Shown here piece after piece: positions 1-64,000 of a stretch of DNA of 64,000 nucleotides (its first letter is position 1; each line of letters starts with the position of its first letter). A program made the translations under genes and the position numbers. The DNA is from Clostridia bacterium (GTDB taxonomy: Bacteria > Bacillota > Clostridia > TANB77 > CAG-508), in assembly GCA_017429505.1 (NCBI GenBank), contig JAFROW010000011.1, positions 62,001 to 126,000 of the forward strand, in the 5' to 3' direction. Below the pieces are notes generated by a model. That model made no database searches. It was not told the DNA's origin and worked only from the letters and a program-made list of their open reading frames with translations.

Positions 1-2384
1 TGCTAGAAAATAGACCGATTGTGGCTATAACAATTGGATATTTAATAGGAATTATAATGGGGCTATACTTTAACTACAGTATAGTCCTTTTATATTTAAT
101 TTTCTATTTATGCCTAATTTTAAAAAAGCCACCAATAAAAAAATTTAAATTGATTTCTATTAAAAGGTATTTTAGATATGTTAAAATTTTTTTATGCAAA
201 AAAGTTTTAATAATAATTTTAATTTCATCAGTTATTTCAAATACTATTGTTTTATATAAAAATAAACAATATGAGGATTTTTTAAGTAGTTTAAATATGC
301 AAGAAATTCAATTAAAAGCTAAAGTTATTTCAAATGAAAAAATAAATCAATTTAATAAAACATATATTATTATTTCAAATAATAAAAAATTCTATTTAAA
401 TGTAAACAAAAATGCTAAAATACAATATGGTGATTATATTCAAATAAAAGGTACATTCTCAAAGCCAAAGGAAAGAACAAATTATAAAGGCTTTGATTAT
501 AAAGAATATTTAAAATCACAAGGAATCTATGGAACTATAAAATGTAAAGAGGTACAGATAATAAATAAAAAGAAAGAATTCTTTAATCAAATTTTTCTAA
601 AAGTAAAAAGATTAATTCAAAGAGATTTTGAAAAAAATATATCAAATGTGTTATTAGGTACAATTTTAGGCTATACAGATGAAATAAATGAAAATATTAA
701 AGAGAGTTTTAGTAAAAGCAATATTTCACATATACTTGCAGTTTCTGGGATGCATATAGGATATTTAATAATATTTTGTACTTTTATTTTTGATAAGATT
801 TTTGGTAAAAGATTATCATTTTTTTTAAGTATATTAATTGTATTATTTTATGTCAAAATTATTGGATATTCACCATCAGCAATAAGAGCAGTTATAATGG
901 CTATAATGTTATTAAGTTCAAAATTATTATATAGAAAAAGTGATGTTTGGACAAACTTAAGTTTATCTTTACTATGTATTTTAATATATAATCCATTTTC
1001 TATAAAAAGCATAGGATTATTACTTTCATATACTGCGACTTTTGGAATAGTTGTTTATTCAAAAAATATTAGATTTAGAAATAAAATATTTAATGCAATT
1101 GGAATTACAATTTCGGCAATGATATTTATATCTCCAATAATGTCGATATGCTTTAACAAAATTTCAATTTTAAGTTTAATCATAAGCTTCTTGGTTGGAA
1201 TAATTGCAGGACCTATAGTATTTTTAGGCTTAATATATATTGTATTAGGCAATTTTTTAAAATTAAATTTAACAAAGACTATAATAAATTTATTAGTAAA
1301 AAAATTGTTATTCTTAGCTAACATAGGGAGTAAGATTCCTTTAAATCAAATACATGTTGTAACTCCAAATTTATTGGAAATTTTTATATTCTATATTCTA
1401 GTTTTTATTACGTTTTTCTTTATCTCGATTTATAAGCCAAAAAGAAAACAAAATAAAGTTTTTAATAAAAGAATAAGGAATTTGATAAACCTTGCAAAAT
1501 ATGAGTTTTATCAAAATAAGAGAAGAGTATTGTCATTTATGCTAATTATAGCTATTTTTGCTAATTTTATTATTTTTATCCCCAAGAATTTAAAAATATT
1601 TTTTATAGATGTAGGGCAAGGAGATTCTTGTTTAATAGTTACCCCAAATAACAAGAAAATTTTAATAGATGGAGGAGGAAGCGAAATTTATGATGTTGGA
1701 AAAAATGTTTTAGTTCCATATTTATTAGCACGTAGAATAAAACGTATAGACTATATGATGATTAGTCATTTTGATACTGACCACGTAGGTGGACTTCTTA
1801 CAGTAATGGAAGAACTAAAAGTAGATACTGCTATAGTTTCAAAACAAGCTGAAAGTTGTGAAAATTATGAAAAATTTATACAAATAGCAAAAGAAAAACA
1901 TATAAAAGTGATGGTTGTAGGAAAGGGAGATAGACTAAAGATTGAGCGTGATTTGTATTTTGATATTTTATGGCCAAAAAAAGATAATCTTATTTCAGAA
2001 AATGATTTAAATAATAATTCAATTGTTTGTAAGTTTAAATATAAAGATTTTTCTATGCTTTTTACAGGGGACATAGAAGAAATAGCTGAAAAACAAATAC
2101 TTCAAGAATATAAAGATGATTTAGATAAGCTAAATTCAACAATTTTAAAGGTTGGACATCATGGCTCGAAAAGTTCATCAATTCAGGAATTTATAGATAG
2201 TGTAAAGCCAAGATTTGCTTTGATTGGAGTAGGTGCAAATAATACTTTTGGTCATCCAAATGAAGGAGTAATAGAAAGGCTCAAAAGTTGCGATTGTAAA
2301 ATATATAGAACAGATAAAAATGGCGAAATTTGTATTGAAATTGATGGTAGAGATAGGATTAAGTTTAAAAAGTTTATAAAATAA
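1..2384 (+). CDS. comEC: DNA internalization protein ComEC/Rec2 (first base of start codon lies outside window)
   Basis: ComEC forms the inner-membrane channel that brings single-stranded DNA into competent cells. The frame is open to the left edge and reads LENRPIVAITIGY; bases 1-2 are TG, so the start is probably a ?TG codon whose first base lies just outside. N-terminal membrane segments are followed by an OB-like region (about residues 90-180), the Competence domain with SHILAVSGMHIGYL near residue 242, many hydrophobic helices to about residue 520, and a C-terminal metallo-beta-lactamase domain. That domain carries SHFDTDHVGG (about residue 590) and GHHGSKSS (about residue 720). Length near 794 residues is normal for the family. 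No other competence gene is nearby, and the native role in clostridia is often unclear. Confidence 0.93.
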   Translation, partial: LENRPIVAITIGYLIGIIMGLYFNYSIVLLYLIFYLCLILKKPPIKKFKLISIKRYFRYVKIFLCKKVLIIILISSVISNTIVLYKNKQYEDFLSSLNMQEIQLKAKVISNEKINQFNKTYIIISNNKKFYLNVNKNAKIQYGDYIQIKGTFSKPKERTNYKGFDYKEYLKSQGIYGTIKCKEVQIINKKKEFFNQIFLKVKRLIQRDFEKNISNVLLGTILGYTDEINENIKESFSKSNISHILAVSGMHIGYLIIFCTFIFDKIFGKRLSFFLSILIVLFYVKIIGYSPSAIRAVIMAIMLLSSKLLYRKSDVWTNLSLSLLCILIYNPFSIKSIGLLLSYTATFGIVVYSKNIRFRNKIFNAIGITISAMIFISPIMSICFNKISILSLIISFLVGIIAGPIVFLGLIYIVLGNFLKLNLTKTIINLLVKKLLFLANIGSKIPLNQIHVVTPNLLEIFIFYILVFITFFFISIYKPKRKQNKVFNKRIRNLINLAKYEFYQNKRRVLSFMLIIAIFANFIIFIPKNLKIFFIDVGQGDSCLIVTPNNKKILIDGGGSEIYDVGKNVLVPYLLARRIKRIDYMMISHFDTDHVGGLLTVMEELKVDTAIVSKQAESCENYEKFIQIAKEKHIKVMVVGKGDRLKIERDLYFDILWPKKDNLISENDLNNNSIVCKFKYKDFSMLFTGDIEEIAEKQILQEYKDDLDKLNSTILKVGHHGSKSSSIQEFIDSVKPRFALIGVGANNTFGHPNEGVIERLKSCDCKIYRTDKNGEICIEIDGRDRIKFKKFIK

Positions 2385-2454
2385 AGCAGAGTAATTGCGC
2401 GAATATAGGAAACTTTGTCTTTATATATATGTAAAATCTGATTATTTTTCTTTT

Positions 2455-2478
2455 GAAAATAAAATCAATTTTATTTTC
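2455..2478 (+). terminator. Perfect inverted repeat downstream of comEC
   Basis: A 10-bp perfect stem (GAAAATAAAA with TTTTATTTTC) closes a TCAA loop 70 bp after the comEC stop. There is no clear T-run outside the stem, so terminator function is only a guess. The rest of 2385-2576 shows a TATAAT-like box near 2519 and a small hairpin at about 2531-2552 just before hicA, which could be a HicB operator. Confidence 0.35.
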
Positions 2479-2576
2479 ACTTCAAGTTGCAAAATTTAGA
2501 AGTTTCATAGTGTTTCCTATATAATAAAAAATGCGACTAAAAATAGTTGCATAATTTAAAGAAAGGTGGTATAATT

Positions 2577-2831
2577 ATGAGTAGATTAGAAAAAGAGATA
2601 GAAAGGTTAAAGTTAAAACCAAAAGACTATACATATGATGAAGCAAAAAGCTTATTAAATAAATTAGGTTTTTTCGAGTATAATAAAGGGAAGACTTCAG
2701 GTTCAAGAGTTAAGTTTATAAATGAAAAAAATGTACAAATTGAATTACACAAGCCTCACCCTAGAAATATTTTAAAACCTTATCAAATAAAAGATATTAT
2801 AGAAAAATTAAAAGAAGGGAGAATGATTTAA
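2577..2831 (+). CDS. hicA: HicA-family mRNA interferase toxin
   Basis: This small basic protein of 84 residues fits the YcfA/HicA double-stranded-RNA-binding-like fold, the toxin half of HicAB systems that cleaves mRNA. Recognisable parts are EAKSLLNKLGF, then SGSRVKF in place of the usual GSH-x-x-F box, and a C-terminal HPRNILKPYQIKDIIEKL helix. The usual catalytic His of the GSH motif appears as Arg (SGSR), so activity is uncertain. I chose the ATG at 2577 because a GAAAGGTGG ribosome binding site sits 7 bases upstream; an earlier ATG at 2547 has none. The stop codon abuts the ATG of the antitoxin gene, so the two are translationally coupled. Confidence 0.78.
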   Translation: MSRLEKEIERLKLKPKDYTYDEAKSLLNKLGFFEYNKGKTSGSRVKFINEKNVQIELHKPHPRNILKPYQIKDIIEKLKEGRMI

Positions 2832-3173
2832 ATGAATAGTATTATGAAATATAGAGGATATTGGGCAGAAATAAAATATAGTGATGAAGATGAATGCTTT
2901 TGTGGAAAAGTAGAAGGATTAAAAAATGATTTAATATCATTTGAAGGGGAAACAGTAAAAGAATTAAAAAAAGATTTTAAAGATGCGATTAATAGTTATC
3001 TACAAACCTGCAAAGAGTTAGGTAAAGAACCAGAAAAACAATGTAAGGGTTCTTTAAATGTAAGATTGGGAACAGAACTTCACACAAAGGCAAAAATGAA
3101 ATCAATAGAAAAAAAGATTTCAATTAATGAATTGATAAAAGAAGCGGTTGTAGCATATTTAAAAACAAATTAA
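2832..3173 (+). CDS. hicB: HicB-family antitoxin with ribbon-helix-helix domain
   Basis: HicB antitoxins have an N-terminal partially degraded RNase H-like fold that blocks HicA and a C-terminal DNA-binding domain for autoregulation. Here the first about 60 residues (YWAEIKYSDEDECFCGKVEG, then ETVKELKKDFKDAINSYL) match the HicB fold. Residues about 75-113 (LNVRLGTELHTKAKMKSIEK, then INELIKEAVVAYL) match a ribbon-helix-helix. The gene follows hicA with zero spacing. A second in-frame ATG lies at 2844. Order toxin then antitoxin is typical for HicAB. Confidence 0.82.
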   Translation: MNSIMKYRGYWAEIKYSDEDECFCGKVEGLKNDLISFEGETVKELKKDFKDAINSYLQTCKELGKEPEKQCKGSLNVRLGTELHTKAKMKSIEKKISINELIKEAVVAYLKTN

Positions 3174-3187
3174 CAAAGCAATAAATG

Positions 3188-3234
3188 GAATGGGGCGATT
3201 TGGCAAGTTTTTGCAAAATTGCTTCATTCTTTTT
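3188..3234 (+). terminator. Terminator of hicAB
   Basis: A long imperfect stem pairs 3188-3206 with 3211-3229 (several G-T pairs, one mismatch) and is followed by five T residues. It lies directly after hicB and before the next gene. Confidence 0.7.
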
Positions 3235-3296
3235 ATTACATTTTGATAGTGCATAAAATTCTAAATTATGGTAACAATAATATTGGTGATGAAAAG

Positions 3297-3752
3297 ATGA
3301 ATAAAAAAGTTTTAATTTGGTCAATGATTGTTGTGTTTGCTGTGATTGCAGGATTTATAACATATAAAATAGTTAGTAAAAATACAGGAAAACAAGAATT
3401 AAATGAAAACACAAAAAATATGGTAGAAATATCTTCGAATTATTCTAATTCAAGTGAAGATGCAGTAACAGATGAATGTTTAGATGAGTGGGATGACTAT
3501 AACGAGTATATGAGCCAAAGAGTTGAAGACGCAAGCACTAATATATTAGAACAAGATACACATTATCTATTAAAAGATGTGTATGGATATATAGAAGTAT
3601 ATTATTTAGATGAGAATAATGATGAATATTTATATAAAAAAACAGATATTTCAACAGAATATTTGTCAAGTGAAGATATAGATGATTTGCAAGTTGGAAT
3701 AGAAGTTGTAGGAACCGAGGCTTTGAATAAAATGTTAGAGGATTTTGAATAA
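3297..3752 (+). CDS. Membrane-anchored BofC C-terminal-domain-like protein
   Basis: This 151-residue protein has one N-terminal membrane segment (VLIWSMIVVFAVIAGFITYK), an acidic Ser-rich linker, and a C-terminal region. That region reads YLLKDVYGYIEVYYLDENN, then TDISTEYL, then GIEVVGTEALNKMLEDFE. It resembles the BofC C-terminal domain ('bypass of forespore C'), known in Bacillus for restraining the SpoIVB signalling protease in the intermembrane space. The match rests on the LKxYxGxIxVy start and the GIxVxxxxxLxxLLEDxE end. The ATG at 3297 follows GGTGA by about 8 bases; an upstream ATG at 3219 falls in the hicAB terminator. It lacks BofC's own N-terminal domain, so the partner is unknown. 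Confidence 0.6.
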   Translation: MNKKVLIWSMIVVFAVIAGFITYKIVSKNTGKQELNENTKNMVEISSNYSNSSEDAVTDECLDEWDDYNEYMSQRVEDASTNILEQDTHYLLKDVYGYIEVYYLDENNDEYLYKKTDISTEYLSSEDIDDLQVGIEVVGTEALNKMLEDFE

Positions 3753-3790
3753 GGTTTTTTTGGGGACGGAGAAAATTGGTGCTTTATCAT
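3750..3790 (+). repeat. Dispersed GGGGACGGAG element, copy 1 (degenerate)
   Basis: Directly after the stop codon of the BofC-like gene lies TTTTTTTGGGGACGGAGAAAA, the same core found at 12622, 40508 and 58127. Here the flanks do not form a convincing hairpin, unlike in the other three copies. Confidence 0.5.
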
Positions 3791-3932
3791 GAAAAGTTTA
3801 AAATAATAATATAAAGGTCTATATTAATATGTTTTAGAGAATATAAATTTGTTAAAATTATTAACAGCTACTATGAAAATATTTTTCACTTTACTTTGAA
3901 TAAATGTAGTGATGTTTTTTTTGAAAAAACTC

Positions 3933-3961
3933 TTGCTAAATCTCAAATTTAGTGTTATAGT
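3933..3961 (+). promoter_or_regulatory. Sigma-A promoter of secA
   Basis: TTGCTA at 3933-3938 and TATAGT at 3956-3961 are separated by 17 bases, about 45 bases upstream of the secA start. Confidence 0.6.
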
Positions 3962-4003
3962 ATATAGTGTAAAAAAATAACATTGAGAGGAATGAGTGAA
4001 AAG

Positions 4004-6763
4004 ATGGGATTATTCAAATCATACAGTGAAAGAGAAGTAAAAAAAGTAATGCCTATAGTTAACAAAATTAACGGATTAGAAGAAGCAATGGCAAAACTTA
4101 CAGATAGTGAATTAGTAGGAAAAACAGCAGAATTTAAAAAGCAATTAGCTGAAGGGAGAACATTAGACGATATATTACCAGAAGCATTTGCAGTAGTTAG
4201 AGAAGCTTCAAAAAGAGTTTTAGGACTAAGACATTTCGATGTTCAGTTAATTGGTGGAATTATACTTCATCAAGGAAGAATCGCAGAAATGAAAACTGGT
4301 GAAGGAAAAACATTAGTTGCAACACTTCCAGTTTATTTAAATGCACTAGAAGGGAAGGGTGTGCATGTAGTTACAGTAAATGATTACCTAGCTAAACGTG
4401 ATAGTGAGTGGATGGGTAAATTATATAAATTTTTAGGATTAAGTGTTGGTCTTGTAATACCGGGATTAGATCCTAGAAAAAAACAAGAAGCATATAATTG
4501 TGATATTACATATGGTACAAACAACGAATTTGGATTTGATTACTTAAGAGACAACATGGTTATATATAAAAATCAACTTGTTCAAAGAGAATTGCATTAT
4601 GCAATAGTGGACGAAATTGACTCTATTTTAATAGATGAGGCAAGAACACCACTTATTATTTCTGGACAAGCTGCAGCTTCTTCAGATTTATACAAAAAAG
4701 CAGATAGTTTTGTTAGAACTTTAGAGAAAAAAGTTATAATCGAGGAAGATGAAAAAGATTTAGAGCAAGAAGAAGATAATGAAAAATATGATTACATTAT
4801 AGACTTAAAGGCAAAATCTGCATCACTTACACAAAAAGGTATTGTAAAAGCAGAAAAATTCTTTGGACTTGAAAACTACAATGATATAGAAAATTCAACA
4901 TTGGTACACCATGTACATCAAGCATTAAGAGCTCATGGAGTTATGAAAAAAGATACAGACTATATCGTAAAAGATGGAGAAGTTTTAATTGTAGACGAAT
5001 TCACAGGACGTATAATGTATGGAAGAAGATATAATGACGGATTACATCAAGCAATTGAAGCTAAAGAAAAAGTTAAAATCGCAGATGAGTCAAAAACTTT
5101 GGCTACAATCACATTCCAGAATTACTTTAGAATGTATGGTAAATTATCTGGAATGACAGGTACTGCTATGACAGAAGAGTCAGAATTTGAAGAAATCTAC
5201 AACTTAGATGTTGTTGCAATTCCTACAAATAAGCCAATGATAAGAAATGATGAACATGATGTTATTTACAAAAACGAAGAAGCAAAATTTAGAGCAGTTA
5301 TAGAAGATATAAAAACTGCACATGCAAAAGGACAACCAGTTCTAGTAGGTACTGTATCTGTAGAAAAATCAGAAAAATTAAGCAAAATGTTAAAACAAGC
5401 AGGAATTAAACACGTTGTATTAAATGCTAAATACCATGAACAAGAAGCAGCAATTGTAGCGCAAGCAGGTAAACTTGGAGCAGTAACTATTGCAACAAAC
5501 ATGGCAGGACGTGGTACAGATATTATGCTTGGAGGAAATAGTGAATTTTTAGCAAAAGAGCAAATGAAAGAAGACAAAGTACCTGAAAATCTTGTTGAAG
5601 AAGCAGATACATACTATGAAACAGATGACCAAGACATCTTAAGAGCAAGAGAAAAGTTTATCAAATTAAAAGAAAAATTTGATGAAGAAATAAAATCAGA
5701 AAAACAAAAAGTTTTAGATGCAGGTGGATTAAGGATTATTGGTACAGAAAGACATGAATCAAGAAGAATTGACAATCAGTTAAGAGGACGTTCTGGACGT
5801 CAAGGGGATCCAGGAGATTCACAATTCTATATTGGACTTGATGACAACTTAATGAAAATCTTCGGTGGAGACAGAGTAACAGCACTTTACAACACATTAA
5901 ATGTTGATGAAAATATGCCAATAAAAGTTGGATTTATTTCAAAAGCAGTAGAAAATGCTCAAAAGAAAGTTGAAGGAAGAAACTTCAGTATTCGTAAAAA
6001 TGTATTAAAATATGATGATGTTATGAATGTTCAAAGAGAAGAAATTTATTCTCAAAGAAGACAAGTTCTTGATGGAATGGATTTAAGCTCAAATATTAGT
6101 AACATGATAGATTGGGTTGCTGACTCAACAGTAGACACATTCAACGAAATGGATGAAAGAGGAAACTTAAAGTTAAATGTTACAGCTCTAGCTACAGAAA
6201 TTCAAAATATATTTGGAATTTCAATGTTTGACGAAATAAAAGAAAATGCAGAAGAGCCAACAAAAATAGCAGAACTTTTAAAGGAAAAAGCACACGCAAA
6301 ATATGCAGAAAAAGAAAAAGAGATTGAAGCTGAACAAATGCGTGAAATTGAAAGAGTTGTTATGTTAAAAGTTGTTGACCAAAAATGGATGGATCACATT
6401 GACGCAATGGATGAACTAAAAAACGGAATCGGACTTCAAGGATATGGACAAAAAGATCCAGTTGTTCAATATAGAATTGTCGGAACAGATATGTTTGACG
6501 AAATGATTGAAGCAATTAAAGTTGATGTTGTTAAATTAATGATGAATCTAAGACAACAAAAAGACCTAAGAAGAGCAGAACAAGCTAAAATAACAAACAC
6601 AGCACTTCAAGCTATTAGAAGTGTTGATGGCGGACAATCTACATTAGAAAATCCTGATGTAGACAGAACTGTAAGAAGAGAAGAACCAAAGGTTGGAAGA
6701 AATGATCCTTGTCCATGTGGAAGTGGTAAGAAGTATAAAAATTGCTGTGGTAAAAACGCATAG
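4004..6763 (+). CDS. secA: Preprotein translocase ATPase SecA
   Basis: SecA is the ATP-driven motor that pushes unfolded preproteins through SecYEG. All landmarks are present: [11 protein letters not shown] (Walker A, near residue 100), [15 protein letters not shown] (Walker B, near residue 203), the preprotein-binding region, [24 protein letters not shown], and a C-terminal zinc-binding SEC-C tail [13 protein letters not shown] (about residues 903-915). Length of 919 residues is normal. I prefer the ATG at 4004 ([15 protein letters not shown]), which matches the family start; ATG 3992 is one base from the GAGAGG ribosome binding site and seems too close. It has its own promoter and stands alone; the usual neighbour prfB is absent. 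Confidence 0.97.
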
Positions 6764-6868
6764 AACTAATACTTTTTATGTAGCAGAGCTTAGATATAGT
6801 TATTTATGATGGAATTAATAATGAAATAATATATTTATAATAAATCGAGAATAGGAGAAAATAAATAT

Positions 6869-7093
6869 ATGGCAAGTGGTATTGAACGTTCACATAGAAA
6901 GATAGAGTTTGCTAGAAGAATACTTCCTGATGGGGATTATATGAGAGGTCCATATAGGTCTAGAGAGTCACCTGTAGATGTTTCTACTCAAAAGTATGAC
7001 TATAGACTTAATAAGGGGCTTTTGCCTCCACTAGATACCGAAAAATATTGGTCGTTTAGAAATAGAGTGAAAGAAAATCGGAGGAGCTCCTGA
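6869..7093 (+). CDS. Hypothetical protein, 74 residues
   Basis: I do not recognise this gene. It encodes a basic soluble 74-residue protein rich in Arg and Tyr (ERSHRKIEFARRILPDGDYM, later YDYRLNKGLLPPLDTEKYW), with no membrane segment. A GGAGAAAA ribosome binding site lies 10 bases before the ATG. Its stop codon is 1 base from a second tiny ORF with its own strong ribosome binding site, and a terminator closes the pair, so they look like a two-gene transcription unit between secA and a flavodoxin gene. Confidence 0.6.
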   Translation: MASGIERSHRKIEFARRILPDGDYMRGPYRSRESPVDVSTQKYDYRLNKGLLPPLDTEKYWSFRNRVKENRRSS

Positions 7094-7094
7094 T

Positions 7095-7205
7095 TTGAAA
7101 AATAATGGACAATCTTACTTTAAAAATCTACATGATGAAAGAATTAAACGTTTAAAAGCTTTACTAGAGGGAGCAAGAACCCCAAATAAGGACGACGAAA
7201 GATAA
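7095..7205 (+). CDS. Small ORF, 36 residues, downstream partner of the 74-residue protein
   Basis: A TTG start at 7095 is preceded by GGAGGAGCTCC. It opens a frame for a 36-residue, highly charged helical peptide that starts MKNNGQSYFKNLHDERIKRL and ends TPNKDDER. It begins 1 base after the upstream stop and ends 16 bases before a terminator. The spacing and strong ribosome binding site argue for translation; I cannot suggest a function. Confidence 0.45.
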   Translation: MKNNGQSYFKNLHDERIKRLKALLEGARTPNKDDER

Positions 7206-7220
7206 TCTGTTTAAAAACTG

Positions 7221-7258
7221 AAAGATTATTCTAGATTATTCTAGGATAGTCTTTTATT
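7221..7258 (+). terminator. Terminator after the two small genes
   Basis: AAAGATTATTCTAG (7221-7234) pairs with CTAGGATAGTCTTT (7241-7254) using G-T pairs around a 6-base loop, followed by a T-rich tail. Confidence 0.65.
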
Positions 7259-7370
7259 ATTTTAAAGATGTGCGCAACAAATTTAAAGTAAAAAATAGGG
7301 CTGATAATATGTTGAAATTATTATCTCTTTATAGTATAATAATAAAAAATGAAAAAGAGAGGAATTTATT

Positions 7371-7835
7371 ATGAGTAAAGTATTAGTAAGTTATTTTTCA
7401 GCAAGTGGTGTAACTAAAGGAGTTGCAGAAAAGGTTGCAACAGCAATTAGTGGAGATTTATTTGAAATTGAGCCAGTAGAAAAATATACTGATGAAGATT
7501 TAGATTGGACAAATAAAAATAGTAGGTCATCTGTTGAAATGAATGAAAATATAAAACCAGAGATATTAAATAAAGTGCAAAATCTAGAAGAATATGATAC
7601 TATTTGTTTAGCATTTCCAATATGGTGGTACAAAGAACCAACTATTATTGATAAATTCTTAGAAGAAAATGATATGTCAGATAAGACTATTTATGTATTT
7701 GTAACAAGTGGGTCATCTTCAATTGATTCAACATATAAAAGTTTAAAAAGTAATTTTCCAAATTTGAATTTTGTAAGTGGTAAAAGATTTACAGGAAATG
7801 AATCTAATGAAGAATATATTAATTGGATAAAATAG
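7371..7835 (+). CDS. Flavodoxin-family protein
   Basis: A 154-residue single-domain flavodoxin-fold protein. The N-terminal beta strand and FMN phosphate loop read VLVSYFSASGVTKGVAEKVA, where SASGVTK replaces the classical T/S-x-T-G-x-T. Later segments are CLAFPIWWYKEPTIIDKFLE and IYVFVTSGSSSIDSTYKSLK, typical of short clostridial flavodoxins that carry electrons or act as small NAD(P)H-quinone reductases. GAGAGGAATTT precedes the ATG at 7371. A TATAAT-like box is visible near 7337. The gene is followed by a remnant of a manganese exporter gene. Confidence 0.85.
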   Translation: MSKVLVSYFSASGVTKGVAEKVATAISGDLFEIEPVEKYTDEDLDWTNKNSRSSVEMNENIKPEILNKVQNLEEYDTICLAFPIWWYKEPTIIDKFLEENDMSDKTIYVFVTSGSSSIDSTYKSLKSNFPNLNFVSGKRFTGNESNEEYINWIK

Positions 7836-7865
7836 GGAAAATGTAATTAGAAATATTTTTTTTAG

Positions 7866-7952
7866 AATAGAGCAGAATTGGCAGGAGGAATTATTTTAAT
7901 AATAATTGGAGTGAAAATTTTATTAGAACATTTAGGAATTTTGGTTATTTAG
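7866..7952 (+). pseudogene. C-terminal remnant of a MntP-like manganese efflux pump
   Basis: An unbroken 28-codon stretch reads NRAELAGGIILIIIGVKILL and then EHLGILVI before a TAG stop. It matches the last transmembrane helix of MntP/YebN proteins (GG-x-I-L-I-x-I-G-x-K-I-L-x-E-H-L). There is a stop just upstream in frame and no start codon or body of the gene, so only the tail survives between the flavodoxin and Nudix genes. Confidence 0.5.
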
Positions 7953-7964
7953 GAGAAATAAAAA

Positions 7965-8393
7965 ATGATTGACCATATAGCGGCATTAATATTTAATGAA
8001 AAGGGGCAATTGCTGGTATTAAGAAAGAAAACAGCAAATGATCGAAAAGAATGTATTTTGCCTGGAGGAAAAAGAGAAAAAGGTGAAAGCGATGAAGAAA
8101 CATTAAGAAGAGAGTTAGCAGAAGAATTAGGAGCTGAAATCGAAAAAATAGATTATTATAAACAATATTTAGATAAGGCAGTATTTGAAGAAGGTGAAGA
8201 TTTTCAACAAACCACATACATTACTAGTTTAATTTCTAATAATATAGATGTGAGAAATGAAATAAAAGAAGCTTTATGGATTGGTTTGGATTATGAAAGA
8301 AAAGGTGTTTTATGTAATCCGACGCTAAAACTAAAAATAATACCAGACCTAATAGAAGATGGTTTTTTAAAAGAAAAAGCTGTTGAACGATAA
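7965..8393 (+). CDS. Nudix hydrolase
   Basis: A 142-residue Nudix protein with a complete signature: GGKREKGESDEETLRRELAEELG fits G-x5-E-x7-R-E-U-x-E-E-x-G-U at about residues 26-48. Nudix enzymes hydrolyse nucleoside diphosphates linked to another group; the substrate cannot be read from the sequence. The GGAGAAATAAAA ribosome binding site precedes the ATG and overlaps the end of the mntP remnant. It is the first of five Nudix genes in the first 29 kb of the window. Confidence 0.88.
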   Translation: MIDHIAALIFNEKGQLLVLRKKTANDRKECILPGGKREKGESDEETLRRELAEELGAEIEKIDYYKQYLDKAVFEEGEDFQQTTYITSLISNNIDVRNEIKEALWIGLDYERKGVLCNPTLKLKIIPDLIEDGFLKEKAVER

Positions 8394-8454
8394 ATGGCAA
8401 TTTGAAAGGATTTAAAAATATATATTAGATATTAGATTAAAAAAAGGAGTACTA

Positions 8455-9510
8455 ATGATGTTGAGTTTTGGAGAATTCATAATTAATTTAAGTCATAGTT
8501 TTCCATTATGTGTAATAACTTTACTCATATTAAGTGTAATACTAGTTAATGGATGGACAGACGCACCAAATGCAATAGCAACATGTGTTTCAACGAGGAG
8601 CATGTCACCTAAAAAAGCCATACTTATGGCTGCAATATGTAATTTTTTAGGTGTATTGGTTATAACAATGATAAGCTCCACAGTTGCAGAGACTTTACAT
8701 AGTATTGCTAATTTTGGAGATAACACGGGACAAGCTTTAATTGCATTGTGTGCAGGATTAGTTGCAATTGTTTTATGGGCTGTTTTAGCGTGGTTTTTTG
8801 GAATACCAACAAGTGAATCACATGCATTAATCGCAGGAGTTTCTGGTGCTGCAATTGCAATTCAAAAAGGAATTGCAGGAATTAATTTAAATGAATGGAA
8901 AAAAGTATTAATTGGGCTAATTTTATCGGTAATAATAGGCTTTGTAGTAGGCTTTTTAATAACTAAAACAATTGAAAAAATTTGCAAAAATATAGATAGA
9001 AGAAAAACAATTCCATTTTTTAGAAAGCTTCAAGTTTTTAGTGGAGCCTCAATGGCATTTATGCACGGAGCACAAGATGGACAAAAATTTATTGGAATAT
9101 TCTTACTTGCAATTGAGCTTTCAAGTGGAATAACAGGAACAGGAAGTTTTCAAATACCATTTTGGCTAATGATATTATGCTCTGCTGTAATGACTTTAGG
9201 AACTTCTGTTGGAGGTTATAAAATTATTAAAACAGTAGGTATGAAAATGGTAAAAATGGAGCCATACCAAGGTGCTTCAGCAGATATTGCAAGTTCTTCA
9301 AGTTTACTTGCATGTACGTTATTGGGAGTTCCTGTTAGCACAACCCAAGTAAAGACTACAGCAATTATGGGAGTAGGAGCTTCAAAAAGAATGTCAAATG
9401 TTAATTGGGGTGTTGTAAAAAATATGTTTTTGGCATGGATTATAACATTTCCAGCATGTGGATTATTGGGATATTTGACAACATTTGTGTTCTTAAAAAT
9501 TTTTGTGTAA
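8455..9510 (+). CDS. pit: Inorganic phosphate transporter, Pit family
   Basis: A 351-residue polytopic membrane protein of the PiT/PHO4 family, which imports phosphate (or metal-phosphate) using the ion gradient. The two inverted-repeat signatures are visible: GWTDAPNAIATCVSTRSMSP near residue 30 and MAFMHGAQDGQKFIGIFLLA near residue 200. ESHALIAGVSGA and VPVSTTQVKTTAIMGVG are also family-typical. AAAAAGGAGT precedes the ATG pair at 8455/8458. The next gene encodes the DUF47/PhoU-like partner usually found with Pit, so the two form an operon. Confidence 0.92.
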   Translation: MMLSFGEFIINLSHSFPLCVITLLILSVILVNGWTDAPNAIATCVSTRSMSPKKAILMAAICNFLGVLVITMISSTVAETLHSIANFGDNTGQALIALCAGLVAIVLWAVLAWFFGIPTSESHALIAGVSGAAIAIQKGIAGINLNEWKKVLIGLILSVIIGFVVGFLITKTIEKICKNIDRRKTIPFFRKLQVFSGASMAFMHGAQDGQKFIGIFLLAIELSSGITGTGSFQIPFWLMILCSAVMTLGTSVGGYKIIKTVGMKMVKMEPYQGASADIASSSSLLACTLLGVPVSTTQVKTTAIMGVGASKRMSNVNWGVVKNMFLAWIITFPACGLLGYLTTFVFLKIFV

Positions 9511-9576
9511 GGGGAGAATAGTTTTTAATAACTATATGTAACATTAAACAAATAGTGAAAGGAATGTGAGATTTAA

Positions 9577-10212
9577 ATGAAAAATTTTAGATTAAAAGAA
9601 AATAATTTTAGTTATTATGATAAGTTTATAAAAAGTGCAGAGATTGCAGTAGAAATATCTACAATATTAGAAGCATATTCAGAAAACTTTAATATTAATA
9701 ATTCTAAAGAAATAGAAGAAAAGGTTCATAGCCTAGAAAATGATGCGGATAAGAATTTGCACAAAACACTTGACTATCTTGTTAAAGACTTTTTGCCACC
9801 TTTAGAAAGAGAAGATATAGTTTTATTAACAAATAAGATTGATGATATTATAGATTATCTTGATGAAATTGCTATTAATATTAATATTTTAAATATAACA
9901 GTTATAAGGGTGGATTTTAAAGAATTTATTGAAATTATTAATAAATTAGCTGTTTTGCTTAAAGAGATGCTAGAAAAATTCAAAGATAAAAAGAACTATG
10001 GAGAGGTTCATAAATATATAGTTGAAATAAACAATATTGAGGAAAATGGAGATACAATATATGAAAAAGCAATAAAAAACTTATTTCAAAATGAAACAAA
10101 CTCTATTGAAATATTAAAATGGAACACAATATACAATGCTTTAGAAAATTGTATTGATGCTTATGAAAGTGTTGCAAATACTGTTGGGGAGATTATTTTG
10201 AAGAATACATAG
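9577..10212 (+). CDS. DUF47 (PhoU-like) Pit accessory protein
   Basis: A 211-residue, almost entirely helical protein of the DUF47/YkaA family, whose PhoU-like bundles regulate Pit transporters. It starts LKENNFSYYDKFIKSAEIAV and contains KVHSLENDADKNLHKTLDYL, with acidic residues typical of PhoU metal-binding helices, then FLPPLEREDIVLLTNKIDDI, the most conserved DUF47 segment. Adjacency to pit supports the call. The ATG follows GAAAGGAATG by some 13 bases. Confidence 0.88.
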   Translation: MKNFRLKENNFSYYDKFIKSAEIAVEISTILEAYSENFNINNSKEIEEKVHSLENDADKNLHKTLDYLVKDFLPPLEREDIVLLTNKIDDIIDYLDEIAININILNITVIRVDFKEFIEIINKLAVLLKEMLEKFKDKKNYGEVHKYIVEINNIEENGDTIYEKAIKNLFQNETNSIEILKWNTIYNALENCIDAYESVANTVGEIILKNT

Positions 10213-10229
10213 AGATAGGAGGAAAGATC

Positions 10230-10937
10230 ATGATAGAAATAAAAAATGTTACAAAAAAATATGGAAATAATGTTGCCTTAAAAGATGTTTCTTTTAATGT
10301 AAATGATGGAGAAATATTTGCATTTATTGGGCACAATGGAGCTGGAAAAACAACATTAATAAAAGCGATTGTAGGTATTCATAAATTTGATGAAGGAGAT
10401 ATTTTAATTAATGGTAAATCTATTAAAAGTGAGCCAGTAGAATGCAAAAAAGAGATGGCATTTGTGCCAGATAATCCTGAATTATATGAGCAAATGAAAG
10501 CAATAGATTTTATCAATTTTATATGTGATATTTACGAAGTTCCACAAGATGTTAGGGAAAAGAATATAAAAAAATATGCTAAGATGTTTGAAATAGAAGA
10601 TAAGTTAAATGACACAATAGAATCATTTTCTCATGGTATGAAACAGAAAATAGCTTTAATTTCAGCACTTGCACATGATCCGAAAATATTAATAATGGAT
10701 GAGCCATTTGTTGGACTAGATCCAAAAGCCGTTTTTGATGTTAAAGAAATAATGAATGAAATGATAAAAGAGGGTAAGATAATTTTCTTTTCAACACATA
10801 TATTAGATGTTGCTGAAAAACTTTGCTCAAGAGTTGCAATTATAAAAAGAGGTGAGTTGGTTAAGGTTGGAAATATGCAAGAAATAAAAGGAGATAAATC
10901 TTTAGAAAAGGTTTTCCTTGAGCTTGAGGGAGAATAA
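10230..10937 (+). CDS. ABC transporter ATP-binding protein
   Basis: A 235-residue ABC ATPase. Walker A is GHNGAGKTTLI (about residue 35), the signature is the variant FSHGMKQ, Walker B is ILIMDEPFVGLDP, and the H-loop lies in FFSTHILDVAEKLCS. The sequence resembles ATPases of CcmA/EcsA-type exporters. AGGAGG lies 8 bases before the ATG. The next gene encodes its likely membrane partner 70 bases downstream. The substrate is unknown. Confidence 0.9.
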   Translation: MIEIKNVTKKYGNNVALKDVSFNVNDGEIFAFIGHNGAGKTTLIKAIVGIHKFDEGDILINGKSIKSEPVECKKEMAFVPDNPELYEQMKAIDFINFICDIYEVPQDVREKNIKKYAKMFEIEDKLNDTIESFSHGMKQKIALISALAHDPKILIMDEPFVGLDPKAVFDVKEIMNEMIKEGKIIFFSTHILDVAEKLCSRVAIIKRGELVKVGNMQEIKGDKSLEKVFLELEGE

Positions 10938-11007
10938 AGATAGATAACTACTTATGTGGTTTTTAATTGAATTAACTCGAATAGGAACGAAAGGAGAGAT
11001 ATTGGGT

Positions 11008-12621
11008 ATGAAAAGATTTTTCTCACTTATTAAAGCAAGTATGACAGAAGGGATGAATTTATTTAAAATAAGTACCAAAAAGAATAGTAAATTTACAAAG
11101 ATAGGACTACCAATTTTCTTAAGCCTTGTTTTAATGGGAATAATGTATTTATATGCAGATGCAATGATGGAACAATTTGCACCTGTAAATATGCATTTTG
11201 TGGTATTAACTTTATTTATTATATTAACATCAGTAATGACAGTAATTGAGGGAATATATAAATCTGGAAGTCTATTATTTAATTGCAAAGATGATAATTT
11301 GCTTTTGTCACTTCCAATTAAGAGAAGTACAGTGTTATTTATAAGAGTGTTTAAATTTTATGTTTTTGAATTAATATACAATTCAGTATTTTTATTACCA
11401 TCAATGATAGTATATGCTGAATATGTTAAGCCAGGAATTGTATATTATATTGTATCAATTGTAGGTCTTATAATATTTCCAATTATTCCTATTTTAATAT
11501 CATGCATTATAGGAACAATTATTACATTTTTTGCTTCTAAATTTAAAGGCAAAAACTTTGTACAAACTGTAATAACAGTTATATTATTATTAGGAGTGAT
11601 GTTCTTTTCATATAATTCAGATAACTTACTTGCAAATCTTGCAAAAAATGCATCTAGTATAAATGATTTTATTACAAAGTTGTATTATCCAGCAGGGGCA
11701 TATATAGAGCTAATAACCAAGTTTAATGCAATAAAATTTATAGAATTTATTGGTATAAATTTAGGATTATTTATTATTACAATTTTTATAATTGGAAGAG
11801 TTTACTTTAATATAAACTCTAGTGTAAAATCTATAAAACGCAGTAAATCAAACAAAAACTACAAAATAAAAACCTTGACTCCTATGCGTGCTTTGATAAA
11901 AAAAGAATTTAATAGATTTATAAATTCGCCGGTGTTTGTTACAAATGCAGGATTTGGATTAGTACTATTTATAATAGGTTGTATATTAATATCAATAAAA
12001 TTTAATAATATTTCAGATATGTTTACACAAAAAAATATAAATATATCTTTAGAGATGATTACAAGCCATTTGCCAACATTATTTATGGGATTTATATGCT
12101 TTACAAGTTTTATGACATCAATTACAAGTTCAATGATTTCAATAGAAGGAAAATCATTTAGTATTTTAAAAAGCTTACCTATAAAACCTTGTAAAATAAT
12201 AAAAGCAAAAGTATTAACAGCTTTATTAATAATGCTTCCTTGTATATTAATTGGAGATATGGTTGTTTTTATAACATTTAAATTTGACTTATTAAGCATT
12301 GTTTTAATACTAGTTGCATCTGTTTTACTTCCATTAATTGCAGAGACAATAGGGATTATTATAAATTTAAAATATCCTAGAATGGATGCAAAAAATGATA
12401 CTGAGGTTGTTAAGCAAAGCATGAGTTCAACAATTAGTGTTTTTATTGGTATGGTTATGATTGGAATAACTATATTCTTGCTATATAAGGCTTTGGAGGC
12501 TGGTATTTCAAATATTGCGATAATGCTGATTTTTATAGGCATTTATGCAGTTATTTATTTTGGGTTAGAAGTGTTTCTACATAAGACAGGGGATAAGAGT
12601 TTTGAGAATATAATAGTTTAG
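11008..12621 (+). CDS. Putative ABC exporter permease, 537 residues
   Basis: A polytopic membrane protein with about 12 hydrophobic segments arranged as two halves of about 260 residues (second half from KIKTLTPMRALIKKEFNRFI). This fits the large single-chain permeases (ABC_export / EcsB-like) that pair with the preceding ATPase. I chose ATG 11008 because AAGGAGAG lies 9 bases upstream; an in-frame ATG at 10954 has no ribosome binding site. The stop codon is followed immediately by a hairpin of the GGGGACGG family. Confidence 0.8.
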   Translation: MKRFFSLIKASMTEGMNLFKISTKKNSKFTKIGLPIFLSLVLMGIMYLYADAMMEQFAPVNMHFVVLTLFIILTSVMTVIEGIYKSGSLLFNCKDDNLLLSLPIKRSTVLFIRVFKFYVFELIYNSVFLLPSMIVYAEYVKPGIVYYIVSIVGLIIFPIIPILISCIIGTIITFFASKFKGKNFVQTVITVILLLGVMFFSYNSDNLLANLAKNASSINDFITKLYYPAGAYIELITKFNAIKFIEFIGINLGLFIITIFIIGRVYFNINSSVKSIKRSKSNKNYKIKTLTPMRALIKKEFNRFINSPVFVTNAGFGLVLFIIGCILISIKFNNISDMFTQKNINISLEMITSHLPTLFMGFICFTSFMTSITSSMISIEGKSFSILKSLPIKPCKIIKAKVLTALLIMLPCILIGDMVVFITFKFDLLSIVLILVASVLLPLIAETIGIIINLKYPRMDAKNDTEVVKQSMSSTISVFIGMVMIGITIFLLYKALEAGISNIAIMLIFIGIYAVIYFGLEVFLHKTGDKSFENIIV

Positions 12622-12648
12622 TGCCAAAGGGGACGGGGCAATTTGGCA
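12622..12648. repeat. Dispersed GGGGACGG hairpin, copy 2
   Basis: TGCCAAA (12622-12628) pairs with TTTGGCA (12642-12648) around GGGGACGGGGCAA. It starts on the base after the stop codon of the ABC permease. The loop core matches copies at 3750, 40508 and 58127, but the arms are unrelated to theirs. Confidence 0.6.
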
Positions 12649-12665
12649 GAGAAGGAATAATAGAT

Positions 12666-13130
12666 ATGAAAAAAATAGGATTTACAATTGGAAAATTTGC
12701 TCCTTTGCATAAAGGACACCAATTTTTAATAGAAACAGCAATGAAGGAAATGGATGAATTTTATATTGTGGTATATGATACAGATTTAATAAAGAATTCT
12801 GTTCAAGAAAGGGCTGATTGGATAAAAAAGCTATATCCTAAGGCTAATATTATTTATGCATTTAATAGTCCAAAACAATATGGTTTAGATAAAGAAAGTG
12901 TAAATATTCAAATGAACTATTTATCAAAATTAATAAAAGATGTTCCAGTAACACATTTTTATAGTAGTGAACCATATGGTGAAAAAGTTGCAGAATTTTT
13001 AAACATAGAAAATCGAATAGTTGATAAAGAAAGAACATCTTTTCCAGTTTCTGCCAGCAAGATAAGAACAGATTCAAATTCTAATTCTCAGTATTTGGAA
13101 GAATTTGTTTATAAGGAATTTAAAATATAA
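12666..13130 (+). CDS. NadR-like nucleotidyltransferase (probable NMN adenylyltransferase)
   Basis: A 154-residue cytidylyltransferase-superfamily protein. GKFAPLHKGHQFLIE carries the HxGH nucleotide-binding motif (HKGH, residues 15-18), and VDKERTSFPVSASKIRTD matches the NadR/NMNAT pattern ending in SxTxIR. It would attach an adenylyl group to nicotinamide mononucleotide, which fits with pnuC (an NMN-type importer) 10 kb downstream. The ATG at 12666 follows AGAAGGAATA. It lacks the ribosylnicotinamide kinase and regulator domains of full NadR. A different adenylyl- or cytidylyltransferase substrate is possible. Confidence 0.72.
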   Translation: MKKIGFTIGKFAPLHKGHQFLIETAMKEMDEFYIVVYDTDLIKNSVQERADWIKKLYPKANIIYAFNSPKQYGLDKESVNIQMNYLSKLIKDVPVTHFYSSEPYGEKVAEFLNIENRIVDKERTSFPVSASKIRTDSNSNSQYLEEFVYKEFKI

Positions 13131-13200
13131 CAAAATATAATTGTTTAAGGAGAAAATGGGTGATAGTTAGAAGAATTTATCAATTATTTATGAAAAACAC

Positions 13201-13229
13201 TTGACAAATAAAAAATTAAATAGTATCAT
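13201..13229 (+). promoter_or_regulatory. Sigma-A promoter of the GntR-ABC operon
   Basis: TTGACA (13201-13206) and TATCAT (13224-13229) are separated by 17 bases. The -10 box lies inside the left arm of the palindrome at 13219. Confidence 0.6.
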
Positions 13230-13266
13230 TGTATTATGCAAGTAACACAACGATACTATTTTTTTG
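13219..13266 (+). promoter_or_regulatory. 14-bp interrupted palindrome at the GntR promoter (operator or terminator)
   Basis: AATAGTATCATTGT (13219-13232) is an inverted repeat of ACAACGATACTATT (13247-13260), 13 of 14 matching, with a 14-base spacer. Position over the -10 box fits autorepression by the GntR protein encoded downstream. The right arm is followed by a T-run, so it could also terminate transcription arriving from the NadR-like gene. Confidence 0.6.
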
Positions 13267-13343
13267 AAGCAACAAATCAATTTGTTCTTGCACAAAAAAA
13301 TAATATGTTGCTTTTGAGAAAAATCAATAAAAAGGAGAAAAAA

Positions 13344-13724
13344 GTGGACTATAATTTTGATAATGAAAGGCCAATCTACATTCAATTAGTAGAAAAAATA
13401 AGAATAGAGATTGTTTCAGGTAAATTAAAAAAAGGACAAAAAATACCTTCTGTAAGAGAGCTAGCACTTATGATGAAGGTTAATCCAAACACAATGCAAA
13501 AAGCATTAGTGGAGCTTGAAAACGAGAAATTGATTTATACTGAAAGAACAAATGGAAAATATGTTACAGAAGATGAGAAACTAATTGAAAGAGTAAAAAG
13601 CGAATTGGCAAAAGAAAAAATAGAAAATTATATAAATAGCATGAATTCAATAGGAATTTCTTTTGATGAAGCAATAAAATACTTGCAGGAATTAGGAGAT
13701 AAACTAAAAAATAAACACAATTAA
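13344..13724 (+). CDS. YtrA-type GntR transcriptional regulator
   Basis: A 126-residue GntR repressor of the short YtrA class. A winged helix at residues about 8-75 contains RPIYIQLVEKIRIEIVSGKL, KIPSVRELALMMKVNPNTMQ and KALVELENEKLIYTERTNGK; a short helical dimerisation tail follows. In Bacillus, YtrA represses its own operon of ABC genes in response to cell-wall-active antibiotics. The GTG at 13344 follows AAAGGAGAAAAAA; the frame is open further upstream, but that part lies in promoter sequence. Two ABC transporter genes follow in the same operon. Confidence 0.85.
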   Translation: MDYNFDNERPIYIQLVEKIRIEIVSGKLKKGQKIPSVRELALMMKVNPNTMQKALVELENEKLIYTERTNGKYVTEDEKLIERVKSELAKEKIENYINSMNSIGISFDEAIKYLQELGDKLKNKHN

Positions 13725-13757
13725 TGTAAGGTTAAAAGGGAAGGAAAGTGATTATAA

Positions 13758-14453
13758 ATGGAATTAGTTGAATGTAAAAATTTATGTAAGACATTTGATG
13801 AAAAACAAATTTTAGAAAATATCAATTTAACCATTCCAAGAGGAAAAATAATTGGATTATTAGGAAAAAACGGAACTGGAAAAACAACTTTAATAAAGCT
13901 TTTGAATGATTTATTAACACCAACATCTGGAGAGGTTTTAATTAATGGCAAAAAGCCAGGAGTGGAATCAAAAAAAATCATTTCATATTTGCCAGAAAGA
14001 ACATATTTAGACAAAACTATGAAAGTATCTCAAGTCATTACTTTTTTTGAAGAGTTTTATGATAATTTTAATAAGGAAAAAGCAATAAAACTATTAAAAG
14101 ATTTAAATTTAGAATTAAATCAAAGAATAAGTCAAATGTCAAAAGGTATGCAAGAAAAACTACAACTAATTTTGGTAATGAGTAGAGATGCTGAATTATA
14201 TATTTTAGATGAGCCATTAGGAGGAGTAGATCCAGCAACAAGAGATTATATTTTAGATACAATTTTAACTAATTTCAATGAAGGTGCAAGTGTTATTATA
14301 TCTACACATTTAATTGCAGATATAGAAAGAATATTGGATGAAGTAATTTTCATTGACAAAGGCAAAATTTATTTAGCATCTCCAGCAGATGAGCTTAGAA
14401 GTAAAGAAAATGCTTCGATTGATGAAATATTTAGGAGGTGTTTTAAATGCTAG
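13758..14453 (+). CDS. ABC transporter ATP-binding protein (YtrB-like)
   Basis: A 231-residue ABC ATPase with Walker A GLLGKNGTGKTTLIK, signature MSKGMQEKLQL, Walker B ELYILDEPLGGVDP and H-loop VIISTHLIADIERIL. It sits between the YtrA-type repressor and a permease, overlapping the permease gene by 7 bases, which indicates translational coupling. GGGAAGGAAAG precedes the ATG. It is probably a drug or cell-envelope-stress exporter of the YtrBC type; the substrate is unknown. Confidence 0.88.
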   Translation: MELVECKNLCKTFDEKQILENINLTIPRGKIIGLLGKNGTGKTTLIKLLNDLLTPTSGEVLINGKKPGVESKKIISYLPERTYLDKTMKVSQVITFFEEFYDNFNKEKAIKLLKDLNLELNQRISQMSKGMQEKLQLILVMSRDAELYILDEPLGGVDPATRDYILDTILTNFNEGASVIISTHLIADIERILDEVIFIDKGKIYLASPADELRSKENASIDEIFRRCFKC

Positions 14454-15238
14454 GAAAATTATTAAAATATGATTTGAAATGGGTTTATAAGGTGGTAGCA
14501 GTATTTTATGTATTAGCTTTAATTTTTGCAATATTAACAAGAATATTTTTTAGTATAGAGAATTCATTATTATTTAAGATTATTGGACAAATAGTAAATG
14601 GAGCAATGATAAGTATGCTTATAAGTAGCTTGATAAATTGTCTTATGAGATCTTGGGTAAGATTTATACATAATGTTTATAAAGATGAATCTTATTTAAC
14701 ACATACTTTACCAGTAGAGAAGAAGACTATATATTTATCTAAGGTTTTAACTGCAATTATTTGCTCATTTACAACAGTTTTAGTAGCAATCGGATGCTTA
14801 TTTATAAGCTATTATTCTAAAGCAAATATGGATGTTTTAAAAGTATTTTTAAAACTCACAGCAGAAAGCTATGATATTACAGTTATGGGATTATTAGCTA
14901 TAATATCTGTAGTTATATTTTTAGAAATCTTATTTATTATTTTAATAGGATATGCTGGAATTATTATTGGTCATAAATCAAATAGAAATAAGATGTTAAA
15001 AAGCGTAATTTTAGGAATTGTGCTATATTTAGTAACATCTACTTTAACATTGGTAGTTATATACATTATTGGTTTGTTTAATCAAGATGTTATGAATATA
15101 GTAAATACTACTGATATAGTAAATGTAGATGCTATAAAATCTGTTATGATTGCAGGTATTGCTATATATATGGTTTATAATGTCATTTATTATTTAATTG
15201 GAAAAATGCAGTTGGAAAAAGGCGTGAATGTGGATTAG
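14447..15238 (+). CDS. ABC transporter permease partner
   Basis: A 263-residue membrane protein with six hydrophobic segments, starting MLGKLLKYDLKWVYKVVAVF, typical of ABC-2-like permeases paired with YtrB-type ATPases. TLPVEKKTIYLSKVLTA in the first cytoplasmic loop matches the coupling-helix region seen in these permeases. AGGAGG precedes the ATG, inside the end of the ATPase gene. A strong terminator follows. Confidence 0.82.
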   Translation: MLGKLLKYDLKWVYKVVAVFYVLALIFAILTRIFFSIENSLLFKIIGQIVNGAMISMLISSLINCLMRSWVRFIHNVYKDESYLTHTLPVEKKTIYLSKVLTAIICSFTTVLVAIGCLFISYYSKANMDVLKVFLKLTAESYDITVMGLLAIISVVIFLEILFIILIGYAGIIIGHKSNRNKMLKSVILGIVLYLVTSTLTLVVIYIIGLFNQDVMNIVNTTDIVNVDAIKSVMIAGIAIYMVYNVIYYLIGKMQLEKGVNVD

Positions 15239-15240
15239 AG

Positions 15241-15278
15241 TTTGGACAAAAGGACGATTCTTTTGTCCAAATTTTTTT
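15241..15278 (+). terminator. Terminator of the GntR-ABC operon
   Basis: TTTGGACAAAAG (15241-15252) pairs perfectly with CTTTTGTCCAAA (15260-15271) around a 7-base loop and is followed by seven T residues. Confidence 0.9.
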
Positions 15279-15342
15279 AAAAAATAGTCTTTTATTTTTT
15301 TAAAATATATTATATAATTAACACAGAAAGGGGGGCAAAAGT

Positions 15343-15405
15343 TTGAAAAAAACTTTTAACAAATTGTTTTTGTCAAATTATATGCCTAAAAAGAGAGGAG
15401 TGTAA
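15343..15405 (+). CDS. Possible 20-residue leader peptide ahead of the GNAT gene
   Basis: A TTG start lies 7 bases after AAAGGGGGG, the strongest ribosome binding site in the window. It opens a 20-codon frame for a very basic peptide that starts MKKTFNKLF and ends MPKKRGV. It stops 6 bases before the GNAT start, and its last codons cover that gene's GAGAGGAG site. This layout suggests translational coupling rather than a free peptide; it is unproven. Confidence 0.35.
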   Translation: MKKTFNKLFLSNYMPKKRGV

Positions 15406-15411
15406 GTAAAG

Positions 15412-16155
15412 ATGAACCAGTACATCAACTTAAGCATGGAAAATATTGATGAAGCACATATATGTTGTGCAATAGGTGATCCAAAGCATCAAGCTGGAGT
15501 AGACAGAAAAAAAGAATGGATAAAAAATAAATTAAAAGATGGACATGTATTTAGAAGGCTAGATGCAAGAGGAAAAATTTTTATAGAATACGAGCCACTA
15601 GAAACTGCCTGGGTGCCTATAGGTGGAGAAAATTACGAGTATATTTACTGCTTGTGGGTTGCAGGAAGTTTTAAAGAAAAAGGAATAGGAAAAGAACTAC
15701 TAGAATATGCTATAAATGATTCAAAAGAAAAAGGAAAGAGTGGTATTTGTACTTTAGTTGCAAAAAAGAAAAAGCCATTTTTAGGAGAAAAGAAATTTTT
15801 TGAACATTTTGGATTTAAAGTTGTAGATAGCATTGGAGATTTTGAACTATTAGCATTACAATTTAAAGATAGCGAAACACCTAAATTTAATGAAAATGCT
15901 AGAAGTATGAAAATAGAAACCAAAAATTTTACAATTTATTATAGTAATGAATGTCCTTATGTAGAATATGAAGTTAAAGAATTATCAGATTATGCAAAAG
16001 AAAAGGGTATAAAATTAAATTTTATAAAAATAGATTCATTAGAAAAAGCAAAAAATGCACCATGTATATTTAATAATTGGGCTAATTTTTATAAAGGTGA
16101 ATTCATATCAAATACAATTCTAAATGCAAATGCATTAGAGAAGTTGTTGAAATAA
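15412..16155 (+). CDS. GNAT acetyltransferase with C-terminal YoaP domain
   Basis: A 247-residue two-domain protein. Residues about 1-150 are a GNAT N-acetyltransferase; the acetyl-CoA loop region reads LWVAGSFKEKGIGKELLEYA and a later segment FFEHFGFKVVD is typical. Residues about 165-247 form a thioredoxin-like YoaP domain beginning NFTIYYSNECPYVEYEVKEL, with Cys-Pro in ECPY but no CxxC pair. Proteins of this fusion type are common in clostridia; the substrate is unknown. GAGAGGAGTG provides the ribosome binding site. The fragment of a YkuD gene follows 9 bases later. Confidence 0.82.
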   Translation: MNQYINLSMENIDEAHICCAIGDPKHQAGVDRKKEWIKNKLKDGHVFRRLDARGKIFIEYEPLETAWVPIGGENYEYIYCLWVAGSFKEKGIGKELLEYAINDSKEKGKSGICTLVAKKKKPFLGEKKFFEHFGFKVVDSIGDFELLALQFKDSETPKFNENARSMKIETKNFTIYYSNECPYVEYEVKELSDYAKEKGIKLNFIKIDSLEKAKNAPCIFNNWANFYKGEFISNTILNANALEKLLK

Positions 16156-16164
16156 TAAGGTTTA

Positions 16165-16260
16165 AGGTGGATATATCATGGATGTGTTGGTATTTCAGAA
16201 GAAAATTTGGTTAAAGTATTAAAAACTATAACACCAGGAACAACAGTTACTATTTATTAA
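16165..16260 (+). pseudogene. C-terminal remnant of an L,D-transpeptidase (YkuD domain)
   Basis: The frame reads HGCVGISEENLVKVLKTI then TPGTTVTIY and stop. This matches the end of YkuD catalytic domains (S-H-G-C-I-R-M, then P-x-G-T-x-V-x-I-Y), including the catalytic Cys, although the usual Arg after Cys-Val is Gly. No start codon or upstream domain remains, so this is a decayed tail fused behind the GNAT gene. Confidence 0.5.
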
Positions 16261-16277
16261 TTTTTATATAAATATTT

Positions 16278-16309
16278 AAAAGGCTAGGATTTTAATGTTC
16301 TAGCTTTTT
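16278..16309 (+). terminator. Terminator after the YkuD remnant
   Basis: AAAAGGCTAG pairs with CTAGCTTTTT (one G-T pair) around a 12-base loop, with a T-run. The remaining 16310-16706 holds no gene, only the promoter cassette of the Rpn gene and AT-rich leader sequence. Confidence 0.65.
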
Positions 16310-16343
16310 ATTGATTATATATAGATGGGATTTTTAGCACATT

Positions 16344-16398
16344 TGTCGATTTTTGTCGAAATGTTTTTCTTGATTTTTTGGCTCATTTATGTTAATAT
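16344..16398 (+). promoter_or_regulatory. Rpn promoter cassette 1 with two Spo0A-like boxes
   Basis: TGTCGAT (16344-16350) and TGTCGAA (16354-16360) lie 10 bases apart, start to start. TTGATT (16370-16375) follows 16 bases after the start of the second box, then a 17-base spacer and TAATAT (16393-16398). The same boxes, spacings and promoter recur upstream of the second Rpn gene at 26127-26181. TGTCGAA is the known Spo0A box core. Confidence 0.6.
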
Positions 16399-16706
16399 AA
16401 GTATGCAATAATATTTAAATTATTGCGTTAACTTTAAAAATTTAATTAATTAGCAATTAAAAATTGTAAATTGTTAATTATTTTCTATCTAAAAAGTTTT
16501 AAGATTAATAATTTGAATTTCAAAAAGATTTTATTTAGGGGTGTTTAATCAAAAAGAAATCCATAATTAAAAAAATATAAGAAAAAAGAGGTAAAAAATA
16601 AGAAAGTTAAGCAATAGTTATAATTATTTTTGCGAAATTTATAAAAAATATCAAAAAATACTTGCATTAGTTTGTATTTTTTGATAAAATGAAAGGAGAC
16701 AGGCTT

Positions 16707-17801
16707 ATGGGCTTAATAAATGAACCAACAGAAGAAGAAATAAAAAGATATACCAAAGATGTAAATGGAGCAACATTATTGGATGGGAAAATCGTTAGAA
16801 TTCCAGCGACTAAAGATTATATGTTTAAGAATCTATTTGGAATAAATGGAAAAGAAGAAAACCTAAGAAATCTTTTACAAGCAATATTAAAGATAGAAAT
16901 AGAAAGTTTAGAAATACAAAATCCAGAAACACAAAGAAATTCAAAAGATGATAAAAAATGTATATTAGATGTTAAAGCAAAACTATCTAATGGTACAATA
17001 TGTTTTATAGAGATGCAAGTGAAAGATGAACATAATATAGGTGAAAGAGCTACATTTTATATGTGTAAGCTATATACAAACACAATAGAAAGTGGAGGAA
17101 AATATACAGATATAGGAAAAACTGTAGCAATAATAATAACAGATTTTAGTTATTTTAATAGAAGAGAGTATCATCAGATTGCGCATTTAAAATTTGAAGA
17201 ATGTTTGGATTTAGACGAAATAGCAGAAGAATTAAGCGAATCAGTAAGTGAAATAATAACCGATAAGTTTGAGCTGCATATAATAGATTTAAAGAAATTT
17301 AAAAAAATAAAAAATCCTAAAGGTGAACTTGCAGCATGGTTGAAGCTAATAATAGGAGATGAAGAGGGGATATTTATGGCAAGTAAAAATAACGAAGCTA
17401 TAAAAAAGGCAAATGAAGATAATAGAATATTAAGTTTAGAAAAAGACATGCAAGAAGATTATTGGTATGAATTGAAAGCAAGATTGGATAGAAATACAGA
17501 ATTATATATTAGAGAAAAAGAGAAGAAAGAATACGAGGACAAGATTAAAGCTAGTGAAGAAAAAATAAAAGCTAGTGAAGAAAAAATAAAAGCTAGTGAA
17601 GAAAAAATAAAAGCTATTCAAGAAGAAGCAAAAGTTGCTCAAGAAGAAGGAAGGAAAAAAGGAATACAACAAGGAATTGAAAGAGGAGCTAAAGAAGAAA
17701 AAATAAAAATTGCAAAAACAATGAAACAAAAAAATGTAAAAATAGAAGATATTATGAGTTTTACAGGACTTTCTAAAGAAGAAATAGAAGCTATAAGTTA
17801 A
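16707..17801 (+). CDS. Rpn/PD-(D/E)XK nuclease-family protein (PDDEXK_2), 364 residues
   Basis: Rpn-family proteins are annotated as transposase-like but act as recombination-promoting nucleases. The N-terminal half has KDYMFKNLFG, then ILDVKAKLSNGTICFIEMQV, where the Asp and the Glu-x-Gln fit the variant PD-(D/E)XK active site, then ERATFYMCKLYTNTIESGGK. The C-terminal third is a charged coiled coil with three exact ASEEKIK repeats (17550-17612) and a Gly-Gln segment KKGIQQGIERG. AAAGGAG lies 8 bases before the ATG at 16707. The family is usually multi-copy; a paralogue is at 26342. Confidence 0.82.
   Translation: MGLINEPTEEEIKRYTKDVNGATLLDGKIVRIPATKDYMFKNLFGINGKEENLRNLLQAILKIEIESLEIQNPETQRNSKDDKKCILDVKAKLSNGTICFIEMQVKDEHNIGERATFYMCKLYTNTIESGGKYTDIGKTVAIIITDFSYFNRREYHQIAHLKFEECLDLDEIAEELSESVSEIITDKFELHIIDLKKFKKIKNPKGELAAWLKLIIGDEEGIFMASKNNEAIKKANEDNRILSLEKDMQEDYWYELKARLDRNTELYIREKEKKEYEDKIKASEEKIKASEEKIKASEEKIKAIQEEAKVAQEEGRKKGIQQGIERGAKEEKIKIAKTMKQKNVKIEDIMSFTGLSKEEIEAIS
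17550..17612 (+). repeat. Three tandem copies of a 21-bp repeat inside the Rpn gene
   Basis: Three identical 21-base units run from 17550, 17571 and 17592. Each encodes ASEEKIK, and a diverged unit follows (AIQEEAK). The unit is a multiple of three, so copy-number change would alter coiled-coil length without a frameshift. Confidence 0.85.
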
Positions 17802-17815
17802 TAACATAGTGGTAT

Positions 17816-17851
17816 AAAAAATAGTCGCCAATAAATAAGGTGACTATTTTT
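17816..17851. terminator. Terminator after Rpn gene 1
   Basis: AAAAATAGTCGCC pairs with GGTGACTATTTTT around a 10-base loop (one mismatch). A-run and T-run on the two sides allow function in either direction. Confidence 0.8.
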
Positions 17852-17881
17852 AAAAACAAAAAGTAAAGAAAAATATGGAAT

Positions 17882-17910
17882 TTGACAATAAAACATGATA
17901 TAATTATTAT
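17882..17910 (+). promoter_or_regulatory. Sigma-A promoter of dxs
   Basis: TTGACA (17882-17887), a 17-base spacer and TATTAT (17905-17910) lie about 95 bases upstream of the dxs start. Confidence 0.65.
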
Positions 17911-18006
17911 GTTTTATATAAAATAAAAAATTTAACATTTATGCTAAAGATACAGTATAGAATGAATTTATAGTTTTTTATTAATGAATTAAAAGAGGTG
18001 TAAAAA

Positions 18007-19953
18007 ATGCTAGAAAAAATAAACAATGCAGAAGACTTAAAAAATCTAAACTTAAATGAAAAAAACATTTTAGCAAAAGAAATAAGAGAATATATATTAG
18101 AAGTAATATCAAAAAATGGAGGACATTTAGCATCAAATTTAGGAATTGTTGAATTAACACTAGCAATTCATAATGTATTTGACTTAAATAAAGATAAAGT
18201 AATTTGGGATGTCGGACATCAATCTTATGTGCACAAGATTTTAACAGGAAGAAAAGAGGAACTAAAAACAATTAGGACATTAGATGGAATTGCAGGATTT
18301 CCAAAAACAAGTGAATCTGAAACAGACTGTTTTAATACAGGACATAGCAGTACATCAATTTCCGCTGCAATGGGAATGGCAAAAGCAAGAGATTTAAAAA
18401 ATGAGGACCATTCTGTTATAGCAGTAATTGGAGATGGTGCATTAACCGGAGGAATGGCACTTGAGGCATTAAACCATGTTGGAAGTTCGAGAACAAGAAT
18501 GATAGTAATTCTTAATGATAACGAAATGAGTATTTCAAAAAACATAGGTGGAATAAATAAACTTTTAACAAGGCTTAGAGCTAAAAAAAGATATACTATT
18601 TCTAACAAAAAAGGAAGAAAAATAATTGAGAAGATTCCGTTAGTTGGAAATTCTATAGTAAAAGGTGTTACAAAATTAAAGAAAAGTATTAAACAACTTA
18701 TTTTACCTAGAATGTATTTTGAAGAAATTGGTTTTAAATATTTAGGACCTGTTGATGGCCATAATATAGAAGATTTAGAATATTTACTTTCAAGAGCAAA
18801 AGAACTTGACGAGCCTGTGCTTATCCATGTTTTAACCAAGAAAGGAAAAGGCTATGAGCCAGCTGAACAAAATCCAGATAGATTCCACGGAACAGGACCT
18901 TTTAATATAAAAACAGGAGAGTCTACAAAGAAAAGGTCAAAAGATTATTCTAAAGCATTTGGAGAAAAACTAATTGAGCTTGCTGAAAAAAATGATAAAA
19001 TAGTTGCAATTACAGCAGCAATGAGAGACGGAACAGGACTTAAAAACTTTTCTGAAAAATTTCCTGAAAGATTTTTTGATGTAGGAATTGCTGAACAACA
19101 TGCTCTAACATTTGCTGCAGGGCTTGCAAAAGAAGGTATGATTCCATTTGTACCGATTTATTCATCATTTTATCAAAGAGCATATGACCAAGTAATTCAC
19201 GATATTTGTATTCAAAAACTTCCTGTAATAATGTGTGTAGATAGAGCAGGATGTGTTGGAAATGACGGAGAAACTCACCAAGGACTATATGATATGGCAT
19301 TTTTTAAACTAGTTCCAAATATTACAATTATGGCTCCAAAAGATTTTGAGGAATTAGCTCAAATGATGGATTTTGCAATTGATTTAAAAGCTCCGGTAGT
19401 TATTAGATATCCGAGAGGTGGAGAAGCGGATATTAAATTTGAAAAACATGAAGGAATAGAGTTGGGACAAGAAGAATCAGGACAGGTTAAATTAGTACAA
19501 AACGAATTAAGACAGATTGAGTTAGGAAAAGCTGAAATTTTGAGAGAGGGCGAAGATGTTACAATTATTGGAATTGGCAAAATGACAGCTACTGCAATGA
19601 ATGTAGCGAATAAACTTGAAAAAGATGGGATTCATGCAGAGGTTATTAATGCAAGATTTTTAAAACCTATAGATGAAAAGGCGATTAAAGAATCTATTTC
19701 TAAAACAAAATTTGTAATTACAATTGAAGATGGAACAAAAATTGGTGGACTTGGAAGTTCTGTTAAAGAGCTTATTGTAAATAATAATATAGAAGATGTA
19801 CAAATAAAATGCTTTGCTTATCCAGATGAGTTTATAAGACATGGCTCAGTTCCTGAGTTAGAAAAGGTTTATGGATTGGATTGTGAGAGTATTTATAATT
19901 TTTTGAAAAAGTTGTTGAAAGATAATAAAAAAGATGATACAATACAAACATGA
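18007..19953 (+). CDS. dxs: 1-deoxy-D-xylulose-5-phosphate synthase
   Basis: DXS condenses pyruvate with glyceraldehyde-3-phosphate using thiamine diphosphate, the first step of the MEP isoprenoid pathway. Landmarks are GHLASNLGIVELTLAIHNVF, WDVGHQSYVHKILTGR, the cofactor motif GDGALTGGMALEALN, and the C-terminal half with DVGIAEQHALTFAAGLA and DRAGCVGNDGETHQGLYD. Length of 648 is some 25 residues above usual. The extra sequence is a Gln/Glu-rich linker (about residues 480-510) holding two imperfect copies of IELG(Q/K), between the pyrimidine-binding and C-terminal domains. AAAGAGGTG is the ribosome binding site. Confidence 0.95.
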   Translation: MLEKINNAEDLKNLNLNEKNILAKEIREYILEVISKNGGHLASNLGIVELTLAIHNVFDLNKDKVIWDVGHQSYVHKILTGRKEELKTIRTLDGIAGFPKTSESETDCFNTGHSSTSISAAMGMAKARDLKNEDHSVIAVIGDGALTGGMALEALNHVGSSRTRMIVILNDNEMSISKNIGGINKLLTRLRAKKRYTISNKKGRKIIEKIPLVGNSIVKGVTKLKKSIKQLILPRMYFEEIGFKYLGPVDGHNIEDLEYLLSRAKELDEPVLIHVLTKKGKGYEPAEQNPDRFHGTGPFNIKTGESTKKRSKDYSKAFGEKLIELAEKNDKIVAITAAMRDGTGLKNFSEKFPERFFDVGIAEQHALTFAAGLAKEGMIPFVPIYSSFYQRAYDQVIHDICIQKLPVIMCVDRAGCVGNDGETHQGLYDMAFFKLVPNITIMAPKDFEELAQMMDFAIDLKAPVVIRYPRGGEADIKFEKHEGIELGQEESGQVKLVQNELRQIELGKAEILREGEDVTIIGIGKMTATAMNVANKLEKDGIHAEVINARFLKPIDEKAIKESISKTKFVITIEDGTKIGGLGSSVKELIVNNNIEDVQIKCFAYPDEFIRHGSVPELEKVYGLDCESIYNFLKKLLKDNKKDDTIQT

Positions 19954-19978
19954 GTTCTTGAAATAGGATGTGATAATT

Positions 19979-20911
19979 ATGAATAAAGAAAATAATATCG
20001 CACCAATAAACGAAGATTTAAATGTAGCAAAATATGAACCAGAAAATATTAAAAATTTGATTTATACGATAAGAGGAAAGCAAGTAATGATAGATAGTGA
20101 TTTAGCAAAGCTATATAAATGTAAAAATGGTACAAAAACTATAAATCAAGCTGTGAAAAGAAATACTGATAGATTTCCACAAAGATTTATGTTTCAATTA
20201 AATGAAGACGAATATAACCATATGTGGTCCCAAACTGGGACCACATATGGTAACGAAATGCAAAAATATAGAAGAAAAGAACATTTACCATATGCTTTTA
20301 CTGAACAAGGCATAGCAATGCTTGCAACTGTTATAAAAACCGAAATAGCAATAAAAGTAAGTATTAGTATAATGGATGCTTTTGTTGAGATGAGAAAATT
20401 TTTATCTAATAATGGACAAATATTCGAAAGATTAACTATTGTAGAATATAAACTATTAGAACATGATAATAAATTTCAAGAAGTATTTAATCAATTTCAA
20501 CATAAAGAAAATGTTAAACAAAAAGTATTTTTTGATGGACAAGTCTATGATGCTTTTAGTATGGTTATTGATTTAATAAAAAAAGCTAAAAGTGAAATAA
20601 TTTTAATAGATAATTATGTGGATATAGATACACTAAATATATTGTCGAAGAAAAATGATACTGTAAATGTAGAAATATATACAAAAAGTAATACAAAACT
20701 AACTGCAAAAGATATTAATAATTTTAATTTACAATATCCAAAATTAGAAGTTAAGTATACAGAGACTTTTCATGATAGATTTTTGATATTAGATAGAAAA
20801 TATATTTATCATATAGGTGCATCAATCAAAGATTTAGGTAAGAAATGTTTTGGCATTACACTTATTAAGTATGATGCAATAATAAAAGATATATTAGGGA
20901 AATTATACTAG
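19979..20911 (+). CDS. ORF6N-domain DNA-binding protein with PLD-like C-terminal domain
   Basis: A 310-residue protein. Residues about 20-125 form an ORF6N domain, a phage-associated DNA-binding module: YTIRGKQVMIDSDLAKLYKC, VKRNTDRFPQRFMFQLNEDE and HLPYAFTEQGIAMLATVI. After a helical linker, residues about 185-310 resemble a phospholipase-D-like domain: ILIDNYVDIDTLNIL, then FHDRFLILDRKYIYHIGAS, where HDRF-x-x-x-D stands for the HxK motif. Such genes are frequent in gut Firmicutes and prophages. ATG 19979 follows ATAGGATG. A 14-bp perfect palindrome lies within the coding region at 20218-20250. Confidence 0.78.
   Translation: MNKENNIAPINEDLNVAKYEPENIKNLIYTIRGKQVMIDSDLAKLYKCKNGTKTINQAVKRNTDRFPQRFMFQLNEDEYNHMWSQTGTTYGNEMQKYRRKEHLPYAFTEQGIAMLATVIKTEIAIKVSISIMDAFVEMRKFLSNNGQIFERLTIVEYKLLEHDNKFQEVFNQFQHKENVKQKVFFDGQVYDAFSMVIDLIKKAKSEIILIDNYVDIDTLNILSKKNDTVNVEIYTKSNTKLTAKDINNFNLQYPKLEVKYTETFHDRFLILDRKYIYHIGASIKDLGKKCFGITLIKYDAIIKDILGKLY
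20218..20250. repeat. Perfect 14-bp inverted repeat inside the ORF6N gene
   Basis: CCATATGTGGTCCC (20218-20231) and its exact reverse complement (20237-20250) surround AAACT. It encodes NHMWSQTGTTYG within the DNA-binding domain. Its GC content is above that of the surrounding gene. Confidence 0.9.
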
Positions 20912-21001
20912 AGTAGATAAATAAAAATCTTTAATAAAAAACAAAGAAAAATGGAGTTATTGAGAGACAATTGCTAATTTATAGTAAGAGGGGAGAAAAA
21001 A

Positions 21002-22372
21002 ATGAATAAATTTGAGTTTTATCAAAGAATGAGAGAATTTGTTAGTTTATTTGATACTATGTCTGCTACAGGAGATTATAATAAAATTCATATTGAAATG
21101 GAAAAAATGAAAAAAATGGCTGTAGAAAATGGATTTAATTTTACAGAAATATATAATGAAGTCAGAAAAATTTCAAATTGTAAAATAAAATCAGATTTTC
21201 TAAATCCATTAACAGATGAGCTATGTGAGGCAATTCTTAATCAAATTTTAGAGAAAGGTAGAGTTGAAATTAGACAAATAAGAACCGGTACCTATGTGCA
21301 TAGAGGAAAAAATGACTTTGATAGTGAGTATCTAAAAGAAGCAGAGCTAAAATCAATGAATGTTGGACTTCAGATTTTTTTAGATAATATAAAATTAAAA
21401 AAATATAACTTATTGGATCCTAAATGGTATAAAAGAATAAATGAGATAGGAATAGATAAATTAGAAGAATATTTAAAATCTGGAATATGTGATAATGATA
21501 AATTAAGATTATTCTTGGAAAAAGTTTTTGAAAGTTGTTATGATTCTAATGGGAATGACACAATGATAGGAGAACAACCAATACATACATTTGACGATAA
21601 AGAAGATGTATATAGACTATATTTTAATATGCCAAAAAACAAGGAAACGATAGGATTTATAAGAGACTATCAGATCCTTTGTCAACAAGCAGGTATACCA
21701 TTTAAAATGAAGCCTTTTAAAAATATGGAAGAAGTAGCAAATGATACTACAATTTTTTACTCATCTTATATAGATATTAATACAAGATTAAAGATTATAA
21801 AAGAACTATAAAAAAAATATCCTAATATGCAATTGGGTACACCACCGATTGCGTGTTCTACAATTGATGGAATTGAGCAAGTAGGATTCTGCAGTATGGG
21901 AGTTGTAATTGAATTAGATAAAGGTATATATAAGAATTTTATGACTTATAATGATTACATTAATTATTTGGCTGATGTTGCCTTATCTGAAATTTTTGGA
22001 AATAGTTTAAGCACTAGTTCTACTGATTTAAGTGAACAATATGAATCATTTAAGAATAAGAATTTAAGAAATATGTTTACTTCAATGATACGTGGAATAG
22101 GTTTATCAAATAAGAATTATATTGAAAAAGTACAAAAAATTTTATATACAGTTTTATCAGACCCATTACGAAAAAAAGTAATAATACAGCAACTAAAAAA
22201 AACAATGCAAAAGTACCATAATATGAATCAAGGATATCCATATGATTATGATAGCAATATTGCAACAGATACATGGTATATTGATAAAGAAAGGCAAAAA
22301 TATCCTGAATATGAGGTTGCAACAGGTTCTATTAAGAGTGAAAAAGAAGATAATACTGAAGTGAGTTTATGA
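21002..22372 (+). pseudogene. Unrecognised protein gene split by one in-frame TAA
   Basis: Two frames of 269 and 181 residues lie in the same reading frame and are separated only by the TAA at 21809-21811 and a few codons. Reading through gives one protein of about 456 residues: ...RLKIIKEL, stop, KKYPNMQLGTPPIACSTIDG.... The first part has an acidic helical start and VYRLYFNMPKNKETIGFIRD, then GIPFKMKPF and IFYSSYIDINTR. The second starts with a Gly/Ser-rich strand region and ends in a Lys-rich helical tail. The middle recalls HopA1-like effector proteins (R-x-Y-x-N ... I-P-F ... K), but this is weak. AGGGGAG precedes the ATG. A single base change (such as CAA, GAA or AAA to TAA) would explain the split. 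Confidence 0.55.
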
Positions 22373-22486
22373 TGAATAAAAATTAAAAAATGGAACTAGA
22401 TTACATACTAGCTCTTTAAAAATGTCTGCAAAATACTATGCAAAATCAATAAATTATGATATAATTGCGTAAAAAAGAGGTAATTT

Positions 22487-23164
22487 ATGTTAAAAGAATG
22501 GACAAAGTTAGAAAAGACACTATTATATGGAAGTTGTATTATTGTATTGATAGTAGGAATTATTTTTAAATCTGATATTTTAACAACTTCATGTTCAATT
22601 ATAGATATAATAGCTATGTTATTAATAGCAAAAGGAAAAAATATTGGGCAATTATTAGGGGTTTTAATAACAGTATTATATTCTATAGTGTCTTTTAAAA
22701 ATGGGTTTTATGGAGAAGTAATAATATATATATTTATGATGCTTCCAATGTATTTGATTGGTATTGTATCATGGATAAAACATAAAAATAAAGAAACCAA
22801 TTCAGTAGAAATAAACAATATTTACAAAAGCGAATGGATTATAGTTTCAATAGTATCGGTTATAGTATTTACAGGAGTTTATTATTTATTAAAAGCATTC
22901 AATACAAACGAATTGTTGGTATCAACACTTTCTGTTTTAGCTAGTTTATTTGGAATTTATTTTCAAATAAGAAGAAGCAGATATACTTTTTCTTTCTTTA
23001 TTATAAATGACATTATTCTATCTGTATTATGGGGAATTCCTATTATAAATGGAAATTTTAGTTTATTACCAATATTTTTAGATCCTGTAATTAACTTTCT
23101 AAATGATACATATGGCTTTTATAATTGGACAAGATTAGAGAAAAAACAAAAAGAAAAATGTTAA
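22487..23164 (+). CDS. pnuC: PnuC-family nicotinamide riboside/NMN transporter
   Basis: A 225-residue protein with seven membrane segments. The PnuC signature shows in GQLLGVLITVLYSIVSFKNG, YGEVIIYIFMMLPMYLIGIV, the SW motif region SWIKHKN, and the C-terminal FLDPVINFLNDTYGFYNW (consensus N-D-x-Y-G-F-x-N-W). PnuC facilitates uptake of a vitamin B3 ribonucleoside, which is trapped by phosphorylation. A TATAAT box lies near 22459 and AGAGGT before the ATG. I see no NAD-II or other riboswitch-like structure in the short upstream region. The NadR-like gene at 12666 would act downstream. Confidence 0.9.
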   Translation: MLKEWTKLEKTLLYGSCIIVLIVGIIFKSDILTTSCSIIDIIAMLLIAKGKNIGQLLGVLITVLYSIVSFKNGFYGEVIIYIFMMLPMYLIGIVSWIKHKNKETNSVEINNIYKSEWIIVSIVSVIVFTGVYYLLKAFNTNELLVSTLSVLASLFGIYFQIRRSRYTFSFFIINDIILSVLWGIPIINGNFSLLPIFLDPVINFLNDTYGFYNWTRLEKKQKEKC

Positions 23165-23204
23165 AATAATAGAAGTATATAAGAAGTTAGGAGAGTGAGT
23201 TAAC

Positions 23205-23642
23205 ATGGGAAAGGTAATTGTCGGTGGTGTAATTGAAAAAGATGGTAAGTTTCTTTTAGTACAAGAAGCAAAAGAAAAATGTAGAGGAAAATGGAATATT
23301 CCAGCAGGGCATTTAAAGACTAATGAAAGTATTATAGATGGTGCCAAAAGGGAAGTACAAGAAGAAACTGGCTGTGATATTGAATTAACAGGAATATTAC
23401 AAATAGGAAATATTGTTTTAAAGGATGATATTATTATAACAGTAATTTTTTCAACCAAATTACTAAAAGAAAATATTAAATATGATAAAAATGAAATTTT
23501 AGATGTAAAATGGTTTACTTATGAAGAATTACTTAATATGAAAGACGAATTAAGAGAATATAATTGGATTATTAATAGTATTTCTACATTAATTGAAAAT
23601 AAAGTAGCAGATATTGATTTAGTTAAAATTATTTATTTATAA
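23205..23642 (+). CDS. Nudix hydrolase
   Basis: A 145-residue Nudix protein: GHLKTNESIIDGAKREVQEETG gives a complete Nudix box, preceded by GKVIVGGVIEKDGKFLLVQE and RGKWNIPAG. It is closely similar to the Nudix gene at 24157 (shared GG-x-(I/L)-EKDGKFLLVQE and D-G-A-K-R-E), indicating a tandem duplication interrupted by a HIT-like gene. GGAGAGTGAG precedes the ATG. The substrate is unknown. Confidence 0.88.
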   Translation: MGKVIVGGVIEKDGKFLLVQEAKEKCRGKWNIPAGHLKTNESIIDGAKREVQEETGCDIELTGILQIGNIVLKDDIIITVIFSTKLLKENIKYDKNEILDVKWFTYEELLNMKDELREYNWIINSISTLIENKVADIDLVKIIYL

Positions 23643-23670
23643 TATATTAGAGGAAAGAAGGAGAGAAAAT

Positions 23671-24093
23671 ATGGATTTAGAGTTTATGAAAAAATTTAGA
23701 CCAAATGAATTATGTGTTAAAGAATTTAAATATTGGATAGTTTGTGTTAGAGCAAAACAAGTAACATTAGGAGATGTAGTTATTTTATTAAAGAGAGAAA
23801 CTGAAAATGTTAGTGGTATGTTACCAGAGGAAGGGGCTGAATTTCCTGAAGTTATTAAATGGTATGAAAACATTTGTAGAGAAAAATTTGGAGCAGTAAA
23901 ATTTAATTATATGATTATGATGATGAAAGACCCATTTGTTCATTATCATGCTTTTCCAAGGTATGATAGAAGTATTAACATGTTTGGAAAAGAATGGGAA
24001 GATAAAGATGCAAGAAATACTCTAATTAATTTTGGAACAGTAGACAAGTTAGATGATGAAATGTTGTTTAAGATAAGGGATTATATGAAATAA
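23671..24093 (+). CDS. HIT-like family protein
   Basis: A 140-residue protein with features of the HIT superfamily (nucleotide hydrolases and transferases such as Ap4A hydrolase). It has WIVCVRAKQVTLGDVVILLK near the start, EFPEVIKWYENI in the helix, and HYHAFPRYDRS near residue 92 in place of the His-x-His-x-His motif. Only two of the three histidines are present, so catalysis may differ. It lies between two duplicated Nudix genes with GGAGAGAA before its ATG, suggesting a shared nucleotide-related role. Confidence 0.68.
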   Translation: MDLEFMKKFRPNELCVKEFKYWIVCVRAKQVTLGDVVILLKRETENVSGMLPEEGAEFPEVIKWYENICREKFGAVKFNYMIMMMKDPFVHYHAFPRYDRSINMFGKEWEDKDARNTLINFGTVDKLDDEMLFKIRDYMK

Positions 24094-24156
24094 TATTTTT
24101 CATACTTTTAAAGATTTTTTATAACTATATGTGCTATAAAAAGCAAGGAGGAAAAA

Positions 24157-24597
24157 ATGAAAATAAAAGTAGTCACCGGAGGTATTCTAGAAAAAGACGG
24201 AAAGTTTTTATTGGTCCAAGAGAGCCAAAAAATATGTAAAGGAAAATGGTGTATTCCTGCAGGAGGGCTAGATGAAACAGAATCTTTAATTGATGGTGCA
24301 AAAAGAGAAATATTTGAAGAAACAGGCTGTAAAGTTGAGATAACGGGAATACTAGAAATAGTAAATGAAATCCTTGAAGGTATTAATGTAGTGGTATTTT
24401 TATTTGATACCAAAATTGTTAATGAAAGTATTAAAGTAGATGGAACAGAAATATTAAATGCAGAATGGTTTAATTATGACGAAGTTTTAAATATGAAAGC
24501 AAAAAATGAACTTAGAGCAGATGGATATTTTTTAAGTGCAATAAGAAACAAAATGAATAACAAAATACAAACTTTAGATATAATAAAAACTAAATAA
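24157..24597 (+). CDS. Nudix hydrolase, paralogue of the gene at 23205
   Basis: A 146-residue Nudix protein with GGLDETESLIDGAKREIFEETG as an intact Nudix box and the same start (TGGILEKDGKFLLVQES) as its neighbour two genes upstream. AAGGAGG lies 6 bases before the ATG. The two copies differ in the residues after the box (EVLNMKAKNELRADGYFLSA against EELLNMKDELREYNWIINSI), so substrate preference may have diverged. Confidence 0.88.
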   Translation: MKIKVVTGGILEKDGKFLLVQESQKICKGKWCIPAGGLDETESLIDGAKREIFEETGCKVEITGILEIVNEILEGINVVVFLFDTKIVNESIKVDGTEILNAEWFNYDEVLNMKAKNELRADGYFLSAIRNKMNNKIQTLDIIKTK

Positions 24598-24645
24598 AAT
24601 AAAAATAGAGAGAATATGATAATAAAGAAAATTTGGAGGAAGAGA

Positions 24646-25323
24646 ATGGGCATTAATTTTGGGAGGAAGAGGAGAGATTGGATGAAAGGTTTTTCAACCA
24701 AAAATCCAAATAAGAATAAAGATATGGTGCCAGTACGAATGGGAAGTGAGTGTATCAATCTTAGCAAAAAAGTGGTACATGAAGCTGGACTGAAGCATCT
24801 AGCTATTCATATAGTTGTAATTAGTGAGGATGGTAAAAGAATTTTATTAGTACAAAGGGCTAATAAAAAAATGTATCCAAAAATGTGGGATATTGCAGTA
24901 GGGCGTCATATTGAAGTTGGAAATGGAACACCAAATGAAGTTGCTCGCAAAGCTTTTAAAGAAGAAATACAACATCGTTGGGGATCAGTAATTATGAAAG
25001 TAAAATTGTCAGAGATATTTCCATTTACGATTGAAAATGAGTCTAGAGTTAATAATGAAGAAGTAATGGTTTATCTTATGAAAAGAGATGATATAGATAT
25101 TTCCATTATCAATAAAAATATTAATAAAAAAGAGGCAATTGAAGCTAAATGGGTTACAATTGAAGAATTTAAAACATATTTATCAGAAAAAAATATTGTT
25201 CCACATAAATATTTAGAGAGAATGGAAAATTATATGAGTTTTAATGAATTATGCAGAATATTAGAAGATGAAGAAAAACAATATGAGTCGGAATTATGTG
25301 AATCTGAATATGAATTAAGATAA
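24646..25323 (+). CDS. Nudix-fold protein with a degenerate Nudix box
   Basis: A protein of about 225 residues resembling YfcD/IDI-type Nudix enzymes: HLAIHIVVISEDGKRILLVQ, then MYPKMWDIAVGRHIEVG. The box itself is degenerate: RHIEVGNGTPNEVARKAFKEE has an insertion, lacks the Arg-Glu pair and ends EEIQHRWG in place of EExGU, so hydrolase activity is doubtful. GTGCCAGTACGAATGG encodes an extra N-terminal segment. Starts at 24646 (GGAGGA, 5-base spacing) and 24682 (GAGGAGAGA) are both plausible. The tail is acidic. Confidence 0.72.
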   Translation: MGINFGRKRRDWMKGFSTKNPNKNKDMVPVRMGSECINLSKKVVHEAGLKHLAIHIVVISEDGKRILLVQRANKKMYPKMWDIAVGRHIEVGNGTPNEVARKAFKEEIQHRWGSVIMKVKLSEIFPFTIENESRVNNEEVMVYLMKRDDIDISIINKNINKKEAIEAKWVTIEEFKTYLSEKNIVPHKYLERMENYMSFNELCRILEDEEKQYESELCESEYELR

Positions 25324-25455
25324 GATATTGACACAGAAAACAATTATAGTTATGAAGCAATATATTAATTAAAAGACCATGGAATATATCAACAAAAATT
25401 ATTAAAAAAAATTTAATCGCTTATTCATGGACTAAAAAGAGAAAGGATTTATTAT

Positions 25456-26007
25456 ATGAACAATTATTTATTAATACATGGTAGTTTTGGAAGTCCATTT
25501 GTAAATTGGTTTCCATATTTAAGAAATGAGATAGAAAAAAGAGATTATGTGGTATATACTCCAGATTTTCCAACAGGTGTAGGGTATCAAAACTATGAAA
25601 ATTGGTCTAGGGTATTAGAAGCATATATTAGTAGCGATATTATTAATGAAAATACAGTAATATTTGCCCATTCGATTGCTCCTATATTTGTCTGTAAATT
25701 TCTAGTAGACCATAATATACGAGTTAAAAGATTAGTTTTTGTATGTGGATTCAACAATTATTTTGGAATAAATGAAGAATATGACAAAGTAAATCATACA
25801 ATGTATTTTGATAAATTAAAAGATGTAAAAGGTTTAGCAGAACAGATCGTTTGTTTCTACTCAAAAAATGATCCTTATGTAAAATATGAGGCAGAAAAAG
25901 AATTCGCTGATATAATAGCAACAAAACAAATAGTAATTGATGATGGAGGACATTTAAATTCGGAAAGTGGATATACTGAGTTTAAGGAATTGTTGGAATA
26001 TTTATAA
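25456..26007 (+). CDS. RBBP9/YdeN-family serine hydrolase
   Basis: A 183-residue alpha/beta hydrolase of the small RBBP9/YdeN class. It has YLLIHGSFGSPFVNWFPYLR at the start (oxyanion HG), the nucleophile elbow in VIFAHSIAP, an Asp in CFYSKNDPYV and the catalytic His in DDGGHLNSESG. The elbow reads A-H-S-I-A where G-H-S-x-G is usual; this is tolerated in the family. GAAAGGATT precedes the ATG. The natural substrate is unknown. Confidence 0.82.
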   Translation: MNNYLLIHGSFGSPFVNWFPYLRNEIEKRDYVVYTPDFPTGVGYQNYENWSRVLEAYISSDIINENTVIFAHSIAPIFVCKFLVDHNIRVKRLVFVCGFNNYFGINEEYDKVNHTMYFDKLKDVKGLAEQIVCFYSKNDPYVKYEAEKEFADIIATKQIVIDDGGHLNSESGYTEFKELLEYL

Positions 26008-26054
26008 TTATAAATTAGAATTTTTAAGTGTAACTAAAAAAGGTTATTATTTAA

Positions 26055-26085
26055 GTCTTGAATTGAAGTAAATTCAAGGCTTTTT
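26055..26085 (+). terminator. Terminator after the serine hydrolase
   Basis: GTCTTGAATT (26055-26064) pairs with AATTCAAGGC (26071-26080) and is followed by five T. A near copy lies at 28801. The stretch 26086-26341 holds the second Rpn promoter cassette and otherwise featureless AT-rich leader. Confidence 0.85.
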
Positions 26086-26126
26086 GTATGAAAATAATTG
26101 CTAAAAACAAACTAATTATCAGATTT

Positions 26127-26181
26127 TGTCGGATTATGTCGAAATATTTTTCTTGATTTTTCAATACTTATATGGTATTAT
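26127..26181 (+). promoter_or_regulatory. Rpn promoter cassette 2 with two Spo0A-like boxes
   Basis: TGTCGGA (26127-26133) and TGTCGAA (26137-26143) are 10 bases apart. TTGATT (26153-26158), a 17-base spacer and TATTAT (26176-26181) follow. Spacings are identical to those upstream of the other Rpn gene at 16344-16398. Confidence 0.6.
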
Positions 26182-26341
26182 ATTACCATAAACAACTTAG
26201 CAGATACAAAATTTTTAAATTATTTCAAAAATTTTATTCATATTTTTTTATCAAAAAAGTTTATTCTTTTGTTTTTGAATTTAATTTCTAAGTTTTAAAT
26301 CTATAAGCAGTTTAAATATAGCAAATCAAGGAGGAATGTTT

Positions 26342-27289
26342 ATGTCTGAAAATCAAACGAAAAAACAAAATAAAAAAGGAAGGGAAGTGCAAGATTTATT
26401 AGATCCTAAAATTGACTATGTTTTTAAAAGAATATTTGGTCATACAGGCAATGAAGATATTACAAAAGCTTTACTTTCGTCAATCATAAAAGACAAAATT
26501 TCTGATGTAAGAGTTGACTGCAACCCGATTACAGAAAAAGATTTATTAGATGACAAAATGGGAATACTTGATATTAAAGCTAAATTAAACAACAACATAA
26601 ATTGTAATATCGAAATGCAAGTAGTCGATAAAAAGAATATTGAAAAAAGGATTCTATTTTACTGGAGTAAAATGTACACTATGAGCATTAAAAGTGGAGA
26701 TGATTACGAAAAATTAGAAAAAAGCATAGTTATTTTATTTACAGATTATAATTTAAAAAAATTAGAAAAAGTCAACAAATTTATTACCAAATGGAACATA
26801 AGAGAAGAAGAAAATCCAAAAATAATATTGACAGATGCTTTAGAAATTTATATAATAGAGTTAAGCAAAGGTGAGGTATTATTAAAAATTATAGATAAGA
26901 ATGAGCAAACGAAAAATTCTCTTAACACTTGGCTTAAATTTATAAATAATCCGGAGGCGGTAAATGATATGGATAATAAAGAAGTAAAAAAAGCAAAAGA
27001 AGTATTAGAAGAGATAAGCCAAAACGAATATGAAAGGTATAAAGCAGAATTAAGACAAAAATATATAATGGATCAAAAAGCTACAGAAGCAGCAGGATAT
27101 GATAAGGGGTTGGAAGCTGGAATAGAGCAAGGAATTAAACAAGGAATTGAGCAAGGTATTCAACAAGGAATTCAACAAAACAAGATTGAAATTGCAAAAA
27201 AGCTATTTGAACTTGGAGACGAAATAGAAAAAATAATTGTAGCAACAGGTTTAACAAAAGAACAAATTCTTTCGATAAAGAATAACTAG
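26342..27289 (+). CDS. Rpn/PD-(D/E)XK nuclease-family protein, 315 residues
   Basis: A paralogue of the gene at 16707. It has LDPKIDYVFKRIFGHTGNED, then ILDIKAKLNNNINCNIEMQV (variant nuclease motif, Asp and Glu-x-Gln), then KRILFYWSKMYTMSIKSGDD. The C-terminus has the family's Gly-Gln ladder (GIEQGIKQGIEQGIQQGIQQ) and a short helix ending TGLTKEQILSIKNN. The ATG at 26342 is 6 bases after AAGGAGGA; ATG 26336 is too close. Codons around 26828-26856 contain an intragenic TTGACA/TATAAT pair that reappears as promoters downstream. Confidence 0.85.
   Translation: MSENQTKKQNKKGREVQDLLDPKIDYVFKRIFGHTGNEDITKALLSSIIKDKISDVRVDCNPITEKDLLDDKMGILDIKAKLNNNINCNIEMQVVDKKNIEKRILFYWSKMYTMSIKSGDDYEKLEKSIVILFTDYNLKKLEKVNKFITKWNIREEENPKIILTDALEIYIIELSKGEVLLKIIDKNEQTKNSLNTWLKFINNPEAVNDMDNKEVKKAKEVLEEISQNEYERYKAELRQKYIMDQKATEAAGYDKGLEAGIEQGIKQGIEQGIQQGIQQNKIEIAKKLFELGDEIEKIIVATGLTKEQILSIKNN
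26828..26856 (+). promoter_or_regulatory. Intragenic consensus promoter in the Rpn gene (source of captured promoters)
   Basis: TTGACA, a 17-base spacer and TATAAT lie inside the codons for LTDALEIYII. Diverged copies of this segment form the promoters at 27393 and 29616. Confidence 0.55.
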
Positions 27290-27301
27290 ATTTTAATATA
27301 A

Positions 27302-27347
27302 AATAATGCCATTTAATGAATTAAATCATAAAATGGTATTATTTTTT
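27302..27347. terminator. Terminator after Rpn gene 2
   Basis: AATAATGCCATTT pairs with AAATGGTATTATT (27331-27343), one G-T apart from perfect, and a T-run follows. Confidence 0.85.
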
Positions 27348-27375
27348 ATACAAATAAGATTCTTATAATAGGAAA

Positions 27376-27421
27376 GAAAATCCAACATCATATTGACAGA
27401 AGTTTTAGAAATCTATATAAT
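27376..27421 (+). promoter_or_regulatory. Consensus promoter of the IMPase-like gene, derived from an Rpn gene fragment
   Basis: TTGACA (27393-27398), 17 bases, TATAAT (27416-27421). Translated, the region reads NIILTEVLEIYIIFESK, close to PKIILTDALEIYIIELSK of the Rpn protein just upstream, and the preceding GAAAATCCAA is also shared. Confidence 0.7.
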
Positions 27422-27470
27422 ATTTGAAAGTAAAAAAATTGAATTTTTAATAATTATTGGAGGACATAAA

Positions 27471-28193
27471 ATGAGTGAAGATTTAAAATTTTTAATAGAT
27501 GTAGTAAAAAGCGCAAGCCTATTGATTAATGATGAATTAGAAGTGAAAGCAAAAGATGACAAAGGAGATTTAGTAACAAATTTTGATTATGAAATAGAAA
27601 ACTATATTATAGAAAGAATAAAAGGGAAATACCCAGATTTTTCTATAATTAGTGAAGAATATAATAGTAAAAATGAACTTACAGAAAATTGTTTTACAAT
27701 AGACCCTATAGATGGAACAATAAATTTCGCAAATGGTATTCCTTTGTGGGGAATTCAGGTTGCATGTATAAGAAATTTTAAGACCTGTGCATCTGTTATA
27801 TATTTACCTAAACTAAATGAACTTTACTATGCAGATGAAAATGGTGCATTTATGAATGATAAGCCAATATTAGTAAATCAAACAGGAGTAGATAAAGGAA
27901 TTTATACTATAGAAGGACCAGGAAAGTTTGTGTTGCATGACAAAATGATTTCAACAAACAGAAATTATAGAATATTTTGGTGCTCAGCTGTCAGTTTTGC
28001 TTGGATAGCATCAGGAAAGATTTGTGCTACAAATATTACATCAGACAAAATGTGGGACTATGTTCCAGGACAATATTTAGTAGAAAAAGCAGGTGGATGC
28101 ATTTATAATAATAAAAAAATTCATATTGCTGCCAATAGTAAAGAATTTTTGAATTTATTAAAAGAAAATTCAATATTTTTTGAAAAAGAATAG
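27471..28193 (+). CDS. Inositol monophosphatase-family phosphatase
   Basis: A 240-residue metal-dependent phosphatase of the IMPase/CysQ/SuhB superfamily. It has DLVTNFDYEIENYIIERIKG, the metal-binding EE in ISEEYN, DPIDGTINFANGIP (the diagnostic DPIDGT motif) and DKMWDYVPGQYLVEKAGG (the second Asp of the W-D-x-x-x-G site). Substrates in this family range from inositol phosphates to PAP and sugar phosphates; the sequence does not decide. The ATG at 27471 follows TTGGAGGA by 6 bases; the open frame upstream is Rpn-derived promoter sequence. A Nudix gene follows after 11 bases. Confidence 0.86.
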   Translation: MSEDLKFLIDVVKSASLLINDELEVKAKDDKGDLVTNFDYEIENYIIERIKGKYPDFSIISEEYNSKNELTENCFTIDPIDGTINFANGIPLWGIQVACIRNFKTCASVIYLPKLNELYYADENGAFMNDKPILVNQTGVDKGIYTIEGPGKFVLHDKMISTNRNYRIFWCSAVSFAWIASGKICATNITSDKMWDYVPGQYLVEKAGGCIYNNKKIHIAANSKEFLNLLKENSIFFEKE

Positions 28194-28204
28194 GAGAAAA
28201 AAGT

Positions 28205-28750
28205 ATGGAAGAATTATTTGATGTCTTAAATGAAAATGGAGAGTTTACAGGGAAAATAGAAAGCAGAGAAAAATGCCATAAAGAAGGACTATGGCATAAG
28301 GCAGTTGTAGTTTTTATAATAAATTCAAAGGGACAAGTATTATTACAAAAAAGAAGCGCAAAAAAGAAATTATGGCCAAATATGTGGGATATAACAGCAG
28401 GAGGACATGTACTAACAGGAGAATTTGGATTTGAAGCTATAATTAGAGAATGCGAGGAAGAAATCGGAATAAAATTACAAAAAAATGATTTAACCTTTAT
28501 AGGCTCTGTGAAATCTACAAATATAAAAGGTGAAATAATTAATAACCATTTTAACGAATTTTATATAGCGAATAAAGAAATAGATGAAACTAAGTTAAAA
28601 CTTCAAGAGGAAGAGGTTTCTGAAATTAAATGGGTTGATAAAGAAGATATTATAGCAAGAATTAAAGATAATTATAATGGTATAACAGATAAAGATGGAT
28701 GTTGGGAATATTTAGTTAAGTATTATGAATGGGTAGATAATAAATTATAA
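28205..28750 (+). CDS. Nudix hydrolase (IPP-isomerase-like subgroup)
   Basis: A 181-residue Nudix protein. It has EELFDVLNENGEFTG, CHKEGLWHKAVVVFIINSKG, LWPNMWDITAGGHVLTGE and the box GGHVLTGEFGFEAIIRECEEE followed by IG. The order WHK ... LW-P-x-x-W-D ... GGHV is that of the YfcD/IDI-like subgroup, which includes isopentenyl-diphosphate isomerases as well as hydrolases. It lies 11 bases after the IMPase-like gene, so the two form an operon from the Rpn-derived promoter. Confidence 0.87.
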   Translation: MEELFDVLNENGEFTGKIESREKCHKEGLWHKAVVVFIINSKGQVLLQKRSAKKKLWPNMWDITAGGHVLTGEFGFEAIIRECEEEIGIKLQKNDLTFIGSVKSTNIKGEIINNHFNEFYIANKEIDETKLKLQEEEVSEIKWVDKEDIIARIKDNYNGITDKDGCWEYLVKYYEWVDNKL

Positions 28751-28800
28751 AAGAAGCATGAATTAATATATGAAAATTTATTGCCAAGGATAATTATTTG

Positions 28801-28831
28801 GTCTTGAATTGAAATTAGTTCAAGGCTTTTT
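28801..28831 (+). terminator. Terminator after the IMPase-Nudix operon
   Basis: GTCTTGAA pairs with TTCAAGGC and is followed by five T. The sequence is nearly the same as the terminator at 26055. Confidence 0.8.
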
Positions 28832-28861
28832 GCATTGGACTAATTACATAAATAAAAATAT

Positions 28862-28936
28862 TGTCGAAAAATGGCAAAATTTGCGATGAAAAAATCAAAT
28901 AAAGGTATTGACAATTGATATCATATATAGTATTAT
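28862..28936 (+). promoter_or_regulatory. Promoter of the second hicAB locus with one Spo0A-like box upstream
   Basis: TTGACA (28908-28913), 17 bases, TATTAT (28931-28936). A TGTCGAA box lies at 28862-28868, 46 bases upstream of the start of the -35 box. Confidence 0.55.
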
Positions 28937-29000
28937 AATATTGATGGGGTTTATATTTTATAAGGGAAAAATAATTATGCATAAAGGAGGAAAAATATAA

Positions 29001-29229
29001 ATGCCAAATATAGAAAAAATTATAACAAAAATGAAAAGACAGCCAAATGGAATTAGATTTCAAGAATTACAAAAAGTATTAGAATATAATGGTTATAAAA
29101 TGAAAACAAAAACAGGTACATCGCATAGACAGTTTATTAATAATATGCGGAAATGTAATTACTATAAAAGAAGAAAATCCGTTAAAAGCAGTATATGTAA
29201 AAGATGTACTTAAAAGAATAGAAAAATAA
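29001..29229 (+). pseudogene. HicA-like toxin gene with a frameshift
   Basis: The frame from ATG 29001 reads KIITKMKRQPNGIRFQELQK, then NGYKMKTKTGTSHRQFINN, including the HicA GTSHRQF box, and then loses homology. From about 29150 the next frame continues with VITIKEENPLKAVYVKDVLK and ends at TAA 29227. Together these make one HicA protein of about 76 residues broken by a one-base indel in 29139-29151. The catalytic His is before the break, but the C-terminal half is lost in the frame that is translated. AAAGGAGG precedes the ATG. Confidence 0.72.
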
Positions 29230-29250
29230 TATTTTAGTTAGGGGGCAAAT

Positions 29251-29598
29251 ATGAAAGGAGTAAAAGAATATATGAATTTACCATATAATTATATAATCAA
29301 TTATATTAACGATGAAAGTGGCTCTTATTATTATGCTAGAGTCTTAGAATTAGATGGTTGCCAAAGTACAGGAGAAACATTTGAAGAAGCATACAAAAAT
29401 ATAAGAGAAGCGATGGAGGGCTGGATTGAAGCAAAAATTGAGGGAGGATATGAAGTACCTCTTCCAATTGGGCAAGATAATTTTAGTGGAAAATTTGTTG
29501 TAAGAATTCCAAAATCACTACACTATAAACTATCTATAGAGGCTGAAAGAGAGGGAGTTTCTCTTAATCAATATGCAGTGTATAAGCTTAGTAAATAG
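29251..29598 (+). CDS. HicB-family antitoxin of the second locus
   Basis: A 115-residue HicB protein. It has SGSYYYARVLELDGCQSTGE, FEEAYKNIREAMEGWIEAKI and IPLPIGQ-like EVPLPIGQD, then a ribbon-helix-helix FVVRIPKSLHYKLSIEAERE with LNQYAVYKL. The gene remains intact although its cognate toxin gene is frameshifted, the usual order of decay in toxin-antitoxin loci. TAGGGGGC lies 8 bases before the ATG; ATG 29272 is an alternative start. Confidence 0.84.
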   Translation: MKGVKEYMNLPYNYIINYINDESGSYYYARVLELDGCQSTGETFEEAYKNIREAMEGWIEAKIEGGYEVPLPIGQDNFSGKFVVRIPKSLHYKLSIEAEREGVSLNQYAVYKLSK

Positions 29599-29604
29599 AT
29601 TTTC

Positions 29605-29644
29605 AGAAAATCATATTGACAGAAATTTTAGAAATTTATATAAT
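29605..29644 (+). promoter_or_regulatory. Second captured Rpn-derived consensus promoter
   Basis: TTGACA (29616-29621), 17 bases, TATAAT (29639-29644). The translated segment QKIILTEILEIYIIGVNK again mirrors the Rpn protein, out of context right after hicB. Confidence 0.7.
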
Positions 29645-29678
29645 AGGTGTAAATAAGTTAGAAAGAGAGATGGATGTA

Positions 29679-30092
29679 ATGAAAAAAATATTTGTAATAT
29701 GTAGCAAAGCTTTTTATAAGGATATCCCACCAATTAAAGACAAATTAGAAGAAAATGGTTGGGAGGTTTATTTACCTCATACATACGATAATCCTAATGC
29801 GGAAAATGAATGGTACGCAAAAGGCGTAGAAGAACATGCAAAGATGAAAGGTGAAATGTTTAAGAGAAGTAGAGAAAGAATAAAATCAATGGATGCGGTA
29901 TTAACTTTAAACTTTGATAAAAATGGAAAAAAGAATTATGTTGGTGGTTCAACATTTCTTGAATTATACGAAGCCTTTATGGAGAACAAAAAAATATATT
30001 TGTGGAACGAAATACCAGAGGGTATTTTGTATGATGAGATAAGTGGATTTGCACCTGAAGTTATAAATGGCAATTTGAATTTAGTAAAATAA
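29679..30092 (+). CDS. Nucleoside 2-deoxyribosyltransferase-like protein
   Basis: A 137-residue Rossmann-like protein. It has KKIFVICSKAFYKDIPPIKD, then WEVYLPHTYDNPNAENEWYA, IKSMDAVLTLNFDK and YVGGSTFLELYEAFMENKKI with YLWNEIPEG. The pattern of an N-terminal strand, a central MDAVL and G-G-x-T-x-x-E-x-x-x-A resembles nucleoside 2-deoxyribosyltransferases and related TIR-like nucleotide-binding proteins, including the Glu that acts as nucleophile there. I chose ATG 29679, about 9 bases after GAAAGAGAG. It fits the nucleotide-oriented content of this region. The assignment is moderate. Confidence 0.6.
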   Translation: MKKIFVICSKAFYKDIPPIKDKLEENGWEVYLPHTYDNPNAENEWYAKGVEEHAKMKGEMFKRSRERIKSMDAVLTLNFDKNGKKNYVGGSTFLELYEAFMENKKIYLWNEIPEGILYDEISGFAPEVINGNLNLVK

Positions 30093-30145
30093 ATTATAAA
30101 AAAAGCAAAATTTTTTCATAAGAAAAAGACGGAGGTATGGAATCT

Positions 30146-30778
30146 ATGCTAGAAAATATAGAAGTTTTAACACATAGCAGTATAAAGATAAGTAAAAATA
30201 AAATAATTTATATTGATCCATTCAATATAGAGAAGAACTTCAATGATGCAGACATAATATTTATAACACATAGCCATTATGATCATTATTCAGAGAAAGA
30301 TATAGAAAAAGTAAAAAAAGAGAATACATTTTTTGTTGCACCTGAAGATGTGAAAAATGAGCTACTACATAAAGGAATAAGTAATGACAAAATTATATCA
30401 GTAAAACCAAATCAAACATGTGAAATTTTAGGTATAAAATTTGAAACAATTCCAGCATATAATGTAAATAAAAAATTTCATCCAAAAGAAAATAATTGGG
30501 TAGGTTACATTATAGAAATAGATGGCATAAGATACTATATTGCTGGAGATACTGATATAAATGAAGATAATCTAAAAGTCAAATGTAATGTCTGCTTTGT
30601 GCCTGTTGGAGGAACATATACAATGGACTATAAAGAAGCAGCACAATTTGTAAATGAAATAAAGCCCAAAATTGCTGTACCAATTCATTATGGAAGTATT
30701 GTTGGAACAGAAAATGATGCAGAACAATTTATAAGTTTATTAGATAAGAGCATAGAAGGAAAGGTATTAATGAAATAA
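30146..30778 (+). CDS. MBL-fold metallo-hydrolase (UlaG-like)
   Basis: A 210-residue metallo-beta-lactamase-fold protein. It starts ENIEVLTHSSIKI, has the metal motif FITHSHYDHYSEKDIEKV (H-x-H-x-D-H), YYIAGDTDINED with the bridging Asp, and AVPIHYGSIVGTENDAEQF with the last His. This is the short UlaG/YcjG-like subgroup, whose substrates vary. GGAGGT at 30131 lies 9 bases before ATG 30146 but only 1 base before ATG 30137, so I chose 30146. Confidence 0.87.
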   Translation: MLENIEVLTHSSIKISKNKIIYIDPFNIEKNFNDADIIFITHSHYDHYSEKDIEKVKKENTFFVAPEDVKNELLHKGISNDKIISVKPNQTCEILGIKFETIPAYNVNKKFHPKENNWVGYIIEIDGIRYYIAGDTDINEDNLKVKCNVCFVPVGGTYTMDYKEAAQFVNEIKPKIAVPIHYGSIVGTENDAEQFISLLDKSIEGKVLMK

Positions 30779-30790
30779 GAATAATTAACA

Positions 30791-30830
30791 AAAACTTGCA
30801 TATATATTAATAGATATATGCAAGTTTTTT
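30791..30830. terminator. Terminator after the MBL-fold gene
   Basis: AAAACTTGCATATAT (30791-30805) pairs with ATATATGCAAGTTTT (30814-30828) and a T-run follows. Confidence 0.9.
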
Positions 30831-30957
30831 AATTATGTAATAGGAAAGTTATATTTTCCTATTTAAATGTATAGAGATTCCATACTTGAATTAGGATAGT
30901 CATACTTTTTTATAACTATAAGAGTTTAAAAGCAAACCGAAAGGAATGAATTTTTTT

Positions 30958-32190
30958 ATGAAAAAAATAATTGCTATTTTTATTATTGGTATTTTATTAA
31001 TATTTTATGCAACATATTGTTATGCAGATTTTTCTGGATATATATGGAGTAGTCCAGCTACACAAGCAATTGCTGTTTCAAGTAATATTACAGAAGAATA
31101 CACAAATGACACATCAAATCCTTTAAATTTAGATTGTGGCTCTGCAATTTTAATAGAGCAAAATACAGGAAAGGTTTTGTATTCATATAATGCACATGAA
31201 AAACTTAGACCTGCAAGTGTTACCAAAGTTATGAGCATTTTACTTATAATGGAAGCAATAGAAAATGGAAAAATAAGCTATGACACAAAAATTCCATGTT
31301 CAGAAAATGCAGCTTCAATGGGTGGTTCGCAAATTTGGCTTGATACAACAGAAACTTTATCAGTAGAAGAAATGTTAAAAGCAATTTGTGTAGTATCTGC
31401 AAATGACTGCGTAATGGCGATGGCAGAGTATCTTGGCGGAACAGAAGAAGAATTTGTAAAAATGATGAATGAAAAAGCTTCGCAGCTTGGAATGAATGAT
31501 ACAACATTTAAAAATTGTCATGGAATAGATGAAGATGGACATGAGACATCAAGTTATGATATTGCATTAATGTCTAAAGAGCTTTTGAGCAAATATCAAG
31601 AAATTACAAAATATACAACAATTTGGAGTGATTCTTTAAGAGATGGAAAGTCTGAACTTATAAATACAAATAAATTAGTACATAATTATCAAGGTTGCAC
31701 AGGACTAAAAACAGGCTCAACCTCACAAGCTTTATTCAATTTATCTGCATCAGCAACTCGAGATGATTTATCATTAATTGCGGTTGTTATGAAAGCTCCA
31801 ACTTCAGCTAAAAGATTTAAAAATGCTTCAAACCTGTTGGATTTTGGATTTGCAAATTTTGAATATAAAAAAATGATTAGCAAAGGTGATGTGGTTAAAA
31901 ATATAAAAGTTGAAAAAGGAGTTGTTTCAGAAGTAAAGACGATAGCAAAACAAGACCTAGGCACACTTATAACAAAAGGAAATGATTTTAATATTGAGCA
32001 AAATATTGAAATGCCTGATGTGGTTCAGGCTCCTATAAAAAAAGGTGATATTATAGGAAAACTAACATACATACTAGATGGAGAAGATATAGGAGAATGT
32101 AATTTAGTTTGTGATGAAGATGTTAATAAAATTAATTTTTTTAATATGGAACAATATGTTTTAGATAAATGGTTTACTTTATTAAGATAA
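30958..32190 (+). CDS. dacF: D-alanyl-D-alanine carboxypeptidase (DacF-like)
   Basis: A 410-residue class A low-molecular-weight penicillin-binding protein. It has a signal sequence (IIAIFIIGILLIFYATYCYA), then the S-x-x-K motif in PASVTKVMSILLIMEAIENG, S-x-N in VVSANDCVMAMAEYLGG and K-T-G in GLKTGSTSQA. A C-terminal beta-rich PBP5_C domain follows (about residues 300-375). These enzymes trim the fifth residue of peptidoglycan stem peptides; in spore formers the DacF type modulates cortex cross-linking. The end of the protein (NMEQYVLDKWFTLLR) gives an amphipathic anchor. ATG 30958 is about 12 bases from AAGGA; ATG 30946 overlaps it. Confidence 0.9.
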   Translation: MKKIIAIFIIGILLIFYATYCYADFSGYIWSSPATQAIAVSSNITEEYTNDTSNPLNLDCGSAILIEQNTGKVLYSYNAHEKLRPASVTKVMSILLIMEAIENGKISYDTKIPCSENAASMGGSQIWLDTTETLSVEEMLKAICVVSANDCVMAMAEYLGGTEEEFVKMMNEKASQLGMNDTTFKNCHGIDEDGHETSSYDIALMSKELLSKYQEITKYTTIWSDSLRDGKSELINTNKLVHNYQGCTGLKTGSTSQALFNLSASATRDDLSLIAVVMKAPTSAKRFKNASNLLDFGFANFEYKKMISKGDVVKNIKVEKGVVSEVKTIAKQDLGTLITKGNDFNIEQNIEMPDVVQAPIKKGDIIGKLTYILDGEDIGECNLVCDEDVNKINFFNMEQYVLDKWFTLLR

Positions 32191-32274
32191 AATTCGATGT
32201 GCAAGATTTATTCTATAAACCTCGCATTTGAACAAATTTATGGAACGTATTAATAATCAAAGCTTTTTAGTAAT

Positions 32275-32312
32275 ATTAAAGTGTTGATAATTTGAATAGT
32301 CAACACTTTAAT
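32275..32312. terminator. Hairpin between convergent dacF and vanW-like genes
   Basis: ATTAAAGTGTTGA (32275-32287) pairs perfectly with TCAACACTTTAAT (32300-32312). Position between convergent stops suggests termination, but there is no strong T-run. Confidence 0.5.
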
Positions 32313-32359
32313 GAGTTTCTATGTGCTCTCGTATAGTAAATATGACAAGAGATTTTGTT

Positions 32360-33151
32360 TTATTCTAATTTTAAAATTTTTATTGTTACATTGTTTTTAG
32401 TATTTGAAGCTTTTATTTTTATAGTGTTTCCAGTATTATTAACAAATTTGAAATCTTGAGCACCAAAAGATACAGCAGCATCTTTGCCAGATTTTATATA
32501 TGGGACTTTGTTACTATGAGGGTGTCTTTCTGTAACTTTTAGTTCAGGAACTTTTAAAACAGCATTATACAAAGTAGTACTTACTTGACAAAGTCCACCA
32601 CCTAGAGCTTCTATAACATCTCCATTTCTAAAAACGTCAGCTTTTTTGTAGCCTTTGCCAGATGTGGCTTTTCCTACAGTTTTAGAAAAAGAAAAAGTTT
32701 TTCCATTTTCAACAGTTGTGTCATTTAAAGTGGAACAAGCAATTGTAAGATTGTTTTGCCTGCCAGAATCTTTTGTATAAATTTTGGTTGAAAAAGAGGC
32801 AATTTCTGTTTCTTTAGAAGATTTTTTATTATTTTGAGTATCATCTTTATTTGAATCCTCAGCTTCTTGAGAATTATCAGAGTTTTCATCAGAAGAATTT
32901 TTTTCCGAGTCTTTTTCATCAGATGCATCTTCGCTATTATCAGTTTCATCTATGTTTTCATCGTTATTTTCTTCATCATTTGAATCATATTCAGTGTTAT
33001 CAGCTGAATTTACATCTCCTGCTATATTTTGAGAGGTACGTGTAGAATTATAATTTGTATCAGTTTCGGAATTTCCATTTCTATTAAAAAAATAAATAAG
33101 CCCCAAAACGATTGCTATTGCTAAAATTATCCATAAAATATATTTTTTCAT
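32360..33151 (-). CDS. VanW-domain protein, membrane anchored
   Basis: A 263-residue protein with an N-terminal membrane anchor (KKYILWIILAIAIVLGLIYF), a long Asp/Glu/Ser/Asn-rich low-complexity linker (about residues 28-115) and a C-terminal VanW domain. That domain holds CSTLNDTTVENGKTFSFSKT, VGKATSGKGYKKADVF, GGGLCQVSTTLYNAVL and ERHPHSNKVPYI, all family hallmarks. VanW domains occur in cell-surface proteins of Gram-positives with unresolved function; here it would face outward across the wall on a flexible stalk. The start at 33151 follows GAAAGGATT on the minus strand. The region 33152-33400 upstream shows no gene. Confidence 0.86.
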   Translation of the reverse strand: MKKYILWIILAIAIVLGLIYFFNRNGNSETDTNYNSTRTSQNIAGDVNSADNTEYDSNDEENNDENIDETDNSEDASDEKDSEKNSSDENSDNSQEAEDSNKDDTQNNKKSSKETEIASFSTKIYTKDSGRQNNLTIACSTLNDTTVENGKTFSFSKTVGKATSGKGYKKADVFRNGDVIEALGGGLCQVSTTLYNAVLKVPELKVTERHPHSNKVPYIKSGKDAAVSFGAQDFKFVNNTGNTIKIKASNTKNNVTIKILKLE

Positions 33152-33400
33152 ATAAAAATCCTTTCTTGCTTTAATCAAATGCATAAATAGGTGTTAAAAT
33201 TAATTCAAGCAAAATAAATTTTTTCAAAAAATAAACAATATTATTTTGACCAAAAAGTAAAAAAATATAATATGAATAAATAAAAATTTTTAAAACAAAA
33301 TAATTATAAGGATTAAATGTTGAGATAATTTTAGTTTTAGGGATTTTTGTGGTAAAGTTTGAAAAGAACGGAAAATTTTAAAGAAAAAGAGGATTAAACT

Positions 33401-33883
33401 ATGATTTTTGTTATGCTTGGAACTCAAAATAATGATTTTCACAGATTATTAGATGAAATTGAAAAAAATATTGAAAATGGAAATATCAATGAAGAAGTAA
33501 TTGTACAAGCAGGTTTTACAAAATATGAATCTGACAAAATGAGAATTTTTGATGTTATATCAAAAGAAAATTTAGAAGATTTAATAAAAAAAGCAGATTT
33601 GATAATAACTCATGCGGGAGTGGGCTCCATTGAGATGTCACTTGAACAAAATAAAAAGGTTATAGCAGTTCCTAGACTTAAAAAATTTAAAGAACATGTA
33701 AATGATCATCAAAAAGATATAGAAGGTGAGTTTAACAAAAGAGGCTGGCTTGTAGGAATAAATGATGTTTCTGAACTTGGTATAGCTTTGAAAAATGTTA
33801 GAGATTTTATCCCAAAAAAATATGAAAAACCAAAATGTGATGAGATTATTAATGTAATAAAAACTTTTATTGATAAAATTTAA
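33401..33883 (+). CDS. PssE/Alg13-like glycosyltransferase subunit
   Basis: A 160-residue protein of the GT28 C-terminal type, as in PssE/CpsG/Alg13: MIFVMLGTQNNDFHRLLDEI at the start, then VIVQAGFTKYES, and the donor-binding LIITHAGVGSIEMSLEQNKK with VIAVPRLKKFKEHVNDHQKD. These subunits bind the nucleotide sugar and need a membrane-bound PssD/Alg14 partner for activity. A PssD-like gene lies 25 kb away at 58349 in this window instead of next door. GAGGATTAAACT precedes the ATG. Confidence 0.82.
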   Translation: MIFVMLGTQNNDFHRLLDEIEKNIENGNINEEVIVQAGFTKYESDKMRIFDVISKENLEDLIKKADLIITHAGVGSIEMSLEQNKKVIAVPRLKKFKEHVNDHQKDIEGEFNKRGWLVGINDVSELGIALKNVRDFIPKKYEKPKCDEIINVIKTFIDKI

Positions 33884-33962
33884 AGCTCAACTCTGTTTCT
33901 TTACTTTTCTTAGTATTTGTGATAAAATAGTTACAATTCAGAATTAAAAAGGAGCAGTTAAA

Positions 33963-35051
33963 GTGAAATTAGAAGAATTTAATTATAATCTACCAGAAGA
34001 ATTAATAGCACAAGTACCAATTTCTAAAAGAGATGAATCAAGATTAATGGTGCTAAATAGAGAAAATAAAACAATAGAACATAAAACTTTTAAAGACATA
34101 ATAGATTACTTAAAACCAGGAGATTGCTTAGTTAGAAATAACACAAAAGTTATTCCTGCAAGACTTTATGGAAAAAAAGAAACAGGAGCAAATGTTGAGT
34201 TTGTTTTGTTAAAACAGCTTGAAGGAGATATTTGGGAGTCAATAGTAAGACCGGGAAATAAATTAAAACCAGGAACTGTGGTTAAATTTGGCGAAACAAA
34301 ATATGTAGACTCAAAAAATAAAGATCAAAAAAGTGAAGATCCAAAATTAGAAAATGAATATTTACTTAAAGCCACAATATTAGACATAATGGAAGGTGGA
34401 ACAAGAAAAGTAAATTTTGAATATGATGGGATTTTTAACGAAATATTAGACAAGATAGGACTTATGCCACTTCCTCCATACATACATGAAAGTCTAAAAG
34501 AAAAAGACAGATATCAAACAGTATATGCAAAATATGATGGTTCTGCTGCTGCACCTACAGCAGGGTTACATTTTACACCTGAGCTTTTGAAAAAAATAGA
34601 AGAAAAAGGTGTGAAAATTGCAAATGTTACTTTACATGTTGGAATAGGAACTTTTAGACCTGTAAAAGAAGAAAATATTGAAGATCACCAAATGCATACA
34701 GAGCATTTCTATATTAAGCAAGAAGATGTAGATAAAATAAATGATACAAAGAAAGCAGGAGGAAGAGTAATTGCAGTGGGTACAACATCTTGTAGAGTAT
34801 TAGAAACAATAGCATCAGAAGAAACAGGACTTGTTCGAACTACAGAAGCTGATACTGGAATTTACATATATCCAGGTTATAAATTTAAATGTATAGATGG
34901 ACTAATAACAAATTTCCACTTACCCAAATCAACTCTTTTAATGCTTGTATCAGCTTTAGCAGGAAGAGAATTCGTTTTAGATGCATACAATGAAGCAGTA
35001 AAAGAGAAATATAGATTTTTCAGTTTCGGAGATGCAATGTTTATTAAATAA
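33963..35051 (+). CDS. queA: S-adenosylmethionine:tRNA ribosyltransferase-isomerase QueA
   Basis: QueA transfers and rearranges the ribose of S-adenosylmethionine onto 7-aminomethyl-7-deazaguanine in tRNA, making epoxyqueuosine. Family motifs: [78 protein letters not shown] and [20 protein letters not shown]. The 362-residue length is slightly above usual owing to a Lys/Asp-rich insert near residue 118. The start is GTG at 33963, following AAAGGAGCA. The usual operon partners tgt and yajC are not here. Confidence 0.95.
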
Positions 35052-35062
35052 AAAAATATAAT

Positions 35063-35091
35063 TGACATTAAGGAAAATATATTATAATATA
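35063..35091 (+). promoter_or_regulatory. Sigma-A promoter of the SPFH gene
   Basis: TTGACA (35063-35068), 17 bases, TAATAT (35086-35091), about 40 bases before the start codon. Confidence 0.6.
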
Positions 35092-35129
35092 TATATATAA
35101 TAATAAATGAAATATAAGGAGGAGTAATT

Positions 35130-36284
35130 ATGGGATTTATTAAAGCATTTGCAGGAGCTTTAGGAGGAACATTTGCAGACCAATGGAAGGATTTTATAGT
35201 ACCTAGAAGTAATGTACCAGCAACAGCTGCTATATTTGGTGCAGAAAGAAAAGGAACAGATAATGGAAGAGGTTCAAATACAAAAGGATCAGAAAATATT
35301 ATTACAAATGGAAGTAAAATAGTTGTGCCAGATGGATGTGCATTAATTACTATGCAAGACGGTAGCATAACAGGATGTATAACAGAACCAGGAGGGTTCA
35401 TATACCAATCTGATGATCAAAACTCACAATCTTTATTTGCAGGAAATGGATTTATATCTTCTACAATAAAAACATCATGGGAAAGATTTAAATTCGGAGG
35501 AATTCCTGGAAGTGAACAAACAGTATTCTATGTTAATTTAAAAGAAATACCAGGAAATAAATTTGGTACACAATCAGAAATTTATTGGGATGATGCATAT
35601 ATAAATGCACAAGTAGGTGCAATAACAAGAGGTACATATACAATGCAAATAATTGACCCAATATTATTTGTTAAAAATTTTGTTCCAATAGAATACTTAA
35701 GACCAACAGGAGAAATTTTTGACTTTGCAGATATGGATAATCCAGCAGGAGAGCAATTATTTAATGAAGTAGTAGGAAGTTTATCTGCTGCATTTTCAAA
35801 TTACACAAATGACCCAAGCAAAGGAAATAGAATTACAAAAATTCAAGGAGATCAAATTGGATTTGCTCAAAGCTTATCACAAGCAGTTGAAGAAGCTTAT
35901 CAATGGAAATCTTCAAGAGGTTTAGAAATAATTAAAGTTGCAATTACAGCTATAGAATATGACGAAGATTCTAAAACATTACTTAGTGATGTTAAAAAAG
36001 CAGATGCTTTATCAGGTGCTAGAGGAAACTCATTTATGCAACAATCCGTAGCTAGAGGATTCCAAGCTGCAGGTGAAAATGGAGGAGCTCAAGGAATGGC
36101 ATTTATGGGAATGGGAGTAAATAGTGTTGGAGGAGTTATGGGAAATATGCAACAACCAACTCAAAACTCTCAAGCAGAAAAAGATCCATATGAAGAAATT
36201 ACAAAATATAAAAAATTATTAGATGATGGAATAATTACTCAAGAAGAGTTTGATGCAAAGAAAAAGGAACTATTAGGATTATAG
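35130..36284 (+). CDS. SPFH-domain protein with C-terminal SHOCT motif (YdjI-like)
   Basis: A 384-residue protein of the 'virion core protein'/YdjI type: MGFIKAFAGALGGTFADQWK at the start, then an SPFH (stomatin/flotillin) domain covering about residues 60-290 with VFYVNLKEIPGNKFGTQSEI and YINAQVGAITRGTYTMQIID. A Gly-rich linker and a C-terminal SHOCT helix follow (EEITKYKKLLDDGIITQEEF). In Bacillus, YdjI recruits PspA-like proteins to the membrane. The next gene encodes the zinc-ribbon membrane protein usually paired with it. AGGAGGAG precedes the ATG. Confidence 0.85.
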   Translation: MGFIKAFAGALGGTFADQWKDFIVPRSNVPATAAIFGAERKGTDNGRGSNTKGSENIITNGSKIVVPDGCALITMQDGSITGCITEPGGFIYQSDDQNSQSLFAGNGFISSTIKTSWERFKFGGIPGSEQTVFYVNLKEIPGNKFGTQSEIYWDDAYINAQVGAITRGTYTMQIIDPILFVKNFVPIEYLRPTGEIFDFADMDNPAGEQLFNEVVGSLSAAFSNYTNDPSKGNRITKIQGDQIGFAQSLSQAVEEAYQWKSSRGLEIIKVAITAIEYDEDSKTLLSDVKKADALSGARGNSFMQQSVARGFQAAGENGGAQGMAFMGMGVNSVGGVMGNMQQPTQNSQAEKDPYEEITKYKKLLDDGIITQEEFDAKKKELLGL

Positions 36285-36295
36285 AATAAATATAT

Positions 36296-36339
36296 AAATG
36301 CTTTCGTGATGAGTTATTATAATTACTGCGAAAGCATTT
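36296..36339 (+). terminator. Hairpin between the SPFH and zinc-ribbon genes
   Basis: AAATGCTTTCG (36296-36306) and CGAAAGCATTT (36329-36339) form an 11-bp perfect stem with a 22-base loop. It could partially terminate or protect the upstream message. Confidence 0.5.
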
Positions 36340-36362
36340 GTATTATAAATAAGGAGTTATAT

Positions 36363-37775
36363 ATGGAAGAAAATGAAAAAAGTGTTATAAAAACCGATGT
36401 TGGAGCTAAAGATGGTCAAACAAAATGCCCAAAATGTGGAGCTACAGATATTTCTTTAAATACTAAAAATGGAAAATTAAGATGTAATTTCTGTAGACAT
36501 GAGTTTGAACTAGAAAAATTTGATAGTATGGAATCAAATATAGAAAATCTTGAAGGTGAGATAATTGGATCTGGTGCATCAGATATTATAGCAGACACAA
36601 AAGATATAATTACTCTTAAATGCACAAGTTGTGGAGCTGAAGTTGTAATAGATACAGCAAGTTCTACTCAAGCAAGATGTCATTGGTGCAGAAATACATT
36701 ATCAATAAATGAACAAATTCCAAATGGTGCTGTACCAGACACAGTACTTCCATTTAAGATTTCAAAAAAAGAAGCTAAAGAAGCTATTGAAGGATTTGTA
36801 GAAAAAAGAAAGTTTTTTGCACATCCTAAATTTAGACAAGAATTTAAAGCTGAAAATGTTATGGGAGTTTATTTGCCATATATGATTGTAGATGCAAATG
36901 CACATAGCATTTTAAAAGGTCAAGGAGAACATGAGACAAAAAGTTATACAGTTAGAAATAATGACCACACAGAAACATATTATGATGCAGATTTATACGA
37001 TGTAGAAAGAGATTTTGACATAACAATAGAAGGATTAACAGTTGAATCTAGTAAAGATAAAATTGATAATTCAAAAGGAAAAACAAATAATATTATAAAT
37101 TCAATTATGCCTTTTGATACAGAGAATTGTGTAAAATGGGATTCAAATTATATAAAAGGATATACATCAGAAAAAAGAGATATAAATGTGGAAGAATTAA
37201 AGCCATTAGTTAAAGAACAATGTAAAGATATAGCAAGACATTCAGCTAATTCTACGATAGAATTTTATGATCGTGGAGTTAGATGGGATTCAGAAGAATT
37301 AGAAGTTAAAGGTCAACAGTGGAAATCTGCATATTTACCTGTTTGGCTATACAGCTATTTAGAAAAAAAAGGAGATAAAAATTTATTACATTATGTTGCA
37401 GTAAATGCAAGAACAAAAGAAACTATGGGTAGTGTTCCAATTCACATGCCTAAATTATTAGCAGTTTCAGGATTAGTAGAATTAGCAGGAGTTTTAGCAG
37501 CAATTTTAACGATTTACAAAATATTACAAAAAAACACATGGTGGCCATGGCTATTCTTATTAATTGGGATAATATATTATGCTGTTAAATATAGTAAATA
37601 TAGAAACACTGGTGCAAGACATCACTATGAAAATGAGACTAAATCAGAAATGAAAAACATTAGAAAAATAGATAACTTTGTAAGAAATAAAAGAAGACTT
37701 AGAAATTCTTCGATGGATGGAGCAAATAATAATAGAATATCAGGAACATTTAACAATAACCATTTTATTGAATAA
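36363..37775 (+). CDS. Zinc-ribbon (TFIIB-type) membrane protein, partner of the SPFH protein
   Basis: A 470-residue protein with two zinc ribbons at its N-terminus: CPKCGATDISLNTKNGKLRC then NFC (about residues 21-44), and CTSCGAEVVIDT with ARCHWCRNTL (about residues 85-115). A beta-rich central region includes VLPFKISKKEAKEAIEGFVE and QQWKSAYLPVWLYSY. Two adjacent membrane segments lie near residue 375 (LLAVSGLVELAGVLAAILTI and WWPWLFLLIGIIYYAV), and the tail is basic and Asn-rich. It corresponds to YdjG-like proteins that anchor SPFH partners at the membrane. ATG 36363 follows AAGGAG. Confidence 0.8.
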   Translation: MEENEKSVIKTDVGAKDGQTKCPKCGATDISLNTKNGKLRCNFCRHEFELEKFDSMESNIENLEGEIIGSGASDIIADTKDIITLKCTSCGAEVVIDTASSTQARCHWCRNTLSINEQIPNGAVPDTVLPFKISKKEAKEAIEGFVEKRKFFAHPKFRQEFKAENVMGVYLPYMIVDANAHSILKGQGEHETKSYTVRNNDHTETYYDADLYDVERDFDITIEGLTVESSKDKIDNSKGKTNNIINSIMPFDTENCVKWDSNYIKGYTSEKRDINVEELKPLVKEQCKDIARHSANSTIEFYDRGVRWDSEELEVKGQQWKSAYLPVWLYSYLEKKGDKNLLHYVAVNARTKETMGSVPIHMPKLLAVSGLVELAGVLAAILTIYKILQKNTWWPWLFLLIGIIYYAVKYSKYRNTGARHHYENETKSEMKNIRKIDNFVRNKRRLRNSSMDGANNNRISGTFNNNHFIE

Positions 37776-37858
37776 GTAATAGTGATTTTGCTAAATGTGC
37801 AATTGCTTTTTGAGCCACACTAATCAAATATATTTAGAACTTTTTGCATAGGAAAATT

Positions 37859-37887
37859 AGAGCTATCTTTATATAAGATAGTTCTTT
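37859..37887 (+). terminator. Hairpin upstream of rarA
   Basis: AGAGCTATCTT (37859-37869) pairs with AAGATAGTTCT (37875-37885), followed by a short T-run. It probably ends the SPFH/zinc-ribbon operon. Confidence 0.6.
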
Positions 37888-37914
37888 CAAATAAAGGGAA
37901 AGGACTGTTTGAAA

Positions 37915-39159
37915 ATGAATGAGCCTTTAGCATATAGGGTAAGACCTAAAACACTTGAAGAATATGTAGGTCAGGAACATGTTTTAGGAAAAGATAAAAT
38001 CTTATATAGAACAATAAAAGCAGATAGATTATCTAGTTTAATATTGTTTGGACCTCCGGGATGTGGAAAAACTTCACTTGCACAAGTTATTTCAGAAACA
38101 ACTAAATACAAATTTTACAAGATAAATGCAGTAACTGCAGGTGTAGCAGATATTAAAGCTGTAATTGAAGAAACAAAAAATTATATGCTAAATCCTACTG
38201 GTAAGGCAATTTTATTTATAGATGAGATACATAGATTTAACAAATTGCAACAAGATGCTTTACTTCCTTATGTGGAAAATGGAACTATAATTTTAATTGG
38301 TGCAACAACAGAAAATCCATATTTTGAAGTAAATAAAGCTTTAATTTCACGTTCTATGGTAGTAAAACTTGAACCATTAACTCAAAATGATATTTTTAAA
38401 GTACTAAAAATGGCATTAACAAAAAAAGAAGGACTTGGAGAATACAATATAAAAATTGAAGATGAAACATTAGAAAAGCTAAGTAATATCTCAGGAGGAG
38501 ATGTAAGAACTGCTTTAAATGCACTAGAAATTGCAACACTTACAACATCTATGAATGAAAATGCTGAAATTGTAATTACTGATGAAATACTTCAAAATTG
38601 TGTTCAAACAAAAAAAGCAGTTTTTGATAAATCTGGAGACTCTCATTATGATAATATAAGTGCATTTATTAAATCTATGAGAGGTTCAGATCCAGATGCA
38701 GTTTTATTTTATTTAGCTAGAGCTTTGCATGGAGGAGAAGATCCAATGTTTTTAGCAAGAAGAATTGTAATTTGTGCTTCAGAAGATGTAGGTCTTGCAA
38801 ATCCAAATGCACTTGTTGTTGCAAATTCTGCAATGCAAGCAGTTCACATGGTAGGAATGCCTGAAGCAAGAATTATACTTGCAGAAGCGGCTGTATATGT
38901 TGCAAATTCAAAAAAATCAAATGCAACTTATCTTGGAATAGATAAAGCTTTGGAAGATGTTTCGACAAAAGATACAGGGACAATTCCAATGCATATTAGA
39001 AACGCTCCAGCTGAAGGAATGAAAAATTTAGGATATAGTATTGGCTACAAATATCCTCATGACTATCCTAGACATGTCGTAGAACAACAATATTTACCAG
39101 ATAAAATGCTTGGAACAAAATATTATGTTCCAGATGAGAATGTGAAAGATACAGAATAA
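37915..39159 (+). CDS. rarA: Replication-associated recombination protein RarA (MgsA)
   Basis: An AAA+ ATPase of the RarA/MgsA/WRNIP1 family that acts at stalled replication forks. Motifs: PLAYRVRPKTLEEYVGQEHV at the start, Walker A LFGPPGCGKTSLAQVI (about residue 47), Walker B AILFIDEIHRFNKLQQDALL, sensor IGATTENPYFEVNKALISR, and SGGDVRTALNALEIA. The C-terminal tetramerisation domain has DPDAVLFYLARALHGGEDPM and YLPDKMLGTKYY. The 414-residue length is normal. ATG 37915 is 10 bases from AAAGGA; a TTG at 37909 is an alternative start. Confidence 0.93.
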   Translation: MNEPLAYRVRPKTLEEYVGQEHVLGKDKILYRTIKADRLSSLILFGPPGCGKTSLAQVISETTKYKFYKINAVTAGVADIKAVIEETKNYMLNPTGKAILFIDEIHRFNKLQQDALLPYVENGTIILIGATTENPYFEVNKALISRSMVVKLEPLTQNDIFKVLKMALTKKEGLGEYNIKIEDETLEKLSNISGGDVRTALNALEIATLTTSMNENAEIVITDEILQNCVQTKKAVFDKSGDSHYDNISAFIKSMRGSDPDAVLFYLARALHGGEDPMFLARRIVICASEDVGLANPNALVVANSAMQAVHMVGMPEARIILAEAAVYVANSKKSNATYLGIDKALEDVSTKDTGTIPMHIRNAPAEGMKNLGYSIGYKYPHDYPRHVVEQQYLPDKMLGTKYYVPDENVKDTE

Positions 39160-39211
39160 CAAAAACTCTAATGAAAAACTATTTTTTAAATGAGTTATTA
39201 AGGAGGAGAAA

Positions 39212-40090
39212 ATGCTAAAGTTAATTGAAGAATTATCGGAGTATATTGGGAAAGACACAGGGCTAGATAAACAATATATTAATTTAACAATACTTACAAT
39301 ACTTACATTTATATTTTTTTCTATATTAAAAGCAATAATAAAAAAGATATATTCAGAACTACATGTTAGTGATAAAAAGAAATATTTTAGAAACAGAAAA
39401 ATAAAGATTTCTTTAACTGTGATTTGTTGGATAGTGGTAGTTTTGATATGGAAAGAGCAAATTAAAGGACTTATGACTTTAATTAGCTTTGTTTCTGCAG
39501 CTGTTACTATTGCTCTAAGAGAAATAATCTTCAACTTCTTTGCAGGAATATACATAAATGCAAAAAAAATACTTGACATAGAAGATAGAATAGAAATTAA
39601 AGGAATAAAAGGTGATGTAATTACAATACACTCTTTAGGATTCGAAATGTTAGAGATAGCAGAAGGAAATGAATATGAACAAAGTACAGGAAAAATAGTA
39701 CATATTCCGAATTCTGCAATATTTACAGAACCTACCAAGAATTTTACAAAAGCTTTTAAATATATATGGGACGAAATAAAAATAAATGTTGAACTAGATT
39801 CAGATATAGAAGATACGAAAAATGTTTTATATTATATTTTGGAAAGCAATGAAGTTTTAAAAGAAATTCCGAAAAAGATGGAAAATCAAGTAGATGACGC
39901 AACAGTAGAATATAGAATTTATTATAATAATCTAGATCCTATTATTTACACAAGAATTGAAGAATCTCATATAGAGCTAAGTTTAAGATATTTAGTTCAC
40001 CCTAAGAAAATAAGAATAGTACAAAATGAAATATATTTAAAAGTATTAGAACAATATAAAAAAGGAAATTTAAAGTTGTATAAAGGATAA
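39212..40090 (+). CDS. Small-conductance mechanosensitive channel, MscS family
   Basis: A 292-residue MscS-type protein with three N-terminal membrane segments (INLTILTILTFIFFSIL, ISLTVICWIVVVLIWKE, and the pore-lining segment LISFVSAAVTIALREIIFNF). A beta domain follows with LDIEDRIEIKGIKGDVITIH and the MscS-typical VHIPNSAIFTEPTKNFTKAF (usual V-x-I-P-N-x). These channels release solutes on hypo-osmotic shock. TAAGGAGGAG precedes the ATG. Confidence 0.88.
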   Translation: MLKLIEELSEYIGKDTGLDKQYINLTILTILTFIFFSILKAIIKKIYSELHVSDKKKYFRNRKIKISLTVICWIVVVLIWKEQIKGLMTLISFVSAAVTIALREIIFNFFAGIYINAKKILDIEDRIEIKGIKGDVITIHSLGFEMLEIAEGNEYEQSTGKIVHIPNSAIFTEPTKNFTKAFKYIWDEIKINVELDSDIEDTKNVLYYILESNEVLKEIPKKMENQVDDATVEYRIYYNNLDPIIYTRIEESHIELSLRYLVHPKKIRIVQNEIYLKVLEQYKKGNLKLYKG

Positions 40091-40180
40091 ATAATAATAG
40101 TAATAGAAAAAGTAAATTAAGTGGCACTCAATTGTAGTATCAGATTTAAAAAAAGAAACTTTGAAAGGAATGAAACAATA

Positions 40181-41602
40181 ATGAAAGTAGGATTTGTATC
40201 TTTAGGCTGTAGCAAAAATTTAATAGACACAGAAGTTACAATTGGAAAATTTAAAGAGCATAAATTTGAAATAGTAAATAATCCTAAAGAAGCAGAAATA
40301 ATTGTAATTAATACTTGTGGATTTATAGAGTCAGCTAAAGAAGAAGCAATAAATACTATTTTAGAAATGGCAGAATATAAAAAGAAAAGATGTAAATATC
40401 TAATTGTTATGGGATGTTTAGTACAAAGATATTATGACGAACTAGTAAAAGCATTACCAGAAGTAGATTTGTTTTTGAAAATAGAAGATTATGATAAAAT
40501 GTGGGATAAGGTTCCTTTTGGGGACGGAGGAAAAAAGGAACCTTGTTCAAAAGAAAAAAGCAACTTGCAAACTAAAAAACATACAGAAAATGATATTAAT
40601 AACTATAAGGAAGATGAGGGAGATTTTTTCCTTCATACCAAAAAGAAACTTTGTAAGTTGCCTATGTTTAAAGAACAAGAATATCTTCAAAGAACAATTT
40701 CAACAGGAAAAAACTATGCTTATTTAAAAATTGGAGAAGGTTGTAGTAATTTGTGTACATATTGTGCAATTCCATATATTAGAGGATTGTTTATAAGTAG
40801 GCCTATGGAAGAGATTATAAAAGAAGCGGAAAATCTAGCAAAACAAGGAATTAAAGAATTAATCGTTATTGCCCAAGATACAACAAAATATGGAGTGGAT
40901 CTGTATGGGGAGTCAAAGCTTGCAGAGTTACTTCAAAAACTATGTAAAATAGATGGAATTCATTGGATTAGGTTTTTATATTCTTATCCAGAAGGCATTA
41001 CAGATGAACTAATACAAGTTGTAAAAAATGAGGAGAAAATTGCAAAATATTTTGATATTCCAATTCAACATATTTCAAATGTAGTTTTGAAAAAAATGAA
41101 TAGAAAAACTTCAAAACAAAACATAAAAAAACTACTTTCAAAAATCAGAAAAGAAATACCAAATGTAACCTTAAGAACAAGTTTAATTGTAGGCTTTCCA
41201 GGAGAAACAAAGGAACAATTTGAAGAATTATATGATTTTGTAGAAAAAACAAAATTTGATAAATTAGGAGTTTTCGAATATTCAAAAGAAGATGGAACTC
41301 CAGCTGCCACAATGCCCAACCAAATACATCACATGACGAAAAAATCTAGATTTAATAAAATTATGAGTTTGCAACAACAGGTTTCTAGAGAAAAGATGAA
41401 AGCAAAGATTGGAACTGAGCAAGAAGTATTAATTGAAGCTAAATCTTTTGATAGAAAATACGTAATAGGAAGAACTAAGCTTGATGCACCAGATATAGAT
41501 GGAGTGGTGTATATAAAAAATACTGATTTAAAACTAAATGAATTTGTAACTTGCAAGATTACAGAATTTAGAGATTATGATTTGGTGGGAGATATTAAAT
41601 AG
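40181..41602 (+). CDS. rimO: Ribosomal protein S12 methylthiotransferase RimO with an extended linker
   Basis: RimO is a radical-SAM enzyme that adds a methylthio group to Asp of ribosomal protein S12. The UPF0004 domain has VGFVSLGCSKNLIDTEVTIG, NTCGFIESAKEEAINTI and MGCLVQRYYDEL (three cluster cysteines). The radical SAM core has CSNLCTYCAIPYIRG (Cys-x3-Cys-x2-Cys, near residue 188), and the C-terminal TRAM domain ends DYDLVGDIK. Length of 473 is about 30 residues above usual; the excess lies between the two cluster domains (about residues 110-170) and begins with a GGGGACGGAGG hairpin at 40508-40544 that reads VPFGDGGKKEP in frame. ATG 40181 follows GAAAGGAATG. Confidence 0.93.
   Translation: MKVGFVSLGCSKNLIDTEVTIGKFKEHKFEIVNNPKEAEIIVINTCGFIESAKEEAINTILEMAEYKKKRCKYLIVMGCLVQRYYDELVKALPEVDLFLKIEDYDKMWDKVPFGDGGKKEPCSKEKSNLQTKKHTENDINNYKEDEGDFFLHTKKKLCKLPMFKEQEYLQRTISTGKNYAYLKIGEGCSNLCTYCAIPYIRGLFISRPMEEIIKEAENLAKQGIKELIVIAQDTTKYGVDLYGESKLAELLQKLCKIDGIHWIRFLYSYPEGITDELIQVVKNEEKIAKYFDIPIQHISNVVLKKMNRKTSKQNIKKLLSKIRKEIPNVTLRTSLIVGFPGETKEQFEELYDFVEKTKFDKLGVFEYSKEDGTPAATMPNQIHHMTKKSRFNKIMSLQQQVSREKMKAKIGTEQEVLIEAKSFDRKYVIGRTKLDAPDIDGVVYIKNTDLKLNEFVTCKITEFRDYDLVGDIK
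40508..40544. repeat. Dispersed GGGGACGGAGG hairpin, copy 3, in frame inside rimO
   Basis: AAGGTTCC (40508-40515) and GGAACCTT (40537-40544) form a perfect stem around TTTTGGGGACGGAGGAAAA. The loop matches the copy at 58127 almost exactly, but the arms differ. It falls in the RimO linker and keeps the reading frame. Confidence 0.75.
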
Positions 41603-41614
41603 TTAAAAAAAATG

Positions 41615-41649
41615 AAAAAGAAGCAGTTGGTTGAAAACTGCTTCTTTTT
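41615..41649. terminator. Terminator of rimO
   Basis: AAAAAGAAGCAGTT (41615-41628) pairs with AACTGCTTCTTTTT (41636-41649). Confidence 0.9.
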
Positions 41650-41722
41650 GAATTATTTATATTATATACTACATACGTTACGTATTGTCAAGACTTATTT
41701 GGAAAAAATATTTTATTATTGA

Positions 41723-41751
41723 TTGAAAAATAAATAAAAATATGATATTAT
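41723..41751 (+). promoter_or_regulatory. Sigma-A promoter of scpB
   Basis: TTGAAA (41723-41728), 17 bases, TATTAT (41746-41751), about 35 bases before the start codon. Confidence 0.55.
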
Positions 41752-41785
41752 TTTTACATAGTTAAAAAGAAAGAGTGAATTTAAA

Positions 41786-42418
41786 ATGGAAATAGAAAAA
41801 ATAGAATCAATAATAGAAAGTATGCTATTTGCAGCAGGAAGAATGGTTGCAATAGAAGAAATGGAATTTGCATTAGAAGTATCAAAAAAAGATTTAGAAA
41901 AAATATTAGAAAAAATGAAAGATGAATATAAAGCACAAAATAGAGGAATAGAATTAATAAGCTTAAATAATGGATATCAATTATGTAGTAAAAAAGATAA
42001 TTACGAATATATCTATCAAATTATAGATAAAAGAAATAAGCCAAAACTTTCAAATGCAGCACTAGAAACGCTTTCAATAATTGCATATAATCATAAAATT
42101 ACAAGAGCAGAGATAGAGGCAATTAGAGGAGTAAGTGTAGATGCTACAATTTACAAGCTTCTGGAATATGGTTTGATAGAAGAAGCTGGAAAGCTTGATT
42201 TACCAGGAAAGCCAATGTCATATAAAACAACAGATGAGTTTTTAAGAATGTTTGGATACTCTTCTTTAGAAGAATTACCAGAACTTCCAAGGTACAAGAT
42301 GGATGAGAATCATCAAATAGTTATTGAAGAGTTAGAAGAAAACACTGAAGAATCTGAAAGCCAAGAAATAATTGAGAAAACCAATAAAAAAGTAATATCT
42401 GAAGAAGCTGAAAAATAA
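41786..42418 (+). CDS. scpB: Segregation and condensation protein ScpB
   Basis: ScpB is the winged-helix dimer that joins ScpA and SMC in the chromosome-condensing complex. Motifs: IESIIESMLFAAGRMVAIEE at the start, GIELISLNNGYQLCSKKDN, ALETLSIIAYNHKITRAEIE, AIRGVSVDATIYKLLEYGLI and GKPMSYKTTDEFLRMFGYSS. The 210 residues include a variable acidic tail (ENTEESESQEIIEKTNKK). AAGAAAGAGTG precedes the ATG. scpA, usually immediately upstream, is absent from this window. Confidence 0.92.
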   Translation: MEIEKIESIIESMLFAAGRMVAIEEMEFALEVSKKDLEKILEKMKDEYKAQNRGIELISLNNGYQLCSKKDNYEYIYQIIDKRNKPKLSNAALETLSIIAYNHKITRAEIEAIRGVSVDATIYKLLEYGLIEEAGKLDLPGKPMSYKTTDEFLRMFGYSSLEELPELPRYKMDENHQIVIEELEENTEESESQEIIEKTNKKVISEEAEK

Positions 42419-42545
42419 TGCAAAATTGAAGAAACTAAAGATTAAGGCAAAGCGAATTTGATGAGAAGAAGCTTGAAAGTAATTTTTAAAAATAAATATT
42501 TTTAAACAAATTTTGCGACTTAAACGAAAGGATAGGTAATGAAAA

Positions 42546-43355
42546 ATGGATATGGAAGAATTAAAACAAAAAGCCAAAGAAATTAGAAAAGATATAATAG
42601 AACAGGTATATAATGCTAAATCAGGACATCCAGCTGGTTCACTTTCTATAACTGATATTATGGCAGTACTTTATTTTAAAGAACTTAGAATAGATGAAAA
42701 AAATCCAAGATGGGAAGATAGAGATAGATTAGTTTTATCTAAAGGGCATTGTTCTTGTGCCTTATATGCAGCCCTTTGCGAAAGAGGATTTTTTGAAAAA
42801 GAACATATAAAAACTTTTAGAAAAATAGATAGTATTTTACAAGGACATCCAGATTTAAACAAAACTCCTGGGGTAGATATGACTTCGGGTTCTTTAGGTC
42901 AGGGCTTATCTGTTGCAAATGGAATGGCAATTGCAGGAAAGATGGACAACAAAGACTATAGAGTTTATGCTATTTTAGGTGATGGAGAGATAGAAGAGGG
43001 CCAAGTTTGGGAAGCCGCAATGACTGCAAATAAATATAAATTAGATAATTTGTGTGTAATTGTAGATAATAACAATTTGCAAATAGATGGAACAATAGAA
43101 GAAGTAATGAGCCCATATCCAATAGATGAAAAATTCAAAAGTTTTGGATTTAATGTTATAAATATTGATGGAAATGATATTGAACAAATTATAAATGCTT
43201 TTGAAGAAGCAAAACAAGTAAAGGGAAAGCCAACATGTATTGTAGCTAAAACTATAAAAGGCAAGGGAGTTACTTTTATGGAAAATAAGGTAGAATGGCA
43301 TGGGAAGGCTCCAAATGAAGAGGAGTATTTACAGGCTTTGAAAGATTTAAGTTAA
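42546..43355 (+). CDS. Transketolase, N-terminal subunit, without its C-terminal partner gene
   Basis: A 269-residue protein equal to the thiamine-diphosphate-binding half of transketolase. It has YNAKSGHPAGSLSITDIMAV, RDRLVLSKGHCSCALYAAL, SGSLGQGLSVANGMAIAGKM and the cofactor motif GDGEIEEGQVWEAAMTA. In split transketolases and related DXS-like enzymes a second gene (pyrimidine-binding and C-terminal domains) normally follows directly; here a terminator and the convergent clpE follow instead. ATG 42546 or 42552 are possible starts. The enzyme would act in the pentose phosphate pathway if a partner is supplied from elsewhere. Confidence 0.9.
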   Translation: MDMEELKQKAKEIRKDIIEQVYNAKSGHPAGSLSITDIMAVLYFKELRIDEKNPRWEDRDRLVLSKGHCSCALYAALCERGFFEKEHIKTFRKIDSILQGHPDLNKTPGVDMTSGSLGQGLSVANGMAIAGKMDNKDYRVYAILGDGEIEEGQVWEAAMTANKYKLDNLCVIVDNNNLQIDGTIEEVMSPYPIDEKFKSFGFNVINIDGNDIEQIINAFEEAKQVKGKPTCIVAKTIKGKGVTFMENKVEWHGKAPNEEEYLQALKDLS

Positions 43356-43382
43356 GAGCTAGATAAATTATATCTAGCTCTT
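43354..43382. terminator. Bidirectional terminator between transketolase N-half and clpE
   Basis: AAGAGCTAGATA (43354-43365) pairs perfectly with TATCTAGCTCTT (43371-43382). It lies between two convergent genes. Confidence 0.85.
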
Positions 43383-43388
43383 AAAATA

Positions 43389-45785
43389 TTATTCTCCCAC
43401 AATTTCTAACTTGTCAGAATTATATTCAATCTTAATTGTTTGCCCATTTTTAATCTCTCCACGCAAGATTTTTTCAGAAATCTCATCTTCAACATATCTT
43501 TGAATAGCACGACGTAGTGGACGAGCACCAAATTTTAAGTTTGTTCCTTTTTCTAATATAAACTCTTTAGCTTCTTCTGAAACTTCCATTGTAATATCTT
43601 TTTCAAGAAGAACTTTTTTAGTATCATTAAGCATTAAATCAACAATTTGTAGTAATTGCTCTTTATTTAGTGAATTAAATACTATAATTTCATCTACTCT
43701 GTTTAAAAATTCAGGTCTAAATGTATCTTTTAATCTGTCTTCGATTTTGCCTTTATCAATAGTTTCGTTTCCAAAACCAATAGAATTGTTGTTTAAATTT
43801 GAACCTGCATTTGATGTCATAATTATAATTGTATTTTGGAAGCTTACAGTGTTTCCTTGAGAGTCTGTTAATCTACCATCATCAAGTATTTGAAGAAGCA
43901 GATTAAATACATCTGGGTGAGCTTTTTCAATTTCATCTAAAAGGATAATTGAATAAGGTTTACGTTTAACTTTTTCTGTAAGCTGACCTGCATCATCATA
44001 ACCAACATATCCTGGAGGTGCACCAATCAATTTGGCTGTTGAGTTACTTTCCATATATTCTGACATATCTATTCTAATAATAGATTCTTCTGTTCCAAAC
44101 ATCTCATAAGCAAGGCTTTTTGCAAGTTCTGTTTTACCAACACCTGTAGGACCTACAAATATAAATGAAGGTGGTCTTTGGGTGCTTTTTAAGCCTGCTC
44201 TGTTTCTTCTAATTGCACGAGATACAGCAGAAACTGCATATTCTTGACCAATAATTCTTTTATGTAGATTTTCTTCTAAGTTTAATAATTTTTCTGTTTC
44301 TTTTTCTGTAATTTTTTTAACAGGAATTTTTGTCCAACTTTCTATAACACCTGCAATATCTTGAACTGTTAGGCTTTTAATCTTCATAGTAGAATTTATT
44401 CTATCAATATCTTCAATTAATTTACATTCTTCAGTTTTAAGTTGAGCTGCTTTTTGATAATCTTCTGTAGAGTCAGCATTGGCAGCATCTTCTTTTTCTT
44501 CTTGAATTTTCTTTAATTGATTTTTTAATACTTCAAGTCTGAATAAATCAACATTTTCTAAGTTAATTCTAGAACATGCTTCATCTAAAATGTCAATTGC
44601 TTTATCTGGTAAGAATCTGTCGTGTATGTACTTTTCAGACATTAGAACTGTTTGTTTAATTACTTCATTTGAAATTTTTACCTTATGATAATCTTCATAA
44701 TATTTTTTAATACCTTTTAATATGTCTATTGCATCATCTGAAGAAGGCTCATCTATCATAACTTGTTGGAATCTACGCTCCAAAGCTGTATCTTTTTCGA
44801 TATATTTACGATATTCTTTAATTGTAGTTGTTCCAATTAATTGAACTTGACCATTTGCTAAGGCAGGTTTTAAAATATTGGCTGCATTCATAGAATCATT
44901 TTCTCCACCTGCACCTGCACCAATAATTGAGTGGACTTCATCAATTACTAAAATGATATTTCCATAATGGATACATTCTTCTATAATACCTTTCATTCTT
45001 GATTCAAATTGACCTCTGAATTGAGTTCCTGCAAGAACTGCAGTCATATCTAAAAGATAAACTTCTTTATTTAAAAGCTTAACAGGTACTTTTTGATTTG
45101 CAATTTTAATTGCTAAACCTTGTGCAATAGCTGTTTTTCCAACACCAGGTTCACCAATTAAACAAGGATTATTTTTTGTACGTCTATTCAAAATTTGAAT
45201 AACTCTTTGAAGTTCTCTGTCACGACCTACAACCATATCTAATTCACCATTTTTAGCTTTTACAGTTAAATTTGTTCCGAAAGTGTCAAGATATTTTTTC
45301 TTTTTGTTTGCATTCTTTTTCTTCTCAGGCTTAACTTTTTTCTTAACATTTGAACCGCTATTTGATGTTTCATCTTGACCATTATTTTGTCTAAAATTAT
45401 TTAGGCTTCCAAAAATTGAACCAAGTGGAATTGCTCCTGCAAAAATAGGTGGACGTTTAGAATTTTGTTCTTCATCGTCATCATCATCTTCTTCATCATT
45501 GCTGTTATTTGCAAAATTCATATTTCCCATATCAGGAAAAGCCATAGCTTCAAAATTTACGCCATCTATACCATTTAAGCTTTCAGCAAGATGCTGAAAT
45601 AAATCTTCAAGTCCATTATTTAAATTTTTTGCTTGTGCATCAGTTTGTGCTTTTAGAATTTCATCAGTATTTATTCCTTGCTTTTTAGCACAACTTACAC
45701 ACAATCCTTCCATCTTCCTTGTGCCATTTTCTTCTTTACTTGAGAAAATAACAGCTAGATTTTTCTTACATATATTACATAACAT
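43389..45785 (-). CDS. clpE: ClpE-type ATP-dependent Clp protease ATPase subunit
   Basis: A 798-residue Hsp100 unfoldase with two AAA+ domains. The N-terminus is a treble-clef zinc finger (Cys3, Cys6, Cys29, Cys32: MLCNICKKN ... GLCVSCAKK), the hallmark that separates ClpE from ClpC, followed by an acidic linker. Domain 1 has Walker [17 protein letters not shown]; a UVR-like coiled segment lies near residue 430; domain 2 has [20 protein letters not shown] and [20 protein letters not shown]. ClpE feeds misfolded proteins to ClpP under heat stress. The gene stands alone on the minus strand with its own promoter and, farther upstream, a CIRCE-like operator. Confidence 0.92.
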
Positions 45786-45819
45786 AATTTTTCCTCATTT
45801 CTTTTTTTTAATACATTCT

Positions 45820-45848
45820 ATCATACAATAAAAATAGACTAAAGTCAA
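45820..45848 (-). promoter_or_regulatory. Sigma-A promoter of clpE
   Basis: On the minus strand TTGACT (45848-45843), 17 bases, TATGAT (45825-45820), 35 bases before the ATG. Confidence 0.65.
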
Positions 45849-45865
45849 GGGATTTTGTTAAAAAT

Positions 45866-45892
45866 TTAGCAAATAGTTTGTTGGTTTGCTAA
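45866..45892. promoter_or_regulatory. CIRCE-like operator between clpE and the DGR target gene
   Basis: TTAGCAAAT, 9 bases, GTTTGCTAA. The arms TTAGCAAA and TTTGCTAA are perfectly palindromic, and the 9-9-9 layout is that of CIRCE (HrcA operator). The same form occurs at the hrcA promoter (52280-52306). It lies between the divergent promoters of clpE and the DGR target. Confidence 0.65.
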
Positions 45893-45913
45893 AAAAATTA
45901 TATAAAAAAAGCA

Positions 45914-45942
45914 TTGCAAAATGAAAAATAATAGTATAAAAT
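45914..45942 (+). promoter_or_regulatory. Probable promoter of the DGR target operon
   Basis: TTGCAA (45914-45919), 17 bases, TAAAAT (45937-45942), 39 bases before the ATG. Confidence 0.5.
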
Positions 45943-45981
45943 GTATTTATAAAATAAAAGAATGAAAGGAAGAAACGTAAG

Positions 45982-47352
45982 ATGAAAAAAACATTAAAAA
46001 AACAGACAAATAAAATTCAAAAGAAAGGTACAAATGGTATAACTCTTATAGCCCTTGTCATTACTATTATTGTTTTATTGATATTGGCTGGAATATCAAT
46101 TTCAATGCTAGCTGGAGATAATTCAATATTAAATAATGCTACAAGAGCAAAAGATGCAACAAGAGGAGGAGAAGTACAAGAAACAGTAAATTTAGCAGCA
46201 ATAAACAACGAAGGAGTAGATTACATTGGAGGAACTAAAAAAACAAGAGCAGATGTAATAAATGAATTACATTCAGCAGGAAAATTAACAGATGATGAAG
46301 TTGAAACACTGGAAGAAAGCGATATAATAACAATAGGTGGAATAACAATAGATTTTAGTGTGTTAGGTAGAGTAGGTTCATCAAACACATTAGTTGCAAT
46401 GTTCCAACAGGCAGTAACAGATGGATGCACAAATGCAGATGGAAGCTGTACTAGAGAAGACCATTTACATATAGGGGACTATGTGAATTATACAAATCCA
46501 ACAAGTGGAGACTGGACAGTTCCAGCAGGTGAATTAGGTGGAGAAGATGCTCAAACATACTTAGCATCACAAAACCAATTAAACTAGAGAGTACTTGGAA
46601 TAGAGGGAACAGGAGATAGTGCATATATAAAATTAATTGCAGGAAGTCCAATGAAAAAATCAAAAGCAGATAAAAGTGGTACAGATGAAAGTAATCCATA
46701 TTTATATATGAGAGGAGCAAAATCATATATAAATGCGATAGAGCAATTAAACAAAATATGTGCAATTTGTAAAAATGATACATTAGCAACAAAGGCTGAA
46801 AGCATAACCATGGATGATATAGATAAATTAACAGGAGTAACAACTGATGCTTTAAAACAATATTATAATTTAGATGCTTTTTTTGGAAATATAAACTATG
46901 GTGATTCATATAGTTTTACTGGCCAATATACACCAGAGAGTTGGCTTGCAACACCAAGAACAACTACAACAGTATTAGGAACAGTCGATGGATATTATTA
47001 TACTATTAACCAAGCAGTTGAGTCTGATGCTCCATATGTAAATATGTCAAATACAAGAGCATATAGTATGATATTTGATAATGTCGAATATGGTTCAGGA
47101 AGAGCTTACTGGCTTGCTTCCGTCGGAGTCTATGCATACTCTGACTTCGCTATCTTTGGTCCAGCTCGTGTTCTCGAGGATGGCGGCGTAGTCTATGCTG
47201 GTACTAACGGCATGTTCAATTCTCATAATGGCTTCGAGGATGTCAATAGCTATGCGGTTCGCCCAATAGTTTCTCTAAAATCTGGAGTCACTAACGAGCA
47301 AGTTTCTAAAACAACAGATAAAACTGAAACAACATGGAATTATGGTGGATAA
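45982..47352 (+). pseudogene. DGR target: prepilin-like surface protein with C-terminal variable domain, interrupted by in-frame TAG
   Basis: Two frames of 201 and 233 residues lie in one reading frame, separated by the TAG at 46585-46587; together they span 456 codons. The N-terminus is a type IV prepilin-like leader (KKGTNGITLIALVITIIVLL, cleavage expected after the Gly before ITLIALVI). The centre has HIGDYVNYTNPTSGDWTVPA and, after the stop, RVLGIEGTGDSAYIKLIAG. The C-terminus, from W377 (YWLASVGVYAYSDFAIFG to SYAVRPIVSLK), is the C-type-lectin-like variable domain and contains the 155-bp variable repeat. The stop sits before RVLG where family members typically have W-R-V-L, so TGG to TAG is likely. 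This may be a nonsense allele, a sequencing or population variant, or readthrough. Confidence 0.82.
47110..47264 (+). repeat. DGR variable repeat (VR)
   Basis: 155 bp aligned without gaps to the template repeat at 48199-48353. I count 19 mismatches, each at an adenine of the template, changing 14 codons (12 Asn and 2 Asp codons). The 3' end (last 20 bases of the repeat) is identical in both and precedes abrupt divergence, as expected for the initiation-of-mutagenic-homology site. No template-like adenine pattern is lost at C, G or T. Confidence 0.95.
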
Positions 47353-47360
47353 TACTAAAA

Positions 47361-47404
47361 GTCCCTAAGTAGGTCCTTAGGACTACTGAGGGACCACGCT
47401 TTTT
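47361..47404 (+). terminator. Hairpin downstream of the variable repeat
   Basis: GTCCCT (47361-47366) pairs with AGGGAC (47389-47394), and the inner AGTAGGTCC pairs with GGACTACT with one bulge; TTTTT follows at 47400-47404. It may end or attenuate the target transcript. DGRs studied in Bordetella phage also have a hairpin just after the variable repeat that aids retrohoming; here the distance is 96 bp. Confidence 0.6.
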
Positions 47405-47414
47405 AGGAGAAAAA

Positions 47415-47864
47415 ATGGGAATAATAAATATAGTGAAAAATACAAAAGAATTATATCCAAAATATATTACAATCGTTAAAGTTGGTAGTTTCTACTATTG
47501 CTATGGTAGAGATTGCTATATAATGGCATATTTGTTAAGATACAAAATTAATATTTTAAAAGATAACATATATTCTTGTGCATTTCCAAATAACGCAATA
47601 AATAAAGTAATGGCAACACTTGAAAATAATAAAATTAATTATTTGGTGCTGGATAGAAGAAATAATTATGATTTAGAAGAAAAAAGTGATAACAGAAATA
47701 TAAATAAATATGATGAAATATATGAAATTGCAAAAAAGTATATAAGCACAAAAATGCGAGTAGAAAAAATAAACCAATATTTGATGGGTAATTTAAAAGA
47801 TAAAGAACTAATTGATAAAATAGAAAAGGTAATAAATGAAAGAAGAAAAATTCAAAGTAATTAA
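47415..47864 (+). CDS. DGR accessory protein with MutS domain I-like fold (first copy)
   Basis: A 149-residue protein whose first about 90 residues resemble MutS domain I, the mismatch-contacting domain. YITIVKVGSFYYCYGRDCYI corresponds to the MutS pattern with G-x-F-Y-E-x-F-x-x-D-A, then LLRYKINI, and YSCAFPNNAINKVMATLENN with INYLVLDR corresponds to G-(V/F)-P-x-x-x-x-x-x-Y-x-x-x-L and the following beta strand. A helical C-terminal part follows. DGR surveys have reported 'MutS-like' accessory genes, so this is a known association, of unknown mechanism. AGGAGAAAAA precedes the ATG; the 3' end overlaps the avd-like gene by 29 bases. Confidence 0.68.
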   Translation: MGIINIVKNTKELYPKYITIVKVGSFYYCYGRDCYIMAYLLRYKINILKDNIYSCAFPNNAINKVMATLENNKINYLVLDRRNNYDLEEKSDNRNINKYDEIYEIAKKYISTKMRVEKINQYLMGNLKDKELIDKIEKVINERRKIQSN

Positions 47865-48177
47865 TTTTATAAGAGAACTAATAGTCTATATTGATAAATA
47901 TTTAGAGAATTTTCCGAAAAAAGATATAGAAATAAAAAATAGAATAAAGAATACAAGCTATGATATTTTAGAAGAAGCATATAAAGCAAATAATATAGAA
48001 AAAAATAAATCAGAACATATAGAAAATATTATAGCAAAAATAAAAGTGATAGATTTTTTACTAAATTTATGTTACGATAAGCAAATAATAAATCAAAAAA
48101 GATATATAAAATTTGGCGAAAAGATGGACGATATTTTAAAATATTGCATTGGATGGAAAAAAACAATTAATGCATAA
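47836..48177 (+). CDS. avd: Avd-like DGR accessory protein
   Basis: A 113-residue, all-helical protein matching the Avd/four-helix-bundle (23S rRNA intervening-sequence-like) family. It has ENFPKKDIEIKNRIKNTSYD, ILEEAYKANNI, IAKIKVIDFLLNLCYDKQII and the end QKRYIKFGEKMDDILKYCIG with WKKT. Avd forms a positively charged pentamer that binds the reverse transcriptase and template RNA and is essential for cDNA synthesis in the Bordetella phage DGR. It is translationally coupled to the MutS-like gene, and its stop codon is 21 bases before the template repeat, as in classical DGRs. Confidence 0.82.
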   Translation: MKEEKFKVINFIRELIVYIDKYLENFPKKDIEIKNRIKNTSYDILEEAYKANNIEKNKSEHIENIIAKIKVIDFLLNLCYDKQIINQKRYIKFGEKMDDILKYCIGWKKTINA

Positions 48178-48198
48178 TAAATTGGGGCATAGTTGATG

Positions 48199-48353
48199 TG
48201 GCTTGCTTCCGTCGGAGTCAATGCAAACTCTGACAACGCTAACTTTGGTCCAGCTAATGTTAACGAGAATGACGGCGTAGTCAATGCTGGTACTAACAAC
48301 ATGTTCAATTCTAATAATGGCAACGAGAATGACAATAGCTATGCGGTTCGCCC
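48199..48353 (+). repeat. DGR template repeat (TR)
   Basis: 155 bp matching the variable repeat at 47110-47264. Many AAC/AAT codons stand where the target frame has Tyr, Phe, Ile, Arg, Leu, Gly, His and Asp. GC content is well above the surrounding sequence. Confidence 0.95.
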
Positions 48354-48514
48354 CGTAGATTCTATAAACTGTGGTTGTATAATTAAAGATTATGCAAGAG
48401 ATAATATAGAAACAAACTATGTCCATTAGTAGTAGTAACTGCTATAAACAAAAAAGAGATAATTATATTTGTTAGTAAACTAATTGAAAGGGAATATAAT
48501 TTAGGACTGTTTTT

Positions 48515-48541
48515 AAGGATGCTGTTTAAGCATCCTTTTTT
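48515..48541. terminator. Terminator at the end of the template RNA, overlapping the RT gene end
   Basis: AAGGATGC (48515-48522) pairs with GCATCCTT (48530-48537), with a T-run to 48541. It overlaps the last codons of the convergent reverse transcriptase gene. Confidence 0.85.
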
Positions 48542-49473
48542 CTGAAATTTTTATATGCCATATGGCTAGAAAGATAAGAGCTAAAGCTTATTTTTCCTGT
48601 TTCATATAAATATTTTCTATATTTTAGTTTCCTTTTTACAGTTCTGTATTTAGCATATTTTCCAGAGACATCGCGACCTAAAAAGATAAAATGATTTGTA
48701 CTTTTATATAGCCTACTTTTTCGATTTAAAACCAAATGTTCTTTTTCTAAAAATTTTTGTATAAATAAAAAACATTTTTTTAAATAATCTTTAGATTCAT
48801 GAAATAATAAAAAGTCATCTTGATATCTAACATAATACTTGATTTTTAAATCTTCTTTTATATAGTAGTCCAAGTCATTTAAATAAAAAACAGCTAGAAC
48901 TTGACTAGTCATATTTCCAATGCCAAGTCCATTTTCTTCAGAATCTATAATTTTATATACAATATCTAATGCATCCTTATCTTTGATTTTCTTTTGTAGT
49001 TTAGTCTTTAAAATTTCTTTATCAATACTTGCAAAAAATTTGCTTATATCACATTTTAGAATATAATAAGTTCCATACTTAATTTTACATTTTTGATGAT
49101 ATAGTTTAGCAAGTCTTAGTCCTTCTTTTGTTCCTCTATCTTTAATACTTGCAATATTTTCAGGAATAAGACATGACATTAACGCTGGATATAAAATATA
49201 TCTACTAACAAGATGATTAACTATTTTATCTTGTAGATTTTGACTTACTATTCGTCTTTCTTTTGGTTCGTAGATTGTAAAGATATTGTACGGACCTACT
49301 TTATAGCTCTTATCTTTTAATATATTATATATTCTACTTATATAAATACATTTATATTGTTTGTAATTGTCAACTTTCCTTTTATTCTTTGTATTCTTAC
49401 AAACCTCATTAAAAGCAGCTTGAATATTTTCCATCTTATAAATATTTTCATATAAATTACTTTTTCTCTTCAT
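48526..49473 (-). CDS. DGR reverse transcriptase
   Basis: A 315-residue reverse transcriptase. The palm shows KCDISKFFASID (first catalytic Asp, residues 140-151), GIGNMTSQVLAVFYLNDLD (residues 184-202) and YVRYQDDFLLFHES (YxDD box at 217-220). The G-x-x-x-S-Q form of the middle motif is diagnostic of DGR reverse transcriptases; group II introns and retrons differ there. This low-fidelity enzyme copies the template RNA with random incorporation at adenines. It is transcribed towards the template repeat, opposite to the classical order. GAGG lies 9 bases before the ATG. Its 5' end overlaps the upstream MutS-like gene by 17 bases. Confidence 0.95.
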   Translation of the reverse strand: MKRKSNLYENIYKMENIQAAFNEVCKNTKNKRKVDNYKQYKCIYISRIYNILKDKSYKVGPYNIFTIYEPKERRIVSQNLQDKIVNHLVSRYILYPALMSCLIPENIASIKDRGTKEGLRLAKLYHQKCKIKYGTYYILKCDISKFFASIDKEILKTKLQKKIKDKDALDIVYKIIDSEENGLGIGNMTSQVLAVFYLNDLDYYIKEDLKIKYYVRYQDDFLLFHESKDYLKKCFLFIQKFLEKEHLVLNRKSRLYKSTNHFIFLGRDVSGKYAKYRTVKRKLKYRKYLYETGKISFSSYLSSHMAYKNFRKKDA

Positions 49474-49891
49474 AAGGGGTAACCTCTAAAATATTATTTG
49501 CTTCTTGTTTTAATTCTTCTAAGACATCATATGCTTCACTAATAGATAAACTATCAACTTTTAAATTAGATATTTTATTTATAAATTTATGTATTTTTGT
49601 TTTAAATAAATATTCCTCGTAATTAAATAATGAATTTGTAGAAAAATCTACTATTTCAACTGCATAACCATATTGTTTTAAAAGTTTCATATATTTATCT
49701 AGTGAGTTAACAGGAAAACCACATTTTACTATTTTTGAATTTAAGTTTCCTAATTTCAAGTTTAAAGGTTTGTGGAGTTCTTTTGCATTATCATCTATAA
49801 ATATATAGAAAATACCACTTTTAAATAAATATTTTTTATATGGACTTTTTATTTTTAAAGATATATAGTTAGCATATAATTTACTACTCAT
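49457..49891 (-). CDS. DGR accessory protein with MutS domain I-like fold (second copy)
   Basis: A 144-residue protein resembling the product of 47415. KSPYKKYLFKSGIFYIFIDD with NAKELHKPL and KCGFPVNSLDKYMKLLKQYG followed by YAVEIVDF corresponds to the MutS domain I core (F-R-x-G-x-F-Y-x-x-x-x-x-D-A ... G-x-P-x-x-x-L-x-x-Y-x-x-x-L-x-x-x-G-Y-x-V-x-I-x-x). The match is clearer here than in the first copy. A helical tail follows. It overlaps and leads the reverse transcriptase gene. GGAGGAATTCAA precedes the ATG on the minus strand. Having two such genes, one on each arm of a DGR, is notable. Confidence 0.74.
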   Translation of the reverse strand: MSSKLYANYISLKIKSPYKKYLFKSGIFYIFIDDNAKELHKPLNLKLGNLNSKIVKCGFPVNSLDKYMKLLKQYGYAVEIVDFSTNSLFNYEEYLFKTKIHKFINKISNLKVDSLSISEAYDVLEELKQEANNILEVTPYEEKK

Positions 49892-50035
49892 TTGAATTCC
49901 TCCTTCTATTGTATTTATTATATAAAACTAATTAGAAAATTTTAACCACTACAAATGGTTGTAAAATATGTAGTAAATAGTGATTAAAATAAGAGCATGC
50001 ACATTATATAATTTATACTAGAAGGCGTTAATTAA

Positions 50036-50386
50036 ATGTCATATTTTAGTAGTAAATTTTATAAAAAAGAAAGAACAATTAATAGAACATTAAATATTGA
50101 TGAAGAACTATATATGGAGCTTGAAAGGTTATCTAAAGATATATATGATGCATCTATTACTAAGTTAGTAAATGCAGCTATTGAAAAATTAATTGAAACA
50201 GAGAATATTCAAATTTACGAGAGAAAAAATAAATCTTATGTTTCTCGTTCTTTTTTGGTAAGAGAAAGTTTATTAGACAGTTTATATGATTTGAAAGATA
50301 AGTATGGTGTTTCAATTTGTTTACTAGTAAATGTGGCAATAAGGAATGCATTACTTGAAGAAAAAGCTTTTAGTATAAAAGTTTAA
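50036..50386 (+). CDS. Ribbon-helix-helix-like regulator
   Basis: A 116-residue protein with two similar halves that each look like a ribbon-helix-helix unit. One is RTLNIDEELYMELERLSKDI with ITKLVNAAIEKLI (about residues 17-55); the other is RSFLVRESLLDSLYDLKDKY with ICLLVNVAIRNALL (about residues 71-108). It is divergent from the RT operon, with the start about 145 bp from the other start codon, so it could regulate that operon or itself. Only a weak ribosome binding site (AAGGCG) is visible. No toxin-like gene follows directly. Confidence 0.6.
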   Translation: MSYFSSKFYKKERTINRTLNIDEELYMELERLSKDIYDASITKLVNAAIEKLIETENIQIYERKNKSYVSRSFLVRESLLDSLYDLKDKYGVSICLLVNVAIRNALLEEKAFSIKV

Positions 50387-50419
50387 CTATTGGTTATTTT
50401 GAAAATGTAAAAATTTTTC

Positions 50420-50448
50420 TTGCATTTTTTATATTTCTAGTGTAAAAT
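50420..50448 (+). promoter_or_regulatory. Promoter of the AAA-ATPase/nuclease gene
   Basis: TTGCAT (50420-50425), 17 bases, TAAAAT (50443-50448), about 97 bases before the ATG. Confidence 0.5.
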
Positions 50449-50544
50449 AAACTTACAGAAAAAAGAGAGAAAAGTGTGTAAGATAATTGCTTAAAAATTA
50501 TTATAAAGTATATACTAACAATAATAAAGAAGGAGGAACACAAA

Positions 50545-52212
50545 ATGCAAGGAATAGGAATAGGAGTAAGTGATTTTAAAATATTAAGAGTAAAAGAAAA
50601 TTACTTTATAGACAAATCTCTATTTATAAAACACATATTAGATAATCAATCAGCAATAGCATTAATAACACGTCCAAGAAGATTTGGAAAAACTTTAAAT
50701 ATGAGTATGTTAAGACATTTTCTAGACTGCAATCAAAAAGATTCACGTAAGCTTTTTGAAGGTTTAAAAATAATGGAACAAGGAGAAAAATACACAGAAA
50801 AATTAGGCGCATATCCATGTATATATGTAACAATGAAAGATGTTCAAGGAGATAATTTTGAAGAAATGCTATATTTTTTCCAAACACAACTTATAGAATT
50901 ATTTATGGAACATCTACAACTTTTAAAAAGTGAAAAAGTATTAGAGATTGAAAAAGAAAGATTTAATACAATATTAAATTTGAAAGCAAATAAACCTCAA
51001 TTACAAGAAGCTATAAAATTACTATCTCGAATGCTTTATGTAGAACATGAAAAGCCTGTATTTATAATCATAGATGAGTATGATGTTCCACTACAAAATG
51101 CTTATGTAAAAGGCTTTTATGATGATGCAATAAAGTTTTTTAGAACATTTTACGGAATTACATTTAAAGATAATCAATATATGGAAAAAACGGTTTTAAC
51201 TGGAGTTTCAAGAGTTGCCAAAGAAAGTATTTTTAGTGGAGCAAATAATTTTGATGTATATACAGTTTTAGATAATGAATTTAGTGAAGATTTTGGGATA
51301 ACATCAGAAGAGATTGATAAAGTATTAAAAGACTTTGGGATAGAAGAAAATGTAGAAGAAATAAAGAGATGGTATGATGGTTATAAAATAGGACAAACAG
51401 AAGGAATATATAACCCATGGAGCATACTAAAATATTTAAAACAAAGAGAATTAGTACCATATTGGGTAAATACAAGCTCAAATGATTTAATAAAGTTAAT
51501 TTTAACAAGGTCAAGCAGTGTAAAAGAAAGAATAGAACGACTAATGAAAGGTGAGGCTATAGAAGCAAAAATAAATCTTGAAACTATAATAGTCGGAATA
51601 GAAAATAATGAAGATAATATTTGGGGATTGCTTGTAGGAACAGGTTATTTAAAAGTAACAGAAGTAGTTGATTTAGCTGAAAGCATATATAAAGTAAAAA
51701 TTGTAAATAATGAAATTAGAATACTATTTTCTCAAATAATAAGAGAATGGTTCTCAAATAAAGTAATAGGAAATGACTTAAATAGCATAATGAAAGACTT
51801 AGTAACACTTAATCTAAGCGAATTTAAAAAGAAATTTCAAATACTTGTAATGCAAATGTTTAGCTATATGGATGTTGGAAATGATACGGCAGAGAATTTT
51901 TATCACGCATTTGTATTAGGAATGCTAGTATCACTTAAAGATACTTATGTTGTAAATTCTAACAGAGAGTCAGGAATGGGAAGATATGACATAATGTTAG
52001 AGCCAAAAGATAAAAATGCAAATAGCTTTATAATGGAATTTAAAGTATTAGAAAATATGGAAGAAAAAACAATTGAAGAAACAATTGCAAATGCTAAAAA
52101 ACAAATAGAAGATAAACAATATGAAACATCTTTAAAAGAAAGAGGCTTTACAAATATTACAAAAATGGTATTTGCATTTGATGGAAAAGAAGTAAAAATA
52201 GAGGAATATTAA
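50545..52212 (+). CDS. AAA-ATPase-like / PD-(D/E)XK nuclease fusion (DUF1703 family)
   Basis: A 555-residue protein common in gut anaerobes. The N-terminal AAA-like domain has DFKILRVKENYFIDKSLFIK, RPRRFGKTLNMSMLRHFLD (variant Walker A) and PVFIIIDEYDVPLQNAYVKG (Walker B). A linker with KRWYDGYKIGQTEGIYNPWS is family-typical. The C-terminal nuclease-like domain has GRYDIMLEPKDKNANSFIME with FKV (Asp ... Glu-x-Lys-like core) near residue 475. The function is unresolved; the family is often multi-copy and thought mobile or defensive. AGGAGGAACAC precedes the ATG. Confidence 0.86.
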   Translation: MQGIGIGVSDFKILRVKENYFIDKSLFIKHILDNQSAIALITRPRRFGKTLNMSMLRHFLDCNQKDSRKLFEGLKIMEQGEKYTEKLGAYPCIYVTMKDVQGDNFEEMLYFFQTQLIELFMEHLQLLKSEKVLEIEKERFNTILNLKANKPQLQEAIKLLSRMLYVEHEKPVFIIIDEYDVPLQNAYVKGFYDDAIKFFRTFYGITFKDNQYMEKTVLTGVSRVAKESIFSGANNFDVYTVLDNEFSEDFGITSEEIDKVLKDFGIEENVEEIKRWYDGYKIGQTEGIYNPWSILKYLKQRELVPYWVNTSSNDLIKLILTRSSSVKERIERLMKGEAIEAKINLETIIVGIENNEDNIWGLLVGTGYLKVTEVVDLAESIYKVKIVNNEIRILFSQIIREWFSNKVIGNDLNSIMKDLVTLNLSEFKKKFQILVMQMFSYMDVGNDTAENFYHAFVLGMLVSLKDTYVVNSNRESGMGRYDIMLEPKDKNANSFIMEFKVLENMEEKTIEETIANAKKQIEDKQYETSLKERGFTNITKMVFAFDGKEVKIEEY

Positions 52213-52279
52213 AATTAGGAAAAGCAGGGATTATAATAAAGATTTCTGCTTTTTTATGTTGCTACAAATATTTTAAAAT

Positions 52280-52322
52280 TTAGCAAATTATTCTTGACTT
52301 TGCTAAAATAAAAGTGTAAAAT
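52280..52322 (+). promoter_or_regulatory. CIRCE-like operator and promoter of hrcA
   Basis: TTAGCAAAT, 9 bases, CTTTGCTAA (52280-52306) overlaps TTGACT (52294-52299); 17 bases later lies TAAAAT (52317-52322). The operator lies over the -35 box, fitting autorepression by HrcA. Confidence 0.75.
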
Positions 52323-52369
52323 AAGTACTAGTAGTAAATGAGAAAAATTTGGAAGGAGAATGCAAAATA

Positions 52370-53374
52370 ATGGAAGAAAGAAAAAGAAAAGTATTACAAG
52401 CAATAGTAGAAGAATATATAAATTCTGCTGAGCCTGTAAGCTCAAATTCTATAATGAACAAATATGATTTAAATTGCAGTAGTGCAACAATTAGAAACGA
52501 AATGGCTGACTTAGAAAAAGGTGGATTTTTAGACAAAGTTCATACGTCAAGTGGAAGAGTGCCATCAGCAAAAGGATATCGTTTTTATGTAGATGAACTT
52601 ATGCAAGATGACAGAATTAGTTTAGATGAAATTAAATATATAAGTGAAAAACTTGAAACTAAAGTTCATGAAATAGAAGATTTAACAAAAATTACAGCAA
52701 CAACAATTTCAGAAATGACACATTACACAGCTGTTACAATCGGTCCAAAAACGACAGAGCAAATTATTAAAGAGATAAAATTTGTATTGCTTGGAACAAG
52801 AATGGTTTTAGCAATTATAATGACAGATACAGGAATGGTTAAAGAAACAATCATTAAATTTGATGAAGACATTTCAGAAAAACAAGTAGAAACTTTAAAC
52901 TACATGTTTAACAATAAATTGCAAAATCAACCTATAGAAAAAATTGATGGACCATTGGAAGAATATCTATATAAAGAAATGAAAGGCTCTGTAAAAGTTA
53001 TAAAGCCAATTATAGAGCAAATTAAAAAGGTTCTTTTTGAAGAAGAAAAGATTTACTTAGAAGGTGCAAGAAGAGAACTAGATTTGCCTGAATTTAATAG
53101 TCTAGATGTTGCAAAAAATTTTATGAGCATTATAGATACAAAAGAACTTATGGCAGATATGTTAAATTCAGGATTTGCAGAAGACATTAACATCTATATT
53201 GGAGAAGAAAATGAAAAAGAAGAACTAAAAGATTTTAGCGTAGTTACTTTTAAACATAAAGTTGATAACAAAGATATGGGAACAATTGGAATTATTGGAC
53301 CTAAAAGAATGGATTATGCAAAAGTTATTTCAATTATGAAATATATTAGTAAAAAACTAAATGAGAAAAAATAA
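52370..53374 (+). CDS. hrcA: Heat-inducible transcription repressor HrcA
   Basis: HrcA represses class I heat-shock genes by binding CIRCE. The N-terminal winged helix has KVLQAIVEEYINSAEPVSSN, YDLNCSSATIRNEMADLEKG and LDKVHTSSGRVPSAKGYRFY; the C-terminal GAF-like domain includes IYIGEENEKEELKDFSVVTF and GTIGIIGPKRMDYAKVISIM. Length of 334 is normal. ATG 52370 is 11 bases from GGAAGGAG; the open frame extends to 52349 without a better start. It precedes the grpE-dnaK-dnaJ group but has a separate promoter. Confidence 0.94.
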   Translation: MEERKRKVLQAIVEEYINSAEPVSSNSIMNKYDLNCSSATIRNEMADLEKGGFLDKVHTSSGRVPSAKGYRFYVDELMQDDRISLDEIKYISEKLETKVHEIEDLTKITATTISEMTHYTAVTIGPKTTEQIIKEIKFVLLGTRMVLAIIMTDTGMVKETIIKFDEDISEKQVETLNYMFNNKLQNQPIEKIDGPLEEYLYKEMKGSVKVIKPIIEQIKKVLFEEEKIYLEGARRELDLPEFNSLDVAKNFMSIIDTKELMADMLNSGFAEDINIYIGEENEKEELKDFSVVTFKHKVDNKDMGTIGIIGPKRMDYAKVISIMKYISKKLNEKK

Positions 53375-53378
53375 TTTT

Positions 53379-53405
53379 TTAGCAAAAAGACTTGACAAGT
53401 GCTAA
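53379..53405. promoter_or_regulatory. CIRCE-like operator 1 of the grpE-dnaK operon
   Basis: TTAGCAAAA, 9 bases, AAGTGCTAA. It covers the -35 box of the promoter at 53392-53420. Confidence 0.75.
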
Positions 53406-53420
53406 AAAAAGTTATATGAT
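53392..53420 (+). promoter_or_regulatory. Sigma-A promoter of grpE-dnaK-dnaJ
   Basis: TTGACA (53392-53397), 17 bases, TATGAT (53415-53420). Confidence 0.75.
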
Positions 53421-53431
53421 ATATTACGAAA

Positions 53432-53458
53432 TTAGCAAAAAGACTTTTAGAGTGCTAA
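53432..53458. promoter_or_regulatory. CIRCE-like operator 2 of the grpE-dnaK operon
   Basis: TTAGCAAAA, 9 bases, GAGTGCTAA. The right arm is the exact classical CIRCE half-site; the site is just downstream of the expected transcription start. Confidence 0.8.
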
Positions 53459-53535
53459 AAAATGCTTTGACGTGATTTAAGTAAAGATAAAACACAAAGC
53501 ATATTATCTAGAGCTAAAACAAAGGAGGGGAAAAG

Positions 53536-54063
53536 ATGTCTGAAAACGAAAATAAAACAGAAGAAATAAAAGAAGAAGTAACAAACGAAGAAGTGAAAAA
53601 TGATATAAAAGAAAATGAAGAGAAATCAGAACTTCAAAAAAAGCAAATAGAATTAGATGAATTAGATGACAGATATAAAAGAGTATTTGCTGAATTTGAG
53701 AATTATAAAAAAAGAACACAAAAAGAAAGAGAAGGCTTATACAATTCAGTACTTGGGGATATAATAGTAAATATGTTACCAATACTTGACAATCTTCAGA
53801 TGGCTGTTAATGCTGAATGTAAAGATGAAGGATATAAGCAAGGAGTAGAACTTGTAGAAAAGCAATTTAAAGAATTTCTTACAAAAAATAAAGTAGAAGA
53901 AATTCCGGCAATTGGAGAAATTTTTGATCCAAGTGTCCATGAAGCAGTAAGTAGTGTTCAAGACGACACAAAACAAAGTGGAGAGATTGTGCAAGAATAT
54001 AGAAAGGGATATAAAATTGGAAGCAAAATACTTAGACATTCAATGGTAATCGTTAACCAATAA
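53536..54063 (+). CDS. grpE: Nucleotide exchange factor GrpE
   Basis: GrpE speeds ADP release from DnaK. An acidic, charged N-terminal coiled coil (residues 1-50) is followed by DRYKRVFAEFENYKKRTQKE, VNMLPILDNLQMAVNAECKD and the C-terminal wing EEIPAIGEIFDPSVHEAVSS with GYKIGSKILRHSMVIVNQ. The 175-residue length is normal. AAAGGAGGGG precedes the ATG. dnaK follows. Confidence 0.95.
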   Translation: MSENENKTEEIKEEVTNEEVKNDIKENEEKSELQKKQIELDELDDRYKRVFAEFENYKKRTQKEREGLYNSVLGDIIVNMLPILDNLQMAVNAECKDEGYKQGVELVEKQFKEFLTKNKVEEIPAIGEIFDPSVHEAVSSVQDDTKQSGEIVQEYRKGYKIGSKILRHSMVIVNQ

Positions 54064-54158
54064 AATAGTTATTAGTTTTAAAAAATATAACACAAAAGAA
54101 GGAATGAAAATAAGAATTATATAAATATAGAGGTAACCCCTCAAAAGAAAGGAAGTAA

Positions 54159-56027
<1,869 letters not shown>

Positions 56028-56033
56028 AGTAGA

Positions 56034-56067
56034 TGTTTGGCGGAATAACATAAATTCCGCCAAAACA
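56034..56067 (+). terminator. Hairpin between dnaK and the downstream genes
   Basis: TTTGGCGGAAT (56036-56046) pairs with ATTCCGCCAAA (56054-56064). No strong T-run follows, so it may stabilise the dnaK message 3' end or attenuate read-through rather than fully terminate. Confidence 0.6.
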
Positions 56068-56088
56068 TTTATTAGAGAAGACTTGACA

Positions 56089-56415
56089 ATGGTTTGGTTT
56101 ATTGACAAAGAAGGAAAAAAATGGAGCAATGAAAGTATTAGCTCACATGTTGGATTAGCGTTATTTATAATGGAGAAGTACCCAGAATATGAGGAGGAAT
56201 TTAAAAGAAGCCAAGAACAGGATCCATCGCAGTTTTTTCTAAAGAAAAAAGAATGGATGATGGGTAGTGATATAAAAAGATTAATCATTTATAATAGATT
56301 AACCTTGACAGATGAACAAAGACGATGGCTACAATATTATGTTGCTGAAGAAGGGTACAAAAAAGATGATACATTTGACATATCCAAAGAAATAGGCGAA
56401 GAAAGAGAGAACTAA
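56089..56415 (+). CDS. Unknown protein encoded between dnaK and dnaJ, 108 residues
   Basis: I do not recognise this protein. It is soluble, charged and rich in aromatic residues: VWFIDKEGKKWSNESISSHV, ALFIMEKYPEYEEEFKRS, WMMGSDIKRLIIYNRLTLTD and RRWLQYYVAEEGYKK. ATG 56089 lies 9 bases after AGAGAAG; an ATG at 56014 would overlap dnaK and the hairpin. It is 1 base from the next gene, which is 2 bases from dnaJ, so all three are translationally coupled within the heat-shock operon. Confidence 0.7.
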   Translation: MVWFIDKEGKKWSNESISSHVGLALFIMEKYPEYEEEFKRSQEQDPSQFFLKKKEWMMGSDIKRLIIYNRLTLTDEQRRWLQYYVAEEGYKKDDTFDISKEIGEEREN

Positions 56416-56416
56416 A

Positions 56417-56962
56417 ATGGTAGAAAAAAGATTTGATTTTTTAGCAAGGATAAAAGATTTTGTTAAAGGAGTTTCAAACGACAAAACAAAATACTTTAGA
56501 CGTCCAAATGCTATAAATGAATATGCTAGAGTGGGTATAGATAATGGTCACGTAGATATTGCTGACAGAATTTTTGAACAAGAAATATACTATAATGTAT
56601 TAAAAAAAGTAGAGGCAAAAATAGGAGCAAAGATTGAAAAATGGCGATTTTTAATATATGTTGGATATATTTTGGTTGATGAAGGCGGTAAAAATGGATT
56701 GTTAGGTATTATAAAGCAAGATGAAATAAAAGAAATAGTCTATTGTAGTTATTCATTAAGTAAAGAAAATTTGGATTTTGTAAAAAGTAAAGAAACAGAA
56801 TGGGAAAATTATGATCCTATTATTGCAGATATATATGACTCTAATATGTCTGAATCAGAAAAAGAAAGAATAAGAAAAATAGTAGACTTAATAAAATTAG
56901 AAATAGAAAAAGCTAGAATAAATAGTAAAAATCAAAGTGAGCAAAATATACAAGGAGGATAA
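56417..56962 (+). CDS. Unknown protein encoded between dnaK and dnaJ, 181 residues
   Basis: I do not recognise this protein. It has no membrane segment. Visible segments are [20 protein letters not shown] at the N-terminus, [20 protein letters not shown] in the middle, then [20 protein letters not shown] and a long charged C-terminal helix [20 protein letters not shown] ending in a Gln/Ser tail. Its start is 1 base after the preceding stop, and its final codons contain the AAGGAGG site for dnaJ. Co-expression with DnaK and DnaJ under HrcA suggests a chaperone-related or stress role; that is inference only. Confidence 0.7.
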
Positions 56963-56964
56963 AA

Positions 56965-58128
56965 ATGGCAGAGAAAAAAGATTATTATGAAATATTAGGA
57001 GTATCTAAAACAGCAACAGATGATGAACTAAAAAAAGCTTTTAGAAAAAAAGCAAAGCAGTACCACCCAGATGCTAATCCAAATAATAAAAAAGAGGCAG
57101 AAGCAAAATTTAAAGAAGTAAATGAAGCTTATGAAGTTCTTTCTGACCCTCAAAAAAGAAGAATGTATGATCAATTTGGAACTGCCGATCCTCAGGCTGG
57201 CTTTGGAGGAGCTGGAGGACCATTTGGAGGAGGTAATGGATATTATTCATATACAAGCTCTGGATGGGACGATTTTGGTGACTTAGGAGATATATTCTCA
57301 TCATTCTTTGGAGGAGGATTTGGAGGACAAAGAGCAAGTTCAAGAAGAAATAATGGACCTCGTAAAGGTGAAGATTTAAATTTAAATATGGAAATAACCT
57401 TTGAAGAAGCTTTTATGGGAGTGGAAAAAGAAGTTACTATTACAAGGCAAGAAACTTGTTCTACATGCCATGGAACAGGAACAAAGCCAGGAACAAATCC
57501 TGTTAAATGTAAAGCTTGTAATGGAACAGGACAAATAAGACAAATGCAAACCACAATTTTAGGTCAAATTCAAACAACTAGAACTTGCCCGGAATGTCAT
57601 GGAACAGGTGAAGTAATTCAAGAACCTTGTGATATGTGTCATGGAAAAGGAACTGTAAGAAAGATGCCAAAAGTTAAAGTTAAAATTCCTGCAGGAATTG
57701 GAGATAATCAAACAGTAGTATTAAGAGGACAAGGAAATCCAGGAACAAAAGGTGGACCTGCAGGAGACATATACATAACATTAAGAGTAAAGAAACATAG
57801 CATATATAAAAGAGATGGAAATAATGTTGTTTGTGATATTCCTATTACGATAACACAGGCTACTTTAGGAGCAGATATAGAAGTTCCAATGGTAGATGGA
57901 AAGAAAGAAAAATACAAAATTCCAGAAGGAACTCAAACAGGTACACAATTTGTAGTTAGAGGTAAGGGATTTAAAAGCCTTAATTCTTCTTATGTTGGGA
58001 ATTTTGTGTTTAATGTTGTTGTTCAAACTCCAAAAAAACTTACAAAAGAACAAAGAGAGCTATTAACAGAGCTTGCAAAAACTATGAATGAACAGCCACC
58101 AATTAAAAAGAGAGGGATATTTGGATAA
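56965..58128 (+). CDS. dnaJ: Molecular chaperone DnaJ (Hsp40)
   Basis: DnaJ delivers substrates to DnaK and triggers its ATPase. The J domain holds [20 protein letters not shown] and YHPDANP (HPD loop), followed by a Gly/Phe region. Four CxxCxGxG zinc motifs follow ([32 protein letters not shown]), then the C-terminal domains with [20 protein letters not shown]. The 387 residues are usual. It is the last gene of the operon; a GGGACGGAGG hairpin begins within its stop codon. Confidence 0.96.
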
Positions 58129-58161
58129 AGTGAATTTTGGGACGGAGGAAAAATTCACTTT
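58127..58161. repeat. Dispersed GGGACGGAGG hairpin, copy 4
   Basis: AAAGTGAATTTT (58127-58138) pairs perfectly with AAAATTCACTTT (58150-58161) around GGGACGGAGGA. The left arm starts inside the dnaJ stop codon. Confidence 0.75.
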
Positions 58162-58170
58162 AGATTTTGA

Positions 58171-58207
58171 AGACGGGGTTAAAAAATCAATTTTAAAAAC
58201 CTCGTCT
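58171..58207 (+). terminator. Terminator after dnaJ
   Basis: AGACGGGGTT (58171-58180) pairs with AACCTCGTCT (58198-58207), with an additional A/T inner stem. The following 58208-58348 contains only AT-rich sequence. Confidence 0.65.
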
Positions 58208-58348
58208 CAAATATTATAATTAAATTTTTATTTTAATTTTATTTAAGAAACTACATATATTTTATGTATATTTTGCATGAAAATTCATAAAATAAAATCA
58301 ACTATAAAAAATGCACTATATTGATTATTATATATGGAGGAATAAAAA

Positions 58349-58813
58349 TTGAAAAAAGTATTGTTTATTTCTAGTATGGGAGGGCATTTAAGTGAATTAA
58401 TGAAGTTAGAACCTTTATTTGAAAATTATGAATATACAATAATAACAGAAAAAGGTGAAACAACAGAGTACTTGCAAGATAGATTCAATGGAAGAGTGTA
58501 TTATGTGCCTTATTCCACAAGAAGTAAGATTTCTAACTATGTTTTTAAATATCTATTTGTTATTTTTAAATCTTTTTTTCTTTTTATAAAAATAAAACCT
58601 GATGTTATTGTTTCAACAGGAACACATACAGCAGTGCCAATATGTTATATAGGAAAATTATTCGGAAAAAAGATTATATATATAGAAACATATGCAAATA
58701 TTACCAAAAAAACATTGACAGGTAAAATACTATATCCTATCTCAAATTTGTTTATTGTTCATTGGAAATGCATGAAAAAATTATATCCTAATGCAGTAAG
58801 TTTGGAAAAATAA
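58349..58813 (+). CDS. PssD/Alg14-like glycosyltransferase subunit
   Basis: A 154-residue membrane-associated protein of the Alg14/PssD/CpsF family: KKVLFISSMGGHLSELMKLE at the start (Gly-Gly-His motif), TIITEKGETTEYL, a hydrophobic patch (YLFVIFKSFFLFIKIKPDVI), STGTHTAVPICYIGKLFGKK and YIETYANITKKTLTGKILYP. It recruits the PssE/Alg13-like catalytic subunit to the membrane; that partner gene is at 33401, not adjacent. The start is TTG 58349, 8 bases after GGAGG. No other polysaccharide gene is near. Confidence 0.82.
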   Translation: MKKVLFISSMGGHLSELMKLEPLFENYEYTIITEKGETTEYLQDRFNGRVYYVPYSTRSKISNYVFKYLFVIFKSFFLFIKIKPDVIVSTGTHTAVPICYIGKLFGKKIIYIETYANITKKTLTGKILYPISNLFIVHWKCMKKLYPNAVSLEK

Positions 58814-58845
58814 TGAGAAAAATTTGGAAAAATTAATAAAAATAG

Positions 58846-58874
58846 TTGACAATAATTTAAAAATAGTATATAAT
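58846..58874 (+). promoter_or_regulatory. Sigma-A promoter of infC-rpmI-rplT
   Basis: TTGACA (58846-58851), 17 bases, TATAAT (58869-58874): a perfect consensus promoter. Confidence 0.85.
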
Positions 58875-58880
58875 AATTTT

Positions 58881-59052
58881 GTTGCAAGCAAGAGTTATCC
58901 GCTCTTCACCTTAACCATTAGGGAAAAGGTAAGAAAAAATAAGTATATTAAATAAAAGTATTTAATTTTTATTTATAATTATATAAAGAATCATTAGATT
59001 ATTATATATCTTATTTATGTGTGGATTGGCTTGTAATAAAGTCAATTTTTTA
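58881..59052 (+). promoter_or_regulatory. L20-type leader with attenuator upstream of infC
   Basis: The 230-base leader starts with a hairpin-forming AAGAG...CTCTT segment and ACCTT...AAGGT, and ends in a terminator: ATTGGCTT (59025-59032) with AAGTCAAT (59039-59046), then TTTTTT. This fits the Firmicute infC leader, in which ribosomal protein L20 binds and promotes termination. The L20-binding region was judged by position and remembered appearance, not by a covariance model. Confidence 0.65.
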
Positions 59053-59108
59053 GTTTTATCTATAAGAACTGAAAATATACAAAATTAAACAAAATGGAGG
59101 TGTTTTAT

Positions 59109-59618
59109 ATAAAACAAGAATTGCCAATAAATGGCCAAATTAGAGCAAAAGAAGTTCAATTAATTGGAGAAAACGGAGAAAAACTAGGAGTAAAAAGTTT
59201 TAATGAAGCAATGAATATGGCTGAAGAGAAAAAATTAGACTTAGTTTTAGTAGCTCCAAATGCTAAGCCAGTAGTTTGTAAAATAATGAATTATGGCAAG
59301 TATAAATTTGAACAAGCAAAAAAAGAAAAAGAAGCTAAAAAGAAACAAAAAACAATGGAAATAAAAGAAATCAGAATAACTCCAAATATTGAAGAACACG
59401 ATTTTGGATTCAAAGCAAAAAATGCAAGAAAATTCATAGAGAGTGGAAATAAGTTAAAAATAACAGTAAGATTTAGAGGAAGAGAGATTAACAATTCAAA
59501 AGCAGGAGAAGCAGTTCTAAATAAATTTATTGAAGAATTATCTGATATATCTGTTGTAGAAAAGGCGCCAAAGTTAGAGGGAAGAAATATGTTTATTATG
59601 TTAGCTAAAAAAGCTTAA
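59109..59618 (+). CDS. infC: Translation initiation factor IF-3 with probable ATA start codon
   Basis: IF-3 proofreads initiator tRNA and start codons on the 30S subunit. The protein reads KQELPINGQIRAKEVQLIGE, with KKLDLVLVAPNAKPVVCKIM and EIRITPNIEEHDFGFKAKNA, and ends VEKAPKLEGRNMFIMLAKKA. The open frame has an ATG at 59094, but that codon overlaps the GGAGGTG ribosome binding site (59096-59102). The ATA at 59109 lies 6 bases after that site and gives the family's normal N-terminus and 169 residues. IF-3 genes are known for rare AUU/AUA starts used in autoregulation. Confidence 0.93.
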   Translation: MKQELPINGQIRAKEVQLIGENGEKLGVKSFNEAMNMAEEKKLDLVLVAPNAKPVVCKIMNYGKYKFEQAKKEKEAKKKQKTMEIKEIRITPNIEEHDFGFKAKNARKFIESGNKLKITVRFRGREINNSKAGEAVLNKFIEELSDISVVEKAPKLEGRNMFIMLAKKA

Positions 59619-59742
59619 ATACATAAAAAATAATGAAGTAGGATAAGTTATTTATTTATAATGAACTTGCTATAACCTACTAAATACAGGTTTATAGGTA
59701 TCCTAAAAAACCTAAATATAATACATACAAGGAGAGTTTATT

Positions 59743-59946
59743 ATGCCAAAAATGAAAACAAACAAAGCTGCAAAGAAAAGATATTCTTTAACAGCTACAG
59801 GAAAAGTAAAAAGAACAACAGCTAATAGAAGACATTTATTAGCAAACAAAACTAAAAGACAAAAATTATCTGCAAGACGTCCTGGTGCGTATGCTGATAA
59901 AACATGTGAAAATACTATAAAAAAATTATTACCATATGGTAATTAA
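59743..59946 (+). CDS. rpmI: 50S ribosomal protein L35
   Basis: A 67-residue, highly basic ribosomal protein: [20 protein letters not shown], then [20 protein letters not shown] and the end [13 protein letters not shown]. It lies in the conserved infC-rpmI-rplT order. The 124-base gap after infC contains possible long-range pairing (AGGATA near 59641 with TATCCT near 59699). CAAGGAGAG precedes the ATG. Confidence 0.96.
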
Positions 59947-59966
59947 TTAGAAAGGAGATAATTAAA

Positions 59967-60317
59967 ATGGCAAGAGTTAAAACAGCAAAAATTACTAGAA
60001 AAAGACACAAAAAAATAATGAAATTAGCAAAAGGATATTTTGGAGCAAAACATTATAGATTTAGAAATGCAAATCAAGCAGTTCTAAAATCACTATCTTA
60101 TGCTTATATTGGAAGAAAAGATAGAAAGAGTGATTTTAGAAAATTATGGATTGCAAGAATAAATGCAGCAGCAAGATTAAATGGAACTACATATAGTAAA
60201 TTAATATCAGGATTAAAAAAAGCAAATATTACTATAAATAGAAAAATGCTTGCAGAAGTTGCTGTAAGTGATCCAAAAGCATTTGCTGAAATAGCAAATA
60301 TAGCAAGAAAAGCATAA
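59967..60317 (+). CDS. rplT: 50S ribosomal protein L20
   Basis: A 116-residue ribosomal assembly protein: [60 protein letters not shown] and [18 protein letters not shown]20 is also the expected repressor that binds the leader upstream of infC. AAAGGAGAT lies 11 bases before the ATG. Confidence 0.97.
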
Positions 60318-60404
60318 TATTTAATACATAAATATTATTGCTAAATGTAATCAAAATGTAATAAATATGTAACAGTATTGTAACAAAAAAAGTTATGAAA
60401 ATAT

Positions 60405-60433
60405 TTGACAAAAAAATAAAAAGAGAGTATAAT
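60405..60433 (+). promoter_or_regulatory. Sigma-A promoter of the secreted Thr-rich protein
   Basis: TTGACA (60405-60410), 17 bases, TATAAT (60428-60433): perfect consensus. Confidence 0.85.
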
Positions 60434-60476
60434 AAAAATTGTAAAGTATATTATATTAATATTAGGAGGAGAAAAT

Positions 60477-60932
60477 ATGAATAAAACAAATTTATTAAAA
60501 GTGGTATTAGTGATGATTTTAAGTATATTGTTAATTGCTAATTTAACATCAGTTGTATTTGCAGCAGATGATAGTGCTTTAAGTACTTGGGAAGATACTG
60601 CTGAAACACCATCAACACCATCAAGTACTGATTCTACAACAGGTGCAACAACAACAACTGGAACTGACACAACAGGTGCAACTACAACAACTGGAACAGA
60701 TACAGCAGGTACAAGTACATCAACTGGAACAGATACTTCATCATCAATAAGCACAGGAAGTGCTACAACAACATTAAGTACAAATGAAGACGAAGATGAA
60801 AACAAAGAGGAAGTTAATTCATTAGCTTATACAGGAATTGAAGATAATAAAGTAATACCAGTAGTTATTGTAATTGGTGCAATAGTAGCTGGATATTCAT
60901 TAAGAAAAATAAGAGAATATAATAATATATAA
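60477..60932 (+). CDS. Secreted Thr/Ser-rich wall protein with LAYTG sorting-like tail
   Basis: A 151-residue protein with a signal peptide (KVVLVMILSILLIANLTSVV with FAA), a Thr/Ser/Gly-rich region of imperfect repeats (TTGATTTTGTDT, repeated about 3 times, residues 45-90), an acidic stretch (STNEDEDENKEEVN) and a tail LAYTGIEDNKVIPVVIVIGA followed by a basic end RKIREYNN. The tail has the layout of sortase signals (motif, hydrophobic helix, positive end), with Ala for Pro in LPxTG. The Thr-rich part is probably a glycosylated wall-spanning spacer. AGGAGGAG precedes the ATG. It is followed by a terminator. Confidence 0.72.
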   Translation: MNKTNLLKVVLVMILSILLIANLTSVVFAADDSALSTWEDTAETPSTPSSTDSTTGATTTTGTDTTGATTTTGTDTAGTSTSTGTDTSSSISTGSATTTLSTNEDEDENKEEVNSLAYTGIEDNKVIPVVIVIGAIVAGYSLRKIREYNNI

Positions 60933-60937
60933 TAATT

Positions 60938-60978
60938 ATTAAGTGTGATTGAAAATAGTTCAACCGCACTTAATTTTT
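60938..60978. terminator. Terminator between the secreted protein and the minus-strand gene
   Basis: ATTAAGTGTG (60938-60947) pairs with CGCACTTAAT (60965-60974), one G-T pair, plus inner TGAA/TTCA, and a T-run. Confidence 0.85.
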
Positions 60979-61193
60979 TAGGTGTTTTTAATTGAAGTAT
61001 TAGTATTACATAATTTTTCGTATTCTTTACATTTAATTTTATAATCCATTTGCATACACAAATATTTATAATATGTATAAGCTTGCTCATATTGAGCTAT
61101 AGGGTTAAACATAGGGTCTTTATAAATATCGTTTGTATCAAATCCATTTTGAAATCCAAAATTATTTTGTAAATCATTAAAATCTTTTTCCAC
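60978..61193 (-). CDS. Hypothetical protein, 71 residues
   Basis: I do not recognise this gene. It encodes a small, Tyr/Asn/Cys-rich soluble protein: KDFNDLQNNFGFQNGFDTND, then DPMFNPIAQYEQAYTYYKYL and CMQMDYKIKCKEYEKLCN, with three cysteines in the second half. The start is GTG 61193 with AAAGGAATG upstream on the minus strand. It lies downstream of ylbJ on the same strand but about 160 bases away. Composition recalls small spore-coat proteins, but there is no specific match. Confidence 0.5.
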   Translation of the reverse strand: MEKDFNDLQNNFGFQNGFDTNDIYKDPMFNPIAQYEQAYTYYKYLCMQMDYKIKCKEYEKLCNTNTSIKNT

Positions 61194-61352
61194 AAGAAAT
61201 CATTCCTTTCTAATTTGACTTAAAGATTGAAAATACTGTCTTTTCTAGTATTAAGAAAAATATGATGTGCAAAAATTCTTTGAGTGAATCTTATACTTGA
61301 ATAGTTTTATCTATCAACTTCTACTAAACAATATTCAATAACTTTTAATTTA

Positions 61353-62387
61353 TTACAAATTAAAATTAAATATTGGAAAGATTTGTATAAAAATAAATGT
61401 GTAAAATGAGGCGAATATTCCTTGTAATATTTTTCCAATAAAATAAGGTTTTATAGATAAATCAGTTTTAGAAACAATACTTAAAACTTGCAAACATACA
61501 GAAAGACCACCTATTCCAAGTAAAAATGCAGATAAAATAATATTAGTTGAAATTGCTTTTATATGAATACTCGAAATTGCTACAATTCCATTTGTTATTT
61601 CCAACATTCCTGTAAAAAGTGGTGCAACAAAGATTGATTGAACATGTAACAATTTAAAAATAGGCAAAAATATAAATGTTATTGTACTTAATAATTTACT
61701 TGCTTTAAAAATAGAAATTATTACAGCGAAAAGTACAATAAATCCACCAATCATCATAATTGTAGAAGTTGCATTAAAAATTGAATCTGAAAGTACTTCA
61801 CCTAAATTAGAAAAAGATGTATTTTTAGATTCAAAAGAAATAATGTCATGATTATTACCAAGTTTATAATTTTTCTTCCAAAATCTAAAAATAAAACCAA
61901 CTGTAAAACATGCAAGCAAATGTGTAATTAATAGTAAAAATCCAATTTCTGAGCTTCCAAACATACTTATTCCAACAGTTCCAACAATAAATAAAGGACC
62001 TGAATTATTTGTAAAACTCAAAAGTCTTTCACATTCTTCTTTAGATAAAATATTTTTTTTCCTAAAATCACATGCAATTTTAGCCCCTATTGGATATCCA
62101 CTTATAATTCCCATAATAATTGCAAAAGAGCCTTCTCCACCTATATTAAATAATGGCTTCATAAAAATATAAAATAATCTGCCTAAAATCTGAGGAATAT
62201 TTGTATTAGAGAGTAGTTCTGTAGCAACAAAGAAAGGGAATAATGAAGGAACAACAGATGTTGCCCATAAAATTAATCCTGATTTTGCTGCTAACAGATT
62301 CGATGAAGAAAACACTATTAAACAAATAGTGAACAGTACAATTAAAATAGGTATTATATATTTTTTAATTTTAATAACATAAATCAT
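61353..62387 (-). CDS. ylbJ: Sporulation integral membrane protein YlbJ
   Basis: A 344-residue membrane protein with 8-9 hydrophobic segments and the Gate (nucleoside-recognition-like) repeats of YlbJ: GLILWATSVVPSLFPFFVAT, IIMGIISGYPIGAKIACDFR, CERLLSFTNNSGPLFIVGTV and IGGLSVCLQVLSIVSKTDLS. YlbJ is needed for spore cortex formation in Bacillus. I chose ATG 62387, which follows GGTGA 5 bases upstream and lies 1 base past the stop of the upstream spoVB-like gene (TAA-A-ATG); ATG 62399 and TTG 62405 overlap that gene. Confidence 0.9.
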   Translation of the reverse strand: MIYVIKIKKYIIPILIVLFTICLIVFSSSNLLAAKSGLILWATSVVPSLFPFFVATELLSNTNIPQILGRLFYIFMKPLFNIGGEGSFAIIMGIISGYPIGAKIACDFRKKNILSKEECERLLSFTNNSGPLFIVGTVGISMFGSSEIGFLLLITHLLACFTVGFIFRFWKKNYKLGNNHDIISFESKNTSFSNLGEVLSDSIFNATSTIMMIGGFIVLFAVIISIFKASKLLSTITFIFLPIFKLLHVQSIFVAPLFTGMLEITNGIVAISSIHIKAISTNIILSAFLLGIGGLSVCLQVLSIVSKTDLSIKPYFIGKILQGIFASFYTFIFIQIFPIFNFNL

Positions 62388-62388
62388 T

Positions 62389-63720
62389 TTAATCACCATA
62401 TTCAAAGTTTTTTTCTAATTTTAAAAGATAAAACAAGCTTAAAATTAAATTTAAAATCTCACTTATAAAAATAGAAACAATATAAGCTGTAATGCCAAAA
62501 ATTGGAACAAAAATTATAATGAAAATAGTGCTAAATATTAAATCAACAATATTTATAACCATAACAACTGCTTGTTTATCAAGACCTTTTAAAATACTAT
62601 CTATCACAATATCTAAATAAGTAAATGGAATAAGTATAGATAAAATTTTTATATAAATTCCAATATCTAGTCTATTGTAAATCAAAGAACTAAGTTTGTT
62701 TGCAAAGATAAAAAAAATGAAGCTTAATAATAATGCAAAAATAAAAGTCATAATTAAAAGTTTATCTGCATAATACTTTATTTTTTTATAATCTTTTTTT
62801 ATATAATATCTTGAAATTTCTGGAATAAGAAGAACTGAAACAGCAATTAAAAAAGTAGAAGGAAACAATATTATAGGCATTGCCATTCCAGATATTTTTC
62901 CGTAATCACTAAGAGCATCATTTATGTTTTTTCCACTTTTTGTAATGCTCGAAGGAATAATTAATTGTTTTAATGTAGAAACACCAGATTTTATGTATGA
63001 TGTTAATGCAACAGGTATAAGTATTTTAAAAATTCGTGCAAAAAATTTTGTTGAGTGTATTTGGACTATATTTGAGAAATATTTTTTTAAATCAAAATAG
63101 TAAATAATTGATAAATATATAAAAGATACAAGTTCAGAAATTACATCACACAAAATTAGTATATAGCATATATTATCTATTGAACTAGGTTTCAAAATAT
63201 TAAACAAAAAAATAGTGGCGAGTAATTTAGATATTTGTTCCATAAATTGTCCAATAACAGTTTTATATGGTCTTCTTACAGCAATAAAATATCCAGTTAT
63301 TGCAGAAGATACAGAAATTAGAGGAAGTGCTATGCAAATTAATTCTATAACAGATTTAGAAACTTTTTCTTGAAAACAATATCTTACAATAAAGTCGTCA
63401 TTTAAATAAAATATAGTACTTGTAATTATAGAAAACAAAATACTTATTTTTATACATTTTTTTGAGGAGTTTCTTACTCCATCTAAATTCCCAAATGTTA
63501 GTTCTTCAGATACAACCTTTATACAAGATATATTTATTCCTGAAGTTGCCAAGGTTATTCCAAAATAATATGTAGCCATTATTAACCCAAAAACTCCAAG
63601 AGCTTCTGAAGATATTTTGTTGGATACGTAAATATTAAGAACTAATTTTATTACTTGTAATATAAAAGATGATATTACAATTATTATTGAATTTAGGAAG
63701 AATACTTTAAAACGTTTCAA
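62389..63720 (-). CDS. SpoVB/MurJ-like polysaccharide or lipid flippase
   Basis: A 443-residue member of the MVF/MOP superfamily with about 14 membrane segments. It has KLVLNIYVSNKISSEALGVF, MATYYFGITLATSGINISCI, ITGYFIAVRRPYKTVIGQFM and FPSTFLIAVSVLLIPEISRY, as in stage V sporulation protein B. Coupling to ylbJ supports a sporulation role in cortex precursor export. The TTG at 63720 follows AAAGGTGG by 5 bases; a GTG at 63729 overlaps that site. Related MATE-like flippases cannot be fully excluded. Confidence 0.85.
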   Translation of the reverse strand: MKRFKVFFLNSIIIVISSFILQVIKLVLNIYVSNKISSEALGVFGLIMATYYFGITLATSGINISCIKVVSEELTFGNLDGVRNSSKKCIKISILFSIITSTIFYLNDDFIVRYCFQEKVSKSVIELICIALPLISVSSAITGYFIAVRRPYKTVIGQFMEQISKLLATIFLFNILKPSSIDNICYILILCDVISELVSFIYLSIIYYFDLKKYFSNIVQIHSTKFFARIFKILIPVALTSYIKSGVSTLKQLIIPSSITKSGKNINDALSDYGKISGMAMPIILFPSTFLIAVSVLLIPEISRYYIKKDYKKIKYYADKLLIMTFIFALLLSFIFFIFANKLSSLIYNRLDIGIYIKILSILIPFTYLDIVIDSILKGLDKQAVVMVINIVDLIFSTIFIIIFVPIFGITAYIVSIFISEILNLILSLFYLLKLEKNFEYGD

Positions 63721-63773
63721 AATTACCACCTTTAAAATATATGAGACTTTTTATAATACTATTACAATATGTT

Positions 63774-63859
63774 TGTTATAGTTCAGTAAACTGAGATTTT
63801 TGAAAAATATTTATAAATTAATACTTTTGATAATTGGTTATTCTAACTGAACTATAACA
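63774..63859. repeat. Widely spaced 14-bp inverted repeat between divergent genes
   Basis: TGTTATAGTTCAGT (63774-63787) and ACTGAACTATAACA (63846-63859) are exact reverse complements 58 bases apart. The left arm continues into a smaller palindrome (CAGTAAACTG). It lies between the spoVB-like start and the promoter at 63888. Confidence 0.8.
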
Positions 63860-63887
63860 TGTGCTTATTTTAATTTTAAAAAAATAG

Positions 63888-63916
63888 TTGAAATTATAAG
63901 TCAATTATTGTATAAT
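63888..63916 (+). promoter_or_regulatory. Promoter of the gene at the right window edge
   Basis: TTGAAA (63888-63893), 17 bases, TATAAT (63911-63916). Confidence 0.65.
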
Positions 63917-63951
63917 GAGTGCATATACATTATATGAGGAGAGGATCTAAG

Positions 63952-64000
63952 TTGAAGAGAGTAGAACAAGCAAAAAAATTATTAAAAGAAAACAACCAAT
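63952..64000 (+). CDS. Start of an unidentified gene cut by the window edge
   Basis: A TTG start about 8 bases after GAGGAGAGGA opens a frame reading MKRVEQAKKLLKENNQ. Only 16 residues are visible; the basic helical start would suit a tRNA/rRNA-modifying or other enzyme, but identity cannot be given. Confidence 0.55.
   Translation, partial: MKRVEQAKKLLKENNQ

What the first reader, a model, noticed from the sequence alone, without database searches (positions are those of the whole stretch)
45982..49891. Complete diversity-generating retroelement with reverse transcriptase operon facing the template repeat
Seen directly: a prepilin-like target with a C-terminal 155-bp variable repeat, a MutS-like gene, an Avd-like gene, a 155-bp template repeat, and on the opposite strand a reverse transcriptase with the DGR-type S-Q motif and YxDD box, preceded by a second MutS-like gene. 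Known: classical DGRs keep target, avd, TR and RT on one strand. Inference: here the RT is produced from its own promoter and transcribed towards the TR, so template RNA and RT supply can be tuned separately. The whole set fits in 3.9 kb and is flanked by chromosomal stress genes, not by phage genes, so it is a cellular DGR.
Basis: partly seen in the sequence, partly recalled or inferred. Interest (0 to 1): 0.93.

Follow-up and report, generated by a model that had tools for sequence, protein, structure and literature searches.

The report
Two-operon mutagenic retroelement with likely repressor
An uncultured bacterium carries a gene-mutating retroelement whose reverse transcriptase gene faces its template on the opposite strand and lies beside a gene for a predicted DNA-binding protein, so the cell could likely set the dose of the mutator enzyme separately; the element's own target gene, however, contains a premature stop codon.

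Summary
Window 45982-49891 carries a diversity-generating retroelement (DGR): all 19 mismatches between the 155-bp VR and TR fall on TR adenines (P 2e-12), the RT, Avd and two MutS-domain-I (MSL) genes are real, and the RT faces the TR. MSL genes and an inverted RT are already known in DGRs. All 16 MSL2-bearing loci of this RT clade have an RHH or XRE gene beside MSL2, against 3 of 21 without MSL2. (2) RT orientation changed at least five times in this clade, without flanking inverted repeats; a second, distant RT clade has RHH | MSL2-Avd-RT facing the TR. (3) The template RNA ends in a structurally conserved spacer and a terminator-like hairpin. Against a working element here: the target has an in-frame TAG where 40 of 40 homologues have tryptophan, and no other VR was found. 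RHH control of the RT is inferred, not shown; outside the genus RHH is rare (1 of 20 MSL2 loci).

The parts
45982..47352 (+). Target gene: prepilin-like N-terminus, C-terminal variable domain; cut by an in-frame TAG at 46585-46587
   Evidence: One frame; homologues of full length and Trp in 40 of 40 at the TAG column; N_methyl weakly (E 0.042, below cut-off); 10 of 46 family members match N_methyl at E<=0.01
47110..47264 (+). Variable repeat (VR)
   Evidence: 19 mismatches to TR, all at TR adenines; first non-adenine mismatches at 47265-47266
47361..47394 (+). Hairpin just after the target's stop codon, candidate retrohoming hairpin
   Evidence: Coordinates; minimum-energy folds show such a hairpin in 17 of 19 loci, judged by eye (not in L040, L053)
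47415..47864 (+). MSL1, MutS domain I protein
   Evidence: Pfam MutS_I 30.9 bits
47836..48177 (+). Avd
   Evidence: Pfam bAvd 45.9 bits; PHROG Avd E 5e-19
48199..48353 (+). Template repeat (TR)
   Evidence: only TR in the own genome by BLAST
48354..48514 (+). Structured spacer of the template RNA
   Evidence: Conserved in 22 loci of both RT orientations; 29 consensus pairs, 19 with two-sided changes
48515..48541 (+). Terminator-like hairpin and T run ending the template RNA; overlaps the RT 3' end
   Evidence: 48515-48537; 2 such sites found in the region vs 1.3 in shuffles; similar hairpins after the spacer in the 22 aligned loci, by eye
48526..49473 (-). DGR-type reverse transcriptase, 315 aa
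   Evidence: Pfam RVT_1, PHROG RT E 8.5e-78, PDB 8ub7 E 1.2e-27, SQ and YQDD
49457..49891 (-). MSL2, MutS domain I protein; overlaps the RT start by 17 nt
   Evidence: Pfam MutS_I 38.3 bits; overlap
49917..49945 (-). Promoter-like site for MSL2-RT (TTAAAA-17-TATAAT)
   Evidence: such sites are not more frequent here than in shuffles: 44 vs 36.7, sd 5.4; -10 box conserved, 6 of 8 columns invariant in 8 loci
49939..49990 (.). Candidate operator: 13-bp inverted repeat over both -35 regions
   Evidence: 0 of 40 shuffles reach it in the window, but not significant in several relatives; conserved block in 8 loci
49984..50012 (+). Promoter-like site for the RHH gene
   Evidence: -10 box invariant in 8 of 8 columns
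50036..50386 (+). Tandem ribbon-helix-helix protein, likely regulator of MSL2-RT

Best explanation
This is a diversity-generating retroelement with all its parts present but a stop codon inside its target gene, laid out as facing transcription units, in which template RNA and reverse transcriptase are predicted to come from separate promoters and the reverse transcriptase unit is likely held in check by a predicted ribbon-helix-helix protein encoded divergently beside it. The forward unit is target, MSL1, Avd, TR, structured spacer, terminator-like hairpin; the reverse unit is MSL2-RT. Inferred steps: the RHH protein binds between the two divergent promoters and limits MSL2-RT and its own expression; when it lets go, RT with Avd copies the TR RNA, using its structured spacer, and misreads adenines; the cDNA replaces the VR, marked at its 3' side by a hairpin, and would remodel the predicted lectin-like end of a prepilin-like surface protein. 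In this assembly the stop codon in the target would prevent display of the variants.
For: DGR: 19 of 19 VR/TR mismatches at adenines; Avd, MSL and RT matches; AAN codons of the VR hypervariable among homologues (2.5 vs 0.54 bits, P 5e-8). Two units: RT opposite to Avd/MSL1 in 22 of 37 loci of the clade, same strand in 8, undetermined in 7; spacer RNA with covariation (0 of 500 shuffles) and terminator-like end. Regulator: RHH (10) or XRE (6) gene beside MSL2 in 16 of 16 MSL2-bearing loci, against 3 of 21 without MSL2; 19 of 23 RHH genes near an RT are divergent from it; conserved block between the two -10 boxes in 8 loci; cassette incl. RHH at different sites (21 of 666 locus pairs share a flank gene, none with the window); RHH | MSL2-Avd-RT facing TR in a second RT clade.
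Against: No transcript, binding or activity data. The in-frame TAG in the only target found. Promoter-like and terminator-like sites are no more frequent than in shuffles. The inverted repeat is not significant in several relatives. Only one of five AF2 models of the RHH protein is confident (82.7; others 47-58), Foldseek gave no match with E<=0.001, and Pfam gave no RHH match for the window's protein. Many RHH hits (92 of 115) are not near a listed RT. Of 20 MSL2 loci in other genera only one has RHH. L033 has MSL2 but neither regulator.
Confidence: 0.6

Rival explanations
1. An ordinary chromosomal DGR in which RT orientation is neutral: the RT is read from whatever promoter is near, and the RHH gene regulates itself or something else.
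For: Eight loci of the clade keep the RT on the TR strand and 18 of the 21 loci without MSL2 show no RHH/XRE gene, four of them with under 500 bp held upstream of the RT; 92 of 115 RHH hits are not near a listed RT; 16 of 20 MSL2 loci in other genera show none called.
Against: The RHH or XRE gene tracks MSL2 (16 of 16) and the RHH-MSL2 promoter block is conserved; a second RT clade has the same layout (loci chosen for an RHH near the RT).
Confidence: 0.3
2. A decaying relic: the DGR has lost its target to a nonsense mutation and is no longer selected.
For: TAG in the target at a column that is Trp in 40 of 40 homologues; a single VR in the genome; several relatives have RT genes with stops, frameshifts or deletions.
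Against: RT, Avd, MSL1, MSL2 and RHH frames are open; no non-adenine difference between VR and TR over 155 bp, so the last homing is recent. A MAG consensus error is possible.
Confidence: 0.25
3. The RT is an invertible, phase-variable segment that switches between the TR unit and the MSL2 unit within a population.
For: RT flipped relative to an unmoved MSL2 in L042 and L063; at least five orientation changes on the RT tree.
Against: No inverted repeats of score 12 or more flank the RT in 23 of 24 loci; the two in L069 are within the shuffle range. No recombinase gene was looked for or noticed beside the RT.
Confidence: 0.03

Closest known systems
Bordetella phage BPP-1 DGR (NC_005357)
   Same: VR in the 3' part of the target, Avd, TR, RT, hairpin after the VR; adenine-specific VR/TR differences. 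Annotation seen; hairpin need from PMC3240598 passages.
   Different: BPP-1 keeps mtd, avd, TR and brt on one strand, is phage-borne and has no MSL or RHH gene annotated in the 8 kb seen; here the RT is reversed, with MSL2 and a divergent RHH gene, and the hairpin starts 97 nt after the VR.
RT-inverted DGR cassette pattern G5 (Yan et al. 2019, PMC6642488, passages read)
   Same: RT inverted relative to TR and VR; over 20 times rarer than the canonical pattern there.
   Different: The passages seen describe order and strand only, without MSL2, a regulator or repeated flips inside one RT clade.
MSL (PF01624) accessory of DGRs (PMC10053308, passages and part 1 of its Results; original 2018 survey recalled, not held)
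   Same: Small MutS domain I proteins next to a DGR.
   Different: Two MSL genes here, one with Avd and TR, one with the RT and divergent from RHH.
Tandem RHH proteins (F plasmid relaxosome chains, which I recall as TraY; single-chain Arc)
   Same: Predicted beta-alpha-alpha-beta-alpha-alpha order; Foldseek prob 1.00 (E 2.4e-3) and 0.96 (E 0.24).
   Different: 9-14% identity in those rows; borne by a DGR cassette; DNA binding untested.

Membership tests
Diversity-generating retroelement | TR/VR pair whose differences lie at TR adenines | tested here: met
   19 of 19 mismatches, P 2.3e-12
Diversity-generating retroelement | DGR-type reverse transcriptase | tested here: met
   SQ and YQDD; falls with BPP-1 and ANMV-1 RTs (96/92) in a 25-row tree rooted on two group II intron RTs, long branches; PDB best match 8ub7, recalled as the BPP-1 enzyme. 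No retron or other RT class was in the tree.
Diversity-generating retroelement | Avd accessory protein | tested here: met
   Pfam bAvd above cut-off, PHROG Avd E 5e-19; NCBIfam Avd below its cut-off
Diversity-generating retroelement | Target with C-type-lectin-like variable domain | tested here: inconclusive
Diversity-generating retroelement | Adenine-specific VR change among strains | not testable with these tools
   No reads or strain DNA; between species AAN codons are the variable ones
DGR MSL accessory | MutS domain I | tested here: met
   30.9 and 38.3 bits vs cut-off 20.6
Ribbon-helix-helix regulator | Tandem RHH fold | tested here: inconclusive
   Best model 82.7 but the other four 47-58; Foldseek prob 1.00 yet no E<=0.001; PHROG Arc-like E 4e-4; no Pfam RHH match for the window's protein, a relative just under cut-off
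Ribbon-helix-helix regulator | Binds and controls the MSL2-RT promoter | not testable with these tools
   Inferred from position and conservation
Invertible (phase-variable) element | Inverted repeats flanking the RT | tested here: not met
   24 loci, none above shuffle

The most novel reading that the evidence does not exclude
DGRs with their own mutator switch: the reverse transcriptase has come, in two distant RT clades, under an MSL2 promoter controlled by a dedicated repressor (RHH, or XRE with a second small protein) that travels with the cassette and faces a separately terminated template RNA. Diversification would then be turned on by dosing RT alone, with MSL2 a partner of the RT rather than of the template.
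Probability: 0.4. Interest if true: 0.78.

Novelty: new variant of a known kind. Interest (0 to 1): 0.6.

Why it matters
How cells decide when to run a DGR is, as far as I know, largely open. A cassette-borne candidate regulator on the RT promoter makes it testable: remove one small gene and sequence the VR. Repeated RT flips within one clade indicate that template and enzyme need not share a transcript.

Tried and rejected
Invertible switch: no flanking inverted repeats above shuffle in 24 loci. Recoded TAG: not supported, TAG ends 15 of 58 ORFs of 150 aa or more in the window, a list that includes the target's own TAG and overlapping chance ORFs. Phage-borne element: no close viral, phage or plasmid relative. 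Empty-site comparison: in 19 relatives' loci around hrcA, grpE is next to it, and no ClpC, AAA/PDDEXK gene or cassette part was found in the up to 1.5 kb held upstream, so the original junction could not be shown. Foldseek of the target: no match with E<=0.001. PADLOC RT hits are generic. Papers: eight searches; an RHH or CopG regulator of a DGR was sought and not seen in the listings. The 2018 genomic survey of DGRs that I recall as naming MSL is not held, so mention there is not excluded. My searches of the literature for group II introns in DGR RT genes were read as listings only.
Full report
Observation. The 155-bp repeats 47110-47264 (VR) and 48199-48353 (TR) differ at 19 positions, all TR adenines; a wider 163-bp stretch gives 20 adenine and 2 other differences, the latter at the 3' boundary. 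Avd and both MutS_I proteins are supported by profile matches. The RT carries SQ and YQDD; its best PDB match is 8ub7, E 1.2e-27, the next 6.9e-8; I recall 8ub7 as the BPP-1 DGR enzyme. In a 25-row tree rooted on two group II intron RTs it falls with the BPP-1 and ANMV-1 RTs (96/92), with long branches. The own genome (2.0 Mb, 14 contigs, 96% complete) shows one RT match, one TR and one VR and one target.

Relatives and RT flips. I fetched 36 loci of the window's RT clade: 35 listed matches at 51% identity or more, plus one fragmentary match in G004 (L037-L072; four more stretches there were distant controls). With the window that makes 37: RT opposite to Avd/MSL1 in 22, same strand in 8, undetermined in 7. 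Some are near-copies (L044/L058/L072; L041/L059). From another collection L031 is same-strand and L033 and L034 are opposite. On a 38-row RT tree orientation changes at least five times (its bootstrap had not settled and many forks are open). In L042 and L063 the RT is flipped while MSL2 stays put. In 24 loci no inverted repeat flanks the RT above shuffle, so I read the flips as evolutionary.

The missed gene. ORF 50036-50386: the best AF2 model (82.7; the other four 47-58) is a tandem beta-alpha-alpha unit, and Foldseek puts F plasmid relaxosome chains (prob 1.00, E 2.4e-3) and single-chain Arc (prob 0.96, E 0.24) high, none with E<=0.001. PHROG Arc-like E 4e-4; no Pfam RHH match. Among the 37 loci, all 16 with MSL2 carry an RHH gene (10) or an XRE gene (6); of 21 without MSL2, 3 do (4 of the 21 have under 500 bp held upstream of the RT; Fisher P 1e-6 on 16/16 vs 3/17, loci not independent). 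RHH genes are divergent from MSL2 (680 nt away in L063); in the XRE type a small ORF (ORF108-like) is divergent and the XRE gene lies beyond it on the MSL2 strand. L033, outside this set, has MSL2 and neither. In the genus, RHH hits occur in 77 of 194 genomes (115 listed); 23 of 115 lie within 5 kb of a listed RT and 19 of these are divergent. Of the 11 best RHH loci outside the own genome (L082-L092), 9 have MSL2 directly divergent, L089 and L091 do not; the next 18 (L093-L110, at most 53% identity) show no MSL2 in the flanks held.

Promoter block. In 8 loci the intergenic region keeps both -10 boxes (6 of 8 and 8 of 8 columns invariant) and much between them (arms 6 and 5 of 13, middle 9 of 26), while the leaders vary (0 of 24, 1 of 23). 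The 13-bp inverted repeat over both -35 regions is reached by 0 of 40 shuffles in the window, but relatives range up to 38 of 40 for their best repeat, so conservation is the better argument. Promoter-like sites in general are not enriched (44 vs 36.7 in shuffles). Flank genes are shared by 21 of 666 locus pairs and by none with the window, so RHH appears to travel with the cassette.

A second clade. Ten loci picked because an RHH lay near a distant RT (L114-L123, a biased choice) all read RHH | MSL2-Avd-RT; in the 8 with a TR found, the RT faces it. Their RTs form one clade (SH-aLRT 99) apart from the window's (100) in a quick 52-row tree. Other loci differ: L111 and L124 have RHH-MSL2 pointing at an RT on the other strand, L112 and L113 have RHH-MSL2 without an RT in the stretch. 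Of 20 MSL2 loci I chose from other genera (114 of 390 family genomes have MSL2), a TR was found in 14: RT opposite to it in 8 (L139, L140, L142, L143, L144, L147, L153, L155), same strand in 6 (L141, L146, L148, L150, L152, L154). Only L148 has RHH; by eye L141 and L153 have an HTH gene and L152 an ORF108-like gene divergent from MSL2; 16 show none. The regulator thus looks like a lineage-level addition.

Template RNA. The spacer after the TR is conserved in 22 loci of both orientations: 29 consensus pairs, 19 with two-sided changes, 96.3% of cells paired, covariation score 0.433 vs 0.195 in shuffles (0 of 500) and at most 0.098 when slid; the structure was derived from the same alignment. By eye each ends in a terminator-like hairpin, in the window 48515-48537 with a T run, overlapping the RT's last codons. 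A hairpin follows the target's stop codon at 47361-47394; minimum-energy folds show one there in 17 of 19 loci, by eye. In BPP-1 a hairpin after the VR is needed for homing (PMC3240598, passages), at 4-34 bp in the phage examples there; here it starts 97 nt after the VR, so the parallel is tentative.

Known and new. RT inversion is a catalogued pattern (PMC6642488, passages); MSL is a known accessory (PMC10053308, passages and part of the Results). Passages of PMC8144416, PMC8867640 and PMC12875486 showed nothing on a dedicated RT regulator. I saw no report of a DGR-borne RHH regulator in the listings. Verdict: new variant of a known kind. Shown: anatomy, conservation, association, RNA covariation. 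Inferred: repression, separate dosing, homing route, display.

Noticed in passing
L056:7722-10322 (+), L058:4160-6749 (-): Group II introns (Rfam RF02004 and RF00029) sit inside the DGR RT gene after residue 224, four residues past YQDD, in two genomes; the L058 intron encodes its own RT (Pfam RVT_1 E 6e-42).
   Followed up: partly
window 46585-46587: In-frame TAG in the target at a column that is Trp in 40 of 40 aligned homologues.
   Followed up: yes
L112:7295-8165, L113:6649-7516: RHH-MSL2 pairs without an RT in the stretch held: remnants, or MSL2 acting apart from an RT.
   Followed up: no
L148:3399-6913: A window-type Avd and RT on one strand face a second Avd-MSL2 pair with two RHH genes: looks like a hybrid of both clades' layouts.
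   Followed up: no
L043, L044, L045, L058, L072 upstream of MSL2: Alternative regulator set: a small ORF and an XRE gene, with a short palindrome (GACAAGA-AAG-TCTTGTC type) before MSL2; 2 to 7 of 40 shuffles reach it per locus.
   Followed up: partly
window 50545-52212: AAA-ATPase_like/PDDEXK_9 gene between the RHH gene and hrcA; not found upstream of hrcA in 19 relatives' loci.
   Followed up: partly
L054, L060, L063, L064, L065, L069, L033 and others: Several related loci have RT genes with frameshifts, stops or missing parts, though TR/VR pairs with mainly adenine differences remain in many (the finder used selects for these).
   Followed up: no
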